Origin: Anaerotignum sp. MB30-C6 | GTDB lineage: Bacteria; Bacillota; Clostridia; Lachnospirales; Anaerotignaceae | Length of the DNA stretch: 64,000 nt | Assembly (NCBI RefSeq): GCF_030908465.1 | Contig: NZ_CP133078.1 | Span: 868,001 to 932,000, forward strand | Reading direction: 5' to 3' | Part shown: positions 1 through 64,000 of the stretch, piece after piece | Layout: each line of letters opens with the position of its first letter | Numbering within the stretch: the first letter of the stretch is position 1 | The notes under the pieces: model-generated | What the model was told of the DNA's origin: nothing | What the model saw: only the letters and a program-made list of their open reading frames with translations | Database searches by the model: none | Position numbers and translations under genes: made by a program

Positions 1-3
1 CAT
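1..3 (-). CDS. Start codon of a leftward gene running off the window
   Basis: The first three bases read ATG on the minus strand. A GGGGAGA ribosome binding site lies at 9-15, five bases upstream, and a sigma-A promoter lies further upstream at 59-87. Only the start codon is inside the window, so the product cannot be named. Confidence 0.5.
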
Positions 4-58
4 TTTTATCTCCCCTATAATCGATAAGTCATATAATTTATACTTTTGAAATGCTTAT

Positions 59-87
59 ATTATAGCAAAAAGAAAATTTCTAGGCAA
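59..87 (-). promoter_or_regulatory. Sigma-A promoter for the leftward edge gene
   Basis: On the minus strand, TTGCCT (82-87) is followed after exactly 17 bases by a perfect TATAAT (59-64). The expected transcript start is about 45 bases before the edge start codon, so it fits the gene that runs off the left end. Confidence 0.55.
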
Positions 88-132
88 CTGCTTGATTATG
101 ATTGCTTATTTTGTTAGTTTGGGTTTCATAAA

Positions 133-316
133 TTATAGCAGGAGAGTGAGAAACGAATAAAGAATTATATCCCCACGGTTAAGTGAGTAATGAGCATTGA
201 AGCAGTATTCTTTCTCTCATAAGTGGCATCAGCTTTAGCAAAACTTCATAGGGTACTTCCAAAAAGGTATCTCTTGTGTAATATGGATAATAGTCTTTCA
301 AATTAATTGTTTTCAT
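133..316 (-). pseudogene. Broken mobile-element sigma-factor-like gene
   Basis: Reading leftward from an ATG at 314-316, the translation begins MKTINLKDYYPYYTRDTFLEVP, then leaves frame. It resumes in another frame as a YCFNAHYSLNRGD-like segment and ends at 133. The DYYP-Y-T/S-D-F-EVP opening and the AHYSLNRGD segment recall the N-terminus of small sigma-like HTH proteins of Tn916-type conjugative elements. Only about 60 codons remain and the HTH part is missing. It sits beside a broken serine recombinase (365-706), so both are probably remnants of one decayed element. Family assignment is from memory of the motif. Confidence 0.45.
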
Positions 317-364
317 AGTTTTACTATTCTTTCAATTTTTTGCACTTAGCCTCCCAAGGAAGCC

Positions 365-706
365 TTTCTATATATGAGGCTATCTCTTGAAGATGAATCC
401 AGTGGCGAAAGCGAAAGTAATTACCAATTAACGGGAGTTATTAAGACGGTATATAAGTGAAAGTGAAGAGTTTTCAAATATTTCAGTGCTTGAGTTTATG
501 GATGATGGGTTTAGCGGAACGAACGTTAAAAGACCAAGAAAGTTCGAGAAGGGGAGATAGATAAAGCAGAAAGAGAAACTGCACAGCTGATCCAAGTGCT
601 TTAAAAGAAAGTATCGAGCAAATTATCTTTGTACGAGTCTTATTGTAATGGAGCTATTCAAAAAATGAATATCTAAAAGAAAGACTTTGCATTCCAATGA
701 GATAAG
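365..706 (+). pseudogene. Decayed large serine recombinase
   Basis: Three reading frames together give the N-terminal half of a conjugative-transposon serine recombinase. The first frame has LYMRLSLEDESSGESESN. A second frame has ITN-stop-RELLRRYISESEEFSN, where the stop replaces an expected Gln (CAA to TAA). It continues into EFMDDGFSGTNVKRP, the conserved DDGFSGTN-RP block of this family. After a deletion, short stretches resembling the C-terminal helices (DKAERETAQLIQVL, ESIEQIIFV) follow in shifted frames. The gene is clearly dead: it has stops, frameshifts and an internal deletion. It is unrelated in detail to the intact recombinase at 60895-62319. Confidence 0.7.
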
Positions 707-848
707 CGAAATTTAAATAAACAAAAAAAGGGTTATATTTTTATATAACTTTGCATGGAAAAAAGTTTCGGAATTTTTCATATGCCACAAAGCATCCTCA
801 TATAATGAATTGTATGGATACAGTTCTGAATCTAAGGAGGAAATGAAA

Positions 849-2327
849 ATGGAAAAGTTTGATATTTATAAGGATATTGCAGAAAGAACAGGTGGAGATA
901 TTTATATTGGCGTAGTTGGCCCTGTGCGTACAGGTAAGTCAACATTTATCAAGCGTTTTATGGATTTATTGGTGTTACCTAATATTCCTAATACCCACTC
1001 CAGAGAACGGGCGAAAGATGAATTGCCTCAGTCTGCATCGGGCAAAACCATTATGACAACGGAACCTAAATTTGTTCCAAACGAAGCGGTTCAGATTACC
1101 ATTGGTGATAATACAGATATGCAGGTTCGCATGATTGATTGCGTAGGATATCTGGTTCCCGAAGCAGAGGGGCATATGGATGGGGAAATCCCTCGTATGG
1201 TACATACACCTTGGTCGGAAAATGCGATGCCATTTTTAGAAGCGGCAGAAATGGGGACGAAAAAAGTAATTACCGACCATTCCACCATTGGCATTGTGGT
1301 GACAACGGATGGCTCGGTAACGGAACTGCCCAGAGAAAATTATATTGAGGCTGAAGAAAGGGTTATAAGTGAACTGAAAGAGATGGGGAAACCTTTCGTA
1401 ATTCTTTTAAATACAGCCGCACCTTATGGCGATGCCGCCATCGCTTTAAGCAAAGAGATGGAAGAAGAATATGGTGTTCCTGTTGTGCCTGTAAACGTAG
1501 CGCAGCTCAAAGCCGATGACATTAAAAAGATTTTGGAGCAGGTATTATATCAATTTCCCATGAAAGAAATACGTTTTTACTTCCCCGGCTGGGTGGAAAC
1601 TTTAGAGGACGACCACTGGTTGAAAAAATCCCTTGTAGAGGGTTTGAAGGATATCATGGGAAAGGCGGAGCGACTGGCAGATGTGCCCGACGCAATTGTA
1701 GGGCTTGAGGATAAGGAATTTTTAAAGAAAGTGTTTTCCGACAAGGTATCACCTGGCGAGGGTGCAGTGGATGTGGCGTTAACTTTTGATGACGGATTAT
1801 TCTATCGTATTTTAAGCGAAACCGTGGAGCTTCCTATTGAAAATGATTATTCCTTAATTTCTACCATTCGTATGCTTTCTGAAACAAAGAAAGAGTACGA
1901 TAAGATTGCTACTGCTCTTAATGATGTGAAGCGTAAGGGGTATGGTGTAGTTACTCCTGTTTTTGAGGAAATTTCATTAGAAAAACCTGAGGTATTTAAA
2001 CAGGGAAGCCGTTATGGTATTAAGCTACGGGCAAAAGGAGAGTCTATACACTTGATAAAAGCGGATGTGGAAACAGAAGTTTCACCCATTATTGGAAATG
2101 AAGAACAGTCCAGAGAATTTATTGATAACTTAATTTCAGATTATGAATCAGAGCCTGAAAAAATTTGGGATTTGAATATTTTTGGACGTACCCTAAGTTC
2201 TATGGTTAGTGATGGTATGCAAAACAAGATTTATCGTATGCCTGAGGATGCACAGATTAAACTGGCAGAAACCCTGCAAAAGATCGTAAACGAAGGAAGC
2301 GGCGGTTTGATTTGCATTATTCTTTAA
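849..2327 (+). CDS. spoIVA: Stage IV sporulation protein A, coat morphogenetic ATPase
   Basis: SpoIVA polymerises on the forespore outer membrane using ATP and anchors the spore coat basement layer. The protein starts MEKFDIYKDIAERTGGDIY and carries a P-loop (VGPVRTGKST) near residue 25. The length is 492 residues, the same as Bacillus subtilis SpoIVA, with an intact C-terminal region ending GGLICIIL. The ATG at 849 is chosen because AAGGAGG (834-840) lies eight bases upstream and family members start there; an ATG at 843 is too close. The gene stands alone, with a decayed element upstream and a strong terminator just downstream. A degenerate copy of its 3' end recurs at 8496-8690. Confidence 0.97.
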   Translation: MEKFDIYKDIAERTGGDIYIGVVGPVRTGKSTFIKRFMDLLVLPNIPNTHSRERAKDELPQSASGKTIMTTEPKFVPNEAVQITIGDNTDMQVRMIDCVGYLVPEAEGHMDGEIPRMVHTPWSENAMPFLEAAEMGTKKVITDHSTIGIVVTTDGSVTELPRENYIEAEERVISELKEMGKPFVILLNTAAPYGDAAIALSKEMEEEYGVPVVPVNVAQLKADDIKKILEQVLYQFPMKEIRFYFPGWVETLEDDHWLKKSLVEGLKDIMGKAERLADVPDAIVGLEDKEFLKKVFSDKVSPGEGAVDVALTFDDGLFYRILSETVELPIENDYSLISTIRMLSETKKEYDKIATALNDVKRKGYGVVTPVFEEISLEKPEVFKQGSRYGIKLRAKGESIHLIKADVETEVSPIIGNEEQSREFIDNLISDYESEPEKIWDLNIFGRTLSSMVSDGMQNKIYRMPEDAQIKLAETLQKIVNEGSGGLICIIL

Positions 2328-2332
2328 TGCAC

Positions 2333-2368
2333 AAAAAGGTTGTTGTCGAGAGACAACAGCCTTTTTGT
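2333..2368 (+). terminator. Terminator of spoIVA
   Basis: A stem of AAGGTTGTTGTC with GACAACAGCCTT closes on a GAGA loop and runs into TTTTTG. Close relatives of this hairpin occur at 8694-8728 (after the decayed spoIVA copy) and 39195-39231. Confidence 0.9.
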
Positions 2369-2604
2369 TTTGGGGTAAAAGAGAATCAACCACAGTTATG
2401 TAAGAGTGAATTGCTAATTATAGTAAGAAGTCTACTTAAAAATTAAGTAGATTGCTAATTTCTAAAAAATCCAAGGATGTTTGCCATGAATGGCATAAAA
2501 GGCTATTTTTAATTAAAAAACACTTTGAAAAAAGGTTCGTATAAAGAGTTTAGCTATTATAAAAATAGGTTTTTGAACTGTTTTTGAATCATTTTTAACA
2601 AACT

Positions 2605-2622
2605 TGAGTCAGTGATGACTCA
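2605..2622. promoter_or_regulatory. Upstream palindrome 1, probable sigma-54 activator site
   Basis: TGAGTCA-GTGA-TGACTCA is a perfect inverted repeat with a four-base spacer. It lies about 210 bases before the inferred start of the sigma-54 promoter at 2799-2813. Its centre is 42 bases from the centre of palindrome 2, exactly four helical turns. That spacing fits two activator dimers on the same DNA face. The likely ligand is the regulator encoded at 7117-8478 (inference). The rest of 2369-2604 is AT-rich with no gene seen. Confidence 0.7.
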
Positions 2623-2647
2623 TATCCTTTGCCGGCGTATGAAAACG

Positions 2648-2664
2648 GAGTCAATATTGACTCA
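2648..2664. promoter_or_regulatory. Upstream palindrome 2, probable sigma-54 activator site
   Basis: GAGTCA-ATAT-TGACTC repeats the arms of palindrome 1 with a four-base spacer and an extra matching A at 2664. It is placed about 170 bases upstream of the expected transcription start. Confidence 0.7.
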
Positions 2665-2683
2665 AACGATTTGAGAGATATGT

Positions 2684-2698
2684 CAATGAATTTCATTG
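2684..2698. promoter_or_regulatory. Third palindrome upstream of the sigma-54 promoter
   Basis: CAATGAA-T-TTCATTG is a perfect inverted repeat of 15 bases between the activator-type sites and the promoter. The arms differ from the other two palindromes, so it may bind another protein or be incidental in this AT-rich region. Confidence 0.3.
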
Positions 2699-2798
2699 AA
2701 ATCAATGTAGATTGTTAGAATTGCACAAATTTATTAAGATTTTTTTAAGATTTCTACAGTTTTTTTGTATAAAATTTAACCTAAAATTGATAATTATT

Positions 2799-2814
2799 TG
2801 GCACATATCTTGCG
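2799..2814 (+). promoter_or_regulatory. Sigma-54 (-24/-12) promoter of the CoA-transferase operon
   Basis: TGGCAC (2799-2804), five bases, then TTGC (2810-2813) matches the sigma-54 consensus TGGCAC-N5-TTGC exactly, including the invariant GG and GC. It lies about 65 bases before the first CoA-transferase. No equally good sigma-A promoter was seen in the 500-base gap. The upstream palindromes and the sigma-54 activator at the end of the island complete the circuit. Confidence 0.85.
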
Positions 2815-2878
2815 CTAATATAGGGTGTGCACAATAATTAACTTAATATATAGATATATTTAGGAAAGGAGCAATAAT

Positions 2879-4072
2879 ATGAAACCATTAGAAGGAATTA
2901 AAGTTGTAGACTTTACGCAAGCCCATGCAGGTAGTTTGGCTACCATGATTCTTGCCGACTTTGGTGCGGAGGTTATAAAAATTGAAAGAGCTGGCGTAGG
3001 AGACATGGCACGATACTGGGTGCCTATGAAAGACGGTAACAGCGCTTACTATTCATACTTAAACCGTGGTAAAAAGAGTATTGGTCTTAACGCATCTACT
3101 GACGAAGGTAGAGAAATTATTTTCAAATTAATTAAAGATGCTGATGTTCTTTGTGAAAACTTTAAATACGGTAGTATGGAAAGAATGGGATTAAGCTATG
3201 AAGAAGTAAAAAAAGTAAATCCCAACATTATATATGCTTCCTTAAATGGCTTTGGTCAAACAGGCCCCATGAAAAACGTGATCGGTCTTGATTTACAGTT
3301 GCAGGCAATGAGCGGTTTTATGGATAGAACAGGTTTCCCCGATGGCCCTCCTACAAAAGCCGGCCCTGCTATGGGTGATCAGTTAAGTGGGACATATATG
3401 GCAACAGCAATTAACTTAGCATTGATCCATAAAAAGAAAACAGGCGAAGGTCAGAGAATTGACATCTCTATCTTAGACAGCTTGTTCTCCATTTTGGAAG
3501 CTGCTCCTATGACTTATTGTTTAAGAGGAGAAGTACCTTTGCGTGTAGGTAACTCTTATCCTTCCATTTCTCCTTACGACACACTAAAGACAAAAGACGG
3601 CTATGTTTCCGTAGGTATTTCAACAGATCGTCAGTGGGAAAAATTCTGTGATGCTTTAGGCATGGAAGATTTAAAGGCGGACGAAAGATATAAGACAAAT
3701 GAATCCAGAGGGGATTATTATGAATCCGGCTTAAAAGAAGCTTTGGAGGCAGTTACATCTAAAATGTCTAAGTTTGAAATTGAAAAAATTCTTAGAGATG
3801 CAAGACTGGCTTGTGGTGCAGTTTACACAGTTTCCGAAGCTATGGAAAGCGAACAGATTAAAGATCGTAATATGTTGGTAACTGTGAATGACAAAGCTTT
3901 GGGAGAAATTACAATCCCTGGTACAGTGATTAAAATGTCTGAAACTCCTGGTGGTTTTGATGAAGGTGCTCCATTATTGGGTGAACATACAGAGCATTAC
4001 CTGAAGAGCTTGGGCTATACCGATGAACAGGTAAAAGATTTAGTTGAAAAGAAAATCATTGAAATGGCATAA
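2879..4072 (+). CDS. CaiB/BaiF family (class III) CoA-transferase 1
   Basis: Class III CoA-transferases move CoA between acyl-CoA and a free carboxylic acid through an aspartyl-CoA thioester. The 397-residue protein has the family N-terminus (PLEGIKVVDFTQ), the GFGQTGP segment near residue 124 and the catalytic aspartate at residue 167 in AGPAMGDQLSG. AAAGGAG lies eight bases before the ATG. It is the first gene behind the sigma-54 promoter. The next gene is a similar CoA-transferase (roughly half identical by eye), so the two may form a heterodimer. The adjacent BCCT transporter suggests a quaternary-amine acid such as carnitine, gamma-butyrobetaine or another betaine as substrate, but no dehydratase or acyl-CoA dehydrogenase gene is present, so the substrate is open. 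Confidence 0.9.
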   Translation: MKPLEGIKVVDFTQAHAGSLATMILADFGAEVIKIERAGVGDMARYWVPMKDGNSAYYSYLNRGKKSIGLNASTDEGREIIFKLIKDADVLCENFKYGSMERMGLSYEEVKKVNPNIIYASLNGFGQTGPMKNVIGLDLQLQAMSGFMDRTGFPDGPPTKAGPAMGDQLSGTYMATAINLALIHKKKTGEGQRIDISILDSLFSILEAAPMTYCLRGEVPLRVGNSYPSISPYDTLKTKDGYVSVGISTDRQWEKFCDALGMEDLKADERYKTNESRGDYYESGLKEALEAVTSKMSKFEIEKILRDARLACGAVYTVSEAMESEQIKDRNMLVTVNDKALGEITIPGTVIKMSETPGGFDEGAPLLGEHTEHYLKSLGYTDEQVKDLVEKKIIEMA

Positions 4073-4093
4073 TTGGAGAGAGGAGAGATGAGA

Positions 4094-5275
4094 ATGAAGG
4101 TATTGGAAGGCGTAACCGTTATTGACTTTACACAGGCATATAGTGGTCCATTTTGTACCATGCAGTTGGCGGATTTTGGTGCAAGAGTAATTAAAATCGA
4201 AAGAAGAGGCGTTGGCGACCAGTCCAGAGAATGGACTCCCATTGAAAATGGACATAGCGGCTATTATGCAGCAATTAATAGAAATAAAGAAGGCGTTTCC
4301 CTTGACATTAATACAGAAGAAGGAAAAGAGATTGTAAAACGTTTGGTAAAGGACGCAGACATTGTTGTTGAAAACTTCAAAGTAGGTACTTTGGATAAAA
4401 TGGGTCTGGGGTATGAAGAATTAAAGAAGGTAAATCCAGAAATTATTTTTGCTTCTATCTCCGGATTTGGCCAGACAGGCCCTTTGAAAAGTTTAGCAGC
4501 TTATGATAATGTTGTACAGGCCATGAGCGGTATTATGGAAATGACAGGCTTCCCAGACGGGGTTCCTACAAAAGTTGGCCCCGCTATTGGTGACAACTTT
4601 ACTGGTCTAACGATGTCCTTAGCTATCCTTATGGCTTACCTGAACAAATTAAATACAGGAAAAGGCCAGAGACTCGACGTTGCCATGATGGATGCCATTT
4701 TCGGTATTTTGGAAAGCCCTATTTTGTTCAAGACTTTATTGAATGAAGAGACAAGCCGTGTAGGTAACAGCGACGTTACCCTTGTTCCTTACGATGTATA
4801 TCCTTGTAAAGATGGATATTTCTCCGCAGGTTTGCCTGGTGAAGCTGGATGGGATAGATTCTGTAATGCAATAGAAATGCCCGAATTGATTGAAGATCCA
4901 AGATTTATTACAAATGACCTGCGTTGCAAGCATTACGATGTTGTAACTCCAATTATTACAGAGTTCTTCATGAAGAAGACAAAAGCGGAATTGGCAGAAA
5001 TCTTTACTTCTTACAAAATTCCTAACGCCCCTGTTTCTACGATCCCCGAGTTGATGCACCACCCTCAGCTTGAGGCAAGAGAAATGCTTGTAGAATTGGA
5101 AGATCCAGGTGTTGGCAAGTATCTTGCAATCAATAACCCAATGAAGTTGGACAAAACACCTGCAGAAATGGCGTTTGGTGCTCCTCTTTTAGGACAGGAT
5201 ACAGAAAAGGTATTAAAAGATTTTGGTTATACAGACGAACAAATCAAAGAATTTGGTGAAAAAGAAGTAATCTAA
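4094..5275 (+). CDS. CaiB/BaiF family (class III) CoA-transferase 2
   Basis: This is a second class III CoA-transferase of 393 residues, starting 21 bases after its paralogue. It aligns almost without gaps to the first and keeps the catalytic aspartate at residue 167 (VGPAIGDNFTG). The ATG at 4094 (MKVLEGVTVIDF) is preferred over ATG 4088 or TTG 4073 because AGGAGAG (4081-4087) is correctly spaced for it and the protein then starts like its paralogue. Family members work as interlocked dimers, so a heterodimer of the two products or two enzymes acting in sequence (activation and CoA recycling) is plausible. The real substrate is unknown. Confidence 0.9.
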   Translation: MKVLEGVTVIDFTQAYSGPFCTMQLADFGARVIKIERRGVGDQSREWTPIENGHSGYYAAINRNKEGVSLDINTEEGKEIVKRLVKDADIVVENFKVGTLDKMGLGYEELKKVNPEIIFASISGFGQTGPLKSLAAYDNVVQAMSGIMEMTGFPDGVPTKVGPAIGDNFTGLTMSLAILMAYLNKLNTGKGQRLDVAMMDAIFGILESPILFKTLLNEETSRVGNSDVTLVPYDVYPCKDGYFSAGLPGEAGWDRFCNAIEMPELIEDPRFITNDLRCKHYDVVTPIITEFFMKKTKAELAEIFTSYKIPNAPVSTIPELMHHPQLEAREMLVELEDPGVGKYLAINNPMKLDKTPAEMAFGAPLLGQDTEKVLKDFGYTDEQIKEFGEKEVI

Positions 5276-5287
5276 GTTGGTTCTTGG

Positions 5288-5321
5288 GGGTTGCTTAGGT
5301 AGGGATTTGCCTAGGCAACCC
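5288..5321 (+). promoter_or_regulatory. Intercistronic hairpin between CoA-transferase 2 and the transporter
   Basis: GGGTTGCTTAGG pairs with CCTAGGCAACCC across a ten-base loop. No run of T follows, so it is unlikely to be a full terminator. It more probably sets mRNA stability or the relative expression of enzyme and transporter genes. Confidence 0.55.
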
Positions 5322-5341
5322 AATTTGAGAGGGGGTAAATT

Positions 5342-6928
5342 ATGAGCAGTCCGAATAATAAAGGGAAACTTTCGGAAAAGTATGAAGTTGGTTTAATGGT
5401 TATCAGTATTGCAATTATTGCATCAGTTGTTATTGGACTAACTGTTTTTCCTGAACAAGGGGTTGCAATTGCAAACTCGGTTATGAAACTGATTACAAGA
5501 ACCTTTGGTTCAGGTATTCAGGTGTTTTCTTTAGGTATAATTATATTCTTAATAGCACTTTGTTTTACAAAGTATGGCGATATTCGCTTTGGTAATAAAA
5601 AACCCAAGTATTCAACAGTGAGCTGGGTTGCGATGATGTTCTTCTGCGGTAATGGTGCAGGTACTGTTTATTGGGCGTTCTTAGAATGGGGTTATTATTT
5701 CAATGCACCACCTTTACTCAATGGTACTCCCGTAAGTGAAGCAATGGCCTATGAATTATCTTCTGCATATAATTTCTTCCACTGGGGTCCTACTGCGTGG
5801 GCGTTATTATGTGTATTTACATTACCTTTTGCTTATCACTACTACATCAAAAAAGATAATGAACTTAGATTTAGTGCATTGTGTAAGTACTGCGTTGGCG
5901 AAAAAAGAGTAAAAGGGTTCTTTGGTAAATTCGTAGACTTCTTATTCATCTTCGCTGCTGTTGGTTCTATCAGTATTACAGCAGGTACTTCTGCTTCGAC
6001 GGTTGCTGCGGGTATTGCGGATATGATTGGTATCCCTACTTCTTTTGCACTAACAGTAATCGTACTGCTTGGGGTTGCCATTCTTTACTCCGCATCTTCC
6101 TTAATTGGTATTGAAAAAGGCATGAGAAAAATCAGTGACTTCAACGTTTATTTCTGTATGGCATTGTTGTTGTTTATCCTTTTGGTTGGCCCTACTGGAA
6201 CAATGATTAATTCCATCATTAACTCCATTGGCTTAATGGGTTCCGAATATATTCGTATGAGCCTTTGGACAGATCCAATTGCTCAAACAGGCTTCCCTCA
6301 GGACTGGACAGCATTCTATTGGATTTACTGGTTTGTATTCGGACCATTTACAGGCCTTTTCGTAGCGAAAATTTCTGAAGGTAGAAAAGTAAAAGAAATT
6401 ATTATGAATATGTTGGTGAGTGGTTCCACAGGTCTTTTCTTATTCTTTGGTATTGTAGGTACGTATCAGCAGCAAATGAGAATTCAGGGTGTTTTAGACG
6501 TACCTGGTATGTTAGCTAGCGGACAGGGCGAGGCAATTGCAACTGCAACAATTAATACTTTACCTTTCTCCAAGATTGCAATGGTACTGTATTTAATTGT
6601 TATTATCCTGTTCTTGGCAACAACCCTTGACGCTTGTTCCTTCACCTTGTCTTCAACAGTTTCTAAAAACTTGAAGGGCGATGAAGAACCGAATAAGGCG
6701 TTGAAGTTTGCATGGTGTATTATTTTGGTTGGTATCCCCATTGGTGTATCCTATATTGGTACAGATATCAATACAATCAAATCCATTGTGTTAACAACCG
6801 GTTTACCTCTTGTGGTCATTCTTTTCGTGGTCTACTACGGATTCTTACGTGAGATGGTTAAGGATTTTGGAAAGAAAACCAAGGAGCAAATTATAGAAGA
6901 AAGTAGAATTGAAGAATCGGAAGCATAA
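5342..6928 (+). CDS. BCCT-family betaine/carnitine/choline transporter
   Basis: The 528-residue protein has about twelve hydrophobic segments. It also has BCCT landmarks: CGNGAGTVYWAFLEWGYYF (the glycine-rich TM3 and EWxYY block), the FHWGPTAW segment, and WTAFYWIYWFVFGPFTG matching the family signature W-x-FYW-x-W. The EWGYY form resembles CaiT-type carnitine/butyrobetaine exchangers more than sodium-coupled osmoprotectant importers, but the substrate cannot be read from sequence. GAGGGGG before the ATG is the ribosome site. It is the third gene of the sigma-54-driven operon. Being tied to CoA-transferases, it probably feeds catabolism rather than osmoprotection. Confidence 0.9.
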   Translation: MSSPNNKGKLSEKYEVGLMVISIAIIASVVIGLTVFPEQGVAIANSVMKLITRTFGSGIQVFSLGIIIFLIALCFTKYGDIRFGNKKPKYSTVSWVAMMFFCGNGAGTVYWAFLEWGYYFNAPPLLNGTPVSEAMAYELSSAYNFFHWGPTAWALLCVFTLPFAYHYYIKKDNELRFSALCKYCVGEKRVKGFFGKFVDFLFIFAAVGSISITAGTSASTVAAGIADMIGIPTSFALTVIVLLGVAILYSASSLIGIEKGMRKISDFNVYFCMALLLFILLVGPTGTMINSIINSIGLMGSEYIRMSLWTDPIAQTGFPQDWTAFYWIYWFVFGPFTGLFVAKISEGRKVKEIIMNMLVSGSTGLFLFFGIVGTYQQQMRIQGVLDVPGMLASGQGEAIATATINTLPFSKIAMVLYLIVIILFLATTLDACSFTLSSTVSKNLKGDEEPNKALKFAWCIILVGIPIGVSYIGTDINTIKSIVLTTGLPLVVILFVVYYGFLREMVKDFGKKTKEQIIEESRIEESEA

Positions 6929-6944
6929 ATATCTTCATGATTAA

Positions 6945-6988
6945 TTACAAGAAATCGACATGTGTCGGTTTCTTGTAATTTTAGTTTT
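6945..6988 (+). terminator. Terminator of the CoA-transferase/BCCT operon
   Basis: ACAAGAAATCGACA pairs with TGTCGGTTTCTTGT around a tiny loop, followed by AATTTTAGTTTT. It ends the operon before the regulator gene. Confidence 0.85.
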
Positions 6989-7116
6989 CAAAATTACTGA
7001 TTTCTATTGTATAATGAAGACATTAAAAACAAGAGGTTCATTTATTTTAATGTGAAAAGAAGGTTTCTTTATTTTTCTGCAGACAGAAGATGTTTTTTCA
7101 GAAAGGGGCTTATATT

Positions 7117-8478
7117 ATGTTTCTTGCAGATTCCATTGAATTCGAGGAATTTATCGCTTTAATTGATAATGTATATGATGAGATATTTATTTGGGATAGT
7201 GAAAGAAGGGTGGTATATGCGAATAAGGCGTGTTACAGGCATTATGGCCTTATGCCCGAAGAAATTATTGGAAAGACATTGGAGGAGTTGAGCAGTAGAG
7301 AACGTCTTTGGTGGCCTTCCTGCGTTCCTACTACTATGGAGATCAAAGAACCTTTTGTTCAAAGACAAAGAACATTTCTAAATGTTAACATTGTTACAAT
7401 CTCTGTACCTATTTTTGATGAATATAACAATGTAAAGTATGTGGTTCAAAGTGTGCGGGATGACGATAGTGTGCTGCAAAAATCTTTATCTTTTTTAACT
7501 GGGATAGAAGCAGAAGAAAAGATGGAGGGTGTTAGCCTTATCGCCCAAAGTCCCATTATGAAAGAGACCATAAGTTTTATTGATAAAATTGCAAAAACAA
7601 AGGCTCATGTTCTTATTTTAGGGGAAACGGGAACAGGCAAAAGTCTTTTTGCAAAATACATCCATGAACAAAGCGGAAGAAAAGATAAACCCTTCATTGA
7701 TATTAATATTGCAAGTCTTAGCCCTGCTGTAATCGAGTCAGAGTTGTTTGGTTATAAAAAGGGTGCGTTTACAGGGGCAAATAAAGAAGGCAAAAAGGGT
7801 ATTTTTGAATTGGCAAATGGAGGAACTTTGTTTTTAGATGAAATTGGAGAGCTCCCCTATGACTTGCAGGCGAAATTTTTGCACGTGCTGCAAGAGGAGG
7901 AGGTTTTTCCGGTAGGGGGCACAAAGCCTATAAAATTGGATATTCGTATTATTTGTGCCACGAATTGCGACTTGGAAAAAATGATAGAGGCTGGGCGTTT
8001 TCGTGAGGATTTGTTTCATAGGATAAATACTTTTGATGTTACCATACCACCCTTGAGAAAAAGAAAAGAAGATATTAAAGTATTGACTACACATTACTTA
8101 AATGTAAACAACAAAAAATATGGGAAAAATGTTTTTTGTTCTGATGCGGTTTTGGAAGTGTTTCAGAAATACAAATGGTCGGGGAATGTGCGTGAGCTTT
8201 CTAACGTAATTGAAAGAAGCGTAATTATGGCTGATGGAGAAAGTATAGAGGTTACAAACCTTCCAGAAAGCTTTTTTAGCATTGGCAACGTGGCAAATCT
8301 CGGGAATGAAGAATGCTTAATGGTACCTTTTGATATTGCCATGGAAGAACTTGAAAAAAAACTAATTACCAGTGCATTTAAAAAACATAAAAGCAGTAGA
8401 AAGGTCGCAACTGCATTAAAAATTAGCCAGTCTAAAGCAAATAGATTGATTCGAAAATATATTGAATATGAGGAATGA
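7117..8478 (+). CDS. PAS-domain sigma-54-dependent transcriptional activator
   Basis: Enhancer-binding proteins hydrolyse ATP to open sigma-54 promoters. The 453-residue protein has an N-terminal PAS sensor (about residues 5-115), then an AAA+ core with Walker A GETGTGKS, the diagnostic GAFTGA loop, Walker B GTLFLDEIGE and the arginine-rich sensor part. It ends in a short TyrR-like HTH (SSRKVATALKISQSKANRLIRKY). The ATG at 7117 (MFLADSIEF) is chosen because AAAGGGG (7102-7108) is correctly spaced; the ATG at 7090 is not. It is placed just after the operon with the sigma-54 promoter and paired palindromes, so it is the likely activator. The PAS domain probably senses the substrate or a derivative. 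Confidence 0.93.
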   Translation: MFLADSIEFEEFIALIDNVYDEIFIWDSERRVVYANKACYRHYGLMPEEIIGKTLEELSSRERLWWPSCVPTTMEIKEPFVQRQRTFLNVNIVTISVPIFDEYNNVKYVVQSVRDDDSVLQKSLSFLTGIEAEEKMEGVSLIAQSPIMKETISFIDKIAKTKAHVLILGETGTGKSLFAKYIHEQSGRKDKPFIDINIASLSPAVIESELFGYKKGAFTGANKEGKKGIFELANGGTLFLDEIGELPYDLQAKFLHVLQEEEVFPVGGTKPIKLDIRIICATNCDLEKMIEAGRFREDLFHRINTFDVTIPPLRKRKEDIKVLTTHYLNVNNKKYGKNVFCSDAVLEVFQKYKWSGNVRELSNVIERSVIMADGESIEVTNLPESFFSIGNVANLGNEECLMVPFDIAMEELEKKLITSAFKKHKSSRKVATALKISQSKANRLIRKYIEYEE

Positions 8479-8495
8479 AACGAACACTACTTTCT

Positions 8496-8690
8496 TCCGA
8501 AAATTAGAACACGAAACCACAAAACTTTCAGGCTATGAATGTGAGCCTGAAAAATTTGTATATACCCTTGGCCAAGGTTAGTGATGTATGCAAAACAGAA
8601 TGGCATGTCATAGGAGCATAAATTAGTTGGCAGAAGCCCTAAAAAAGATGTGGAAAAGGAAGCGGCGGTTTGATTTGCTTTTCTTTAATG
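8496..8690 (+). pseudogene. Decayed duplicate of the spoIVA 3' end
   Basis: This stretch aligns with the last 200 bases of spoIVA (about 2110-2327). Matching blocks include TATGAAT..GAGCCTGAAAAA, TTAGTGATG, TATGCAAAACA, GGCAGAA, CCCT, and finally GGAAGCGGCGGTTTGATTTGC before CTTTAATG. One frame still reads GYECEPEKF, equivalent to DYESEPEKI in SpoIVA. Small indels and stops destroy the frame. The copied terminator follows at once. The fragment begins about 17 bases after the stop of the sigma-54 activator. It therefore forms, with spoIVA itself, a direct repeat around the whole CoA-transferase island. Confidence 0.8.
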
Positions 8691-8693
8691 GAG

Positions 8694-8728
8694 AAAAAGG
8701 TTGTTGTCGAAAGACAGCAACCTTTTTG
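8694..8728 (+). terminator. Terminator, copy of the spoIVA terminator
   Basis: AAAAAGGTTGTTGTC-GAAA-GACAGCAACCTTTTTG nearly repeats the hairpin at 2333-2368. It was duplicated with the spoIVA 3' end and may now end transcription of the sigma-54 activator gene. The stretch 8729-8897 holds nothing recognisable. Confidence 0.8.
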
Positions 8729-8897
8729 TATCTGGTGAGACATCAGGCCATTATTTTTAGTTTCATTTTCTGAATGAAAATCTATTTCTCGAGACAAGGC
8801 AAATGAATCAGTGAGTTTCTGGTGAAAAGAATATAGGATTCGGGTTTATCTAAATTCATTAGACGGTATATTTCAAAGGTATGTAAAATTTAATGTA

Positions 8898-8926
8898 TTG
8901 ACTGTATTTTGCCATTGTGATAATAT
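8898..8926 (+). promoter_or_regulatory. Sigma-A promoter of thiC
   Basis: TTGACT, 17 bases, then TAATAT, ending about 20 bases before the TPP riboswitch. Confidence 0.65.
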
Positions 8927-8942
8927 GGAGAAAATGAATAGA

Positions 8943-9036
8943 AGCAGGGGAGCTTATACATAGGCTGAGAGGAAGTAGTTAACTTCGACCCTTTAACCTG
9001 ATTTGGATAATGCCAACGTAGGAAGTGAGCTTGCTG
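8943..9036 (+). ncRNA. TPP riboswitch (THI element)
   Basis: The conserved THI-box pieces are present in order: GGGGAGC, GCTGAGAGG, a variable hairpin, CGACCCTTTAACCTGAT, GGATAATGCCAACGTAGGAAG. Such RNAs bind thiamine pyrophosphate and turn off thiamine synthesis genes. The terminator at 9043-9083 and thiC follow directly, so control is probably by transcription termination. Confidence 0.95.
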
Positions 9037-9042
9037 ATATAT

Positions 9043-9083
9043 AAGCAGAAATTACCAATAAAAGGTTTTTTCTGCTTTTTTAT
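9043..9083 (+). terminator. Riboswitch-controlled terminator before thiC
   Basis: AAGCAGAAA pairs with TTTCTGCTT and is followed by TTTTATTTT. It lies between the TPP aptamer and the thiC start, where the expression platform is expected. Confidence 0.85.
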
Positions 9084-9108
9084 TTTAATTAGAAAAGGAG
9101 AATTGGCT

Positions 9109-10410
9109 ATGAATTATAACACTCAAATGGAAGCAGCGAAAAAGGGAATTATCACACCACAAATGAAGACAGTAGCGGAAAAAGAATTCAGAGATCCAGA
9201 GTTTATCAGACAGCATGTGGCAGAGGGTAAGATTGCAATTTGTGCAAATAAAAATCACAAATGCTTAGAGGTAAATGGCATTGGTTCTATGCTTAGAACA
9301 AAAATCAATGTAAACCTGGGTATTTCCAGAGATTGCAAGGATTATGATGTTGAAATGAAAAAGGTTATGGAAGCAGTCAATATGGGGGCAGAAGCCATCA
9401 TGGATCTATCTTCCCATGGGGATACGACAGAATTTAGAAGAAAGCTGACTTCTGAATGCCCTGCTATGATTGGGACTGTACCTGTTTATGATTCTGTAAT
9501 ACACTACCAAAAAGACTTAGCGGATTTAACGGCGAAAGACTTTATTGATGTGGTACGATTACATGCTCAGGACGGTGTAGACTTTGTAACCTTACACTGT
9601 GGAATAACACGCAAAACCATTGAGCAGATAAAAACACATAAGAGGAAAATGAATATTGTATCCAGAGGCGGTTCCCTTGTATTTGCTTGGATGAGTATGA
9701 CGGGAAATGAAAATCCATTTTATGAGTTTTATGATGAAATTCTTGAAATTTGCCGGGAATACGATGTGACCATTTCCTTAGGAGACGCTTGTCGGCCAGG
9801 ATGTCTTGCTGATGCGGGCGATGTTTGCCAAATTGATGAATTGGTTCGCTTAGGCGAATTAACCAAAAGAGCTTGGGCAAGAGATGTTCAAGTTATGGTT
9901 GAAGGCCCTGGACATGTTCCCCTTGACCAAGTTGAAGCAAATATGAAAATACAACAGACAATTTGTATGGGAGCGCCTTTCTATGTATTGGGTCCTATTG
10001 TCACAGATATTGCACCTGGTTATGATCATATCACAGCGGCAATCGGCGGTGCTGTTGCAGCCATGGCAGGCGCTGCTTTCCTATGCTATGTAACTCCAGC
10101 GGAACACCTTGCGTTACCCAATGTTAACGACGTGAAACAAGGCATTATTGCCAGCAAAATTGCAGCACATGCAGCGGATATTGCTAAGAATATACCAAAT
10201 GCAAGGGATATAGATGATAAAATGGCGGATGCAAGACGCAGACTAGACTGGGAAGGGCAATGGGAGTGTGCCATTGATCCAGAATATGCAAAGTCTATTC
10301 GTGACGAAAGAACGCCAGAGTTTGACGACACTTGTTCTATGTGTGGTAAATTTTGCGCTGTTAGAAGTATGAACAAGGCTTTAAATGATGAATATATTGA
10401 TATCCTGTAA
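9109..10410 (+). CDS. thiC: Phosphomethylpyrimidine synthase ThiC
   Basis: ThiC is a radical-SAM Fe-S enzyme that converts aminoimidazole ribotide to hydroxymethylpyrimidine phosphate for thiamine. The 433-residue protein has [15 protein letters not shown], the VEGPGHVPL block and a C-terminal cluster motif CSMCGKFC (C-x2-C-x3-C, one residue shorter than the E. coli C-x2-C-x4-C form). The ATG at 9109 follows AAAAGGAG. A longer reading frame from 9025 would run through the riboswitch terminator and is not the protein. No other thi gene is adjacent. It is regulated by the TPP riboswitch at 8943-9036. Confidence 0.97.
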
Positions 10411-10432
10411 TTTTCTATAACGTATATTTATT

Positions 10433-10466
10433 ATGTAGCTTTCTATAAAAGAAAATAAAGCTACAT
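10433..10466 (+). terminator. Hairpin downstream of thiC
   Basis: ATGTAGCTTT pairs with AAAGCTACAT. It lacks a T-run, so it may protect the 3' end; the better terminator is the next hairpin. Confidence 0.4.
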
Positions 10467-10480
10467 TGCTTCCATTTAAT

Positions 10481-10511
10481 CCCCCCGCTACGCAGCTGGG
10501 GGGACTTTTTC
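10481..10511 (+). terminator. Terminator of thiC
   Basis: CCCCCC pairs with GGGGGG across an eleven-base loop and is followed by ACTTTTT. Confidence 0.7.
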
Positions 10512-10584
10512 CATCATGTAAGAATTTTGATGGTGTAATGCAACTAAGGTTTTGGTATAGGCATAAGTTGTTGAAGGAAATATA

Positions 10585-10610
10585 TTTTGACTTAATTAAA
10601 GAAGTCAAAA
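10585..10610. terminator. Convergent terminator between thiC and the coat gene
   Basis: TTTTGACTT and AAGTCAAAA form a stem with A/T runs on both sides. It can serve the leftward coat gene that ends at 10619. Confidence 0.6.
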
Positions 10611-10618
10611 TTTTCGAT

Positions 10619-11080
10619 TCAGCTATACATCCCGTTTTGAGCCATATAGTTATATATTTGCTCTCCGTGTTGTTGTTCTTCTTTTTGAATATGATTTAGG
10701 GCATCTCTGATTTTTGTATCTTTAAATTCGAAAATACAAGTATTATATGTGGTAGAAACATGCTTTTCGGTGGACAGCAAATCCGTACAAAGATAACTAT
10801 CATTCTTTTTATTTGGATTTGTATCAACTGCAGTATAAGTGGGAGTAAAGGAAAGTTGTTTCTGTTGAGCTCCTCCCGATTGCATTTGTGGGGTGGTGCC
10901 GTTCAAGATTTGAGTGATGGTATCTAAATGGTGTTGTTCAGCCTGACCTATTTGTGTAAATAGAGTTTTAAGCTGTTCATCATTTGCCTGGGTAGAGTAT
11001 TTAGAATATTTTTCTACGCAGATTTGTTCTTGCTCTTTTAAGTCTTTTAAAAGTGTTTTTTCTTTTTCTGTCAATTGCAT
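10619..11080 (-). CDS. Spore coat protein, Coat_F/ferritin-like family
   Basis: The 153-residue protein is mostly helical, with two halves of the Coat_F type: an N-terminal helix pair (KEKTLLKDLKEQEQICVEKY...TLFTQIGQAEQHHLDTI) and a C-terminal half (LLSTEKHVSTTYNTCIFEF...LNHIQKEEQQHGEQIYNYM). The EQHH and EEQQHGE motifs resemble ferritin-like metal sites, but the family role is structural in spore coats. GGAGGTGAT, a near-perfect anti-16S match, precedes the ATG. It is a single leftward gene ending at a bidirectional hairpin. A sporulation sigma promoter is expected but I could not define one. Confidence 0.85.
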   Translation of the reverse strand: MQLTEKEKTLLKDLKEQEQICVEKYSKYSTQANDEQLKTLFTQIGQAEQHHLDTITQILNGTTPQMQSGGAQQKQLSFTPTYTAVDTNPNKKNDSYLCTDLLSTEKHVSTTYNTCIFEFKDTKIRDALNHIQKEEQQHGEQIYNYMAQNGMYS

Positions 11081-11411
11081 AATATATCACCTCCGCAAAT
11101 AATATACCCCCGTTGGATTTTACTATTCATTTATAAGGTAGAAATATTAAAATCTTCCATTTTAAAAAGTGCAGGTTGTTTACATTCTTTGAAAGCTTCT
11201 AGACTATGTGCCGCTATGACGTTCGTAATTACAGACAAGAAGGTTTTTAGGAGTGGAAAGTGTTTTAAAGAGTTGGATTTTTGTTTTAAGAAAGGGGAGT
11301 TAGGTACGATATATTGTAGCCACTAAGATGTAGATATTCATATGTTAGAGTTGGGATACGTTGGTGTACGGAAACTTGATAAGAACTTATTTTCTGGATT
11401 ACAAAGAAGTG

Positions 11412-11440
11412 TTGACAATTTAGATTAGTTATGTTAACAT
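11412..11440 (+). promoter_or_regulatory. rRNA promoter P1
   Basis: TTGACA (11412-11417), 17 bases, TAACAT (11435-11440). Confidence 0.65.
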
Positions 11441-11495
11441 ATAATTCCTACCAGCAAGACTGACAGTAAACAACTCAAAAAAGTAAAAAAAGACA

Positions 11496-11524
11496 TTGAC
11501 AAGAAGAAATGATTATGTTAACAT
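11496..11524 (+). promoter_or_regulatory. rRNA promoter P2
   Basis: TTGACA (11496-11501), 17 bases, TAACAT (11519-11524). Confidence 0.65.
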
Positions 11525-11579
11525 GTAATTCCTGTCAGCGAGATGCGACAGAAAATGACACAGAAAAGCAAAATAAGTG

Positions 11580-11608
11580 TTGACAAGCAAAAACGGTTAT
11601 GTTATTAT
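11580..11608 (+). promoter_or_regulatory. rRNA promoter P3, strongest match
   Basis: TTGACA (11580-11585), 17 bases, TATTAT (11603-11608). Confidence 0.75.
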
Positions 11609-11662
11609 ATAACTCCTGTCAGAAATAACGACAGAAAGTGACACGAAAAAGCAAAATAAGTG

Positions 11663-11691
11663 TTGACAAGAACGACTGAGTATGATAGACT
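11663..11691 (+). promoter_or_regulatory. rRNA promoter P4, degenerate
   Basis: TTGACA (11663-11668) with a weaker -10 (TAGACT at 17 bases; TATGAT lies too close at 12 bases). Confidence 0.5.
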
Positions 11692-11719
11692 TCATAACTG
11701 TCAGCTGAGTGACAAAAAA

Positions 11720-12080
11720 ATAACAAAAAATTGTTACTGGCAATTGATCCTTGAAAACTAAACAGTAGAATACAAACACACAACCCATAGTCAATTCAGC
11801 TAGTGAGCTTCGAACCGATTATGAAGTGACCAACCAACGCCGTAAGGCGCAGGAGGAAGCGGAGTGGTGAGAAGTGCACGGTTTTCCGCAAAGCGGAAAA
11901 AGCAACCTTAATTTATTAAGGGATAAGAGACAAAAGAGTTTGCTGGTTTCGAAAAAACCAGATAGTAGCCAGATTATACTGGTTAGGACAACTCGGATGT
12001 GCAAGTCGGAAGGCTTTATGCATAGTTTTCTATGAAAACTACTTATAAAATTTATTCCCGATGATGCCGTTCCTAAATTT
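11720..12080 (+). other. rRNA leader transcript
   Basis: This stretch has no gene. It holds a CCTTGAAAACTAAACA segment near 11750, which recurs as CCTTGAAAACTGAATA in the 16S-23S spacer near 13713. It also has several hairpins, for example TTTTCCGC-aaa-GCGGAAAA near 11882. These are typical processing and antitermination signals of Firmicute rRNA leaders. Confidence 0.6.
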
Positions 12081-13617
<1,537 letters not shown>

Positions 13618-13778
13618 TGGAGTATTGGTTGTGAAGTAATCTACTGTTTGGTTTTGAAGGATCAAACCTTCAATAAGAATAAAAGAAGAATAAAAGGCAA
13701 GAACTGCACCTTGAAAACTGAATACAAGAAAAAATAGAGTCAATCGAGAAATAAATAAATTTCTTTAGAAATAATAAA

Positions 13779-13900
13779 GTAGTTTTTTCATTGCATTGCA
13801 ATGAAAACCGATTTTATCTTTGATTTTATGCAGCTTTTACATTTTTACAAATGTGAGGTGGCAGCATTTAAAACATCAAAGAAAAAATCTAACGAAGTTA
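13779..13900 (+). repeat. Spacer structured repeat, copy 1
   Basis: This copy has AGTTTTTTCATTGC-ATTGCAATG, AAAACCGATTTT, a central hairpin (ACATTTTTACAAATGTGAGG) and AAAATCTAACGAAGTT. Its 5' and 3' parts are complementary, so the whole unit folds as one branched stem. It is matched block for block by copy 2. Confidence 0.75.
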
Positions 13901-13999
13901 GCAGACGATGCTAACAAAAACCGTAGTATCGCTACTACGAAACATTCCAAAGAACAAGCTATAGATTTTGACTTGATGAAAAGAGGGTCAAAGCAATAA

Positions 14000-14120
14000 G
14001 GAAGTTTTTTCATTACTTCGTAATGAAAACCGATTTTTGTTTTGATTTCGCACTGCTCTTACATTTCTACGAAATGTTAGGTCGCAGTACTCAGAGCATC
14101 AATACAAAAATCTAACGAAC
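14000..14120 (+). repeat. Spacer structured repeat, copy 2
   Basis: This is the same sequence of blocks as copy 1: GTTTTTTCATTA-CTTCG-TAATG, AAAACCGATTTTTG, ACATTT-CTACG-AAATGT and AAAAATCTAACGAACT. It ends next to the 23S 5' end. Compensatory changes in the small hairpins (GCATTGC replaced by ACTTCGT) suggest conserved structure. Confidence 0.75.
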
Positions 14121-14121
14121 T

Positions 14122-17018
<2,897 letters not shown>

Positions 17019-17246
17019 AATAAATCGATTGATGATATAATGGCGAGGTGATTTCTTTTCCTGTTGGAAAAGACCACTAATATCCTTTGCACAAATAACC
17101 TCTTTACACCTTTGGTGTTGGGTCGGTAGTTGATAAATGCAAAGGAAGGCGCTAATGTTCTTGTGTTCAGTTTTGAAGGTGTATGTAAGTACATCTGATA
17201 AGGCGAAGGGGAAAAGCGGAAGCAACCCCAAGCATAGCCTTGATAT
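17019..17246 (+). other. 23S-5S spacer
   Basis: The spacer is 228 bases with a TCTTTTCC-tgtt-GGAAAAGA hairpin near 17052. No tRNA is seen. Confidence 0.6.
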
Positions 17247-17365
17247 TTCTGGTGATGATGCGCTCAGGGGACACACCCGTTCCCATTCCGAACACGTCGG
17301 TTAAGACCTGAGCGGTCGATGATACTTGGTGGGAAGCTGCCTGGGAAAGTAGATGGTTGCCAGAA
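17247..17365 (+). rRNA. 5S ribosomal RNA
   Basis: It has TTCTGGTGATGATGCGCTC at the 5' end, CACACCCGTTCCCATTCCGA and CGAACACG in the middle, and GGTTGCCAGAAT pairing back at the 3' end. The length is about 119 nt. Confidence 0.97.
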
Positions 17366-17376
17366 TCCATTATTTG

Positions 17377-17410
17377 ATAGACCTGCATAAATCATGCAGG
17401 TCTATTTTTC
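17377..17410 (+). terminator. Terminator of the rRNA operon
   Basis: ATAGACCTGCAT pairs perfectly with ATGCAGGTCTAT over a five-base loop and is followed by TTTTTC. Confidence 0.95.
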
Positions 17411-17879
17411 TATAACGAAGCGTATAAGTTCTTTTTCCTGGAAAGGCTATGCCCATATACATGTGGATTAAAGGATTTAGCAATTCTTATAGCTTAATTT
17501 TGTTATTGTAAAACGGTTAAATTTGAGCATAGATATATTTAAAAGGCTTATATATATAAAGGTACTCTTGAGTTGGATTTAATTTTCCACCTTTTTTTTA
17601 TTTTACAGTCTTTGTGCGGAGCTGTTTGTATGGATGCTACGGTATTTAATGTATTATTATGAGGAAGGCTAATAATATAGAAAATGATCCTGTAGGCAGA
17701 GTAGGAGCTAGTGGATTCTGTTAAGACAAGGGAGGATTTCCCTTATTCATAGAAGTTTTTAAAAAAATAGTGTATACTTTAGGAAACTACTTTATTCTAA
17801 GATGATTAAAAGTAGGATTATATTTCTAATAATGAATTACTTTATAATAAGCTAGTTAGCGTTAAAATAAGGAGAGAAC
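17411..17879. other. Intergenic stretch after the rRNA operon
   Basis: It is AT-rich with no coding frame or recognisable RNA on either strand. It presumably carries the promoter of the next small gene near 17770-17850. Confidence 0.5.
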
Positions 17880-18071
17880 ATGGACGGACAAAATAGATCT
17901 GATATTAAAATTGGGGCAAAGGTAAAAGTTGTATTGAAAGCTGATCAAAAAACTGGAAGACTTACAGAGGGAACAGTGGAAAGAATACTAACGAATAGTA
18001 GTTTTCACCCTCATGGTATCAAGGTAATGTTAGCGGATGGACAAGTGGGGAGGGTTCAGGAGATTAACTAG
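17880..18071 (+). CDS. ywbE: YwbE family protein (DUF2196)
   Basis: The 63-residue protein is colinear with B. subtilis YwbE: it starts MDGQNRSDIKIGAKVKVVLK and has LTEGTVERILTNSSFHPHGIKV and DGQVGRVQEI. It is a small beta-rich, KOW-like domain of unknown function. AAGGAGAG sits correctly before the ATG. It is a single gene. Confidence 0.9.
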   Translation: MDGQNRSDIKIGAKVKVVLKADQKTGRLTEGTVERILTNSSFHPHGIKVMLADGQVGRVQEIN

Positions 18072-18406
18072 TGTAAGGTAGTATGGTAAACTCTGCTGCT
18101 CTCAATATTAATATATGAGAATGAGAAAAATTAGGTGCAATTGGTGAACTAAAGACGGCACACATTGAAATATTTAGCTTTAGATATTATAGGACTCCTT
18201 TTTACAAACAAAGGGTGTTTTTCCTGTAGTCTCGATTTATTTTTTTCCTCGGTGATAATTTTATGGTGTTAGGTAAGTAACTTTGTATGGGACATAGCTT
18301 TTGTGATATACTTCACGGATAGAAGGAAACAAAGACAGAGTGCTTATTTAAAAAGTTATTCAATGAAACTAGTTGGGGAATAGATTGCACAGAGAAGGAG
18401 GATATA
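18072..18406. other. Intergenic stretch between ywbE and the DUF5698 gene
   Basis: No coding frame is seen. A possible promoter lies near 18290-18315 (GATATACTT). Confidence 0.4.
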
Positions 18407-18922
18407 ATGCCACTGATACTTTTAATTATTTGTATTAACATCGTGTATGTATCAATTAATACGCTACGAACAATTCTGGTTATTAAAGGCCAACGCCTTT
18501 TAGCTTCGATTATGTCTGTATTCGAAGTTGGGGTATATCTATGCGGGCTAACGATTGTATTGGACAATCTGAATAGCCCAATTAACATTATCGCTTACTG
18601 TATTGGTTATGGCATAGGGGTTTACGTTGGTAGTTTAATTGAACAGTATCTTGCCCTTGGATATGTGCAAGTACAAATTATTGTAGATTCTGTTGTCCAT
18701 GATCTTCCAGAGTTCTTGCGTAAAAAGGGTTTTGGTGTGACGTCATGGACTGCAGAAGGGAGGAACGGTCTACGACTTGTCCTTCAGGTGTTGGCTAAAA
18801 GAAGCAATGAAAAAGAACTGATTAAGCTGGTAAATGAAATCGCACCCAATGCTTTTGTTATCTCATACGAACCAAAACATTTTATTGGTGGATTTTGGAC
18901 AAAAAATATCCGGAAACTTTAG
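18407..18922 (+). CDS. UPF0316 membrane protein (DUF5698 plus DUF2179)
   Basis: The 171-residue protein has an N-terminal membrane part with about three helices (PLILLIICINIVYVSINT, then LLASIMSVFEVGVYLCGLTIVL, then IIAYCIGYGIGVYVGSLIE). A soluble C-terminal DUF2179-like ferredoxin-fold domain (about residues 95-171) follows. This is the UPF0316 family of unknown role. AGAAGGAGG precedes the ATG. It is a single gene. Confidence 0.85.
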   Translation: MPLILLIICINIVYVSINTLRTILVIKGQRLLASIMSVFEVGVYLCGLTIVLDNLNSPINIIAYCIGYGIGVYVGSLIEQYLALGYVQVQIIVDSVVHDLPEFLRKKGFGVTSWTAEGRNGLRLVLQVLAKRSNEKELIKLVNEIAPNAFVISYEPKHFIGGFWTKNIRKL

Positions 18923-19076
18923 TGTATGATTTTATGTGAATAATAATTATCTTTCTTTCTCATATATTATAACTCCTTTGCTACAGGCGTATTCAACCGA
19001 TCCATTATTCCTACTTAGAAATACATTATACGGATAATCAAGACGCAAATTGGTTTGATATGAAGGAGGTTTTTAC

Positions 19077-19283
19077 ATGTATATTTATGAATATGAACGC
19101 ATCATTAATGATCTTTCGGGATACAACTTGTTTGGTGGAACAAAATACAACAATGACGCATATAAACAGGTTATCAGTGAAAGAGCCAAGAATGGTTGGC
19201 GATATGTTGGGTTTATTCCTGCTGTGCAACGAGGCACAGGGCATATTGAGGAGATGGACTTGGTTTTTGAAAAGAATATATAA
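19077..19283 (+). CDS. DUF4177-like small protein
   Basis: The 68-residue protein reads MYIYEYERIINDL, KQVISERAKNGWRYVGFIPA and EEMDLVFEK. The NGWRxVGFIPA segment with a final beta strand is the DUF4177 pattern. The function is unknown. AAGGAGG is well spaced upstream; an overlapping frame from 19060 is a shadow. Confidence 0.75.
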   Translation: MYIYEYERIINDLSGYNLFGGTKYNNDAYKQVISERAKNGWRYVGFIPAVQRGTGHIEEMDLVFEKNI

Positions 19284-19445
19284 AACAAAATAACTACTAT
19301 GAGCATGAGATAAGGAAAGCTTAAGCTTAGAACTAATGAATCCAAGGGATTCTATTGTGAAAAGCTAATTCTTAAGTAAATGCGGGCATGGTCAAATGAA
19401 AATAGAGCAAAAAAACGTAAAAGACGAAATTTGTGAGGTGTACCA

Positions 19446-19934
19446 ATGAGTGAATTAAATTATTTTGCAAGCGATAGTCCTTTAGAAGAAAAACCGAATC
19501 CATATGTGAAGCTGCTTTCTGTGAATCAAGCTTTAGAAATGGGAATAGAAGTGGATTTACACTTGCAAGATAATTTTGATCAAGATAAACCTGATGTTGT
19601 TTTATTCTGTTCTGATGAGACAAAATTTGTATACCCCAACATTTTTCCCATTGACAAAGACGAATATTATGATGATATTGGAACGACAAAGGAATTTTGT
19701 GCTGTGCTTGAATGGGACTACTCAGATGATACTGTCGACCATGTGCTCGAATACATTCATTCCCACTTAAAAAAAGCAGCTGAACTGGAATTATGGAGTA
19801 AATGGTTGGGGCAGGGGAAAGTACCAAAGGGCATGAAAAAAGCCCAATGCACAATAAGTGATCTGACTGTTGATAGATTGATAGAATTTTATACCACTCA
19901 ATTAGACTTTCAGTGTTTGACCGTCCGAGGGTGA
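19446..19934 (+). CDS. Hypothetical acidic protein
   Basis: The 162-residue protein is acidic, soluble, and has no signal peptide or membrane segment. I do not recognise it. It has an N-terminal alpha/beta part with VVLFCSDETKFVYPNIFPIDKDEY, then a region recalling small SMI1-like or unknown stand-alone proteins (VDHVLEYIHSHLKKAAELELW). A GTGAGGTG box precedes the ATG. A good terminator follows at 20070. Confidence 0.6.
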   Translation: MSELNYFASDSPLEEKPNPYVKLLSVNQALEMGIEVDLHLQDNFDQDKPDVVLFCSDETKFVYPNIFPIDKDEYYDDIGTTKEFCAVLEWDYSDDTVDHVLEYIHSHLKKAAELELWSKWLGQGKVPKGMKKAQCTISDLTVDRLIEFYTTQLDFQCLTVRG

Positions 19935-20069
19935 AGGAACGGTTTTAATGTACTCTGCATTATAAAAAAATATAGAGCATTTTATTAATTTACATATTTT
20001 TATTTAGAGGTAGAACAGATTTTACCCAATAAAAGTATACCCAAATAGATTGAGAATACTTAAAAAATG

Positions 20070-20101
20070 ATGGTGGCTTTCAAGAAGCTACCATTTTTCT
20101 T
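20070..20101 (+). terminator. Terminator downstream of the hypothetical gene
   Basis: ATGGTGGCTT pairs with AAGCTACCAT (one G-T pair) and is followed by TTTTTCTT. Confidence 0.8.
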
Positions 20102-20709
20102 AACTGCTCCTAATTCGATAACTCTCAATGAACAAACACTTGGGATGTAAAGTAAACGTACAATTTCTGAAATTTTCCAAAGAACTTTAGTCATAGTTTG
20201 TGGTTGTAGGCTGAAACAATGATAATCGAAGGTAGAAGAAACGACTTCAGTAGCAAGGCAAGGCAGTCTTTTTGTAGTAGACTAAATTCTTTCACACTAT
20301 ATTTTATAATTCTGTTAAGCTTGCCAACCTCTTTACATCTTCGGAAATGAGTTGTGAAGTCTTAATCCTATGAATGAAAGGTGAAACGATGTAGCTGGTG
20401 TTCGTTTATATATCCTTTTTTTAATAGTTCATATTTTTTAAGGAAATTATATAAATGAGGGAAATATACTTAAATTACAAAACAGAAAGTTGTTTTAATA
20501 CTTAGATTGTTTAATATGTACGTTTTATGTGTCAAAAAGCAACAAGAAATTCGAATTTTTCTGCTATAATTATCTGTGGAAATACTTTACTGTACATGAT
20601 ATAATTTTGACATTAATTACCATAGTACTACGGAAACGGAATTTGGTAGGGGAATACTCAACATTTTTAATTCTAAAAGTTGTTTTTTAAATTAGGAGGG
20701 GTGTATATC
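20102..20709. other. Long leader region before the S-layer-type gene
   Basis: About 600 bases have no coding frame. A TATAAT box occurs near 20565 without a clear -35, and TTTTGACATTAATTACC lies near 20605. A long 5' untranslated region is common for abundant surface proteins (general knowledge), but no structure stands out. Confidence 0.4.
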
Positions 20710-23700
20710 GTGAAACGAATCACTAAAAACAAGAAAAAAGCATTCTCTATAGTTTTAGCTACTTCTATGGCAATTTCTCCAGTAAATATTTTTGCAGCTT
20801 CCAACGATATTCATGGTCATTGGGCAGAAAAAACAATTACCGAATGGCAAGAAAAGGGCTTAATTAGCGGTTATCAAGATGGTACGTTTAAGCCCAATAA
20901 ACCTGCTACAAGGGCTGAATTTGCCCGTATTCTAAACCAGGCTTTAGGGTTAAGAGAAAAAGGAAATGTTGCTTTTTCTGACGTTTCAGTGAGTGATTGG
21001 TTTTATAATGATGTATCTGTTGCGCTGGGAGAGAAATATACAGCTGGTTTCCCTGATGGAACATTTAAACCAAACGATACAATAACCAGAGCCCAGGCAG
21101 CCGTATTTATAGCAAAGGCAGTAGAGGTGACAGGGGGTTCTGTTGGGATATTTACGGATTCTTATGATATTCCTGGATGGGCAAAGGATTCTATTGGCGC
21201 AATTGTTGCAAAAGGGTACATGAGTGGTTATCCCGATGGAACTTTTAAGCCAAATACTGTTTTAACCAGGGCTGAGGCAGTTTCTACACTAAATAGAATT
21301 ATGGGAACAGTTGATGGTGAAGAAATAATAACTACAGAAAAAGACGTTATCATTGAAAAAGATGATACAAAATTGGAAAATCGGACCATTGAAGGGGATG
21401 TAATAATTTCTGAGAAAGTAAAGGATGGCAAGGTTTACTTTGACAATGTTGCGATTAGAGGCAACTTGATAATTCAAGGTGGCGGAGATGACTCCATCTA
21501 CTTAGAGGATACTGTTGTTGATGGAAAGATGATTGTGGAAAAGAAAGATGTTCGCCTTCGACTTTCAGGAAAAACAATGCTTCCTAAAGTGGAAATGAAA
21601 AAAGTTTGTATTTTGAGTGGAAGTAGCTTTTCCGGTAAAGTTAATACAATTAGTATCACAGAGGCAATTTCTGATAAAATAACCATTGGAGTTGCAGCTG
21701 ACAGATTGTATATAGAAGAAAAAGCAAACCTTTTCATTACGAAAGACATTGAAAATGTAATTATTGAAAAGAACGGAGCTGGAACAAAAGTAGAGGTGGA
21801 TAAAGATGCAAAGGTATCCATTCTTACTGCAGATGGAAAAGTGGCGCTGAGTGGAAGCGGTAAAATTTCTAAATTGGAAGCAAATGTAGATAACATTACA
21901 TATACTTCAGATCTTATAATTTCCAAAACCGAAACAGCGAAGGGTGTTGATGCACCCACCAAAGTAGCGCCGAGTAGTGGCGGTTCTTCTTCCAATAGTT
22001 CTTCTAAAAAAAGAATGGCAAGCGTTAAAACGGCTGCTGAATTTGAAGCTGCCGTTGCAAATAATGATATTTCTAGCATTAATGTTATAGGTGACATTGA
22101 CGGTACTATTAACGCAACTCGCAGCGGAAGCAGAGACCTGAGCATTAATTTTGGTACATACAGCTTGGGTAATGTTTCTATAACTGCCCCAGAGGCAACA
22201 GCAATTACTTTAAATGACAGTGGTGTGGCTGCGGCAGGTGCATCTATGGAACGCCTTACCATTCATGCACCAAAGGCTCATGTTGAAAATAGCGTAGAAG
22301 TCATTGTTGAAGTGGTTATAAAAGCTGTATCCAGCAGTACTTTTAAAGTAAAGGACACAGTACCTTCTGTTATCATGGAAGGGCATGGAAGGTTGGAAGT
22401 GGTTCCTACACTAGGTGATAAACCTGAAGTTGTAATTAGAACAACACAAAGTGTTCAATTGGCAGGTAGTATCCATTACGTATTCGTAGATATAGTAGGT
22501 GCAAATGTTGTAGTGGCAGGAAGCGCTACAGTTGAGCAAGTAGTTGTACCCCAAACATCAACAGGTGCGACAATAACTGCAGCTAGTCATGGTGAGATTA
22601 CTCAGCTTCAAACTGGCTCTAATGTGATTATTGCTGGTGGTGGAACGATTTCAGAGGTGCAGGTTACAACTGACCAAAATGTAACAATTACAGCACCAAA
22701 CGCTAATATCGCAAGTATAACTAACATTGGCACTGGCACGGTAACGGTAACGCCTCCCATTCCAGTTAAAAAGAAGGCAAAACCACCTACAAACTTATTA
22801 GGCGTAGCACCAAAAACATCTACAAGTAACGATGGTAAGATTACTGGTGTATCATCAAACATGGAATACAGGCTTTCTACCCAAACAACTTATACCAATA
22901 TTACGGGTACAGAAATCACTGACCTGGCATCTGGTATTTATTTTGTAAGGGTAAAAGCAGTGGGAGAAGTTTTAGCAAGTGATGACGTAAAGGTTATTGT
23001 ACCCACAGTTGTTGCGGCCGTTACCAATATCAGATATGAATTAACAGAAAATGACACCATGATTGAAGTGTTGTTTAATGAGCCTTCTGACATTACTGGC
23101 ATTGAAGCATTTATGGTAGAGTTTTCAAAAGATGGCGGAAACACATGGGAGAACCCGTATGAAAACCCAGTAAGATCTGACATCTACTGTGACGTTGCAC
23201 ATTTGACTAGGAGTTTGGATGCAACGACTATATACACGCATGTTAAGGTAACTAGTATAGCGAAACAGGGCTATAGTGATTCTGAGGTAATTCAAGCAAT
23301 ACCGTATACCTTTACAGTTGAGGGTATCGCACCAGCGTTTACCGTAGAAAAAGAAGCACATGGCGTATATAGTATCATCCTGGCTGATCAGCCTGCACTA
23401 GACGCTATTTATGTTTTAGACATAACAAAGGATGGTTCTACACCAGATGGATATCCGTTAGGATACGCTATACATTCTTCTTTATTTACAGACAGAGTAC
23501 ATACCATAGATTCTTCACAGGATGCGGATGGTGTTATCGTAGATGGTTCTGCCTTTGTATTAAGAATGATTAAACCATATTCAACAACGGGGTTAACTGT
23601 AACAAATAAATCGGATAAAGTTTGTAGTACAAGTACAGCAGACCAATCAATGGCAACTGTGGCAGCTTCTACTGTCGAACCAACAGAGAATATACAGTTC

Positions 23701-24573
23701 ACATTAAATATCACCGGTGCTAAGGGAGTAGACGGCGTAAATTTAACAGGAGATATTAACGTAAAGGTAACAAGCGGTGATACTACAGAAGGAACATGGG
23801 GGGTAGTACATGATACTACAATATCGTTTACAGACGGTGTAGCAACAGTACCTGTGACATTAATCAAAACAGGTGCTCAGGTATTAACAGTAGAAATTAC
23901 GGGTGTAACAGCTTCAAAGACTGTGAATGTAGTAGTTCAGGCAGCGACAGTACCCACAGTACCAGAAGTAAAGGTTTCAGATTTGGCATTTACAGACACA
24001 GATACTGATGCAAATCAGATTGGCGGGACAGTAACTTGGACAACTCCAGATGAAACCAATGTTAAGCAGTATATGATTTATGCATCAGCAGACGGAACTA
24101 CAAAAGGTGCAAGCCTGGGCGAAGTTTCAATAAGAACAACTCAGTTTCCAATTCCTGAAAATACAGCTTATGTATCATATATCATTATAGTAGCAAACAA
24201 TGCAACAGGCGAAGCTGAAGCTGCAAATTACGCAACTGTTGCAGTAACAGATGTAAAAACTACAACTATAGAAGCTGCAACTGTATTGAGTGCAAAAACA
24301 GTAAGTGCGACAGAAATTGAACTGACAATGAGCACAGCATTAACTGGTACAACTGCTGATTCTAGGGCATTCAAGGTAATTGGAGCTGCAGCAAATCCAA
24401 CTGTTAGTGCAGTGAATATATCTGGAACAACAGTAACGTTAACATTGAATAGTGCAATCGCAAGTGGTGAAACAATTACATTAAGCTATACAAAAACTGG
24501 TACAGGTGATTTAACCAATGGTACATTGGTAGAAAATTTTACAGATCAGGTTGTAGAAAACAAAGTAATTTAA
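20710..24573 (+). CDS. Large S-layer-homology surface protein
   Basis: The 1287-residue secreted protein has a GTG start at 20710, eight bases after AGGAGGGG. It has a signal peptide (KRITKNKKKAF, a hydrophobic core, cleavage near FAA-SN). Three SLH domains (about residues 30-205) follow, each with a DGTFKPN and TRAEA/TRAQA motif, which anchor proteins to pyruvylated cell-wall polysaccharide. Next come a region of short beta repeats with 'GGxxxSxxxxSSSKKR' linker near residue 430, a parallel-beta-helix-like stretch of alternating V/I, and several Ig-like or fibronectin-like modules. The last module (VLSAKTVSATEIELTMS...VVENKVI) resembles SwmB/Ig-like domains of bacterial surface proteins. No enzyme domain is recognised. 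It is monocistronic with its own terminator. Confidence 0.9.
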   Translation: MKRITKNKKKAFSIVLATSMAISPVNIFAASNDIHGHWAEKTITEWQEKGLISGYQDGTFKPNKPATRAEFARILNQALGLREKGNVAFSDVSVSDWFYNDVSVALGEKYTAGFPDGTFKPNDTITRAQAAVFIAKAVEVTGGSVGIFTDSYDIPGWAKDSIGAIVAKGYMSGYPDGTFKPNTVLTRAEAVSTLNRIMGTVDGEEIITTEKDVIIEKDDTKLENRTIEGDVIISEKVKDGKVYFDNVAIRGNLIIQGGGDDSIYLEDTVVDGKMIVEKKDVRLRLSGKTMLPKVEMKKVCILSGSSFSGKVNTISITEAISDKITIGVAADRLYIEEKANLFITKDIENVIIEKNGAGTKVEVDKDAKVSILTADGKVALSGSGKISKLEANVDNITYTSDLIISKTETAKGVDAPTKVAPSSGGSSSNSSSKKRMASVKTAAEFEAAVANNDISSINVIGDIDGTINATRSGSRDLSINFGTYSLGNVSITAPEATAITLNDSGVAAAGASMERLTIHAPKAHVENSVEVIVEVVIKAVSSSTFKVKDTVPSVIMEGHGRLEVVPTLGDKPEVVIRTTQSVQLAGSIHYVFVDIVGANVVVAGSATVEQVVVPQTSTGATITAASHGEITQLQTGSNVIIAGGGTISEVQVTTDQNVTITAPNANIASITNIGTGTVTVTPPIPVKKKAKPPTNLLGVAPKTSTSNDGKITGVSSNMEYRLSTQTTYTNITGTEITDLASGIYFVRVKAVGEVLASDDVKVIVPTVVAAVTNIRYELTENDTMIEVLFNEPSDITGIEAFMVEFSKDGGNTWENPYENPVRSDIYCDVAHLTRSLDATTIYTHVKVTSIAKQGYSDSEVIQAIPYTFTVEGIAPAFTVEKEAHGVYSIILADQPALDAIYVLDITKDGSTPDGYPLGYAIHSSLFTDRVHTIDSSQDADGVIVDGSAFVLRMIKPYSTTGLTVTNKSDKVCSTSTADQSMATVAASTVEPTENIQFTLNITGAKGVDGVNLTGDINVKVTSGDTTEGTWGVVHDTTISFTDGVATVPVTLIKTGAQVLTVEITGVTASKTVNVVVQAATVPTVPEVKVSDLAFTDTDTDANQIGGTVTWTTPDETNVKQYMIYASADGTTKGASLGEVSIRTTQFPIPENTAYVSYIIIVANNATGEAEAANYATVAVTDVKTTTIEAATVLSAKTVSATEIELTMSTALTGTTADSRAFKVIGAAANPTVSAVNISGTTVTLTLNSAIASGETITLSYTKTGTGDLTNGTLVENFTDQVVENKVI

Positions 24574-24593
24574 TATCTAAACTTAAGGCAATT

Positions 24594-24628
24594 AAAAAAA
24601 GCCCTCGTGAATTTGCGGGGGCTTTTCT
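24594..24628 (+). terminator. Terminator of the S-layer-type gene
   Basis: AAAAGCCCTCG pairs with CGGGGGCTTTT and is followed by CTCCTTTT. Confidence 0.85.
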
Positions 24629-24695
24629 CCTTTTAATGAATACCTAAAAATGATATAATTTTTATAGGAGTTATAGGATAATAACCAGTAAGAAC

Positions 24696-25088
24696 TTATT
24701 TTGTATATTTTTTCAAATATGTTAATTCTTCAATTCTTTTGATGGATTCTTTCCTTCCTTCTTCGTTCAGGAGCGAAAAAAATTCATGAATCTTAACCAA
24801 TTCCTTTGAGTAGTTTAATTCACTTAAGCTATTCATATACTCCATATCTAAATCTTTTTGCATTTGATCTGTGCTTCTTTCCTTTGAAGTATCATAGCCC
24901 ATAAGCCATGCTTCATTGACACCAAGAGCCTTTGCGATTTTGTAGATATTTCGCTGTTTGGGTTCGTATTGCCCTGAAATATAAGAGCTTATAGAGGACT
25001 TGCCGATTCCTGTAAGTTCAACAAGGTCAGACTGTTTCATTTCTTTCATTGCTAAACCTTCTTTTATTCTATCAGCTATGGTTTTCAT
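24696..25088 (-). CDS. XRE-family phage-type repressor
   Basis: The 130-residue protein has an N-terminal HTH (residues 3-60: MKTIADRIKEGLAMKEMKQSDLVELTGIG...). The C-terminal part is mostly helical and lacks a LexA/CI Ser-Lys protease domain, so it is not a self-cleaving repressor. The ATG at 25086-25088 is chosen because GAGGTG precedes it; an in-frame start 19 codons upstream lacks a site. It is divergent from the tail operon and has three operator-like 16-mers in front of it. It probably represses the phage-derived region and itself. Confidence 0.85.
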   Translation of the reverse strand: MKTIADRIKEGLAMKEMKQSDLVELTGIGKSSISSYISGQYEPKQRNIYKIAKALGVNEAWLMGYDTSKERSTDQMQKDLDMEYMNSLSELNYSKELVKIHEFFSLLNEEGRKESIKRIEELTYLKKYTK

Positions 25089-25130
25089 TTTACACCTCGT
25101 TTTTATTATTACAAATAGCATATCATTTTT

Positions 25131-25146
25131 GTTCGGAAAACACAAC
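25131..25146. promoter_or_regulatory. Operator-like site 1
   Basis: GTTCGGAAAACACAAC: GTT and AAC arms with GTTC-GGAAA in common with the two sites below. It is probably bound by the XRE protein at 24696-25088. Confidence 0.5.
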
Positions 25147-25172
25147 TAATATAAGAGAAAATTAAACGAATA

Positions 25173-25188
25173 GTTCGGAAACAAGAAT
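25173..25188. promoter_or_regulatory. Operator-like site 2
   Basis: GTTCGGAAACAAGAAT, with the same 5' arm and a GAAT in place of GAAC. Its start is 42 bases after that of site 1. Confidence 0.5.
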
Positions 25189-25226
25189 ATTTGCCTTGAC
25201 AATGAGAGATTTGTATGTTACTGTTT

Positions 25227-25242
25227 GTTCAGAAATGTGAAC
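25227..25242. promoter_or_regulatory. Operator-like site 3
   Basis: GTTCA-GAAATG-TGAAC is a perfect inverted repeat and the best version of the motif. A TTGACA at 25195-25200 just upstream suggests a rightward promoter in this stretch. Confidence 0.5.
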
Positions 25243-25896
25243 TATTGAGTTGACAGTGATTATTAAAATGACAATGGATTAAGGGCCAGGATAAAAGAAA
25301 AGTATTTAGCCTGAAGTAGCTTTGTTTCGGAATTAGAAGTGATAGAAATGTGAAGGAGGCTAATCAATAGTATTTTTTCCTAAAAATTTCCCCTTGCGTA
25401 GCGAATCTTGCACTATAGAGGTCGGTCGAAGTATTTTTTTTGCCGCAGAGGTTCAGAAAGATGAACAAAGGAGAATGAGTTGATAACAGGAAAGTCAGAG
25501 AGAAAAAGATGCAGAAACCTCAGTGAAGAAAAAAGTCCCTAAAGTGGGTTTACACCAAAATAAGGCACAAACAAATTTGAGACTGAATAATAGAAATAGG
25601 CGGATGTTTACGGCGGATGCTTCTAGTGAAATTGAAACAAGACGTCGAGCAAAAAGGGGAAAGTAGCCTATCCTAATTCAAAAGGGATCTAAGGCATGCT
25701 AAGAGATGATGCTGTTTCTTTATTGTAAACAATAATCAAAAAAAGAGTGGAGCGATATGAAATTACGGTAAGGATGGGCAGGAAGAAAGAAAAAATGGGA
25801 AGTATAGAAAGTTGCAATTACTTTTAATAAAGTCTGAATAGCAAGGGATATTTGTTTGGTTGGCAGAATTGTGAGGCAGAGGATGTAAAAGGAGCG
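25243..25896. other. Gene-poor stretch between repressor operators and the late regulator
   Basis: Only short frames occur, such as an RRR-rich 40-codon peptide near 25544-25666 without a ribosome site. This is where early and packaging phage genes would lie, so the sequence is probably decayed phage DNA. Nothing can be assigned. Confidence 0.4.
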
Positions 25897-26298
25897 ATGA
25901 CATTGGGGAAAGAGAGAGATTTAAAACTAGAGAGTTACGATATTTCCGAGAACCGCTATCGAGAATTAAAATATTTTTGCAAGCAGTATCGGGAGAAGCA
26001 ATCGCTATTGGGAGCCGTTACAGAACTTTCTTCGCCCAGATTTGAATGCACAGGTACAGGGAATAAAATAGTGGATAGGACGGCAGATACAGCCCTCAAA
26101 CGGGTTCAGCTGCAAAGGGATATAGAAATGATTGAGCAGGCCGCGATGGAAGCGGACAAAGAAATCAAGCAGTACATCATCAGCAACGTTGTGGATGGAA
26201 TTGCATATGAGTATTTGCAAGTACCGACAGGGAGAAGGAAATTTTATGAGTCACGAAAAATATTTTTTACAATACTATCGGCAAAAAAGGGTAACTAA
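25897..26298 (+). CDS. Phage regulator-like protein (possibly ArpU/RinA type)
   Basis: The protein is about 133 residues and helical, with NRYRELKYFCKQYREKQSLLG near the N-terminus, then TADTALKRVQLQRDIEMIEQAAMEAD and a C-terminal GIAYEYLQVPTGRRKFYESRKIFFTIL. The last part looks like a sigma-region-4/HTH substitute. Short proteins of this layout precede packaging and tail genes in clostridial prophages and are thought to control late transcription. AAGGAG is two bases before ATG 25897 but eight before TTG 25903, so TTG may be the true start. Its function is an analogy, not a recognised domain. Confidence 0.55.
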   Translation: MTLGKERDLKLESYDISENRYRELKYFCKQYREKQSLLGAVTELSSPRFECTGTGNKIVDRTADTALKRVQLQRDIEMIEQAAMEADKEIKQYIISNVVDGIAYEYLQVPTGRRKFYESRKIFFTILSAKKGN

Positions 26299-26360
26299 GG
26301 GGACGTACTTTGGTGATAGTATGGCATTGTAAATATTTGTAAGCACCTACCGTGGGCATT

Positions 26361-26382
26361 GGCACAAGCTGGTGCCTTTTTT
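26361..26382 (+). terminator. Terminator after the regulator-like gene
   Basis: GGCAC-aagctg-GTGCC followed by TTTTTTG. An extended stem with AAGCACC (26341-26347) and GGTGCC is an alternative fold. Confidence 0.7.
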
Positions 26383-26490
26383 GTGGGGAAAAATAAAACT
26401 ACAAGCAGGCCAGGTGTTCCAATATTTTGTCTTTGAGTACAGACGCAAAAGAGACTCATTTTAAATGTATAAAACCTGTGAGAAGGGGGG

Positions 26491-26547
26491 AGTGGTCAAA
26501 AGGAAAAATAATACCATACAGTGTGGCGGAACAAGAAGGGGGGAATG
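26491..26547 (+). CDS. Very short frame, possible relic of a head-tail connector gene
   Basis: A GTG start behind GAAGGGGGGA opens an 18-codon frame (VKRKNNTIQCGGTRRGE). It ends in ATGA overlap with the next short frame. Coupled short frames where head-connector genes are expected suggest decay after deletion of head genes. It may not be translated. Confidence 0.25.
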
Positions 26548-26637
26548 AAGTTTTTGCACAGTAGTCTAATACAGTGGATGGTTCGCCTTTCTAGGAAAAA
26601 TGGATTTATGTTTAAGGGCAGGTGGGCGAATGGCTAG
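26545..26637 (+). CDS. Short frame upstream of the gp10-like gene
   Basis: The 30-residue frame runs from MKFLHSSLIQWMVRL to FMFKGRWANG, with AAGGGGGG directly upstream. It overlaps the gp10-like start at 26630. It is too short to assign and could be a leader peptide or a connector-gene relic. Confidence 0.3.
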   Translation: MKFLHSSLIQWMVRLSRKNGFMFKGRWANG

Positions 26638-27028
26638 TTTGGTAAAAGTTGGATATTTAGAACTAGCACAACTGCGGGATAGGTTGGAAAAACTGCAGCA
26701 AAGGGATCTAGTCAAATTTCAAGAGAGCTTAGTTACGGAGTTGGCAGAAAGACTATTAAAAAAAGCAGCAAAACGGACACCTACGGGTCTTCGAGAAAGT
26801 TGGACATTGGGAAGTGTTCATTATGCCAATGGCTATTACGAAGTGGAGGTGTATAACAATGGGGAGAATGCCTCGAATGTAGAATTCGGGTATCGTAGAG
26901 AGGACAACAGGGAAAGCGTACCTGGGTGTTTTATGCTACGTATTTCGGAAAAAGAATTGGAGCAGGATGCCGACAAGATTGTAGAAGGAAAGTTGATGAA
27001 ACTTTTGAGAGGGGCGTTCCATGATTAA
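26630..27028 (+). CDS. HK97 gp10-like head-tail connector/tail completion protein
   Basis: The 132-residue protein reads MASLVKVGYLELAQLRDRLEKLQ, then LLKKAAKRTPTGLRESWTLG, then a beta part with YYEVEVYNNGENASNVEFGYR. The KRTPTG-LR-SW motif and layout match gp10-like (YqbI/XkdI) proteins that sit next to the tail sheath gene in PBSX-type loci. The ATG at 26630 is favoured by comparison with the family (MAS start); ATG 26600 is an alternative. It overlaps the next gene by eight bases. Confidence 0.75.
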   Translation: MASLVKVGYLELAQLRDRLEKLQQRDLVKFQESLVTELAERLLKKAAKRTPTGLRESWTLGSVHYANGYYEVEVYNNGENASNVEFGYRREDNRESVPGCFMLRISEKELEQDADKIVEGKLMKLLRGAFHD

Positions 27029-27452
27029 TAATTTGATTACAGGGATTACTCAGGCAATCCGTAGGGAATTCCCTGAACCGTACTTTGGAATTTATACCGA
27101 GAAAACAGACCAGTTAATGCAAAAGCCATGTTTCTTTATTCTCTGTGTAAATTTAAGCCATAAGGCAAAGTTGGGAAACAGATTTATTTTCAAGTCCTCC
27201 TTTGATGTACAGTATTTTTCAGAGGTTGGCAACAACGAATGTTGGGAAGTGGCTGAAAAGCTAAGGGGACTTTTAGAGGAAATAGGAGTAGATGGGCATT
27301 TGGTCCAAGGAAGCAGTATTAACTACAGGGTGGAAAGTGGCATGCTGCATTTTTTAATTGACTACAACGTACCCATGGTGCATGGCAACAATGCAGTTGA
27401 ATTTATGGAAAGGGTGAAGGTCTTTGGAAAAACCAGCAAGACAGGAAAATAA
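27021..27452 (+). CDS. Phage tail terminator-like protein (DUF6838/XkdJ position)
   Basis: The 143-residue protein starts MINNLITGITQAIRREFPEPYFGIYTEKTDQLMQKPCFFI, followed by a beta-rich region with FDVQYFS and WEVAEKLRGLLEEIG. This pattern is found in the tail-terminator family encoded just before the sheath in clostridial contractile phages. It overlaps the gp10-like gene. Confidence 0.75.
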   Translation: MINNLITGITQAIRREFPEPYFGIYTEKTDQLMQKPCFFILCVNLSHKAKLGNRFIFKSSFDVQYFSEVGNNECWEVAEKLRGLLEEIGVDGHLVQGSSINYRVESGMLHFLIDYNVPMVHGNNAVEFMERVKVFGKTSKTGK

Positions 27453-27456
27453 AAAG

Positions 27457-27612
27457 ATGGAAGTTCAATTTTCAAAGGAAGCAATATTGCGTAGTCAAAA
27501 GTACAGGAATTACAGGGATTTACTATCCGTCGTATTGGAAAAAAGCAAGGCTTATACATATACGGAGATTGATAGCGTCATTGAAAAATTTCAGAAAGGT
27601 AAGGTGAGATAA
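27457..27612 (+). CDS. Small tail-operon protein before the sheath
   Basis: The 51-residue protein starts MEVQFSKEAILRSQKYRNYRD and ends in VIEKFQKGKVR. AGGAAAA lies nine bases before the ATG. It ends directly before the sheath start. A short protein at this place is common in PBSX-like operons; its role is unknown. Confidence 0.65.
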   Translation: MEVQFSKEAILRSQKYRNYRDLLSVVLEKSKAYTYTEIDSVIEKFQKGKVR

Positions 27613-28917
27613 ATGGCATTAGGTGGTGGTACTTTTTTAGTTCAAAATAAAACTCTCCCAGGGGCATATATTAACTTCATTTCGGCGTCGAGGGCTTCTG
27701 CGACTCTCTCAGACAGGGGGTATGCGGCAATGGCCTTAGAATTGGACTGGGGTGCTGATGGTGAAATTTTCACCATTGAGAATGGGGAGTTCCAGAAGGA
27801 TTCGTTGAAATTTTTTGGTTACGATTATACACATGAAAAGCTTAAGGGGCTGCGTGATTTATTTCGCAACGCTAAAACCTTATATGCATATCGTTTGAAC
27901 AGCGGCAACAAGGCAACGAACCTATTTGCTACAGCACGTTATAGCGGTGTTCGTGGTAACGATATCAAGATTATGATCTCTGCAAATGTGGATGAACCTA
28001 CAAAATTTGATGTGACTACTTTACTAGAACACAAAAAAGTTGATTTTCAGACAGTTTCACAAGCTTTAGAGTTGTTAGACAATGATTTTGTTATATTTAA
28101 AAAGGATGCAACGTTGGCAGAAACAGCGGCAACACCTTTGACGGGAGGCACAAACGGCGCAGCCACAGGGGTTGCATACCAGGAATTTTTGGACAAGGTG
28201 GAGGCTTATAGCTTTAATACTTTGGGCTGCCTTTCTAAGGAGGATGCCATCAAAGGCTTATTCGTGGCGTTTACCAAACGTTTGAGGGATGAGATGGGTA
28301 TTAAATTTCAAACTGTTATTTACAACAAGGCGGCAGATTATGAAGGCGTGATTAATCTGAAAAACAAGGTGACAGATGCAAATGCGGAAGAAGCCAGCCT
28401 TGTTTATTGGCTAACGGGGGCTTCGGCAGGTTGCCAGGTGAATAAATCCTTGGCAAACAAACAGTATGACGGGGAATTTGTGGTGGATACAGCCTACAAG
28501 CAAAGTCAGTATACCACAGCATTGAATGGGGGCGAGTTTGTTTTCCATAAAGTTGGGGATGAAGTAAGAGTATTAGACGATATTAACAGCTTTGTATCCG
28601 TTACTGTGGATAAAAATGAGGATTTCCAAAGCAATCAAGTAGTTAGGATTCTTGACCAGATCGGTAACGATATTGCGGTGCTTTTCAACACTCGTTATAT
28701 GGGAAAGGTGCAAAATAATGAGTCGGGGAGGATTGCTTTTTGGAGCGACTTGGTTTCTTACAACAAACAGATGGAGCAGATCCAAGCAATTGAAAACTTT
28801 GTTTCTGATGAATTGATTGTGGAAAAAGGCAATGATAAAAAATCCGTGGTTGTCGTGAACCCTGTGACCCCTGTTTGTGCCATGGCCAAGTTGTATATGA
28901 CTGTTGTTGTAGAATAA
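27613..28917 (+). CDS. xkdK: Contractile tail sheath protein
   Basis: The sheath forms the contracting outer tube of myovirus tails. The 434-residue protein begins MALGGGTFLVQNKTLPGAYINF, the family opening in which the N-terminal strand links neighbours, and has an insertion domain around residues 95-200. It ends in the conserved C-terminal core (EFVFHKVGDEVRVLDDINSF...RILDQIGNDIAVLF...VVVNPVTPVCAMAKLYMTVVVE). AAGGTGAG is upstream. Intact length and order (sheath, tube, chaperone) indicate a functional tail. Confidence 0.93.
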   Translation: MALGGGTFLVQNKTLPGAYINFISASRASATLSDRGYAAMALELDWGADGEIFTIENGEFQKDSLKFFGYDYTHEKLKGLRDLFRNAKTLYAYRLNSGNKATNLFATARYSGVRGNDIKIMISANVDEPTKFDVTTLLEHKKVDFQTVSQALELLDNDFVIFKKDATLAETAATPLTGGTNGAATGVAYQEFLDKVEAYSFNTLGCLSKEDAIKGLFVAFTKRLRDEMGIKFQTVIYNKAADYEGVINLKNKVTDANAEEASLVYWLTGASAGCQVNKSLANKQYDGEFVVDTAYKQSQYTTALNGGEFVFHKVGDEVRVLDDINSFVSVTVDKNEDFQSNQVVRILDQIGNDIAVLFNTRYMGKVQNNESGRIAFWSDLVSYNKQMEQIQAIENFVSDELIVEKGNDKKSVVVVNPVTPVCAMAKLYMTVVVE

Positions 28918-28932
28918 GAGAGGAGGCAGAAT

Positions 28933-29403
28933 ATGAGTAATATTACAATGCTTAGCAAAGATGCCATTTCTGCTAAGAAGGCAGAGTGTTTCATTACCAT
29001 CGAGGGAAACCGTTATAACTTTATGAGTGCAATCTCTGTTGAGGCTAAAATGGAGAAAACGAAGGCGGAAGTTCCCATTTTGGGAAGGATGAACAAGGGA
29101 CACAAGGCTGTAGGGGCAAATGGAACAGGTAGCGCTACCTTCCACTACAACACATCAATCTTTCGAGAATTGATGAAGCGATACCAGAACACAGGGGAAG
29201 ATATTTACTTTGATATGCAGATTTCCAATGAAGACCCCACTGCAGACGTAGGTCGACAGACAATCATTCTTCGGGATTGCAATATTGACAGCATGGTGAT
29301 TGCCAAATTTGATGCCGACGGCGAGTATTTGGATGAAGAAATGGAATTCACTTACGAAAGCTTTGAAATGCCAGAAACATTTCACATGCTGAGGGGAATG
29401 TAA
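28933..29403 (+). CDS. xkdM: Tail tube protein (XkdM-like)
   Basis: The 156-residue protein has the tube core: AKKAECFITIEGNRYNFMSAISVEAKMEKTKAEVPILGRMNKGHKAVGANGTGSATFHYN and a final REDY-like beta block (MEFTYESFEMPETFHML). It forms the rigid inner tube inside the sheath. GAGGAGG precedes the ATG, 15 bases after the sheath stop. Confidence 0.92.
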   Translation: MSNITMLSKDAISAKKAECFITIEGNRYNFMSAISVEAKMEKTKAEVPILGRMNKGHKAVGANGTGSATFHYNTSIFRELMKRYQNTGEDIYFDMQISNEDPTADVGRQTIILRDCNIDSMVIAKFDADGEYLDEEMEFTYESFEMPETFHMLRGM

Positions 29404-29422
29404 AAAAGAGGAGGAATTATAG

Positions 29423-29842
29423 ATGAATTTATCAGCATTTTTGAATCCAATGAAAGAAGAAACTTGCAAGGTGGTAGCTAGCAAGCGTTTTATTGGTGAG
29501 GATGGAAAACCTGTAGAGTGGGAACTCAGAACCATTACGGCGGATGAGGATGAGGCAATCCGCAAGTCCTGTACCAAAAGAGTACCTGTTTCCGGAAGGA
29601 AAGGGCAGTTTACACAGGAAACGGATTTAAACAAATACTTAGGTTTATTGGGCGTTGCTTGCACGGTTTATCCGAATTTGAATGATGTAGAACTGCAAAA
29701 TGGCTATGGTGTGATGGGCGCCGATCACTTGTTGAAGACCATGCTTCATGCAGGTGAGTACACCCAATATGTATCTAAAGTGCAGGAGTTAAACGGATAT
29801 GATTCCTCCATGGATGAATTAGTAGAAGAAGCAAAAAACTAA
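29423..29842 (+). CDS. xkdN: Tail assembly chaperone, short form (XkdN-like, gpG)
   Basis: The 139-residue protein (MNLSAFLNPMKEETCKVVASKRF...WELRTITADEDEAIRKSC) is the PBSX XkdN type that coats the tape measure during tail assembly. The frame ends GCA-AAA-AAC-TAA, and A AAA AAC is a classic -1 slippery heptamer; see the long form. AGAGGAGG is upstream. Confidence 0.9.
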   Translation: MNLSAFLNPMKEETCKVVASKRFIGEDGKPVEWELRTITADEDEAIRKSCTKRVPVSGRKGQFTQETDLNKYLGLLGVACTVYPNLNDVELQNGYGVMGADHLLKTMLHAGEYTQYVSKVQELNGYDSSMDELVEEAKN

Positions 29843-30015
29843 TTGATGGGGGTGATGGGGAAAGTAATTATGCCCATTATTGTTTGCATCAGTTACACCT
29901 GTTGCCCTCACAGTTTTTGAGACTACCAAGAGAAGAAAAAGCCTTTCTCATTGCTTCCATACAGCTAAAAGCAGAAAGAGAAAAGAAAGAAACCAAGAAG
30001 ACCAAGAAAAAGTAG
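29423..30015 (+). CDS. Tail assembly chaperone, -1 frameshift product (gpGT)
   Basis: If the ribosome slips back at A AAA AAC (29833-29839), reading continues CTA-ATT-GAT from 29839 without a stop for 58 codons to TAG at 30013-30015. The product is 197 residues in total. The added part (HYCLHQLHLLPSQFLRLPREEKAF...) has the helical LPREEKAFLIASIQ pattern of the gpT extension. A small stem (ATGGG with CCCAT, 29854-29877) lies 14 bases downstream. The layout matches the conserved frameshift of tail phages between tube and tape measure genes. Direct evidence is sequence only. Confidence 0.85.
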
Positions 30016-30292
30016 AGGTTTATTTGGGCTGATTAGTTTGGGACTTGTTTAATCAAATTTATCAGAATAAGCTCATCATTGTGGTGCTTTTCTTATACGT
30101 ATTCGTATAAAGATAAAAAGTGGGTGGAGATATTAAAACGTAAATAAATATTCACGGCTAGCTTTTCGGTCATGGTGTAGGTGAAAATAGGGAAGATAGG
30201 GAAAATATTGAAAAAAATGTAAATGATGGTAGGAAAAATTTAGAATATAATGTATAATACCCTTAAATATAAATTTTAGGGGGCGATGTATT

Positions 30293-31156
30293 TTGAAGGC
30301 AAAGTTTTTAAAATTCAGTTTAATTTGTATGGTTGCAGTTGGATTAATGGGGTGTGGCTCGCAAAATAATGGTGGGGATGAAGCTTCAACAAATAATACT
30401 GCATCATCTGAAGCACAGGAGGAAGTTACATTTGATACCTTTGTACAAGCTTTGAAGCAAGCAGGGGGAGACTTGGAAATGTATGAAGATGACAAACCTT
30501 ATTTCCAACTGATTGGTGCAGATGATGGCTGGATGCTCGATTATAATGATAAGGTTGCAAAGGTGTATTTATATGAAGATGAAAAGGCGTATAAAGAGGC
30601 TTTAAAAAGCAATGATTTTATGAAAGACTTTATCAAAAGGGATAAACTTACACTGGAAACAAGCAGTGATGAGGTAAAAGAAATATTTAATTCCATGGAT
30701 CCGGCTAAACTAGCTGAATCAATTGAAGAAGATAAAAAGAAACAAGACGCCATATATAAAGTAGGAGAAACAGCCGTATTGGATAACTGGGAAATTACTT
30801 TAAATACTACTAGCTTTGAACAGTCGGTAGAGGATTCTTTCTTTTCTTCCAGTGCTGATGAAGGCAATAAATTTTTAGTTTTGAATTTAAGCGTTAAAAA
30901 TAATGGTACAACAGCTGAACATTTTACTTATTTAATAGATGGTGTTAACGTTAAGGCATATTACAACGAGAAATACGAGTATAATTCAGTTTTAACAAGT
31001 ATTGACGGAGATTTAAGCTCAAGTTCAGTAGAACCTTTAGCTAGTTCGGAGGGGTTTGTAGTGATTGAAATGCCCGACAGCGTTGTAGAGGCTCCCGAAA
31101 GCATTGTTGTAGAAATGAAGCAAAATATGGAAAAGATTTCCTGGGGAATCAGATGA
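30293..31156 (+). CDS. Lipoprotein with DUF4352-like domain inside the tail operon
   Basis: The 287-residue protein has a signal peptide ending in a lipobox (VGLMGC, cysteine near residue 21). After it come an acidic linker (NNGGDEASTNNTASSEAQEE), a middle domain of about 100 residues, and a C-terminal Ig-like beta domain (about residues 155-285: YKVGETAVLDNWEITLNTTSF...KFLVLNLSVKNNGTTAEHF) of DUF4352/telokin type. TTG start at 30293 with AGGGGG nine bases upstream. Two TATAAT boxes (30246, 30253) suggest its own promoter. It interrupts the chaperone-tape measure order, so it is a cargo or 'moron' gene, perhaps a surface protein of the host cell. Confidence 0.8.
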   Translation: MKAKFLKFSLICMVAVGLMGCGSQNNGGDEASTNNTASSEAQEEVTFDTFVQALKQAGGDLEMYEDDKPYFQLIGADDGWMLDYNDKVAKVYLYEDEKAYKEALKSNDFMKDFIKRDKLTLETSSDEVKEIFNSMDPAKLAESIEEDKKKQDAIYKVGETAVLDNWEITLNTTSFEQSVEDSFFSSSADEGNKFLVLNLSVKNNGTTAEHFTYLIDGVNVKAYYNEKYEYNSVLTSIDGDLSSSSVEPLASSEGFVVIEMPDSVVEAPESIVVEMKQNMEKISWGIR

Positions 31157-31225
31157 TTTTAACTATGAAAGCATTCAGTATACTTACGCTGGGTGCTTTT
31201 ATATTGTTTGAAAGAAGGTGAGAAA

Positions 31226-32896
31226 ATGGGAACGATTAAAACGTCAATTCAAATGTTTGATGGTATGACACCAGGGCTTAAAAAAATGACAAGGGCATTA
31301 GACATTGCAATTGCCCAGTTTGAGGCATTGGACAGAGCTTCTACAAATTGTATTGATACACGCTCTTTGCAGGTAGCAAGAAAAGAGTTGAATTTGACAA
31401 AGGTAGCTTTTCAACAAGTAGAAGCTTCCATCAGAGAAGCAGGTGAGCAGCAGAAAAAATTTAGCAAGAATATTACCAGTGGGCCAAGTCTTTCAGGAGA
31501 AATGAAAGGCATGTTTAAAAACCAGCAACGGGTAAAAAAGAATCAAGATACCAGCAGTGGGGAAGGTCCTTTTGACAGAATGAAGGGCACGTTTGGAAAT
31601 GTAGAAGCAGCTTCGGGGATTCGAAAAACGAATTTGAACTTAGGTACAGGGGTGGAATTTCCTGAACAAAATCAAGCACAGGCGAAGCCGGATAAAGTCG
31701 GCGCTGCTGTTGAAACATTAAGCAGTGTGATACCTCAAGGCTACACTTCTCCCGACGAGTTGAAAAATTCCATGTTTGCCGCTGCGGATGAAATAGATAC
31801 CAAATTCAGCGGACTTTCTCAAGTATTGGGGTCTGTTTGGTCAAGCGCAACGGGGGAACAAACGGAAGCTATAAAGGTTTCTGACCTTTTGGCCAACAGC
31901 TGGAGCAGCTTCGCTCCCCTTATTATGGGTGCGGCAACTGCTATGAATTTGTATAACCTAGCCATGGATGCGGGAAGGGTAGCACAGGTGTTACAATCCG
32001 CCGCTACCGTGATTGGTACGGCATTCAACGGGTCATGGACCACTTCCGTGTTTACACAAACGGCTGCCCAACAAGGTCTTAACGCTGCAATTTTAACCTG
32101 CCCAATCACATGGATTATTTTAGGTATCATTGCTTTGATTGCCATTTTATATGCGGTAGTTGCGGCAATTAACAAATTCACAGGGTCGAGCATTTCAGCC
32201 ACTGGCATCATAGCAGGGGTTTTTGGTGTGTTGGGAGCAAGCATTTATAATGGCTTTGCCTTTGTTTGGAATTTTGTTGCGGCATTTGTAAATTTTTTTG
32301 GAAATGTGTTCCAAAACCCTATCGCCGCGATACAAGTTTTGTTCTATGATTTAGCCATCAATGTTATTGGCTATATTCGAAATATTGCAGAAGGGATAGA
32401 AGCCGTTTTAAACAAGATTCCTGGTATAGAATTGGATATTACAAGCAATTTAGACGGTCTTTTAAGCGAAATACAGAAAAAATCCCAAGATGTTAAAGAC
32501 AAGGCAGGTTTCGAGGATGTAATGCAAAAACTTGACTACAAGAGTTATAGCGGTGCATTTGCTAATAACTATGACAAGGGGAAAGGGCTTTTCGGTGGAG
32601 GTGGCGTTGGCAATGATGGTATGGATGAGCTTTTGCAAAACACTGCCAATACTGCAGGAAACACAGGTGTCATGGTGGACAGTATGGAGATTTCACAAGA
32701 GGATTTGAGATATCTTCGTGATATTTCTGAACGAGATGCCATCAACCGTTTTACCACAGCACAGGTCAATGTAGACTTTAAAAATGAAGCTAAGATTAGC
32801 TCTGACCTTGATATTGACGGAGTGATGAACAAATTCACCGACGTTTTACGAGAGGCCATCTATACCCAAGCGGAGGAGGTGCATGTGCTTGTATAA
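31226..32896 (+). CDS. xkdO: Tail tape measure protein (short)
   Basis: The 556-residue protein has an N-terminal coiled coil (MGTIKTSIQMFDGMTPGLKKMTRALDIAIAQFEALDRAS...), a Gln/Ser-rich linker, and central hydrophobic stretches (about residues 235-330, ILTCPITWIILGIIALIAILYAVVAAI). A C-terminal part ends in repeats of amphipathic helix. Tape measure length sets tail length; at roughly 0.15 nm per residue this gives a tail near 80 nm. The ATG at 31226 (after GAAGGTGAG) is preferred to the one at 31193. The gene is shorter than in most full phages. Confidence 0.85.
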   Translation: MGTIKTSIQMFDGMTPGLKKMTRALDIAIAQFEALDRASTNCIDTRSLQVARKELNLTKVAFQQVEASIREAGEQQKKFSKNITSGPSLSGEMKGMFKNQQRVKKNQDTSSGEGPFDRMKGTFGNVEAASGIRKTNLNLGTGVEFPEQNQAQAKPDKVGAAVETLSSVIPQGYTSPDELKNSMFAAADEIDTKFSGLSQVLGSVWSSATGEQTEAIKVSDLLANSWSSFAPLIMGAATAMNLYNLAMDAGRVAQVLQSAATVIGTAFNGSWTTSVFTQTAAQQGLNAAILTCPITWIILGIIALIAILYAVVAAINKFTGSSISATGIIAGVFGVLGASIYNGFAFVWNFVAAFVNFFGNVFQNPIAAIQVLFYDLAINVIGYIRNIAEGIEAVLNKIPGIELDITSNLDGLLSEIQKKSQDVKDKAGFEDVMQKLDYKSYSGAFANNYDKGKGLFGGGGVGNDGMDELLQNTANTAGNTGVMVDSMEISQEDLRYLRDISERDAINRFTTAQVNVDFKNEAKISSDLDIDGVMNKFTDVLREAIYTQAEEVHVLV

Positions 32897-33548
32897 AGTT
32901 TCTTTAGGGGAGATAACCCTTCCTGTTGCGCCAAGTAAAATTACTATGAAGGTAAAGAATAACAACAAGACTATGGAATTAATTGATGGAAGAGAAATTA
33001 ACTTTCTAAGAACTCCAGGGCTTAAGGAGTTTAGTTTTGAGTTTCTTATTCCTCATATAAGGTATCCCTTTGCAGAGTATCCTGATGGGTTTATGACTGC
33101 ACAGCAGTATATTGAAGCACTTGAATTGATGAAAATGAAAAAAGAGCCTTTTACGTTTCAAGTTCAAAGAATACTGCCAAGTGGAAAAGAATTACTTAAG
33201 ACCAGTGAAAGAGTATCTTTGGAGGATTATACCATTACCGAAGATACAGGCAATGGTTTGGATTTTATGGCAAGTGTGACGCTAAAACAGTACAAAGAGC
33301 ATAAATCGGTAAATACCCCAATGGTGCAAGTCACGCAAGACGCAGTGATCGTGAAAGAAGAAAAGCAGCGGGACAGCAAGAAGGACACACCCTCTACTTA
33401 TACCGTAAAAAAAGGGGACAGTCTTTGGAAAATCTGTAAATCACAGTTGGGGGATGGTGCGAAATATAAGGAAATTGCCGAATTAAACGGTATTTCCAAT
33501 CCCAATCTAATTTATCCGGGGCAGGTGATAAAGCTTGGTACAACTTAA
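32883..33548 (+). CDS. xkdP: LysM tail protein (XkdP-like)
   Basis: The 221-residue protein reads MCLYKVSLGEITLPVAPSKITMKVKN at the N-terminus (tail protein domain) and has a C-terminal LysM module (about residues 172-218, STYTVKKGDSLWKIC...ELNGISNPNLIYPGQVIKL) that would bind peptidoglycan. It overlaps the tape measure gene by 14 bases; GGAGG is inside that gene. Confidence 0.88.
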   Translation: MCLYKVSLGEITLPVAPSKITMKVKNNNKTMELIDGREINFLRTPGLKEFSFEFLIPHIRYPFAEYPDGFMTAQQYIEALELMKMKKEPFTFQVQRILPSGKELLKTSERVSLEDYTITEDTGNGLDFMASVTLKQYKEHKSVNTPMVQVTQDAVIVKEEKQRDSKKDTPSTYTVKKGDSLWKICKSQLGDGAKYKEIAELNGISNPNLIYPGQVIKLGTT

Positions 33549-34491
33549 AATCATAAACGGTGAGAGGGAATACACACCTGTTGTCGTTGGGGATATAAAA
33601 TGGTCAACGGAACGAGCGGGAGCACCTGGGATTTTAACCTTTGATGTGGTTAAAGATGAAAATCTTAATTTCCAAGAGGGGAACTTAGTCCAGCTATTTA
33701 TGGGTGAAGTTCCTATTTTTTATGGTTATGTATTTCAAAAGAAGAGAAACAAGGGCAAAATCATCTCCGTAACCGCTTATGATCAGTTGCGATACCTGAA
33801 AAATAAGGACAGTTTTATCTTTGAGGGGCTTACTGCTACCCAATTTATTACAACGGTGGCGGATATCTTCTCATTGAAGGTGGGGGAGATTACAGATACG
33901 GAGTATGTCATTGAAAAAGGATTGTTAAATGACAAAACCTTATTTGATATGTTCCAAGAATTGCTTGACACTACCCTTATGAATACGAAAAAACTTTTTG
34001 TATTATATGATGACTTTGGCAAGCTGACCCTAAAAAATATCGAAGACATGAAGCTGGACATCATGCTGAATCAAGAAACTGCAGAGGATTTTGACTATTC
34101 AACTAGCATTGATGGAGAAACCTATAATCAGATTAAGCTTGCCTATGATGACAAAGAAGCTGGTTATCAAAAGGGTTTTGAGGAAAAAGATGAGGGAAAT
34201 ATAGAAAAATGGGGGGTATTACAATATTACGAAAAGATAAATTCCAACGTTGGCATAGAAAAAAGAGCCAAAACCCTTTTGGAGCTTTACAACCATAAAA
34301 CAAGGACGTTAAGTATTAAAAATGCTTTTGGTTCCCCAAAGGTACGGGCTGGGTGTAGTGTTGCGGTATCTTTACATTTAGGGGATATCAATGTGAATCA
34401 TTACTTTGTTTGCGAGAAGGTCACCCATACTTTTCAAGGGGATATGCATTTGATGGATCTTACATTGAGAGGAAGTGATTTCATTGTCTGA
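33535..34491 (+). CDS. xkdQ: Baseplate hub protein (XkdQ/gpD-like)
   Basis: The 318-residue protein reads KIINGEREYTPVVVGDIKWSTERAGAPGILTFDVVKD and EGNLVQLFMGEVPIFYGYVFQKKRNK, the hub (gp27/gpD) fold of PBSX-type tails. TTG start at 33535, overlapping xkdP by 14 bases, with CAGGTGAT upstream. Confidence 0.85.
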   Translation: MVQLKIINGEREYTPVVVGDIKWSTERAGAPGILTFDVVKDENLNFQEGNLVQLFMGEVPIFYGYVFQKKRNKGKIISVTAYDQLRYLKNKDSFIFEGLTATQFITTVADIFSLKVGEITDTEYVIEKGLLNDKTLFDMFQELLDTTLMNTKKLFVLYDDFGKLTLKNIEDMKLDIMLNQETAEDFDYSTSIDGETYNQIKLAYDDKEAGYQKGFEEKDEGNIEKWGVLQYYEKINSNVGIEKRAKTLLELYNHKTRTLSIKNAFGSPKVRAGCSVAVSLHLGDINVNHYFVCEKVTHTFQGDMHLMDLTLRGSDFIV

Positions 34492-34894
34492 TTTGGCACA
34501 ATTAATAAAGCAGGCGGCAAAGGATCAAATGGAATCATCTAAGCCTATGGATATTTTGATGGGGGAAGTGGTTTCTGCGGCTCCGTTGAAAATTAAGTTG
34601 GATGGGAAAATCACCTTGACGGAGTCATTTTTGATTTTAACAAAGGCAGTTGTGGATTATTCAGTGGGTATGACGGTCAACCACAGTACCGAAAGCCATA
34701 CTCACAGCCATAGTTACATAGATGACAATTCCACCAGAACCACAGATCCCCATACCCATAACCACGCTTATGTGGGGAGAAAAACCTTTATAATTCACAA
34801 CAAACTGAAGGTTGGAGATCATGTTATTTTATTACGGGCAAAAGGTGGGCAGAAATTTGTTGTACTTGATATAGTAGGAGGTGGGACATTATGA
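34475..34894 (+). CDS. xkdR: DUF2577 tail protein (XkdR-like)
   Basis: The 139-residue protein has the DUF2577 layout and a histidine-rich stretch (TESHTHSHSYIDD, DPHTHNHAY) typical of baseplate spike-adjacent proteins that hold metal. Start is GTG 34475 or TTG 34484 (homologues begin SDLAQLIKQ). It overlaps both neighbours. Confidence 0.82.
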   Translation: MISLSDLAQLIKQAAKDQMESSKPMDILMGEVVSAAPLKIKLDGKITLTESFLILTKAVVDYSVGMTVNHSTESHTHSHSYIDDNSTRTTDPHTHNHAYVGRKTFIIHNKLKVGDHVILLRAKGGQKFVVLDIVGGGTL

Positions 34895-35292
34895 CACCGA
34901 AAGTAAATGAAGATTTGGCGAATATTTTTAAACGGTTGGCTATACCTTCAAAAACCTATTGGTTAAACAGGGATACCAATGAAATTTTCGGGTATTGTGA
35001 CGGGGTAGAAGCGGTGAAGCAGGCGGTGTATAAGGTACTCCTAACAGAGCGGTACGACTGGGTGATTTATTCATGGAACTATGGAGCAGAACTAAAGGGA
35101 GTATTTGGGAGACAAATGACTTATGTTTATCCAGAAGTAAAAAGAAGGATTGAAGAAGCTTTATTACAAGACGATCGGATTAAAAAAGTACGGGATTTTT
35201 CCTTTGAAAAAAGAAGAAATACCCTTCTTGTGACCTTTATTGTTGAGTCCACAGAGGGAGTTTTTGAAAGCCAGGTGAATGTAAATGTATGA
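34891..35292 (+). CDS. xkdS: DUF2634 baseplate protein (XkdS-like, gp25 type)
   Basis: The 133-residue protein is of the W/gp25-like lysozyme-fold family: LNRDTNEIFGYCDGVEAVKQAVYKVLLTERYDWVIYSWNYGAELKG and VYPEVKRRIEEALLQDDRIK. It has an ATGA overlap with the previous gene. Confidence 0.88.
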   Translation: MTPKVNEDLANIFKRLAIPSKTYWLNRDTNEIFGYCDGVEAVKQAVYKVLLTERYDWVIYSWNYGAELKGVFGRQMTYVYPEVKRRIEEALLQDDRIKKVRDFSFEKRRNTLLVTFIVESTEGVFESQVNVNV

Positions 35293-36346
35293 AAATAAGA
35301 CTTTTGAAACCATATTAAACACGATGTTGGATCGGGTACCCCCAGACATAGATAAGAGAGAGGGGAGTATTATTTATGATGCCCTTGCTCCTGCTGCGTC
35401 AGAGCTTTGCCAGATGTATATCGACCTTGACACAGTGCTAAACGAAACCTTTGCAGACACTGCCAGCAGGGAATACCTTATTCGGAGGGCAAAAGAAAGA
35501 GGGATAACACCTTATGAAGCCACAAAAGCAATTGGAAAGGCTGTGTTTAATCTTTCTGTTCCTATTGGCGGCCGTTTCAATTTGAACCAATTTAACTATA
35601 GTGTGGAAGAGGTGATATCTCCTCAAGATTTTAGCTATAAGGTCATTTGCGAAACAGAAGGAAGCCAAGCGAACCATAACCTTGGTACGCTGATTCCCAT
35701 TGATTTTATCAAAGGATTGACCAAGGCAGAATTGGTTGAGGTTTTGACTCCAGGGGAGGACGCAGAGAGTACGGAGGGTTTGCGAAAGCGATATTTGAAC
35801 AGCTTTGATAAGCAAGCCTTTGGTGGAAATCGAGCGGATTATTTGGAAAAAATCAATGCCATATCTGGTGTGGGCGGCTGCAAAATATATCGTGCTTGGA
35901 ATGGGGGCGGTACGGTGAAATGTGTGGTGATTGATTCAGAGTATCGAAAGCCAACCCAGAGTCTAATTGGAGATGTTCAGACTGCTGTTGATCCTACTCA
36001 AAATGCGGGGGAAGGCTTAGGAATTGCACCCATTGACCATGTTGTTACCATTGATGGTGTAGGGGAAACGAAAATTGATATTTCTACAACCATTACCTAC
36101 GAAAGTGGATGGAGTTTTGCCGAGTGCCAGCCCTATATACAAGAAATTCTGGACAGTTACTTTTTAGAATTAAGCAGGGTGTGGGCAGAAAGCAATAACA
36201 TCGTGGTACGAATTTCCCAAATTGAGTCTAGGCTTTTGGATATGAATGGAATTCTGGACATTGAAAATACAACCATTAATCTGGAGCAAAAGAATTTGAT
36301 GTTACAAGAGGATTGTATTCCCATAAGGGGTGATTTCCATGGCTGA
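35285..36346 (+). CDS. xkdT: Baseplate J protein (XkdT-like)
   Basis: The 353-residue protein begins MYENKTFETILNTMLDRVPPDIDKREGSIIYDALAPAASE and contains GFGGNRADYLEKINAISGVGGCKIYRAWNGGG, the baseplate J family core that forms the wedge of the baseplate. It overlaps xkdS by eight bases and the next gene by eight bases. Confidence 0.92.
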   Translation: MYENKTFETILNTMLDRVPPDIDKREGSIIYDALAPAASELCQMYIDLDTVLNETFADTASREYLIRRAKERGITPYEATKAIGKAVFNLSVPIGGRFNLNQFNYSVEEVISPQDFSYKVICETEGSQANHNLGTLIPIDFIKGLTKAELVEVLTPGEDAESTEGLRKRYLNSFDKQAFGGNRADYLEKINAISGVGGCKIYRAWNGGGTVKCVVIDSEYRKPTQSLIGDVQTAVDPTQNAGEGLGIAPIDHVVTIDGVGETKIDISTTITYESGWSFAECQPYIQEILDSYFLELSRVWAESNNIVVRISQIESRLLDMNGILDIENTTINLEQKNLMLQEDCIPIRGDFHG

Positions 36347-36884
36347 GATACAAAGTTATTTTCCCGACTTAATGAAGGAAGTGAAGGAATTTCAGAGGCT
36401 TGCAGAGGCTGAGAATCCCGAGCTTCTTTTTTTATGGAGTGAATTGGGACAGGTTTTGGATAATCAATTCATTGACAGGGCAACAAAAACAGGTGTGGCC
36501 AGACGAGAGAGGATGTTAAGAATTACACCGAAGGCGACGGACACACTGGAGGAGCGGAAGTTTCGGTTATTGGCACGGTACAATGAAAATTTGCCTTATA
36601 CGTTGCGGACGCTACATAGTCAGCTTTCCATCCTATGTGGGGAAAAGGGGTATCGGCTGGAAATCAATTATGGTGCCTTTACCCTAAAATCAAAGCTAGA
36701 GTTGACCAACAAAAAGAATGTGGAAGCCGTGGGGGAAATGCTGGAGAGGATTGTGCCCATGAACATGCTGTTGACGGTGGAGTTGATGTACAACCAACAC
36801 CAATTATTACGGCAGTTTACCCATGAGGCTATGAAGGCATATAACCACGTTGGATTAAGAGAGGAGGCATTGGGAAATGGCTGA
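36339..36884 (+). CDS. xkdU: Putative baseplate protein (YmfQ/XkdU family, DUF2313)
   Basis: The 181-residue protein reads MAEIQSYFPDLMKEVKEFQRLAEAENPELLFLWSELGQVLDNQFIDRATKTGVARRERML, the family opening that recruits the fibre. The ATG at 36339 follows AAGGGGTGAT. Confidence 0.85.
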   Translation: MAEIQSYFPDLMKEVKEFQRLAEAENPELLFLWSELGQVLDNQFIDRATKTGVARRERMLRITPKATDTLEERKFRLLARYNENLPYTLRTLHSQLSILCGEKGYRLEINYGAFTLKSKLELTNKKNVEAVGEMLERIVPMNMLLTVELMYNQHQLLRQFTHEAMKAYNHVGLREEALGNG

Positions 36885-38214
36885 GTTTACAGGGAATTTT
36901 AAATTGGAAAAGCCTGCACAGAATGAGTTTTATAATGTGGAGGTGCAGAATCAAAATATGGATAAGATTGATGCAGCTTTGGCGGAAGCGGGAAATGATC
37001 CGCAGTTGGAAGTGGATGTGGCGGAAATTAAGGCAAGGATTGGAACTACTGTGGATACTGGGGGCAGTGAAACTGGAGGAACGATATTTGCTAAGCTGAA
37101 TAAAGTTATACATGATACTTGGGGGATGGTTACAAGTATCGGGAAGACCGATGATACGGGGGCAACAGAAACTACAGGGACGGTCATGGGAAAGCTGAAT
37201 AAACTGGTGCACATGGATTTAAATGTCACTGCTAAAATTGTCTGCAAGGGGCTTATCGGTACCAAGTTTACCATTTCGCACAATGACAAATATTTAGATC
37301 CATTTGTGATTGAAATTACAGTAAGTAATTCAGTGCAGGTTGAGGGGAATATTTACGCTGTGATTACCCCTGTTCCAATAGGCAATTATAACGTTGTTGT
37401 AGAGCTTTCAGGCAAAACAAAAAATTCTACGGTCAATGTATCCACAGTAGGAGAATTCTTCATGATACCATATTCGTTTTATACGCCGATTCAAAATTTC
37501 ACAACAAATGGAACCTTGACCATACCTGAAGGTGTATCGAAGATATTTATAACGGCGATTGGCGGTGGTGGTTACGGCGGCCGTGGAGCAGAAAAACGAG
37601 ATGAAATTTTGGGGGGACCGGGTGGCGGCGGCGGAGATAAAGGTGAGCTTGTTATAAAAAAGGAGTATGCTGTCACACCTGGTTCAACCCATGCAATTAC
37701 AATAGGTACCGGGGGATATATTCCTTCGGCAAAGGACGGCAAGCCAACTATAATGGGCACATTGCTCACGCTCTCAGGTGGACTCGGAGGGACAGATGCT
37801 ACAAGCAGAACAAATGGAACCGGCCATGGGAGTGCAGGTAATGGCGGTGGCGGCTCTTATGGTGATTCAGGGAAGGCTGCCACAGATGTAAATGGTGGTG
37901 CCGGTGGTGCAAAAGGCGTTAAGGAGCCTGTAAGCGGTACACAGTATAACGGTGGCGGTGGTGGTGGCGGCGGCGGTGGCGGCATAGATTTTGATGGAGA
38001 ACAATCAAGTGCCGCAAAAGGTGGAGATGGGGGTCAAGGTGGCAAAAATACCGGGGGATATGCTTCATCCGGAGAAAATGGAAGTGGCTATGGCTCCGGT
38101 GGTGGCGGTGGCGGCGGAATGGGAAGTTCTGCGTCATCATTACTTGGCGGATATGGTGGAAGTGGAAAAAATGGTATAGTTATCATTTACACAGGTATAA
38201 ATATTGTAGGCTAG
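36877..38214 (+). CDS. Glycine-rich tail fibre/adhesin
   Basis: The 445-residue protein starts MAEFTGNFKLEKPAQNEFYNVEVQNQNMDKIDAAL, a tail-fibre N-terminus. Two tandem repeats follow (IGTTVDTGGSETGGTIFAKLNKVIH and IGKTDDTGATETTGTVMGKLNKLVH), then a beta domain (residues ~110-215). The C-terminal ~220 residues are extremely glycine-rich: long GGGG runs alternate with short loops (GGGGGGGGGGGIDFDGEQSS...) and the chain ends in NGIVIIYTGINIVG. This recalls polyglycine-II host-binding domains of some phage adhesins. It is probably the receptor-binding part. A chaperone-like gene follows. Confidence 0.82.
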   Translation: MAEFTGNFKLEKPAQNEFYNVEVQNQNMDKIDAALAEAGNDPQLEVDVAEIKARIGTTVDTGGSETGGTIFAKLNKVIHDTWGMVTSIGKTDDTGATETTGTVMGKLNKLVHMDLNVTAKIVCKGLIGTKFTISHNDKYLDPFVIEITVSNSVQVEGNIYAVITPVPIGNYNVVVELSGKTKNSTVNVSTVGEFFMIPYSFYTPIQNFTTNGTLTIPEGVSKIFITAIGGGGYGGRGAEKRDEILGGPGGGGGDKGELVIKKEYAVTPGSTHAITIGTGGYIPSAKDGKPTIMGTLLTLSGGLGGTDATSRTNGTGHGSAGNGGGGSYGDSGKAATDVNGGAGGAKGVKEPVSGTQYNGGGGGGGGGGGIDFDGEQSSAAKGGDGGQGGKNTGGYASSGENGSGYGSGGGGGGGMGSSASSLLGGYGGSGKNGIVIIYTGINIVG

Positions 38215-38226
38215 GGGGGAAAGGCT

Positions 38227-38562
38227 ATGAATTATGCTATGGTTTTAAAAAATAGAGTAATAGACGTTTTGCTTGATCAAGAAAAGGAGCCATACTATCC
38301 ACCTGATCCCGAAGGGAATAACGTCTTAGCGATTCCCTGTGTAGATACTATAGCAATAGGTATGCTGTATGATCCTGAAACAGGAGAATTTATGGAGGAT
38401 GTGAGCTTACAGCCCCAGCCTGAGCCAAGAAGCATGGAACTTCTCATGCAAGCACAGGCAGATGCTGAATTACGGGACTTTGCAATCCAGCAGGGGCAGG
38501 AAATGTTGGCACAGCAAATGGCGGATATTGAATTAGCAATGTTAGGAGGTAATGTGATATGA
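38227..38562 (+). CDS. XkdW-like small tail protein
   Basis: The 111-residue protein (MNYAMVLKNRVIDVLLDQEKEPYYPPDPEGN) has N-terminal tail-fibre-associated features and a C-terminal acidic coiled coil (AQADAELRDFAIQQGQEMLAQQMADIELAML). It lies between fibre and XkdX as XkdW does; it may help fibre assembly. It has a good AGGGGGGAAAGG site. Confidence 0.65.
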   Translation: MNYAMVLKNRVIDVLLDQEKEPYYPPDPEGNNVLAIPCVDTIAIGMLYDPETGEFMEDVSLQPQPEPRSMELLMQAQADAELRDFAIQQGQEMLAQQMADIELAMLGGNVI

Positions 38563-38714
38563 GTACAGCAACAAAAAGCCCTATGTTTGATTCATTAAAA
38601 GCGAGGTATGAGAAGAACTTTGTAAGAAAAGACCAGCTTCAACAGTATGTTGAGTTTAATAAAATTACCGCAGCAGAATACAAGGAAATCACAGGCGAAG
38701 ATTTAACGGTATAA
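38559..38714 (+). CDS. xkdX: XkdX family protein
   Basis: The 51-residue protein reads MFDSLKARYEKNFVRKDQLQQYVEFNKITAAEYKEITGEDL, the XkdX pattern of Firmicute tail operons. ATGA overlap with the previous gene; AGGAGGT at 38544-38550. It is the last tail gene; no holin or lysin follows. Confidence 0.85.
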   Translation: MSTATKSPMFDSLKARYEKNFVRKDQLQQYVEFNKITAAEYKEITGEDLTV

Positions 38715-38732
38715 CAAATACTTAAACTAGTG

Positions 38733-38762
38733 AAAAGCTCGGAGCATATCCGGGCTTTTTTG
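38733..38762 (+). terminator. Terminator of the tail operon
   Basis: AAAAGCTCGGA pairs with TCCGGGCTTTT and continues into TTTTG. Confidence 0.85.
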
Positions 38763-38987
38763 TTGTATTAAAGGGGTGAAATATAACAGTTTGTAGGATG
38801 TCAGGGGTGTGAAGTTATGACCATTTAATTTTTACAGCAAACATATCCATTCGAAATCGATCAGGTCAGAACGGCGGATAAATTTGGAAAAAAATGATAA
38901 AAAGTAGGGGGAGTTTTTGACTTACGGGTAGGTATTTAAAGCACCAAATAGATGTCAAGGCAAAATAATTGATAAAGAGCCTTATTA

Positions 38988-39122
38988 ATGGTAGAATTCA
39001 AATATGACTATATGCCAAAAAACAACAGAGAGATGCTAATTATAAAATATACATCAGCTGAGGCAGCAAACCTACTTAGAAGTCTTAATCAAGAACAGAG
39101 CGCATTAAAGCAAAAAGGATAG
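38988..39122 (+). CDS. Short hypothetical frame
   Basis: The 44-residue frame (MVEFKYDYMPKNNREMLIIKYTS, then AEAANLLRSLNQEQSALKQKG) lacks a clear ribosome site. I do not recognise it; it could be a tail of a decayed phage or host gene. Confidence 0.3.
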   Translation: MVEFKYDYMPKNNREMLIIKYTSAEAANLLRSLNQEQSALKQKG

Positions 39123-39194
39123 AAATAGTTGTTGTAGTTTTATTAAATCTGAAACAAGGGAATTTGTCATTGTTTACAATGTTATTTCATGGGC

Positions 39195-39231
39195 AAAACG
39201 ACTGTTGTCGAAGGACAGCAGCCGTTTTTTT
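39195..39231 (+). terminator. Terminator of the spoIVA type
   Basis: AAAACGACTGTTGTC-GAAG-GACAGCAGCCGTTTTTTT. The stem resembles the hairpins at 2333 and 8694, so this is a recurrent terminator form in the genome. No gene ends directly before it. Confidence 0.75.
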
Positions 39232-39403
39232 GCGGAAACAATAAGGAGAGCCCGATTAATTTGAAAACCCTCTAGATATCAAGGTTTTAGCAAAGGGAGA
39301 AGAACTATGGAGGTTTATGGATTATTTTTTGTTTACCTTATAGGAAAAGTATTATATAATGTTATGATAGAATTTGATTGAAAAGAAGATAAGGAGGATT
39401 TCA

Positions 39404-41053
39404 ATGAAAAAAGATTCCTCAAAACATAGAAAGAAAAAGCGGCCTCAAAAGGTCGAACAACAAACCCCAAAGCAAGCGCCTAAACCGAAACGGACATACC
39501 CCACCAAGGGGAATGTATACCATTTTGATCCTGCCTATGGACAAGGAAGGGGCGAAACAAGCAAAAGAGACTTTCAACCGAAAAGAGAAGACGAAAGACC
39601 GAGGAAAAGAAAAAGGCGTATTCGTGTAAGTCGAGTTTTGCCTATGTTTGTTTTTATAATTATTGCATTATACCTTTTTGGGCAGATTATAACCATGGCC
39701 GCAAAAAATTCTGATGTGAATGTGGAAACAGTGGGACATGGCGGAATTGATACACCAGAGAGATATACGGGTCTAATTGTTCGAAGTGAACAGGTGGTTC
39801 GAAGCAATCGAGGAGGGCAACCCTTCTATCAATTTTCCGAGGGGGATTATGTTTCCAAAAACGCTGTGGTTTGCACGGTTAAGGATACGAACTCAACGAA
39901 TGACATAGAAAGTGCGTTGGACAAGCTTGATAAAGATATTTTAAAAAGCCAGAAAAGTCGCTCGGACTTATCTGCCTTTTCTGAGGACATCGCCAGGATT
40001 GAAGAAAATATTCGCCGTGTTGTTGAATCTTATGCAGGAAAGTCCATGAAAACCAATGCAAGTTATCTTTACGATATGAAGGAGCAGGTACAAGCCTTTA
40101 TGGGACAAAGAAACGAGATCTGGTTGACAGAAAATGTAGGCAGCCTTTCTCAGCTGACGGAAGAAAAGTCACAGTATGAGCAGAAGTTAGCGCAAAACCA
40201 GAGTACCATTCGGGCACAGGAAAGTGGAGTAATATCCCTTTCTTATGATGGTTTGGAAGAAACCCTCACCCCTGAAACCTTAGATGGCATTACAAAAGGA
40301 CAAATTGGGGATAGTAAAACTACCTTTATTTCAAAGGCCAAGGCTGTTTCTGAGGGTGACCCGTTGTTTAAAATTGTTTCTAGCAACAAGTGGTATATTG
40401 CTGCCTTTCTTCCCAATTCTGCAACGGTAAATTGGAGCAAAGGTGAGAATAAAATATTGAACTTGCAGTTAGAGGAAGAAGTCGTTCAAGTTAACGTAAA
40501 AATTCAATCTGTTGAGATTGGAGAAAAGGAAACGAAGGTTGTTTTTTCCACCTATGAGCAGATGGAACCCTTTATCAACAAAAGAGTTTTGGAGTTTTAC
40601 TTAGATGGAGTTGCCATTGAAGGGTTAAAGGTTCCCAATGATGCCATTGTAGAAAAATCTCTGATTAGTATTCCCAAAGAATGTATTACAGAGAGCTTGG
40701 GGAACAAAGGTGTTCTTTTGGTAAATGGAAGCAACACAAAGTTTTTAGCCGTTTCCATAGTTTCATACGACGATGTAAATTATTATATTGATCAAAATGG
40801 GGAATTGAAACGAGGAGACGTTATTTTGCAAGGAACGGGAGAAAGTGCAACCCACTATACTGTTTCTAATTTGGTGCCAAGAACCGGCGTATATGTTGCA
40901 AACAGCTCCATGGCTAAATTCGTAACCATAGACATTTTAGACCAAAATCAAGAGTATGCAATCATTCGTTCTGGAACGAATTATGGGTTACAAGCCTATG
41001 ACTTGATTGTATCTGATGCAAAGAATATTAAAGAGGGTCAAAGTTTGTATTAA
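39404..41053 (+). CDS. HlyD-like membrane fusion protein
   Basis: The 549-residue protein has a long basic cytoplasmic head (about 75 residues, KHRKKKRPQKV...RPRKRKRRIR), one membrane helix (VLPMFVFIIIALYLFGQIITM), then a lipoyl/HlyD-type part with a short coiled coil (about residues 165-265) and beta domains ending DLIVSDAKNIKEGQSLY. The family normally serves as adaptor in export, but the same protein sits at the head of the division cluster in many Clostridia and no transporter is adjacent. ATG 39404 follows AAGGAGG. Confidence 0.75.
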   Translation: MKKDSSKHRKKKRPQKVEQQTPKQAPKPKRTYPTKGNVYHFDPAYGQGRGETSKRDFQPKREDERPRKRKRRIRVSRVLPMFVFIIIALYLFGQIITMAAKNSDVNVETVGHGGIDTPERYTGLIVRSEQVVRSNRGGQPFYQFSEGDYVSKNAVVCTVKDTNSTNDIESALDKLDKDILKSQKSRSDLSAFSEDIARIEENIRRVVESYAGKSMKTNASYLYDMKEQVQAFMGQRNEIWLTENVGSLSQLTEEKSQYEQKLAQNQSTIRAQESGVISLSYDGLEETLTPETLDGITKGQIGDSKTTFISKAKAVSEGDPLFKIVSSNKWYIAAFLPNSATVNWSKGENKILNLQLEEEVVQVNVKIQSVEIGEKETKVVFSTYEQMEPFINKRVLEFYLDGVAIEGLKVPNDAIVEKSLISIPKECITESLGNKGVLLVNGSNTKFLAVSIVSYDDVNYYIDQNGELKRGDVILQGTGESATHYTVSNLVPRTGVYVANSSMAKFVTIDILDQNQEYAIIRSGTNYGLQAYDLIVSDAKNIKEGQSLY

Positions 41054-41070
41054 GAAAGGAAAGAAGTAAC

Positions 41071-41778
41071 ATGAGTCATATAGCAGAAAATATAAAAGCG
41101 GTAGAAGCTAAAATTTCCGCTGCCGCACAAAGAAGCGGTAGAAAGAGAGAAGATATCCTTCTTTTGGCAGTAAGCAAAACCCAAACTGTTGAGGTGATTC
41201 AACAGGCTGTAGAGTGTGGGCTTACTTCTCTGGGTGAAAATAAAGTACAGGAAATTATGGATAAATACGAGCCTATGGGCGAGAGCGTGCACTGGCACCT
41301 AATTGGCCATTTACAAACCAATAAGGTAAAATACGTTGTCGACAAAGTGGATATGATTCACTCTGTGGAAAGCCTGAAGCTGGCAAATGAAATTGAAAAA
41401 AGGGCAGCAGCCAAAGGTGTGGTAATGGACATTTTGGTAGAGGTGAATATAGCCAACGAGGAAAGTAAGTTTGGCATTAGTCCCAAGGAAGCTGAGACGT
41501 TCATCCGGGAGCTTTCAACCAAGGAGCATTTGCGTGTCAGAGGCTTGATGACTGTGGCACCTTTTGTTGAAAATTCAGAAGAAAATAGGGAATATTTCCG
41601 TCAAATGAGACAATTACAGGTTGACATCAATGGGAAAAAAATTGATAATATAGTAATGGATGTGCTATCTATGGGGATGACGGGCGATTATGAAGTTGCC
41701 ATTGAAGAAGGGGCGACCATCGTTAGGGTAGGCACAGGAATTTTTGGCGAAAGAGATTACTCTAACCGAGAAAAATAA
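41071..41778 (+). CDS. yggS: YggS/PLPBP pyridoxal phosphate homeostasis protein
   Basis: The 235-residue protein has the PLP site LLAVSKTQ, the LGENKVQE block, HWHLIGHLQTNK and MGMTGDYEVAIEEGATIVRVG. It is a PLP-binding regulator of amino-acid/vitamin B6 balance, and is found beside sepF in Firmicutes (YlmE). Confidence 0.95.
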   Translation: MSHIAENIKAVEAKISAAAQRSGRKREDILLLAVSKTQTVEVIQQAVECGLTSLGENKVQEIMDKYEPMGESVHWHLIGHLQTNKVKYVVDKVDMIHSVESLKLANEIEKRAAAKGVVMDILVEVNIANEESKFGISPKEAETFIRELSTKEHLRVRGLMTVAPFVENSEENREYFRQMRQLQVDINGKKIDNIVMDVLSMGMTGDYEVAIEEGATIVRVGTGIFGERDYSNREK

Positions 41779-41808
41779 AGATTGTAACGATTAGGAGGAA
41801 GCAGACAA

Positions 41809-42321
41809 GTGGCTAAATTATTGGATAGAATGAAAGACTTAATGTTTGGCGAATATGAAGATGATGAATATTATGAGGACGAAGAATATGATATGCCTGT
41901 AAGGGAAGCGGCACCCAGTTATGGTTTGCGTGAGATTTCAAGGGAAACAGAGTATTCTGCAACATCAGTACCTCGTAAAACCACTTCCAAAGGGAATCCT
42001 CAGGTATATAGTATTAATACAAATGTTCAAATGCAAGTAGTGATTATTAAACCCGCTTGTTATGAAGATGCGCAGGAAATTTGCGACCAGGTGAAAACAA
42101 AAAGACCAGTTGTGGTGAACCTTGAAAAGGTGGAGTATCCTGTTGCACAGCGTATTATGGACTTTTTAAGTGGTACCTGCTATTCCTTAGAAGGTTCTAT
42201 TCAAAGGGTTGCCAACAACATTTTTATCATTGCACCAGAAAATGTTGATATTTCAGGCGATTTCAAAGAAGAATTAAAAACAAAGGGAGTTATTCTTCCT
42301 TGGGTAAGTAGTAGTAGATAA
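41809..42321 (+). CDS. sepF: Cell division protein SepF
   Basis: The 170-residue protein has an N-terminal amphipathic membrane anchor (MAKLLDRMKDLMFGEY), an acidic linker and the conserved core (VVIIKPACYEDAQEICDQVKTKRPVVVNLEKVEYPVAQRIMDFLSGTCYSLEGSIQRVANNIFIIAP). It tethers FtsZ to the membrane. GTG start with AGGAGG upstream. Confidence 0.97.
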   Translation: MAKLLDRMKDLMFGEYEDDEYYEDEEYDMPVREAAPSYGLREISRETEYSATSVPRKTTSKGNPQVYSINTNVQMQVVIIKPACYEDAQEICDQVKTKRPVVVNLEKVEYPVAQRIMDFLSGTCYSLEGSIQRVANNIFIIAPENVDISGDFKEELKTKGVILPWVSSSR

Positions 42322-42336
42322 GGTAGGTAATGCATA

Positions 42337-42624
42337 TTGAATAGTTTACAAATTTTGTTAATGAAAGCAGTTAATCTATTTTTTTACGTAATGGAACTTC
42401 TGATTTTTGGGCGTATCCTTCTTTCTTGGTTGCCCATGGGGTATAATAACCCGATCGGGCAGTTTCTTTATGCCATGACAGAGCCTATTTTGGGGCCTTG
42501 TCGCAGAATGTTGGATAAATCCCCCCTTGGTGGTGGGATGATGTTGGATTTTTCCCCAATCATTGCTTTGATTTTGATGATGCTTACAAAGGAATTGATT
42601 GTGGGTGCAATTATGTTGCTGTAA
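42337..42624 (+). CDS. yggT: YggT family membrane protein
   Basis: The 95-residue protein has two membrane helices and the conserved FGRILLSWLPMG and DFSPIIALILMML segments. TTG start (an ATG just before runs into a stop). It lies between sepF and ylmH as in B. subtilis ylmG. Confidence 0.92.
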   Translation: MNSLQILLMKAVNLFFYVMELLIFGRILLSWLPMGYNNPIGQFLYAMTEPILGPCRRMLDKSPLGGGMMLDFSPIIALILMMLTKELIVGAIMLL

Positions 42625-42639
42625 AAAGCGGGTGATTCT

Positions 42640-43431
42640 GTGAATAAGCAACAGATGCTTAAAGGCATACAAGATGGAGAAGAACGATTGCTTTTTGCGA
42701 AGGTTTTGGATCAGGTGACATTTGCATTAAAGCGTTATGAAGTGCAATTTAGTGATTTTATGGATATGGCAAAGTGCGAGCGATTTTTACAGCGGCTGAA
42801 TAATGTGGCTGATTTAGATGTTCTTGCTTTTGGCGGAGTGGAGGATGCAGAGCGAATGATTCTTGGTTTTGCTCCTAAACAAGCCTGCATATGTCAAGAA
42901 ATTTTTCCTATTTCGGCCTTACAAATAGCCCCCAAAAACAAAAAATTTGGGCAGACGGATTTAAGCCATAGGGACTATTTGGGTTCTATCCTTGGTTTGG
43001 GGATAGAGCGAGGCAAAGTCGGGGATATTTTGGTTTCTGAAGACGGGGCAGCGTGCTTTGTCAGTGAAGAAATGGCAGAATATATACAAACCAATTTAGA
43101 AAAAGTATCAAAAACTACGGTAACTGTAAAGATGGTAGATAAGGCTCACATTTTATCGCCAAAGCGTACAGAATTACGTCGTGTTACTGTAGCGTCAATG
43201 CGGCTGGATGCCATTTTAGGGGAGGCTTTACGCCTTTCAAGGGGAAAAGCGCAGACATTAATTTCAGGTGAGAAAGTAAACGTAAATTGGGGCGTTGTTA
43301 CCAGTACGTCTTACATATTAAAAACAGGGGATATGGTTTCAGCCCGAGGTTTTGGTCGCTTCCGTGTGGGTGAAATTGGCGGAAGAACCAAGAAAGATAG
43401 AATCGGTTTGGAATTGGAAGTGTACATATAG
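42640..43431 (+). CDS. ylmH: YlmH, S4-domain RNA-binding protein
   Basis: The 263-residue protein has the YlmH N-terminal domain, the HRDYLGSILGLGIERGKVGDI motif and a C-terminal S4 domain (about residues 185-245: MRLDAILGEALRLSRGKAQTLISGEKVNVNW). Homologues act in ribosome quality control and division. GTG start. Confidence 0.95.
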   Translation: MNKQQMLKGIQDGEERLLFAKVLDQVTFALKRYEVQFSDFMDMAKCERFLQRLNNVADLDVLAFGGVEDAERMILGFAPKQACICQEIFPISALQIAPKNKKFGQTDLSHRDYLGSILGLGIERGKVGDILVSEDGAACFVSEEMAEYIQTNLEKVSKTTVTVKMVDKAHILSPKRTELRRVTVASMRLDAILGEALRLSRGKAQTLISGEKVNVNWGVVTSTSYILKTGDMVSARGFGRFRVGEIGGRTKKDRIGLELEVYI

Positions 43432-43447
43432 ATAAGGAGGATTTTGC

Positions 43448-43927
43448 GTGATTACACCAAACGATATTGCTACTAAGGATTTTAAGAAAGTTGCTGTTGG
43501 GTACTCACCTGAAGAGGTAGATACTTTTTTGGATGATCTTTATGAAGATTATGAAAAGCTTTATAGTGAAAGCATGAAGGGGAAAGGGAAAGTTGAAGAG
43601 GCAAGCGCCCAGACAGAACAATTTTCCAACTTGCAAAAAACCTTAGAGCGTACGTTGTCCTTGGCAGAGGCTGCAGCGGAAGAAACGAAAGCGGCAGCTA
43701 AGGCAGAAGGGGAACTCATGGTAAAAAACGCAAAACTTGAAGCAGAAGAAATTTTACAAAACGCAAGGACAAAATCTTATGAGTTGGAGCAGGAAATCAT
43801 TGCGTTGCAAAACCGTTATGAATTAATGCGTACAAGGGTTAAACTTTTACTATATGCAGAAATTGAATTGCTTGATAAAAACGAAATCCTAGCTGAAAAG
43901 GACGAAGAACGAAAAGCAACCGAATAA
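43448..43927 (+). CDS. divIVA: DivIVA-type septum/pole protein
   Basis: The 159-residue protein has the DivIVA N-terminal domain (MITPNDIATKDFKKVAVGYSPEEVDTFLDDLYEDYEKLYSE) and a coiled coil. GTG start after AAGGAGG. Confidence 0.95.
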   Translation: MITPNDIATKDFKKVAVGYSPEEVDTFLDDLYEDYEKLYSESMKGKGKVEEASAQTEQFSNLQKTLERTLSLAEAAAEETKAAAKAEGELMVKNAKLEAEEILQNARTKSYELEQEIIALQNRYELMRTRVKLLLYAEIELLDKNEILAEKDEERKATE

Positions 43928-43934
43928 TAAGCCG

Positions 43935-43976
43935 AAAAGCGGTGGACAGAGATTTTTTCCCGAGAAGCCGCTTTTT
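43935..43976 (+). terminator. Terminator after divIVA
   Basis: AAAAGCGG pairs with CCGCTTTT and is followed by TCTG. The stretch 43977-44232 holds no recognised gene; it presumably carries the lspA promoter. Confidence 0.7.
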
Positions 43977-44232
43977 CTGCGGTTTGGGGAAAACTAATTT
44001 TCAAACCACAGTGGCACCTAAAATAAGCTGTGACAAAGCAATTTTGCTGCCACGGCTATTTTGCATTTTAGTGTGTAGCTTTTCATTGAAGATTACAGGG
44101 TAATCCTTTTCTAAGATGGCCACTTTAATATATTTAAGAATGAAGTATTTTAGGATGAAAAGTACAGAGTTCGTGGCTTAGAAAATTGATGAGGAATTCC
44201 TATGAAAATAAAATAAAAAGGATGAAATAATT

Positions 44233-44715
44233 ATGTGGTTAATACCTGCAATCGCAGCAGTAATTTTAATTGGATTAGATCAGGCAACAAAATATATGGC
44301 ATTGATCAAACTCCAACCCATAGGCTCCATGGTTTTAATAGATGGTTTTATGGACTTAACGTTTGTCAAAAATCCAGGCGTAGCTTTTGGGATGTTTTCG
44401 GGTCAACGGTGGTTTATTCTCTTGTTGACAGGAGTTATTACTGTTGCTTTGTTGTATTTTTATGTAAGTTTGCCGAAAACGAAAGAGTATAAGTTTGTAC
44501 GGATGACCATGGTGCTTATTTTTGCAGGGGCTATTGGTAATATGATTGACCGAATTCTTAGAGGATACGTGGTTGATTTTTTCGAATTTACATTTTTTGA
44601 GTGGCCTGTATTTAATGTGGCGGATATTTACGTAGTAGTTGGTGTTATGGTTTTGGCGTATTTGATTATGTTTGTCATCAAAGACCCTGAAGAAGAAAAG
44701 AAAAAGGATGAATAA
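44233..44715 (+). CDS. lspA: Lipoprotein signal peptidase LspA
   Basis: The 160-residue protein has four membrane helices and both catalytic aspartate motifs (GNMIDR and FNVADI) plus NPGVAFGMFSG. It cleaves lipoprotein signal peptides, such as that of the protein at 30293. Confidence 0.97.
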   Translation: MWLIPAIAAVILIGLDQATKYMALIKLQPIGSMVLIDGFMDLTFVKNPGVAFGMFSGQRWFILLLTGVITVALLYFYVSLPKTKEYKFVRMTMVLIFAGAIGNMIDRILRGYVVDFFEFTFFEWPVFNVADIYVVVGVMVLAYLIMFVIKDPEEEKKKDE

Positions 44716-44716
44716 T

Positions 44717-45631
44717 ATGGGATATTTTACTTTTGGGGCAGAGCAGGATGATATCGGCTGTCGCATTGATGTTTTTATTGCTGAAAATATGGAAAGTCTT
44801 TCTCGAAGTGGAGTACAAAGGCTGATTGAAGAAGGTCATATACGCTTAAACGGTGCCAGCGTGAAAGCGAATTATAAATTGCGGGAGAAGGATGTCATTG
44901 ATGTAGAGGTTCCTGAGGTAAAGCTTGTGGAAATTTTACCAGAAGATATTCCACTGGATATTCTATATGAGGATAAGGATGTTATTATTGTGAATAAGCC
45001 ACAGGGCATGGTTGTACACCCTGCACCGGGACATACTTCGGGGACACTGGTAAATGCCCTTATGTTTCATTGCGGCGATGAACTTTCGGGAATTAATGGA
45101 GAAAAACGTCCGGGGATTGTGCACCGTATTGATAAGGATACCTCTGGGGTTTTAATGATTGCAAAAAATGACACTGCCCATCAGTCCTTGGCAGAGCAGT
45201 TGGCGAATCATAGCATTACAAGAAAGTATAATGCCATTGTGTTTAACGGTTTTCAAGAAGAAGAAGGCATCGTGGATCAGCCCATTGGTAGAAATCCTTT
45301 GGATAGAAAGAAAATGGCAGTGACCCAGAAGCATAGCCGCAGGGCAGTAACCCATTATAGGGTAATTGAGCGGATGGGGAATTTTACGCTGATTGAGGCA
45401 CAACTAGAAACGGGAAGAACCCATCAAATTCGTGTTCATATGACTTATATTGGACATCCTTTATTGGGAGACTTGGTGTATGGGCCAAAAAAACAGCCCT
45501 TTAAGTTGGAAGGACAAGCATTGCATGCCAAAGTCTTGGGTTTTATTCACCCCACAACAGGAGAATATATGGAGTTTGAAGTACCATTGCCAGATAGTTT
45601 TAAAAAGTTATTAGAGCGATTAAAGGCTTGA
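44717..45631 (+). CDS. rluD: RluD-family 23S rRNA pseudouridine synthase
   Basis: The 304-residue protein has an N-terminal S4 domain and the catalytic HRIDKDTSGVLMIAK (aspartate in HRIDKDTSG). The ATG at 44717 directly follows the lspA stop with AAAGGATGA as ribosome site. The order lspA-rluD-pyr is that of B. subtilis lspA-ylyB-pyr operon. Confidence 0.95.
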   Translation: MGYFTFGAEQDDIGCRIDVFIAENMESLSRSGVQRLIEEGHIRLNGASVKANYKLREKDVIDVEVPEVKLVEILPEDIPLDILYEDKDVIIVNKPQGMVVHPAPGHTSGTLVNALMFHCGDELSGINGEKRPGIVHRIDKDTSGVLMIAKNDTAHQSLAEQLANHSITRKYNAIVFNGFQEEEGIVDQPIGRNPLDRKKMAVTQKHSRRAVTHYRVIERMGNFTLIEAQLETGRTHQIRVHMTYIGHPLLGDLVYGPKKQPFKLEGQALHAKVLGFIHPTTGEYMEFEVPLPDSFKKLLERLKA

Positions 45632-45650
45632 AATTTAGGAGGGACAGAAA

Positions 45651-46580
45651 ATGTCGCTGATGAAAAAAGATTTTTTTGGTCTAAAAGACCTGTCTGCGGA
45701 GGACATTCGATATATTCTTGGTACGGCAGAGACTATGAAATATATTTTGAGTCAGAAGAATAAAACGTCCCCCCACTTAAGGGGAAAATCAGTTATTATT
45801 TTATTTTACGAGGCTAGTGCAAGGGCGAAGCTATCTTATGAATTGGCGGCAAGGCATTTAAGTGCCAGTGTTGTGGATATGACCAGCTCAATTCAAAATA
45901 AAGAGTTTGACAGCCTTTTGGACATGGGACAGTTGGTTGACCAAATGGGGGCGGATTTTATTATTTTACGCCATCCTATGGCTGGTGCATCCCAACTGAT
46001 GGCAAGCACAGTAGAGGCCTCTGTTATCAATGCAGGGGATGGGTTCAACGAAAATCCGGGCCAATCTTTGTTGGACTTGATGACAATTAAGGAACAGAAG
46101 GGTGGCTTTGAAGGCCTTAAGGTTGCCATTGTGGGAGATTTGGTTCATAGCCGTGTATCCAAAAGCAATATATGGGCTTTGACAAAGCTTGGTGCAGAAG
46201 TTCGTGTTTCCGGCCCACCCACCTTGATTTCCCCAGAAATTGAAAGGTTTGGTGTCAATGTATACTTTGACGCCAGGGAGGCTGTGAACAATGCCGATGT
46301 TATTTTAACCACTCGAATGCATAGAAATAGCCGCCATCCCATGGTTTTACCCTCCTTGGATGAATACAAGAAATTTTTCCGAATTGATGAGGGCTTGTTG
46401 CGGTATGCAAAAAAAGATGCCATTGTGATGCACCCAGGGCCCATACGTCGGGGGATTGAAATTTCTACTGGTGTAATCAATGGCCCCCAATGCATCATTA
46501 ATGACCAAATCGCCAATAGTGTTGCCGTTAGAATGGCAATATATTATATCTTGACACAAATGGGAGGTGCTTTTCGATGA
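45651..46580 (+). CDS. Aspartate carbamoyltransferase-like protein with degenerate active site
   Basis: The 309-residue protein aligns end to end with ATCase catalytic chains (NAGDG..., HSRVSKSN, HPGPIRRGIEI). However, the carbamoyl-phosphate loop S-T-R-T-R is S56-A-R-A-K60. The His of HPTQ (E. coli His134) is Asn135, the TSVQKGET loop is changed, and R-x-Q (E. coli Gln231) is R222-M-H224. Arg107/His108 (RHP) and Arg168 (HSR) are kept. The frame is intact with a good site (AGGAGGG). It overlaps the next gene by four bases (ATGA). In B. subtilis the true pyrB sits here. I infer a pseudoenzyme or a changed substrate; a weak ATCase is not excluded. Confidence 0.8.
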   Translation: MSLMKKDFFGLKDLSAEDIRYILGTAETMKYILSQKNKTSPHLRGKSVIILFYEASARAKLSYELAARHLSASVVDMTSSIQNKEFDSLLDMGQLVDQMGADFIILRHPMAGASQLMASTVEASVINAGDGFNENPGQSLLDLMTIKEQKGGFEGLKVAIVGDLVHSRVSKSNIWALTKLGAEVRVSGPPTLISPEIERFGVNVYFDAREAVNNADVILTTRMHRNSRHPMVLPSLDEYKKFFRIDEGLLRYAKKDAIVMHPGPIRRGIEISTGVINGPQCIINDQIANSVAVRMAIYYILTQMGGAFR

Positions 46581-47848
46581 AAACCTTATTGAAAAACTGT
46601 CGGGTAGTATCTCCAGGTTTTGATGAAGAGGACGTATACGATATTTATGTAGAAAATGGTATTATCGAAGAAATTGGGAATGATTTAGACAGAAATGATG
46701 GGAAAGTAGTGGATATTGGGGGAAATATGGTTTTACCAGGGTTGATTGATATGCACTGTAATATTTGCGACCCAGGTTTTGAGTACTTAGAAGATATTGA
46801 AACGGCTTCTCGCAGTGCAGCAAGGGGCGGATTTACAACCATTACTTGTGAGCCCAATACAGATCCTGTTATTGATAATAAAACTGTAGTGGAATACATT
46901 GTGTCAAAATCTAAAAACAATTCCTTGGTTAATATGTATCCCTATGGGAGTATGTCTATGGGATGCAAGGGTCAAGAGATGGCGGAAATTGGGGAGATGT
47001 TTGACGCTGGCATTGTTGGGGTTTCCGATGGAGATGAGTTTACCGACGAAGCATCGTTTTTGAGAAATGTAATGCTCTATGCCAAAATGTTTGATTTGCC
47101 TGTCATCACTCATTGCGAGGATCGGGGATTATCAGGCAAGGGAGTTATGAACGAAGGCTTTATGGCATCCTGCCTAGGTTTAGCGGGAATGCCCAGAGAG
47201 GCAGAAGAAGTTATGGTTGCTAGAAATATTATTTTAGCGGAAAATACGGGGGCAAGGCTTCACATAGCCCACGTGAGTACAAAGGGTTCAGCCCAATTAA
47301 TACGTGAGGCGAAAAAAAGAGGTGCAAAGGTTACGGGAGAGACCTGCCCCCATTATTTCCTCCTGACGGATGAGGCAGTGGAGAATTATAATACCTTAGC
47401 TAAGGTAAACCCGCCATTACGTACCCATGAGGATGTGGAGGCAATATTAAAAGCCATAGCTGATGGAAGTATCGATGTGATTGCATCGGGACACAGCCCT
47501 TCCAATGAGGGGGATAAAAGCAAGGTATTTGCCAGTGCGGTGTATGGTATTTCATCTTTGGAAACGGCTTTTTCTTTAAGCTATACAGGCTTAGTGAAAA
47601 CAGGAATTATTACTCTCCCGAAACTAGTTGAATTAATGAGTACAAAACCGGCAGAAATACTAAAACTGGATAATAAGGGGTCTATTGCGAAGGGGAAGGA
47701 TGCGGATTTAATCGTGGTGGATTTACGCCAAAGCTACCATATTGATCCCAAACATTTTGCCTCCAAAGCAAAGTTTTCACCCTTTGCAGATTGGGAAGTA
47801 AGAGGTAGAGTGATTTACACCATGGTTGGTGGAAAGCTTCTCATGTGA
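46577..47848 (+). CDS. Dihydroorotase-like protein lacking catalytic metal ligands
   Basis: The 423-residue protein is a full-length amidohydrolase of the class I PyrC type (GLIDMH, IETASRSAARGGFTTI, HCED, HVSTKGSA, NPPLR). Normal HVHLREPG is here H60-C-N-I-C-D-P: second His to Asn62 and Arg to Cys64. Normal ATDHAPH is ASGHSPS (303-309), which loses the catalytic Asp and the last His. His179 and His232 are kept. It therefore lacks the residues needed for the binuclear zinc site and the general base. The frame is intact and translationally coupled to the ATCase-like gene. A structural role, as in inactive DHO subunits of Pseudomonas ATCase, is a family precedent. Confidence 0.85.
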   Translation: MKTLLKNCRVVSPGFDEEDVYDIYVENGIIEEIGNDLDRNDGKVVDIGGNMVLPGLIDMHCNICDPGFEYLEDIETASRSAARGGFTTITCEPNTDPVIDNKTVVEYIVSKSKNNSLVNMYPYGSMSMGCKGQEMAEIGEMFDAGIVGVSDGDEFTDEASFLRNVMLYAKMFDLPVITHCEDRGLSGKGVMNEGFMASCLGLAGMPREAEEVMVARNIILAENTGARLHIAHVSTKGSAQLIREAKKRGAKVTGETCPHYFLLTDEAVENYNTLAKVNPPLRTHEDVEAILKAIADGSIDVIASGHSPSNEGDKSKVFASAVYGISSLETAFSLSYTGLVKTGIITLPKLVELMSTKPAEILKLDNKGSIAKGKDADLIVVDLRQSYHIDPKHFASKAKFSPFADWEVRGRVIYTMVGGKLLM

Positions 47849-47870
47849 TAAAAATAAACGAGGTGCAGGG

Positions 47871-50800
47871 ATGTATTTAAAACGATTGGATCTGCAGGGC
47901 TTTAAGTCCTTTCCCGAAAAAGTAAAATTAGAGTTTAACCAAGGCGTAACGGCAGTAGTTGGGCCGAATGGCAGTGGAAAAAGTAATGTTTCCGATGCCG
48001 TTCGTTGGGTTTTGGGTGAACAGCGAGCGAAAAGCCTCCGTGGGGATAAGATGGAGGATGTTATTTTTGCGGGAACAGAAAATAGGAAACCCCTTGGTTT
48101 TGCCGAGGTTTCTATTACCATAGATAATCAAGACCAAAAGCTGCCCTTGGAATACACAGAGGTTCAAGTTACCAGGCGGGTGTTTCGTTCGGGGGAAAGT
48201 GAATATCGAATCAACGGTACGGCGTGCCGATTAAAGGATATTCAGGAGCTTTTTATGGATACGGGCGTTGGTCGAGAGGGATATTCCATCATCGGTCAGG
48301 GCAGAATTGATGAAATCCTAAGCGCAAAAGGCGATGAGCGCCGACGGATTTTCGAAGAGGCTGCAGGCATTGTAAAATATAAAACCCGTCGGAACGAAGC
48401 GACCAGTAAGTTAGAAAAGGAACAGCAAAACTTGCTGCGTGTGGATGATATCATCGGCGAGCTTGAGGTTCAATTGGAACCCTTGGAAAAGCAAAGTGAA
48501 AAAGCAAAATGCTATTTGGCCTTCAAAGAAGAATTGAAACAGGCTGAGGTTGTAGCTTTTTGTAAGGACTTAGACAGCATGGAGCAAGAAATGGTAAAGC
48601 TGATTGAAAACAAAGCTTTGGCCGAAGAGCAGTTGCAAAATCACCTTTCTCAAGAAGAACGGAGTAAAGAAGCCGCCCAGAGGCTGAAGACCAAGGCGGA
48701 AGAACTGGAAGCCCTTTTACAGCAGCAAAACCAAGAAATTGCAGAGCTCCGAGGGGAAAAAGAACGCAAAGAGGGAGAAATTCGTCTAACGGAGGAGCAA
48801 CGGCAAAACGATATTACGAACCTTGAAAGAATCCGACAAGAGATTTCCCAAAAGCAGGAGCAGAAAGTGGAAAATGAAAACCAACTTGAACTTTGTAATA
48901 GTCGTATTACCGCTCTTTCCATTGAGAAGGAGCATCAGCAGGAAAAACTTTTGCAATTGGAAGATGCGTATGCATCTTTAAACTCTGCTTTGCACCGAGA
49001 TGAAACTCAAGCTGAAAACTATAAAGATGAAATTTTTCATCAAATTAAAATTGGCACAGAGGCTAAGGGTGAAATTGCCAAGCGTGAGGCTTTAAGAGAA
49101 CAATTTTTAAGCCGTATGGAACAGTTGCATAGGGAAAAAGGTCATTTGGAAAGCCGAATACATCAGTTTGAGGTACATATTCAGGTTTTGGATAAACAAG
49201 AGAATGATATGAAAGAAACCATCTCTTTTATGGAAAATGAACTGGGAGCTTTGGAGAAGGACAGGCTAGAAGCCCAGAAAGAGAAGGATGGTGCCCAGAA
49301 TCGTCTTTATAAAGAAGAAAAGAACCTTTCTGAAATTCGCTCCCGACTATCTGTTTTGAAGGAGATGGAAAGGGAAAACGAAGGCTTTTTTCATAGCGTG
49401 AAAAGTCTTTTGAATTTGCCTGATAAAGAAAATCGGGGTATTTGCGGTGCTGTTGGACAGTTGTTAAAGGTTGATGAAGCGTATGAGGTGGCCATTGAAG
49501 CAGCTTTAGGCGGTGCATTGCAAAATGTTGTTACCAAAACTGAGGAAGATGCCCGAGAAGCCATTGGCTACTTAAAAGCCAAAAACTTAGGCAGGGCAAC
49601 CTTTCTACCTATTTCTGCCATCAAAAGTCGTACTTTTGAGGGCAGACCTGCTATTTTAGATGAGGCGGGAGTCATTGGCACTGCCCATGAATTGGTAGGA
49701 TTTGAGGAAGTTTACCGCCAAGTTGTAGAGAATTTATTGGGACGAACCATTATTGTTAACAATTTGGAGCAGGCGGTAGTACTGGCAAAGAAGTATAAAC
49801 ATCAGTATAAAATGGTTACCTTAGAGGGGGATATTTTAAACCCAGGGGGGGCTATGACGGGTGGCTCCAAACAGAAAAAAGCAACCCATATCTTTAGCCG
49901 TAGCAGAGAAATCAACACCTTGCAGGATGATTTGGAAAGTGCAGGAAGAATTGTAAAAGGGCTACAAGAAAAACTGGCTCTTTCCCAAGAGGATATAGAG
50001 GAAGTTGAGAAGCAGATTGTTGAAAAACGAATGGAGTTGCAGAAGCTAGCCGTAACCCTTAACAGCAGCCACGGGGATCGAGAAAAAACAAATGACGATG
50101 TGGAAGAAAATCAGGAACGATTGCATTTGATTCTTTTGGAGGAAAGTCAGCTGAAGGAGCAGTTGACACGGGCTGATAAGGATATCCAGAAACAACAAGA
50201 AGCCCTTGCACTTTCCGAAAGAAAAATGGAGGAGTTCAGTGCAGAGCTTGGTAAGTTCCAAAATAACTTAAGCGACGAAAAAGGAAAACGTGACACGCTG
50301 ATGGAGGAAATTACAAGTTTTAGAATCAGTATCTCTAAAAGTAGTCAAAACATTTCTAACATACAAGAAACCATTTTACGATTAAATTCTGAAAATCAAG
50401 GGATTTTCAATCAAATAGACGAAGATAATCAGAAAATTTCTTCTTTGATTCAAAGTAGTGAAGAAAAGGAAAAACTAAAAGATAAACTGCGTATAGAAGG
50501 GGACTCCTTAGGTGAAAAAACCCTTCTGTTGCAAGAGGCTTTGGGTAAAACCTCTGAAGAAAAAGGAAAAGTTACCCAAGAAACGGAACAGATGGAGGAG
50601 CAGGCTAGGGAACAAAGGGAATCTGCTAGACAGATGGAAAATGAGCTTTTCCGTATTGAGACAAAAAGAGAGAAAATAGAAGAAGAAAAAATTCGCATTA
50701 CGACCCAAATGTGGGAAGAATATGAAATGACCCATCGTATGGCCAAGGAGTATGCCCAAAATAGGCAAAATGAAAAGGAAGGCCGCCCTGTGAAAGAAAT

Positions 50801-51434
50801 TAGAGGGGCAATACGAGCTTTGGGAGACGTAAACGTTGGTGCCATCGAGCAATATAAGGAAGTAAAAGAAAGATATGGCTTTTTAACGGGGCAAAGGGCG
50901 GATATCTTAGAGGCCGAAGAAAAATTGAGAGGCATTATCAATGAGCTTTCAATTTTAATGGAAAAGCAGTTTAGAGAGCAATTCCAGGTAATTTCTGATA
51001 ATTTTAGCCGTGTGTTTCAAGAAATGTTTGGCGGTGGTAAGGCGTATTTAAAACTGGTTGATACTGAGCGGGTTTTAGAGTCTCCCATAGAAATCGTGGC
51101 CCAGCCACCGGGTAAGAATTTGCAAAATATGCAGCTTCTTTCCGGCGGTGAACGGGCTCTGACGGCAATTGCCATTTTGTTTTCTATTTTGCATATGAAG
51201 CCATCCCCTTTCTGTATCTTGGATGAAATTGAGGCTGCTTTAGATGATGCAAACGTTAGCAGGTACGCTCTGTATTTGAAGAAGTTTGCTAAAGACACCC
51301 AGTTTATTGTTATAACCCATAGAAAGGGCACCATGGAGCACGCTGATGTATTGTACGGCGTGACCATGCAGGAAAAAGGGATATCTAAATTAATTTCTGT
51401 TGATTTTTCTGATGAGCAAAAAGATGCTATTTAA
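47871..51434 (+). CDS. smc: Chromosome partition protein SMC
   Basis: The 1187-residue protein has Walker A GPNGSGKSN, long coiled coils, a hinge (about residues 510-670, GRATFLPI and GGAMTGG), the ABC signature LLSGGERALTAIAILFS and Walker B FCILDEIEAALDDANV. It works with ScpAB in chromosome condensation. ATG 47871 after GAGGTG; an earlier in-frame start at 47826 would overlap the previous gene and lacks a site. Confidence 0.97.
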   Translation: MYLKRLDLQGFKSFPEKVKLEFNQGVTAVVGPNGSGKSNVSDAVRWVLGEQRAKSLRGDKMEDVIFAGTENRKPLGFAEVSITIDNQDQKLPLEYTEVQVTRRVFRSGESEYRINGTACRLKDIQELFMDTGVGREGYSIIGQGRIDEILSAKGDERRRIFEEAAGIVKYKTRRNEATSKLEKEQQNLLRVDDIIGELEVQLEPLEKQSEKAKCYLAFKEELKQAEVVAFCKDLDSMEQEMVKLIENKALAEEQLQNHLSQEERSKEAAQRLKTKAEELEALLQQQNQEIAELRGEKERKEGEIRLTEEQRQNDITNLERIRQEISQKQEQKVENENQLELCNSRITALSIEKEHQQEKLLQLEDAYASLNSALHRDETQAENYKDEIFHQIKIGTEAKGEIAKREALREQFLSRMEQLHREKGHLESRIHQFEVHIQVLDKQENDMKETISFMENELGALEKDRLEAQKEKDGAQNRLYKEEKNLSEIRSRLSVLKEMERENEGFFHSVKSLLNLPDKENRGICGAVGQLLKVDEAYEVAIEAALGGALQNVVTKTEEDAREAIGYLKAKNLGRATFLPISAIKSRTFEGRPAILDEAGVIGTAHELVGFEEVYRQVVENLLGRTIIVNNLEQAVVLAKKYKHQYKMVTLEGDILNPGGAMTGGSKQKKATHIFSRSREINTLQDDLESAGRIVKGLQEKLALSQEDIEEVEKQIVEKRMELQKLAVTLNSSHGDREKTNDDVEENQERLHLILLEESQLKEQLTRADKDIQKQQEALALSERKMEEFSAELGKFQNNLSDEKGKRDTLMEEITSFRISISKSSQNISNIQETILRLNSENQGIFNQIDEDNQKISSLIQSSEEKEKLKDKLRIEGDSLGEKTLLLQEALGKTSEEKGKVTQETEQMEEQAREQRESARQMENELFRIETKREKIEEEKIRITTQMWEEYEMTHRMAKEYAQNRQNEKEGRPVKEIRGAIRALGDVNVGAIEQYKEVKERYGFLTGQRADILEAEEKLRGIINELSILMEKQFREQFQVISDNFSRVFQEMFGGGKAYLKLVDTERVLESPIEIVAQPPGKNLQNMQLLSGGERALTAIAILFSILHMKPSPFCILDEIEAALDDANVSRYALYLKKFAKDTQFIVITHRKGTMEHADVLYGVTMQEKGISKLISVDFSDEQKDAI

Positions 51435-51519
51435 ACGAATATACTGTTTTAGATAGGGTAACTGTAGGTTTTTATTGTCCGTTAAAAGTATGAATGTGAG
51501 CAACAACTGGTAAAAGTAT

Positions 51520-51537
51520 TATATTCCTTGGAATATA
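51520..51537 (+). promoter_or_regulatory. Perfect hairpin before ftsY
   Basis: TATATTCC-TT-GGAATATA lies twelve bases before the ftsY ribosome site. Without a T-run it is not a typical terminator. It could bind a regulator or affect translation of ftsY. Confidence 0.35.
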
Positions 51538-51556
51538 GATTTAGAGGTGAATACAA

Positions 51557-53143
51557 ATGGGATTATTTGATTTTTTTAAGAAGAAAACAAAGGATGAGCC
51601 TTTGACGGAAGAAAACAAAGAGGGCGTAATTGAACTGGATGGAATTGAAGTGGAATCCTCACAGAGTGATACAGTGGATTTTGTGTTGGAAGTGGAAGAT
51701 GGACTGAACGATGTAGCAGGGGTAAATCAAGCTGTTGGCAAGGCCATGGGCGCAGAGGAAATCCATATCCACAGAGCCAATGAGGATACATTGTACCAAG
51801 AAACCAAGCAAATAGAAAAAGACGCAAAGAACGAGGTGGAAATTGAAGTCACCCTGCCAGATGGTGAGACCTTTGCGACAGAAGACGAGGCAGAAGGTAT
51901 TGCTTTTGTGGAGGAGCTTTCTAGTTTAGCAGAAGAAATGGTGGAAAAGCCCAGTGGTGAAGAGGAAATTTTGATTACAACCGCTGAGGGTGATTGCTTT
52001 GTAGAAGAAACCACCGAGGAAGCGGAAGCTTTTGTGAATGAACTGGCGGAAGCAGTTGCTGATTTTGTTGAAGAAACTTTAGGGGAGGAAAAAGGGTCTT
52101 TGGAAGAAAAAATTCCAGAAGAAGAAACACCAGAAGAAACTGATGAAGTGGCATCTTACGAAGAACCTAACCAAGAAGAATCAACCGAAGAAGTGACAGC
52201 TTTGGATGAGCATGCTCAAGAAGAAAAGAAGCTGGGTTTTTTTGCAAAGCTGAAAGCCGGATTAGACAAAACCCGAAAGAACATTATGGGTGGTGTAGAT
52301 GCTGTTTTAGGCGGCTTCACAAAAATTGATGAGGATTTGTTTGAAGATCTGGAAGAAGCTTTGATTATGGCGGATATTGGTGTGCAAACCACCATGACCA
52401 TAGTGGAGAATTTGCGTAAGCGTGTAAAAAGAGAACACGCAACGGACCCATCTTTAATCAAAGGAATGCTTGCGGATGAAATCACTGCCATTTTATCGGA
52501 TGGCATTCAGGAAGAGGAAAGCTTACCCAATCCATCGGTTATGTTGGTAATCGGGGTAAATGGTGTTGGTAAAACCACAACTATTGGTAAGTTAGCAAGC
52601 CGTTATAAGGCAGAGGGACGCTCTGTTTTGTTGGCAGCGGCCGATACGTTCCGTGCGGCGGCCATTGACCAGCTTGAAGTTTGGGGCCAACGTTCTAACA
52701 TTGAGGTCATTAAGCAAGGGGAAAATTCTGATCCTGCAGCAGTGGTTTATGATGCGGTACATGCGGCCAGAAGCCAGAATTGTGACCTATTGATTTGTGA
52801 TACTGCAGGACGATTGCATAATAAAAAGAATCTCATGGAAGAATTGCGCAAGATTGCAAAGGTTATTGAAAGGGAACATCCCAATGCCCATAAGGAAGTT
52901 TATTTGGTATTGGACGCTACCACTGGGCAAAATGCTTTACAGCAGGCAAAAGTATTCCAAGAGGTTGCAGATATCACAGGGATTATTCTCACAAAATTGG
53001 ATGGTACGGCTAAGGGCGGTATTGTTGTGGCAATCAAAAGTGAGTTGCAAATCCCCGTTCGCTACATTGGTGTTGGGGAAAGTATTCAAGATTTACAGAA
53101 ATTTGATGCAAGGGAGTTTGCACGGGCGTTATTCGGAGATTAA
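51557..53143 (+). CDS. ftsY: Signal recognition particle receptor FtsY
   Basis: The 528-residue protein has a long acidic N-terminal region (about residues 10-220) and the NG GTPase domain with GVNGVGKTTTIGKL, DTFRAAA, DTAGR and TKLDGTAKGG. It docks SRP-ribosome complexes at the membrane. The acidic region contains two similar units of ~37 residues (VTLPDGETFATEDEAEGIAFVEEL and ITTAEGDCFVEETTEEAEAFVNEL). Confidence 0.97.
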   Translation: MGLFDFFKKKTKDEPLTEENKEGVIELDGIEVESSQSDTVDFVLEVEDGLNDVAGVNQAVGKAMGAEEIHIHRANEDTLYQETKQIEKDAKNEVEIEVTLPDGETFATEDEAEGIAFVEELSSLAEEMVEKPSGEEEILITTAEGDCFVEETTEEAEAFVNELAEAVADFVEETLGEEKGSLEEKIPEEETPEETDEVASYEEPNQEESTEEVTALDEHAQEEKKLGFFAKLKAGLDKTRKNIMGGVDAVLGGFTKIDEDLFEDLEEALIMADIGVQTTMTIVENLRKRVKREHATDPSLIKGMLADEITAILSDGIQEEESLPNPSVMLVIGVNGVGKTTTIGKLASRYKAEGRSVLLAAADTFRAAAIDQLEVWGQRSNIEVIKQGENSDPAAVVYDAVHAARSQNCDLLICDTAGRLHNKKNLMEELRKIAKVIEREHPNAHKEVYLVLDATTGQNALQQAKVFQEVADITGIILTKLDGTAKGGIVVAIKSELQIPVRYIGVGESIQDLQKFDAREFARALFGD

Positions 53144-53187
53144 AAAGCAGTTGTATAAGGAGAAGTTGGAGATTAAGGAGAAGTTTT

Positions 53188-53913
53188 ATGATGGAAAATC
53201 AGAAGAAAGTTTCGGAGTATCATTATAAAGAACCGAAAGTAACGGGAAAAAAAAGACCGGTTCATACAACACCTTATGATAAGGAAATTGACAAGCACAT
53301 GAAAACACTGTTTCCTGACCGTAAGGAACGGGTTTTTTATGAGCAAAGCTCGGAATTTTTACAGATTGATATTCATTTACTAGAGGCACCTACAAAGCAA
53401 GATTTTCATGTGCTTTATACCGTAGGGATGAGCGCTTTGCCAATGACATTACCCCCTGATTTGTTGCCCCAATATAAAGATTTGGAGCTAGGAGAGTTAA
53501 TGCTTTTGCTTCCCGCAGAATGGAGCCTTCCATTACCAGAGGATGGCAAAGTGGATAACCGTTTATGGTGGCCTGTGAATTTGCTGAAGTACTTGTCTCG
53601 CTTTCCCCATGAATATAAAACATGGCTCGGCTGGGGTCATACAATTCCTAATTCCGAGGATTATGTTCCATATGACGAAAGTACCAAGCTGTGTGGTGTA
53701 ATGCTGGGGGCATTGCAAGAAGAAATTAGCCTGCTACGTAGCAAGGATGGGACACAAATTAATTTCTATTCTTTAATTCCCTTGTATAAAGAGGAAATTG
53801 AAGGGAAACAGAAGGAAGGTACAGAAGGCTTACTTACGAAGCTTTCAAGTTTAAATGGTTTTGGAATGATTATATTCCCCGATAGACCCAATGTTTACCA
53901 TAATGAAAAATGA
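53188..53913 (+). CDS. Suppressor-of-fused (SUFU) domain protein
   Basis: The 241-residue protein reads FYEQSSEFLQIDIHLLEAPTKQDFHVLYTVGMSALPMTLP and LGELMLLLPAEWSLP...WWPVNLLKYLSRFPHEYKTWLGWGHTIPN, the bacterial SUFU domain. Bacterial members are often toxin-immunity type proteins; no toxin is adjacent. ATG 53188 after AAGGAG. Confidence 0.88.
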   Translation: MMENQKKVSEYHYKEPKVTGKKRPVHTTPYDKEIDKHMKTLFPDRKERVFYEQSSEFLQIDIHLLEAPTKQDFHVLYTVGMSALPMTLPPDLLPQYKDLELGELMLLLPAEWSLPLPEDGKVDNRLWWPVNLLKYLSRFPHEYKTWLGWGHTIPNSEDYVPYDESTKLCGVMLGALQEEISLLRSKDGTQINFYSLIPLYKEEIEGKQKEGTEGLLTKLSSLNGFGMIIFPDRPNVYHNEK

Positions 53914-53950
53914 AAGTGAAAAAGGTAGATCATTTTCCGTAATAGTTGAT

Positions 53951-53985
53951 AATCGGCAGACAGTGTGTATTACTGTCTGCCGATT
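53951..53985 (+). terminator. Strong hairpin after the SUFU gene
   Basis: AATCGGCAGACAGT pairs perfectly with ACTGTCTGCCGATT over seven bases. The following sequence has few Ts (GCCGTTTATG), so it may act as a processing stop rather than a strict intrinsic terminator. Confidence 0.6.
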
Positions 53986-55082
53986 GCCGTTTATGCCAAA
54001 TGGCTATATACAGAAATTAAGCCGTGACTGAATTATTATATAAATAAGCAAATGATTCAGGTAAAACCTAAGGATATAGAGAAATTTGGTTTTTAGGGAT
54101 AGGGTTGGATTTCTTTTTGAAGTCCTCATCCTTTGGAAAGCGATAGGGAGAAGCAAAAGAAATGTAAAAATATAACTGTTAATTATTTACATTACTATGG
54201 ATTTGTATTATGATTAGAATGAGATTTTTCATGGACTTTATATAACCAAAGCGAAAGAGGCGATTCTTATCTCTTCAAAGTAAGTTGGCATGAGGAAATA
54301 TCAATTATTTTCAAGGAAATACCCAGTTTTAAAAATATAACTAGGAATAAAAACAGCAACTTACTAGGCCAATTAATTGGTAATTTGCTACAAGTTGATG
54401 GCTGAATTTTTGAGTTGCTTTTTTCACCCGTTAACCAAAGGTATTACTTTCACTACAAATGCCTTGTGGTTAATAGGGTTGTAGTGTTCCTAATTTTTGG
54501 GAGAAGTAACGGCGGAAGAATGACTTAGACATAACTTAAAGTTTTCAAAGATGATTCATTAAGCTTTGCAACCAATCAAAGAAATTCTATTGATTTATTG
54601 GAATCATATTTCAACGATATAGTTACAAAGAACATACTAAAATGATAAACCATGGATTTCCTCAATTGCATCTAGAGTCGGCATTGCCCTGTGTTTGCCT
54701 ATAGGCAGAAACTTGGGTTTTCCATCCGAAACACCAGGACTTCAAGTGAGCTTGGAATGACTAAAATGTCTCTACAATTTTGCCATGATAGTCAAGGAAA
54801 AACAGTATGAAATGAGGTATGGTATTCAGTGGAAATGTGGCTATTGTAATACCCAAAGGGGGTCTTACTTTGACAGCATTACTCATGTATATCTACCCAC
54901 TTCCTATAAAACTGTTGACGGCTTACAACAAAAAATTGATATGGGGTACTTTTGAACTCTTATGTTGATAGGAATGGTTAACAACACATACGAATTAAAA
55001 CCTAATTGTGGGGCTACAGATGAGCAACATAAAGTGGCTTTGAATATGTGTGTTAACTACTTAAATTTGAGGAGGAAAAAAA
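53986..55082. other. 1.1-kb gene-poor stretch
   Basis: No intact gene was found on either strand. A 47-codon frame at 54812-54955 is the only candidate. The composition alternates between AT-rich and more coding-like pieces, as in decayed genes. No insertion sequence or tRNA was recognised. Confidence 0.5.
54812..54955 (+). pseudogene. Possible relic of a zinc-ribbon protein
   Basis: The 47-residue frame MRYGIQWKCGYCNTQRGSYFDSITHVYLPTSYK has a single C-x2-C knuckle (WKCGYCN), the first half of a zinc ribbon as seen at the start of DUF4145-like proteins. AAGGAAAA is upstream. It stops before the second knuckle, so it is probably a broken gene. Confidence 0.3.
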
Positions 55083-55520
55083 ATGAGTGGTACAGAACTT
55101 GAAAGCAAGAATAATACGGATTGTAATGAATTAGTAGAAACACCGGAATTATCACCAAATAGCCAAATTGATGTTTCTGTAAAGCCTAAGAAAAGCAAGA
55201 TTCTTCTTGTTTCTGCTATATTAGGAACATTATATTTGGTATATTTAATTTCATATTTTATGGGTAGTATAGCATCAGCTGACCAAACAGAAGCCCTTGC
55301 AGGGGGAATTGCCACTATGCTAGTAATGCCTCACATGCTGTGTGTTGGTCTAGCTACTATTTTCACTTGGATTGGTTGGGTAGCAAGAGCAAGATGGGGT
55401 GCGTTAGTAGCAGGAATTTTATACTCAGTTTCCATTCTATTAATGTTCATCTACGCACCTTTCGTAATCGTTCAACTGATATTAAGTTTTGTAGGGTTTG
55501 CAAAAATGAAAAAAGTTTAA
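55083..55520 (+). CDS. Hypothetical four-helix membrane protein
   Basis: The 145-residue protein has an acidic, disordered N-terminal (about 40 residues) and four hydrophobic segments (KILLVSAILGTLYLVYLISYF, LVMPHMLCVGLATIFTWIGWV, GALVAGILYSVSILLMFIYA, FVIVQLILSFVGFA). It resembles small DUF4190-like envelope proteins. The function is unknown. Clear AGGAGG upstream. Confidence 0.65.
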   Translation: MSGTELESKNNTDCNELVETPELSPNSQIDVSVKPKKSKILLVSAILGTLYLVYLISYFMGSIASADQTEALAGGIATMLVMPHMLCVGLATIFTWIGWVARARWGALVAGILYSVSILLMFIYAPFVIVQLILSFVGFAKMKKV

Positions 55521-55654
55521 TACCCTTGGTTTAATAAGTACTTAAAAAAGATACCATTTATGTCTAATAGATTTACTATCATGCCATTTAAGTCTAAGAG
55601 AGGCCTTTTTGAGAAAAATGTTATTTGTTTGCAAATAAAAAAATATTGACTAGA

Positions 55655-55688
55655 AAAATGCACCATAACAATAGTTATGGTGCATTTT
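55655..55688. terminator. Bidirectional terminator between the membrane protein and kamA
   Basis: AAAATGCACCATAAC pairs perfectly with GTTATGGTGCATTTT over four bases, with A/T runs on both sides. It serves convergent genes. Confidence 0.85.
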
Positions 55689-55739
55689 CATGTATTTAGC
55701 TTGTTTTTCTTAATTTGTCCATATAATTTTAATTCGAAT

Positions 55740-57026
55740 TTAACTTTTATTTTCATTGCCATTTCGCAAATTCCTTCTAAGTCCTTTTGGTTCCAGAGAT
55801 ACTTTTTCATTGTGGACCAATCTTGAGATTCCCACTGGTGCCACATTTTTTTCTCCCGTGCAAACCTCACAATGGCATTGGGATGAGTATTCTTCCGGCT
55901 CGCTGTATGTGGTGATTACCCCTTCAAAGTTACGAAGGATAACCTTATTCTCCGCCCTCGATATAACATAACTTGGCATAACGGGTATTTTGCCGCCCCC
56001 GCCAGGCGCATCAATTACAAAAGTAGGAACTGCAAAGCCTGAGGTGTGGCCTCTTAAGCCTTCGACAATTTCGATTCCTTTGGAGACTTTTGTGCGAAAA
56101 TGCTTGATTCCCATGGAGAGATCACACTGGTAGATATAGTACGGCCTTACTCTGATTTTCACAAGTTCATGCATTAACTTTTTCATCACATGAAGACAAT
56201 CATTGACCCCTCTTAAAAGCACCGCCTGGTTTCCTAAGGGAATTCCTACATTTGCCAATAATTCACAAGCTTTTTTTGACTCGGGTGTAATTTCATTGGG
56301 GTGATTAAAATGGGTGTTGATCCAAAGGGGATGGTATTTTTTCAACATCTCTGCCAACCTTGGTGTAATTCTTTGGGGCATTACAACAGGAACACGAGTA
56401 CCAATTCGAATGACCTCTACGTGGGGGATGTTTCGTAATTTTTTAATAATGAGCTCTAAATTATTATCAGACAACAGAAGGGGGTCTCCTCCTGAAATAA
56501 GTACATCACGAATGATTGGATTTTTTCCAATATACTCAATTGCTTTATCAATTTGCGACATTGGCAAACAGCAGTCATTTTGCCCTGCGAATCTTCTTCT
56601 TGTACAGTGCCTACAATACATTGCACATTTATCGGTGATTAAAAGAAGAACCCGATCAGGATACCTATGGGTTAAACCAGGAACAGGGGAGTCTCCTTCT
56701 TCATGGAGAGGGTCTTCTAAATCACAATCAGATTTTTCTAGTTCGTAGGAAGTGGGAATTGCCTGTTTTCTGATTGGATCGTCAGGGTTATCGGGATCAA
56801 TTAAGGAAAGGTAATAAGGGGTAATTGCCATCCTTAAGGAATTTAGACACTTTCTGATTCCCTGCTCCTCTTCCTGGGTAAGATGTAGATGGGCTTTTAG
56901 CTCATCCACCGTTTCAATTCTGTTTTGCATTTGCCAAGTCCAACTGGACCAATCTTTTGAGCTTACATACCCAAATAATCGTCTTCTCTTTGTTTGTATC
57001 TCCTCTAGCATCATGACCTCACTCAT
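55740..57026 (-). CDS. kamA: Lysine 2,3-aminomutase (AblA/KamA)
   Basis: This radical-SAM, PLP enzyme turns L-lysine into L-beta-lysine. The 428-residue protein has the cluster motif CAMYCRHC, TRRRF near it, YQCDLSMG (substrate aspartate), and FVIDAPGGGGK (second substrate aspartate and PLP lysine), the known active-site set of lysine aminomutase. The start at 57026 follows AAGGAGG; the longer frame adds eight residues without a site. It is downstream of ablB and co-transcribed. In this context it makes beta-lysine for the osmolyte N-epsilon-acetyl-beta-lysine rather than for lysine fermentation, since other kam genes are absent. Confidence 0.95.
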   Translation of the reverse strand: MSEVMMLEEIQTKRRRLFGYVSSKDWSSWTWQMQNRIETVDELKAHLHLTQEEEQGIRKCLNSLRMAITPYYLSLIDPDNPDDPIRKQAIPTSYELEKSDCDLEDPLHEEGDSPVPGLTHRYPDRVLLLITDKCAMYCRHCTRRRFAGQNDCCLPMSQIDKAIEYIGKNPIIRDVLISGGDPLLLSDNNLELIIKKLRNIPHVEVIRIGTRVPVVMPQRITPRLAEMLKKYHPLWINTHFNHPNEITPESKKACELLANVGIPLGNQAVLLRGVNDCLHVMKKLMHELVKIRVRPYYIYQCDLSMGIKHFRTKVSKGIEIVEGLRGHTSGFAVPTFVIDAPGGGGKIPVMPSYVISRAENKVILRNFEGVITTYSEPEEYSSQCHCEVCTGEKNVAPVGISRLVHNEKVSLEPKGLRRNLRNGNENKS

Positions 57027-57056
57027 AGAAAACCTCCTTTTTATATACACACTTTT

Positions 57057-57896
57057 TTAGAGTGGTTTAAACCACAAATTCATGTCCTCTAAGCCACCGC
57101 CAATGTGGGTGTTCTGTATTAAAGTACCGCCATAATCGTATCCATTTTTTCCAAAGGTACAGTTCATACCAATAGAGACTGCACGAGCTATGGTATAGGC
57201 TGTTTTTATTCCTCGCTTTGTCATTTCCTTTTCCATATGCATCAGAAGAATATGGGAAAGTTTTTGACTTCTGTGGTCGGGAAGAATTGCAAAGTCCGTC
57301 ATTTCCACATTTTTGTCTTCAACGCTCATTTCGCAGGAGGAAAGGGCAATCAGTTGATGATCTTTCCAAATACCGAAATAAACAATGTTTTCTCTCATGG
57401 TTTTTTTAATGTACTCCACATCAAATACGGGAAAAGGGTAACTCTCAAAAACACTAGAGTACAAAGCAGCCATATCCTCAGCGTCAGAGGGTGTGGCTTC
57501 TCGTAATAAACAGCCCTCTGGAAGGCTTACTTTAACCAAAGGGGCAAATTCCTTTTTTGATTGAGCATATTTTATTATTTTTTCATTTTGTTCTTGATTT
57601 AGGGGTGTGCTTCTGCGCTTATCTAAGAATTTTGCCATAAAAACACAGCCCTCCGAATTATCATAAAACTTATTTACAAATCCTTCGGCAATATAGTTTT
57701 TCGTGGAAAAAAAAATTTCGTATTTTTTTGGTATTTTTACAAAGATTTTAGTATAAGTATGTTGTTTTGCCAAAGAATCCAGCTCATCTAAGATCTGTGG
57801 CATATCTTTTGGTGCAAGGTGCATTAAGTAAATACGGTTATTCTTATGTCCATGCTGGATGCAAGAATCTCCTAAATTAGTTACTTTATCAAACAT
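57057..57896 (-). CDS. ablB: Beta-lysine N-acetyltransferase (AblB)
   Basis: AblB acetylates beta-lysine to the compatible solute N-epsilon-acetyl-beta-lysine. The 279-residue protein has the AblB N-terminal domain and a C-terminal GNAT domain (about residues 125-260: LREATPSDAEDMAALYSSVFESYPFPV, EMTDFAILPDHRSQKLSHILLMHME). It is the first gene of ablB-kamA, 30 bases upstream of kamA, with GTAGGAGG at the start. Driven by the promoter at 57939-57967. Confidence 0.93.
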   Translation of the reverse strand: MFDKVTNLGDSCIQHGHKNNRIYLMHLAPKDMPQILDELDSLAKQHTYTKIFVKIPKKYEIFFSTKNYIAEGFVNKFYDNSEGCVFMAKFLDKRRSTPLNQEQNEKIIKYAQSKKEFAPLVKVSLPEGCLLREATPSDAEDMAALYSSVFESYPFPVFDVEYIKKTMRENIVYFGIWKDHQLIALSSCEMSVEDKNVEMTDFAILPDHRSQKLSHILLMHMEKEMTKRGIKTAYTIARAVSIGMNCTFGKNGYDYGGTLIQNTHIGGGLEDMNLWFKPL

Positions 57897-57938
57897 GTAA
57901 ACCTCCTACGTTCACTTCAAATTCAAAACTGACAACTT

Positions 57939-57967
57939 TATTATATCACCGAGGTTGCTAGTTGTAA
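57939..57967 (-). promoter_or_regulatory. Sigma-A promoter of ablB-kamA
   Basis: On the minus strand, TTTACA (57962-57967), 17 bases, perfect TATAAT (57939-57944). It is about 40 bases before the ablB start codon and about 85 bases from the divergent BusR-like promoter, so the regulator may cover both. Confidence 0.75.
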
Positions 57968-58052
57968 ATTATTTTTTTTCTACAAATTTCTTAATATGAA
58001 ACAGCAATAAAAAAATGCAGTTTAAAATACTAGAAAGGTACATTTGTCTTCC

Positions 58053-58080
58053 TTGACACATAAATCCTATATGTTAAAAT
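58053..58080 (+). promoter_or_regulatory. Promoter of the BusR-like gene with internal inverted repeat
   Basis: TTGACA (58053-58058), 16 bases, TAAAAT (58075-58080). Between the boxes lies ACATA-aatccta-TATGT, an inverted repeat well placed for an autoregulatory operator. Confidence 0.6.
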
Positions 58081-58118
58081 GGAGTCAGTAGCACCATATA
58101 TACGAAAGAGGGATAAAT

Positions 58119-58760
58119 TTGGAAAAGGTATTAGCAAGCAATAAAGTTCCACGCTATATTAAAATAGCCGTTGATATAGCCAACAGAATTGATAGTATGG
58201 AGTTTGTGGAGGGTGATAAATTAAAAGGACGGTCTACGTTGGCAAGTGAATATAATGTGTCTCCGGAAACAATTAGAAGGTCCGCATCTCTTTTAGAGGA
58301 TATGGATGTCATTAAAGTATCCGAGAAAAGTGGCATTTTTATTACATCATCAAAGCAAGCAAGGGTATTTATTGATAAATTCTCTGCAAAAAATGATTTA
58401 CATGAAACAAGAGATTTATTAAAAAGGCTGCGATTCGAAAAAGCAAACTTGGAAAAACAAATTGATGAAAATTTGGATTCTCTTTTGGAATATACCTTGG
58501 GTCAAAAAAAAGTGAACTTAGGCGCTAGCTATGAATTGTCTATTCCAAGGGGGAGCCATGTTGTTGGAAAAACAACAAATGAGCTGAAGTTCTGGTACAA
58601 TACTGGGGCAACCATAACTGCCGTCAAACGAGGCACGGAGTTATTTATTTCCCCTGGTCCTCATATGAGTTTTTTGCCAAATGATATTGTTTATTTTGTA
58701 TGTGCAGAAGAGCATTTTCAAAGAGTAAAGGATTTTATTGCTCATGAGGATAGTATATAA
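58119..58760 (+). CDS. BusR-like regulator: GntR HTH plus RCK_C domain
   Basis: The 213-residue protein has a GntR-type winged HTH (about residues 8-75), a coiled coil (about 85-125: FSAKNDLHETRDLLKRLRFEKANLEKQIDENLDSLL) and a C-terminal RCK_C/TrkA_C domain (about 135-210). This is the architecture and length of BusR, which binds c-di-AMP with its RCK_C domain and represses betaine uptake in Streptococcus and Lactococcus. TTG start with AGAGGG upstream. It is divergent from ablB-kamA and so is a likely controller of acetyl-beta-lysine synthesis. The target and ligand are inferred, not shown. Confidence 0.85.
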   Translation: MEKVLASNKVPRYIKIAVDIANRIDSMEFVEGDKLKGRSTLASEYNVSPETIRRSASLLEDMDVIKVSEKSGIFITSSKQARVFIDKFSAKNDLHETRDLLKRLRFEKANLEKQIDENLDSLLEYTLGQKKVNLGASYELSIPRGSHVVGKTTNELKFWYNTGATITAVKRGTELFISPGPHMSFLPNDIVYFVCAEEHFQRVKDFIAHEDSI

Positions 58761-58880
58761 GGGATTTGTATAGTGTTCTTTAAGGAGTAGTACACATTCT
58801 AAAGTAATCCTAACTACAATATCCGCTTCATTTAAGGGTATTGGATTCGTATGAACTAAAATTATAATTTTCGAAAGTAT

Positions 58881-58915
58881 AACGCCCATCCTAAAAGTAT
58901 ATTAGAATGGGCGTT
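58881..58915. terminator. Bidirectional terminator between BusR-like gene and cupin
   Basis: AACGCCCATCCTAA pairs with TTAGAATGGGCGTT (one mismatch) between convergent genes. Confidence 0.8.
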
Positions 58916-58926
58916 TATTTATGTAT

Positions 58927-59277
58927 TTATTTTGCTTCTTCGTTGATAATCAGGGCGATCATTTCCATATCCTCATCGGTATTATTTTCGATGGAGTGCC
59001 ACTGACCTACTTCAATGAGACAGACGTCCCCAGGATGGACTGTTGTTTTGGAACCGTCGTTGTCAATAAAAGTACCTTCACCTTTGATGATTGCGTAAGG
59101 TTCTGTGTTCCCAACGTGCTGATGCCAGCCAATGCTACTGTGAGGTTTTAAAATAACACGAGCATACATACCGCAGTGTCCTAATAATTCTTCTTTTTCT
59201 AAGAAGTGGTGGATTTCTACGGTGCCTTTGCCATCTCTCAAACCTTCAACTGTTACGACTCTCGCTTTTCTTACCAT
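58927..59277 (-). CDS. Single-domain cupin protein
   Basis: The 116-residue protein has both cupin motifs: GWHQHVGNTEPYAIIKGEG (G-x-H-x-H...E...G) and PGDVCLIEVGQWHSIEN (P-G-D...H). Metal-binding residues are intact. Stand-alone cupins bind small metabolites or act as isomerases; the substrate is unknown. Leftward, just downstream of the radical SAM gene, separated by 33 bases. Confidence 0.88.
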   Translation of the reverse strand: MVRKARVVTVEGLRDGKGTVEIHHFLEKEELLGHCGMYARVILKPHSSIGWHQHVGNTEPYAIIKGEGTFIDNDGSKTTVHPGDVCLIEVGQWHSIENNTDEDMEMIALIINEEAK

Positions 59278-59310
59278 AAATTATATTCTCCTCTCTTTTT
59301 ATGAAAGAGT

Positions 59311-60222
59311 TCATTCTTCAACACCTTTTAAATCAAAAATAGGGGTGTAATCAGAAGTTGCTGAACTCCTTTGTTGTATAAAACCGTTTTTTAGTCCGAT
59401 TTTTAAAAAATATTCTGTAACCTTTTCGTATTCAAAGGTAGTAAGCTTACGGGAAAGTGCTTTGACTGTATTTGCCCGATGCATGGGCGTATACTGGCTG
59501 AGGAGGGAGACATAAGTTTCTGTTCCCAAAGACTCCTTTACCCAGTTAAGTATTTTATAACTGTCCCGATAATGGGAGGGCAGTATAAGATGACGCAAAA
59601 TCAATCCTTTTTTCATAATCCCGTTTGTATCAAAAATATCCTCTGGTACCTGTCGTCTCATCTCAAGGATGGCTTGGGCAGCAATGTTAGAATAGTTTGG
59701 AGCGGCGGAATATGCCCTTGCTATTTCTTCATCCCAGTATTTAAAATCAGGAAGGTAAACATCCACCAACCCATCTAATAGGTGAAGCCCCTCAATAGAT
59801 TCATATCCATTTGAGTTGTAAACAACGGGGATTGTAAGGCCCATGTCTTTGGCAATACCCAACGCTACAGCAATTTGGGGGATGAAGTGAGTTGGAGAAA
59901 CTAAGTTGATATTATGCAGTCCCTTAAGTTGTTGCTCCATAAAAATTTTGGCCAAACGCTCAATAGTAATTTCTTTGCCAAAACCGTCCTCGCTAATTTG
60001 GTGGTTTTGACAGAAGACACAGCGAAGATTACAATGGGAAAAGAAAACAGTTCCAGAACCTTTTGTACCACTGATGGGTGGTTCTTCCCATAAATGCGTG
60101 CTAACCAAGGCTACTTTTGGCAGAATAAAAGCATGACAAAAGCCACGACCTTTGGTACGATCTATATGGCATTGTCTGGGGCAGACGTTACAAGAGGTTA
60201 AAGCCGTATTTTGTTGTTCCAT
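59311..60222 (-). CDS. PflX-like radical SAM protein (COG1313 type)
   Basis: The 303-residue protein has the radical-SAM motif C64-x3-C68-x2-C71 (HCNLRCVFCQN) and an N-terminal cysteine set CNVCPRQCHIDRTKGRGFC, a layout of PflA-homologous PflX proteins. Its substrate is not known. ATG at 60222. Co-oriented with the cupin and probably in one operon with it. Confidence 0.85.
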   Translation of the reverse strand: MEQQNTALTSCNVCPRQCHIDRTKGRGFCHAFILPKVALVSTHLWEEPPISGTKGSGTVFFSHCNLRCVFCQNHQISEDGFGKEITIERLAKIFMEQQLKGLHNINLVSPTHFIPQIAVALGIAKDMGLTIPVVYNSNGYESIEGLHLLDGLVDVYLPDFKYWDEEIARAYSAAPNYSNIAAQAILEMRRQVPEDIFDTNGIMKKGLILRHLILPSHYRDSYKILNWVKESLGTETYVSLLSQYTPMHRANTVKALSRKLTTFEYEKVTEYFLKIGLKNGFIQQRSSATSDYTPIFDLKGVEE

Positions 60223-60397
60223 ATGTAAAACCTGCCTTCCAGTTACCCCTACTAAATCACGTTAAATATCAACGGAAGATTTTTTTATTTTCTATATGAT
60301 ACCATGATTAGAAACAGTTTCATATAGAAAAATGAAAAGTCTTGTGTTAAAATGCAGTTGTAAGTCGAAAGAAGAAGATGAAAAAGGGGGCAGGATA

Positions 60398-60628
60398 ATG
60401 AAAGAATACAAAGTTGCAATGCAGGAAAACCATGTGGTGTCAAAAGTGGTTTGCAATTGTTGTGGTAAAGAGATACCCCTAGTTAGCGACGGAGTATGGG
60501 AAGAATATTTCCATGCTGAGAAATCTTGGGGTTATTTCTCCAAGGAAGATGGACGACAAGACTCCTTTGATTTATGCCAAGGTTGTTATGAAAAGATTGT
60601 TGAAAGCTTTAAAATTAAATTAAACTAA
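60398..60628 (+). CDS. Small zinc-ribbon protein
   Basis: The 76-residue protein has C-x2-C (VCNCCGKEI) and C-x2-C (DLCQGCYEK) knuckles and WGYFSKEDGRQDSFDLCQ in between, the pattern of small zinc-ribbon proteins of unknown function. GGGGGCAGG precedes ATG 60398; the longer frame from 60332 is unsupported. Confidence 0.75.
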   Translation: MKEYKVAMQENHVVSKVVCNCCGKEIPLVSDGVWEEYFHAEKSWGYFSKEDGRQDSFDLCQGCYEKIVESFKIKLN

Positions 60629-60658
60629 TTGGGGAGAAATCCCCTTACATACATTTCT

Positions 60659-60688
60659 GCCCCTTTGCCCCCTAAGGGGCTTTTTTTT
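60659..60688 (+). terminator. Terminator after the zinc-ribbon gene
   Basis: GCCCCTT pairs with AAGGGGC and is followed by TTTTTTTT. Confidence 0.85.
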
Positions 60689-60710
60689 GAGTTAAATTTG
60701 GTTAAATGAA

Positions 60711-60733
60711 AATCCCCAACCTTAGGTCGGGGA
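60711..60733 (-). terminator. Minus-strand terminator of the Asn/Cys peptide gene
   Basis: On the minus strand TCCCC..ACCT-type arms pair as TCCCCGAC / GTTGGGGA and run into TTTTCATTT. It lies about 20 bases beyond the stop of the peptide gene, so that gene has (or had) a proper 3' end. Confidence 0.6.
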
Positions 60734-60752
60734 CATTTTGTGTAAGCCAAAA

Positions 60753-60902
60753 TTATCTGCATCCGCAATTGTTATTGCATCCACAGTTGTTGTTACAGTT
60801 GTTGTTGCAGTTGTTATTGCAGTTGTTGTTGCATCCGCAGTTATTGTTGTCTACCTCGCAATTAGGAGAGCCGAACCACCGCAAGGAACAGTAGCTATTC
60901 AT
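60753..60902 (-). CDS. Asn/Cys-repeat microprotein (NNNC)n
   Basis: The 49-residue frame ends with nine cysteines in NNNC and GC steps: NNNCGC, NNNC three times, NNNCGC, NNNCGCR. The repeat codons are mixed (AAC/AAT, TGC/TGT), which indicates selection on protein rather than simple slippage. A proper terminator follows. However, neither the ATG at 60902 nor the TTG at 60950 has a ribosome site, and the start overlaps the stop of the serine recombinase (60895). The original 5' end has probably been displaced by the integrated element. Possible roles (metal binding, coat or crust component, modified peptide precursor) are unknown. Confidence 0.5.
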   Translation of the reverse strand: MNSYCSLRWFGSPNCEVDNNNCGCNNNCNNNCNNNCNNNCGCNNNCGCR

Positions 60903-62319
60903 TGTACAATAAATATAAATCAATAGACTTCGTTTCCTTGAAGAATACAACCTTTTCGATTAGATTTGAAGCGGCTAGAATCTTGTTTTCCATGGCTGTA
61001 TCACTTTCTAAAATATCAATTACCGATTGAATGTGATAAGCAAATTTTTCGTAATCAATAGGATGCTCTATGGACTGTTTTGCCAGCTCGTCTTTCAAGG
61101 AAGAGATTTCACTTTCGATGGTCATTTTATTTTGACGGTACTCTTCCAAGGAATCTATTTCCGCAAGAAAGGCTTCCTTTGCCTTTGCAAGTCTTTTCTG
61201 TGCCTTGCTTAACATCATGGATAGCATGGCAGTATTGTCGTGGCCTGATGCCGTTCGCTTTATATTGATTTTTTGTCCTTCCAGTAAAGTGGAGTCTTCC
61301 ACAGTGGTTTTTAACAAGGATAAAACGGACTGTTCTATAACGGGTACAGTCACGTAATGTGAAGTAGGGCATAATCCATTGCGATAGCCTTTACACTGAA
61401 AGAAAAATCCATTCGTACGGTTTATTACAAGTATACTTTCGCAATCAGAACAACGAACTAAACCACTAAGCCAGTGGGTTCGATGAAAAAGAGCATAGTC
61501 ATTTCTTGGACGTGCTTTGACTACTTCTTTAAATTTCTTGTTTGCTTCATCCCAAGTTTCCTCGTCTAAGATAGGTTTGAAATTGCTTTTTGATATTATA
61601 GTTTCACCAGGAGCGGGGTGCCAACGGGCATATCCTTTGTATGCAGGATTTTGAATAATATAGTCAATATGGCGTTGAGCAAAAGGATTACCAGTATGTA
61701 AACGGAATCCATTTTGATTCAACCGCTTTGCAATTAGGGAAGAAGAAACTCCTTTTAAAAAATCTGAAAAAATGCTTTTCACTACTTCCGCTTCTTGAGG
61801 ATGAATAGCTAATGTTCCTTTTTCGGAGCGGTACCCAAAAGGTGGCCTTGTTTGCCATCCACCAAGCTGTGCCTTTTTGGTCATACCTTTTTTTACTTCC
61901 TCAGCTAAGTTGAGGGAGTAGTATTCAGCCATGGCCTCAAGCATAGATTCATAAATAACGGCGAACTTGTCATCTTGGGGGATGGGTTCCTTTACGGAAA
62001 TAACCTTTACCCCATCTTTTTTTAGTAAGGCTTTGTATAGAACAGCATCCTCTTTATTTCTGGCGAAGCGGTCATATTTATGGACAATAATATATTTTAT
62101 TTTATTCTGCTTTTTTCTTGCTTGGCGAATCATCTCCTGGAAAGCGGGACGGTTCCCAGCTTCTTTACCAGAAATACCTTCTTCCATAAAGATAAACTCG
62201 TCAGGAAGCAAGTAGCGGTTTTTTAAACAAAACTCCCTTATATCGTCTAACTGAGCTGAGGGAGAATAGTCTGTTTGGTCGTTCGTGGAAACACGGACAT
62301 ATGCAGCGGCAATTTGCAT
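60895..62319 (-). CDS. Large serine recombinase of the right-hand integrated element
   Basis: The 474-residue protein has the resolvase catalytic domain (AAAYVRVSTNDQ with the catalytic serine, GISGKEAGNRPAFQEMI, KYDRFARN). A recombinase DNA-binding domain (GWQTRPPFGYR, LIAKRLNQNGFRLHTGNPF), a zinc ribbon (LVRCSDCESILVIN...CKGYRNGLC) and a coiled coil near the end follow. It is intact. AAAGGAGG precedes the ATG. Genes to the right (stalk-domain protein, HepT-like, ImmA) run in the same direction and fit a prophage or conjugative element. Serine recombinase genes usually lie next to one attachment site, so the left border is probably close to 60895. Confidence 0.93.
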   Translation of the reverse strand: MQIAAAYVRVSTNDQTDYSPSAQLDDIREFCLKNRYLLPDEFIFMEEGISGKEAGNRPAFQEMIRQARKKQNKIKYIIVHKYDRFARNKEDAVLYKALLKKDGVKVISVKEPIPQDDKFAVIYESMLEAMAEYYSLNLAEEVKKGMTKKAQLGGWQTRPPFGYRSEKGTLAIHPQEAEVVKSIFSDFLKGVSSSLIAKRLNQNGFRLHTGNPFAQRHIDYIIQNPAYKGYARWHPAPGETIISKSNFKPILDEETWDEANKKFKEVVKARPRNDYALFHRTHWLSGLVRCSDCESILVINRTNGFFFQCKGYRNGLCPTSHYVTVPVIEQSVLSLLKTTVEDSTLLEGQKINIKRTASGHDNTAMLSMMLSKAQKRLAKAKEAFLAEIDSLEEYRQNKMTIESEISSLKDELAKQSIEHPIDYEKFAYHIQSVIDILESDTAMENKILAASNLIEKVVFFKETKSIDLYLLYNE

Positions 62320-62349
62320 AAAAAAAGACCTCCTTTATTTTTTTGTATG

Positions 62350-62455
62350 GCAAATAAAGCGGTCTTATGATACAATTAGCTTGCTAGGGCGGATTGTACC
62401 ACGGTATGACCGCTTGCCCTCACTTCGTTGGTAGCGGAGTGGGGGGTTTTTTATT
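62350..62455 (+). ncRNA. Structured RNA candidate with terminator, opposite the recombinase leader
   Basis: AAGCGGTC (62357-62364) pairs with GACCGCTT (62408-62415) and TACAAT (62371-62376) with ATTGTA (62393-62398), forming a long interrupted stem. It is followed by a plus-strand terminator (CCCTCACT with AGTGGGGG, then TTTTTT at 62447). No plus-strand protein gene ends here, so the terminator implies a short RNA. The promoter is not clear. This layout recalls antisense RNAs of type I toxin modules, but no toxin frame was found. Confidence 0.35.
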
Positions 62456-62483
62456 TAAAATGAATTTGGTATTGATTGCATAT

Positions 62484-63107
62484 TCAATGAACGCATTTAG
62501 AACAAGGTGTTAATCCCATTGCAAGGGCTTCATCCAATGTACTAGAAAAATAATTGCCACCGTTGCAAGTGCTATCATAATGATACTTCTTGCCTGTGCG
62601 GGTGATATAGACAGTTTTACCCTTTTCATCTGCAGAGTCAGCAGGGGTATTTGTAGTTGTTGTAGTTTGTTTCTCTGCAATATTGGATTGGGTTGCATCT
62701 AATTCAGAGATAACAACTGTTTGAGTTGTAGCATCCCAGCTTACATTGCAGTTTAGATTCTCTGCAATAAATCTTGCTGGAACCATGGTTCTACCATCGA
62801 TAATTTGAGGCGGTACGTCTAGGGTGTAGGAATTGCCATTCACTACAGCGGTAGATTGGTTTAATACCAATTCTATATTTGTAGTGCCACGTATAGCGGT
62901 TATAGTTTTAGTAGAACTATCCCAGGAAACTGTTGCGCCTAAACTTTCAAAAATGTGTCGAACGGGAACCAAGGTACGCCCATTCGCAATAACCGGTGAT
63001 GTATCTGATTGCAAATTATTTCCATTAATCGTAATGTTAGCAGCAAAAGCATTTGTCGATATCAATGCAGTTGCCAAGGTTGTTGCAATAAGTTTTTTCC
63101 ATTTCAC
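62484..63107 (-). CDS. Secreted protein with copper-amine-oxidase-N-like (stalk) domains
   Basis: The 207-residue protein has a signal peptide (MKWKKLIATTLATALISTNAFAA), a pair of stalk-domain units (GRTLVPVRHIFESLGATVSWDSSTKTITA and GRTMVPARFIAENLNCNVSWDATTQTVVI), a Thr-rich linker and a C-terminal VYITRTGKKYHYDSTC...LGLTPCSKC module that looks like a small metal or DNA-repair-like Cys domain. GTG start after AAGGAGTG. It is probably surface-attached cargo of the element. Confidence 0.85.
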   Translation of the reverse strand: MKWKKLIATTLATALISTNAFAANITINGNNLQSDTSPVIANGRTLVPVRHIFESLGATVSWDSSTKTITAIRGTTNIELVLNQSTAVVNGNSYTLDVPPQIIDGRTMVPARFIAENLNCNVSWDATTQTVVISELDATQSNIAEKQTTTTTNTPADSADEKGKTVYITRTGKKYHYDSTCNGGNYFSSTLDEALAMGLTPCSKCVH

Positions 63108-63125
63108 AGTAACGTCACTCCTTAA

Positions 63126-63153
63126 TTGACAATATTTTCATAATACTTATAAT
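63126..63153 (+). promoter_or_regulatory. Strong plus-strand promoter between leftward genes
   Basis: Perfect TTGACA (63126-63131), 16 bases, perfect TATAAT (63148-63153). Both flanking genes run the other way, so it must drive the short RNA at 63160-63231. Confidence 0.65.
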
Positions 63154-63159
63154 GTAATT

Positions 63160-63231
63160 AAGGGTACTTTAAAATTTCTCTGTGCTCTTGCTTTCCTCTA
63201 CAGTATTCGCAGTACTGTGGGGGATTTTTTT
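63160..63231 (+). ncRNA. Candidate ~70-nt small RNA
   Basis: A near-consensus promoter ends seven bases upstream, and the transcript closes in a 12-bp hairpin (TCCTCTACAGTA with TACTGTGGGGGA) followed by TTTTTTT. It contains no reading frame of note. It runs opposite to, and between, the stalk-domain gene (ends 5' side at 63107) and the HepT-like gene (3' end at 63230). It may be an antisense or regulatory RNA of the element. Confidence 0.55.
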
Positions 63232-63622
63232 ATTTATCTGTAAGATATTCTAATAGTTGCTTCAAAGCAAGTATATGAGAAGTGCCTACTCTTTTGACAA
63301 TTTCATCAGCAATTTTATCATCATATACATGAAATGTTAGGTTTCTGTCATTTAATATTTGAATCCAAGTATCTTGGTCATCAATGATTTTATAGGAAGA
63401 TGCTTCCCTCATAACTGTTTTGGGACTGTTTAGTTCCATAAAGCCCTGTTCAGCTAAATACTCTCTTGTTGTTTTCCATGCAAGCTCTGTACATAATTTA
63501 AATCGATGGATAGCACCATCCCGTACGGTGGTACTTTTGGTAGTGTTATATTCGGCCAGAGCTTCTTCAAGACGTTCAACAGATTTTTTGAAGTTCTCAA
63601 TTCTGTGTTCAAAGTTGCTCAT
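63230..63622 (-). CDS. HepT/HI0074-like nucleotidyltransferase substrate-binding protein
   Basis: The 130-residue helical HEPN-type protein reads MSNFEHRIENFKKSVERLEEALAEY, HRFKLCTELAWKTTREYL and NDRNLTFHVYDDKIADEIVKR. The R-N-x-x-x-H-x-Y motif (RNLTFHVY) is the active motif of HepT-type RNases, which are paired with MntA nucleotidyltransferase antitoxins. No nucleotidyltransferase gene is adjacent inside the window. ATG 63622 is used; the GTG 12 bases upstream is too near the ribosome site. Confidence 0.8.
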   Translation of the reverse strand: MSNFEHRIENFKKSVERLEEALAEYNTTKSTTVRDGAIHRFKLCTELAWKTTREYLAEQGFMELNSPKTVMREASSYKIIDDQDTWIQILNDRNLTFHVYDDKIADEIVKRVGTSHILALKQLLEYLTDK

Positions 63623-63689
63623 AATGAAATACACCGTCCTTTTTGATATTTTGGATTAACGCTATATCGATAGTATTGTTGATGTATAA

Positions 63690-64000
63690 TTACACGAGTT
63701 TATCTTGGAAGGAAAATCCAAGGTCATTAAATTCAATGCGATAATCATTTCCTTCATAAATCAATCCATACTTTACTTTGAAAACTGCTAAAGACTCAAG
63801 TAAAAATTCATAGGAAAGAGAAAGATACTCGGCTATGTCAAATAAATCATAGTAACCCATTCTAAATGCTCTGGCTAAATCTTCGGGGGAAATTAGATAA
63901 TTTACGGCCATTTTCCGAGCTTGATTTTCTTGTTTTTGATTATATGAATTTGACTGATCTAAAATGTTGCCTACAGTGGTGTAGTAATGAGCCAATTCTT
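63690..64000 (-). CDS. ImmA/IrrE-family protease, C-terminal part (runs off the right edge)
   Basis: The visible part begins ELAHYYTTVGNILDQ, that is the end of an H-E-x2-H zinc motif whose first His is beyond the edge, followed by QENQARKMAVNYLISPEDL, the ImmA pattern. Such proteases cleave XRE-type repressors to induce mobile elements. It heads an apparent leftward operon with the HepT-like gene. The apparent TTG start near the edge is an artefact of the cut. Confidence 0.88.
   Translation of the reverse strand, partial: ELAHYYTTVGNILDQSNSYNQKQENQARKMAVNYLISPEDLARAFRMGYYDLFDIAEYLSLSYEFLLESLAVFKVKYGLIYEGNDYRIEFNDLGFSFQDKLV

Follow-up and report, generated by a model that had tools for sequence, protein, structure and literature searches.

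What could be the role of two adjacent genes coding for homologues of an ATCase and a dihydroorotase, when catalytic residues have been lost from both products? This question is raised by pyrB* and pyrC*, two overlapping genes of Anaerotignum sp. MB30-C6 located in the 64,000-nucleotide stretch of DNA analysed here as a whole, the window (Table 1). The original prediction, made from the sequence of this stretch, was that they form a co-evolved pseudoenzyme pair, not randomly decaying genes, and could build the known DHO-ATC type shell with a new purpose. The observation behind it is right and understated: it extends far beyond the window.

Table 1. Positions in the window of the degenerate pair and of its conserved neighbours.
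Feature	Position	Strand	Description	Basis
lspA	44233..44715	+	conserved neighbour	ORF list, synteny
rluD-like	44714..45631	+	pseudouridine synthase gene, conserved, directly upstream of pyrB* (~20 bases between)	synteny
pyrB*	45651..46580	+	ATCase-like, 309 aa	ORF list, family profiles, motif alignment, AF2 model
ATGA overlap	46577..46580	+	pyrB* stop / pyrC* start, 4 bases	sequence
pyrC*	46577..47848	+	dihydroorotase-like, 423 aa	ORF list, family profile, Aquifex alignment, motif comparison
smc	47868..51434	+	conserved downstream neighbour in the window's family; adjoins rluD where the pair is absent	synteny

PyrB* is a homologue of PyrB, with 305.8 bits against NCBIfam PRK00856 (cut-off 263) and 252.1 bits against TIGR00670 (cut-off 237). 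According to its AF2 model (pLDDT 85.7), the best solved match of which is B. subtilis ATCase (3r7d, Z 34.7), PyrB* would keep a good ATCase fold. The roles of ATCase residues, cited in E. coli numbering, are in part general knowledge. In part they are taken from the literature (PMC4581275). The SxRT phosphate-site motif, STRTR in ATCase, reads SARA(K) at residues 56-60, and is degenerate in the large majority of PyrB* homologues. The HPxQ carbamoyl-site motif is NPGQ, Asn135 replacing ATCase His134. The 80s loop is lost, with TSSIQNKEFDSL where the canonical enzyme reads SSVxKGESL; Ser80 and Lys84, which this loop provides from the adjacent subunit, are not kept (QNKEF for canonical xKGES), the position being variable among homologues. 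The RxQxER aspartate-site motif has become RMHRNS, with R-M-H at 222-224 and the equivalent of Gln231 gone. All of these changes had been described correctly in the original prediction; the loss of ligand residues that they were taken to represent is, however, partial. Arg58, Arg107 and Arg168 are retained in the window's PyrB*, and the HPxP motif is present as HPGP; in terms of ATCase residues, the Arg229 equivalent (R222) is retained, as are Arg54, Arg105 and Arg167. As far as the alignment indicates, the pocket is altered and not wholly stripped.

The same pattern is found across the PyrB* set. At the HPxQ histidine position, Asn is present in 71/71 distinct PyrB* proteins and His in 21/21 canonical class-A proteins; three further PyrB* proteins (L133, L248 and L249) have Asp, so that the site is never His, yet not strictly Asn. 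The equivalents of Arg54, Arg105 and Arg167, like the HPG of the HPxP loop, vary hardly or not at all, whereas relaxation is seen at those of Thr53, Thr55, Ser80, Lys84 and Gln231 and at the Arg within the 240s loop. Arginines are thus kept on the phosphate side of the pocket, and drift affects its aspartate side and the residues that the neighbouring subunit provides.

PyrC* scores 396.9 bits against the type-I dihydroorotase profile TIGR00857 (cut-off 279). Its motifs are HCNIC for HVHLR, SDGD for SDDG/SEDG, and SGHSP for TDHAP, which confirms that the partner is degenerate as well, the ATGA overlap being kept as stated in the original prediction. Aligned to the Aquifex enzyme (A. aeolicus numbering), PyrC* retains His61, His180 and His232 and has no equivalents of His63, Arg65, Asp153 and Asp305; the positions of His63 and Arg65 are variable across homologues. 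In the Aquifex dihydroorotase, His63 and Asp153 hold the alpha zinc, the ligands of which are His61, His63 and Asp153, with Asp305 beside it (PMC3880350). This site is not intact in PyrC*, in which HVH reads HCN and G takes the place of both Asp153 and Asp305. To note, the PyrC* proteins of loci L171-L180 keep PHYF, PPLR and SGHxP, but have lost the PNT motif and almost all metal ligands. A single-chain model of PyrC* (pLDDT 59, from a 10-row alignment) is too poor to use. Since the pair passes curated ATCase and dihydroorotase cut-offs, errors can arise in automatic annotation and in pathway counts, a risk that concerns gut and anaerobic genomes including those of the cultured Anaerotignum neopropionicum DSM 3847 and ASF356.

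The pathway itself is encoded elsewhere. A complete canonical locus, pyrC-carB-pyrK-pyrD-pyrF-pyrE-pyrB-pyrI, lies contiguously at 646-655 kb of the same genome, with the pyrB and pyrC motifs intact; the genome therefore has no need of the pair for UMP. The canonical pyrB with pyrI that the original prediction proposed to look for is thus present, and the idea that the pair is the genome's only pyrB/pyrC is rejected. An ornithine carbamoyltransferase is encoded at 42 kb. The genome also codes for a third dihydroorotase/hydantoinase-like amidohydrolase (G000:C1:1196880-1198118, L006), 27% identical to PyrC*, and a ZMP/ZTP riboswitch ahead of purE (L076:15206-15362) is found divergent from the canonical pyr locus. 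A second, canonical PyrB is present in 22 of the 24 PyrB* carriers tested. The exceptions are G145, a fragmented assembly, and G067, a 1.5-Mb reduced genome without PyrD, PyrF, canonical PyrB and canonical PyrC. G067 is the one clear auxotroph among the carriers, and its pyrC* is frameshifted; in this genome (L246 / L197) the full-length pyrB* frame is kept and pyrC* is split by the frameshift. PyrD is missing from 1/46 carriers as compared to 12/101 non-carriers, a difference that, uncorrected for kinship, is only suggestive of a dependence of the pair on the pathway and not significant (Fisher p 0.064).

Of the 147 genomes that were sampled within the order, 46 carry PyrB* by profile score, and the protein is degenerate in all of the 41 carriers read for motifs. 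The relatives belong to Anaerotignum (including A. neopropionicum and A. lactatifermentans), Tyzzerella An114, ASF356, Defluviitaleaceae, Vallitalea and Anaerotalea. Outside the order, a sample of 398 genomes from the phylum yielded no PyrB*; the strongest outside matches (L250-L267), which are those read for motifs, are canonical. In the tree, PyrB* forms one clade (support 100/99), with the canonical class-A PyrB proteins of the order as sister group and the pyrBI proteins at a distance. Changes are found in both partners as early as the base of this clade, which suggests that pyrB* and pyrC* changed together or nearly so. Both genes are present in 67/67 loci on contigs long enough to be tested, and no locus with only one degenerate partner was found among the homologues compared. 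The identical 4-base overlap occurs in 41/67 relatives, and an overlap of at least 1 base in 62/67.

Selection on the pair was estimated within one genus, from seven genomes, or six in the case of pyrC* and some neighbouring genes. The dN/dS ratio is 0.029 for PyrB* against 0.037 for canonical pyrB, and 0.048 for PyrC* against 0.076 for canonical pyrC; as synonymous distances exceed 1, the absolute ratios are rough and the comparison between genes is what counts. The pair also lies below smc (0.064), ftsY (0.074) and lspA (0.086); pyrD and pyrE give 0.052 and 0.043. At greater distances, conservation of PyrB* falls slightly below that of canonical PyrB (e.g. 0.69 vs 0.74 in G009). By these ratios, PyrB* and PyrC* appear to be under strong purifying selection, at least as constrained as their canonical counterparts. 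The motif changes reflect more than chance, as they recur in ~70 distinct homologues and dN/dS is near 0.03-0.05. That the genes are a decaying relic or functionless pseudogenes is hardly credible: the clean losses of the pair in several lineages and the frameshifted pyrC* of the reduced genome would fit, but the frames are open in dozens of genomes, with dN/dS of 0.03-0.05 and order-wide conservation, and random decay is rejected on these grounds. A co-conserved pseudoenzyme pair, as originally predicted, is well supported by the single clade, the universal co-occurrence, the purifying selection and the canonical pathway elsewhere. The pair is not essential, as it is cleanly deleted in G006, a member of the window's genus, and in several genera, with rluD joined directly to smc.

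The surroundings of the pair shed light on its origin. In the window's family it is tightly flanked by lspA-rluD and smc-ftsY, while the basal lineages (Vallitaleaceae, G055) have the order lspA-rluD-pyrR-uraA-pyrB*-pyrC*. Outside the order, canonical rluD-pyrR-pyrB-pyrC is found at the same place (L252, L260, L262). In Bacillus subtilis, the operon head is pyrR-pyrP-pyrB-pyrC, next to lspA-ylyB. The basal members display this same gene order; unlike in B. subtilis, the pair is degenerate and the remaining pathway is located elsewhere in the genome. Judged by synteny, the pair occupies the position of a Bacillus-type pyr operon. Between rluD and pyrR, an RNA resembling the PyrR site (RF00515) is matched in L198, L199, L201 and L235 at 48-49 bits (E 0.0003 to 0.0015), below the Rfam gathering score of 54; no RNA element reaches the gathering threshold at the window's locus. 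PyrR was not detected in the window's genome or in the genomes tested of its family, so that any pyrimidine link there would be indirect. Could the pair then have a housekeeping role that is linked to the genes now flanking it (rluD, lspA, smc, ftsY) and not to pyrimidines? The tight synteny with these genes, the ~20 bases that separate the pair from rluD and the failure to detect PyrR are consistent with such a role. We nevertheless regard it as improbable: the place is that of the ancestral pyr operon, with canonical genes in other orders and pyrR-uraA ahead of the basal pairs, and clean deletions leave rluD and smc joined. The neighbourhood would thus be inherited and say little on function, except for the pyrimidine link in basal lineages. 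A role in phage defence is rejected, as neither PyrB* nor PyrC* has a PADLOC match. Elsewhere in the window, by eye only, a run of ORFs at 33093-38562, just upstream of the division-gene cluster, resembles a phage tail/baseplate module, and an ORF at 60895-62319 on the minus strand, near the window end, resembles a large serine recombinase of a possible mobile element.

The basal copies also bear on the idea that the pair still weakly catalyses the canonical steps, mainly in the Vallitaleaceae. These copies are less changed, with Ser-Arg-Ser-Lys/Arg, often an R/KGES loop, IQ in the 240s loop and Asp305, and they sit with pyrR and uraA. Against this, their HPxQ histidine is Asn, their PyrC* has no equivalents of His63, Arg65 and Asp153, the tested Vallitaleaceae carriers also have a canonical PyrB, and the window's copy is more degenerate still, which makes residual activity very improbable.

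The main rival is that PyrB* is a re-tooled enzyme with a carbamoyltransferase fold, acting on another substrate or in another reaction with PyrC* as partner, the exchange of His for Asn being functional and not decay. The uniform Asn of the 71 distinct homologues, set against the His of the 21 canonical proteins, and the invariance of the other pocket arginines argue for it. Furthermore, the transcarbamylase family has changed its amine substrate before: YTCase and UGTCase, the latter once annotated as a pseudo ATCase, are ATCase-like folds with changed specificity (PMC4581275). Yet SxRT and HPxQ, two of the three motifs that the known transcarbamylases have in common, albeit somewhat variable (PMC4581275), are not intact in PyrB*. 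The Asp found in the three further proteins, the second-substrate loop and the trans Lys84, both as variable as if unconstrained, and the lost metal site of PyrC*, with nearly every ligand gone in L171-L180, also speak against an enzyme, and we consider it rather unlikely.

The pair is better described as an ancient, vertically inherited pseudoenzyme pair that would have stayed at the pyr operon position (lspA-rluD-pyrR-uraA-pyrB-pyrC) once catalysis had passed to a pyrBI locus or to a second copy of class-A pyrBC. Both proteins would then have lost ATCase and dihydroorotase chemistry, keeping their folds and coupled gene order; this course of events is shown or strongly indicated by sequence comparison. 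From the selection acting on the pair, we infer a new purpose. PyrB* and PyrC* may still associate in a DHO-ATC-like complex. The shell originally proposed is plausible by analogy, since such dodecamers are known for the parent class-A enzymes and for the homologues of Aquifex and Pseudomonas (PMC7053772, PMC3880350). As retention is asymmetric, the phosphate-side arginines being kept and the PyrC* metal site lost, the scaffolding role seen in class-A2 ATCases would fall to PyrC*, and ligand binding to PyrB*. Through its invariant arginines, PyrB* would hold an anionic metabolite without carbamoyl transfer, carbamoyl phosphate being a first guess, and sensing or regulation would be the task of the complex. 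We give an even chance to this reading, in which a DHO-ATC-like pair without catalytic activity would bind an anionic ligand in the service of pyrimidine homeostasis. More tentatively, and with a lesser chance of being right, the pair may be seen as an order-wide double pseudoenzyme that has evolved as one unit for the age of its clade and, beside a complete pathway, was turned into a complex for metabolite sensing or for a new enzymatic task.

Pseudo-dihydroorotases that aid an active ATCase are already known; no paper describing a pair with both partners degenerate was found in the searchable literature, in which subscription journals are mostly not covered. The pair would offer a natural experiment on a two-enzyme complex that loses its chemistry and keeps a function. 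Its subunits are homologous to those of the Aquifex aeolicus class-A1 DHO-ATC (3d6n): the PyrB* model matches 3d6n_B with Z 33.4, and PyrC* can be aligned along its length to 3d6n_A. In Aquifex, however, both subunits are catalytic, whereas PyrC* has lost His63, Asp153 and Asp305 of the metal site. In the fungal CAD-like proteins (Ura2, Chaetomium), a dihydroorotase homologue without zinc ligands also serves as a structural part (PMC7053772), but this pseudo-DHO domain is fused to an active ATCase domain, while PyrC* is a separate protein beside a degenerate ATCase. The Pseudomonas class-A2 ATCase is likewise encoded by a class-A pyrB-pyrC pair, the inactive dihydroorotase partner of which (PyrX/PyrC') serves assembly (PMC7053772). 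The pair shares with this class a dihydroorotase partner without intact metal ligands and differs from it in the ATCase subunit, the active site of which is not intact: the Pseudomonas PyrB is active and is the ATCase of the cell, whereas PyrB* is degenerate and exists next to a separate canonical ATCase.
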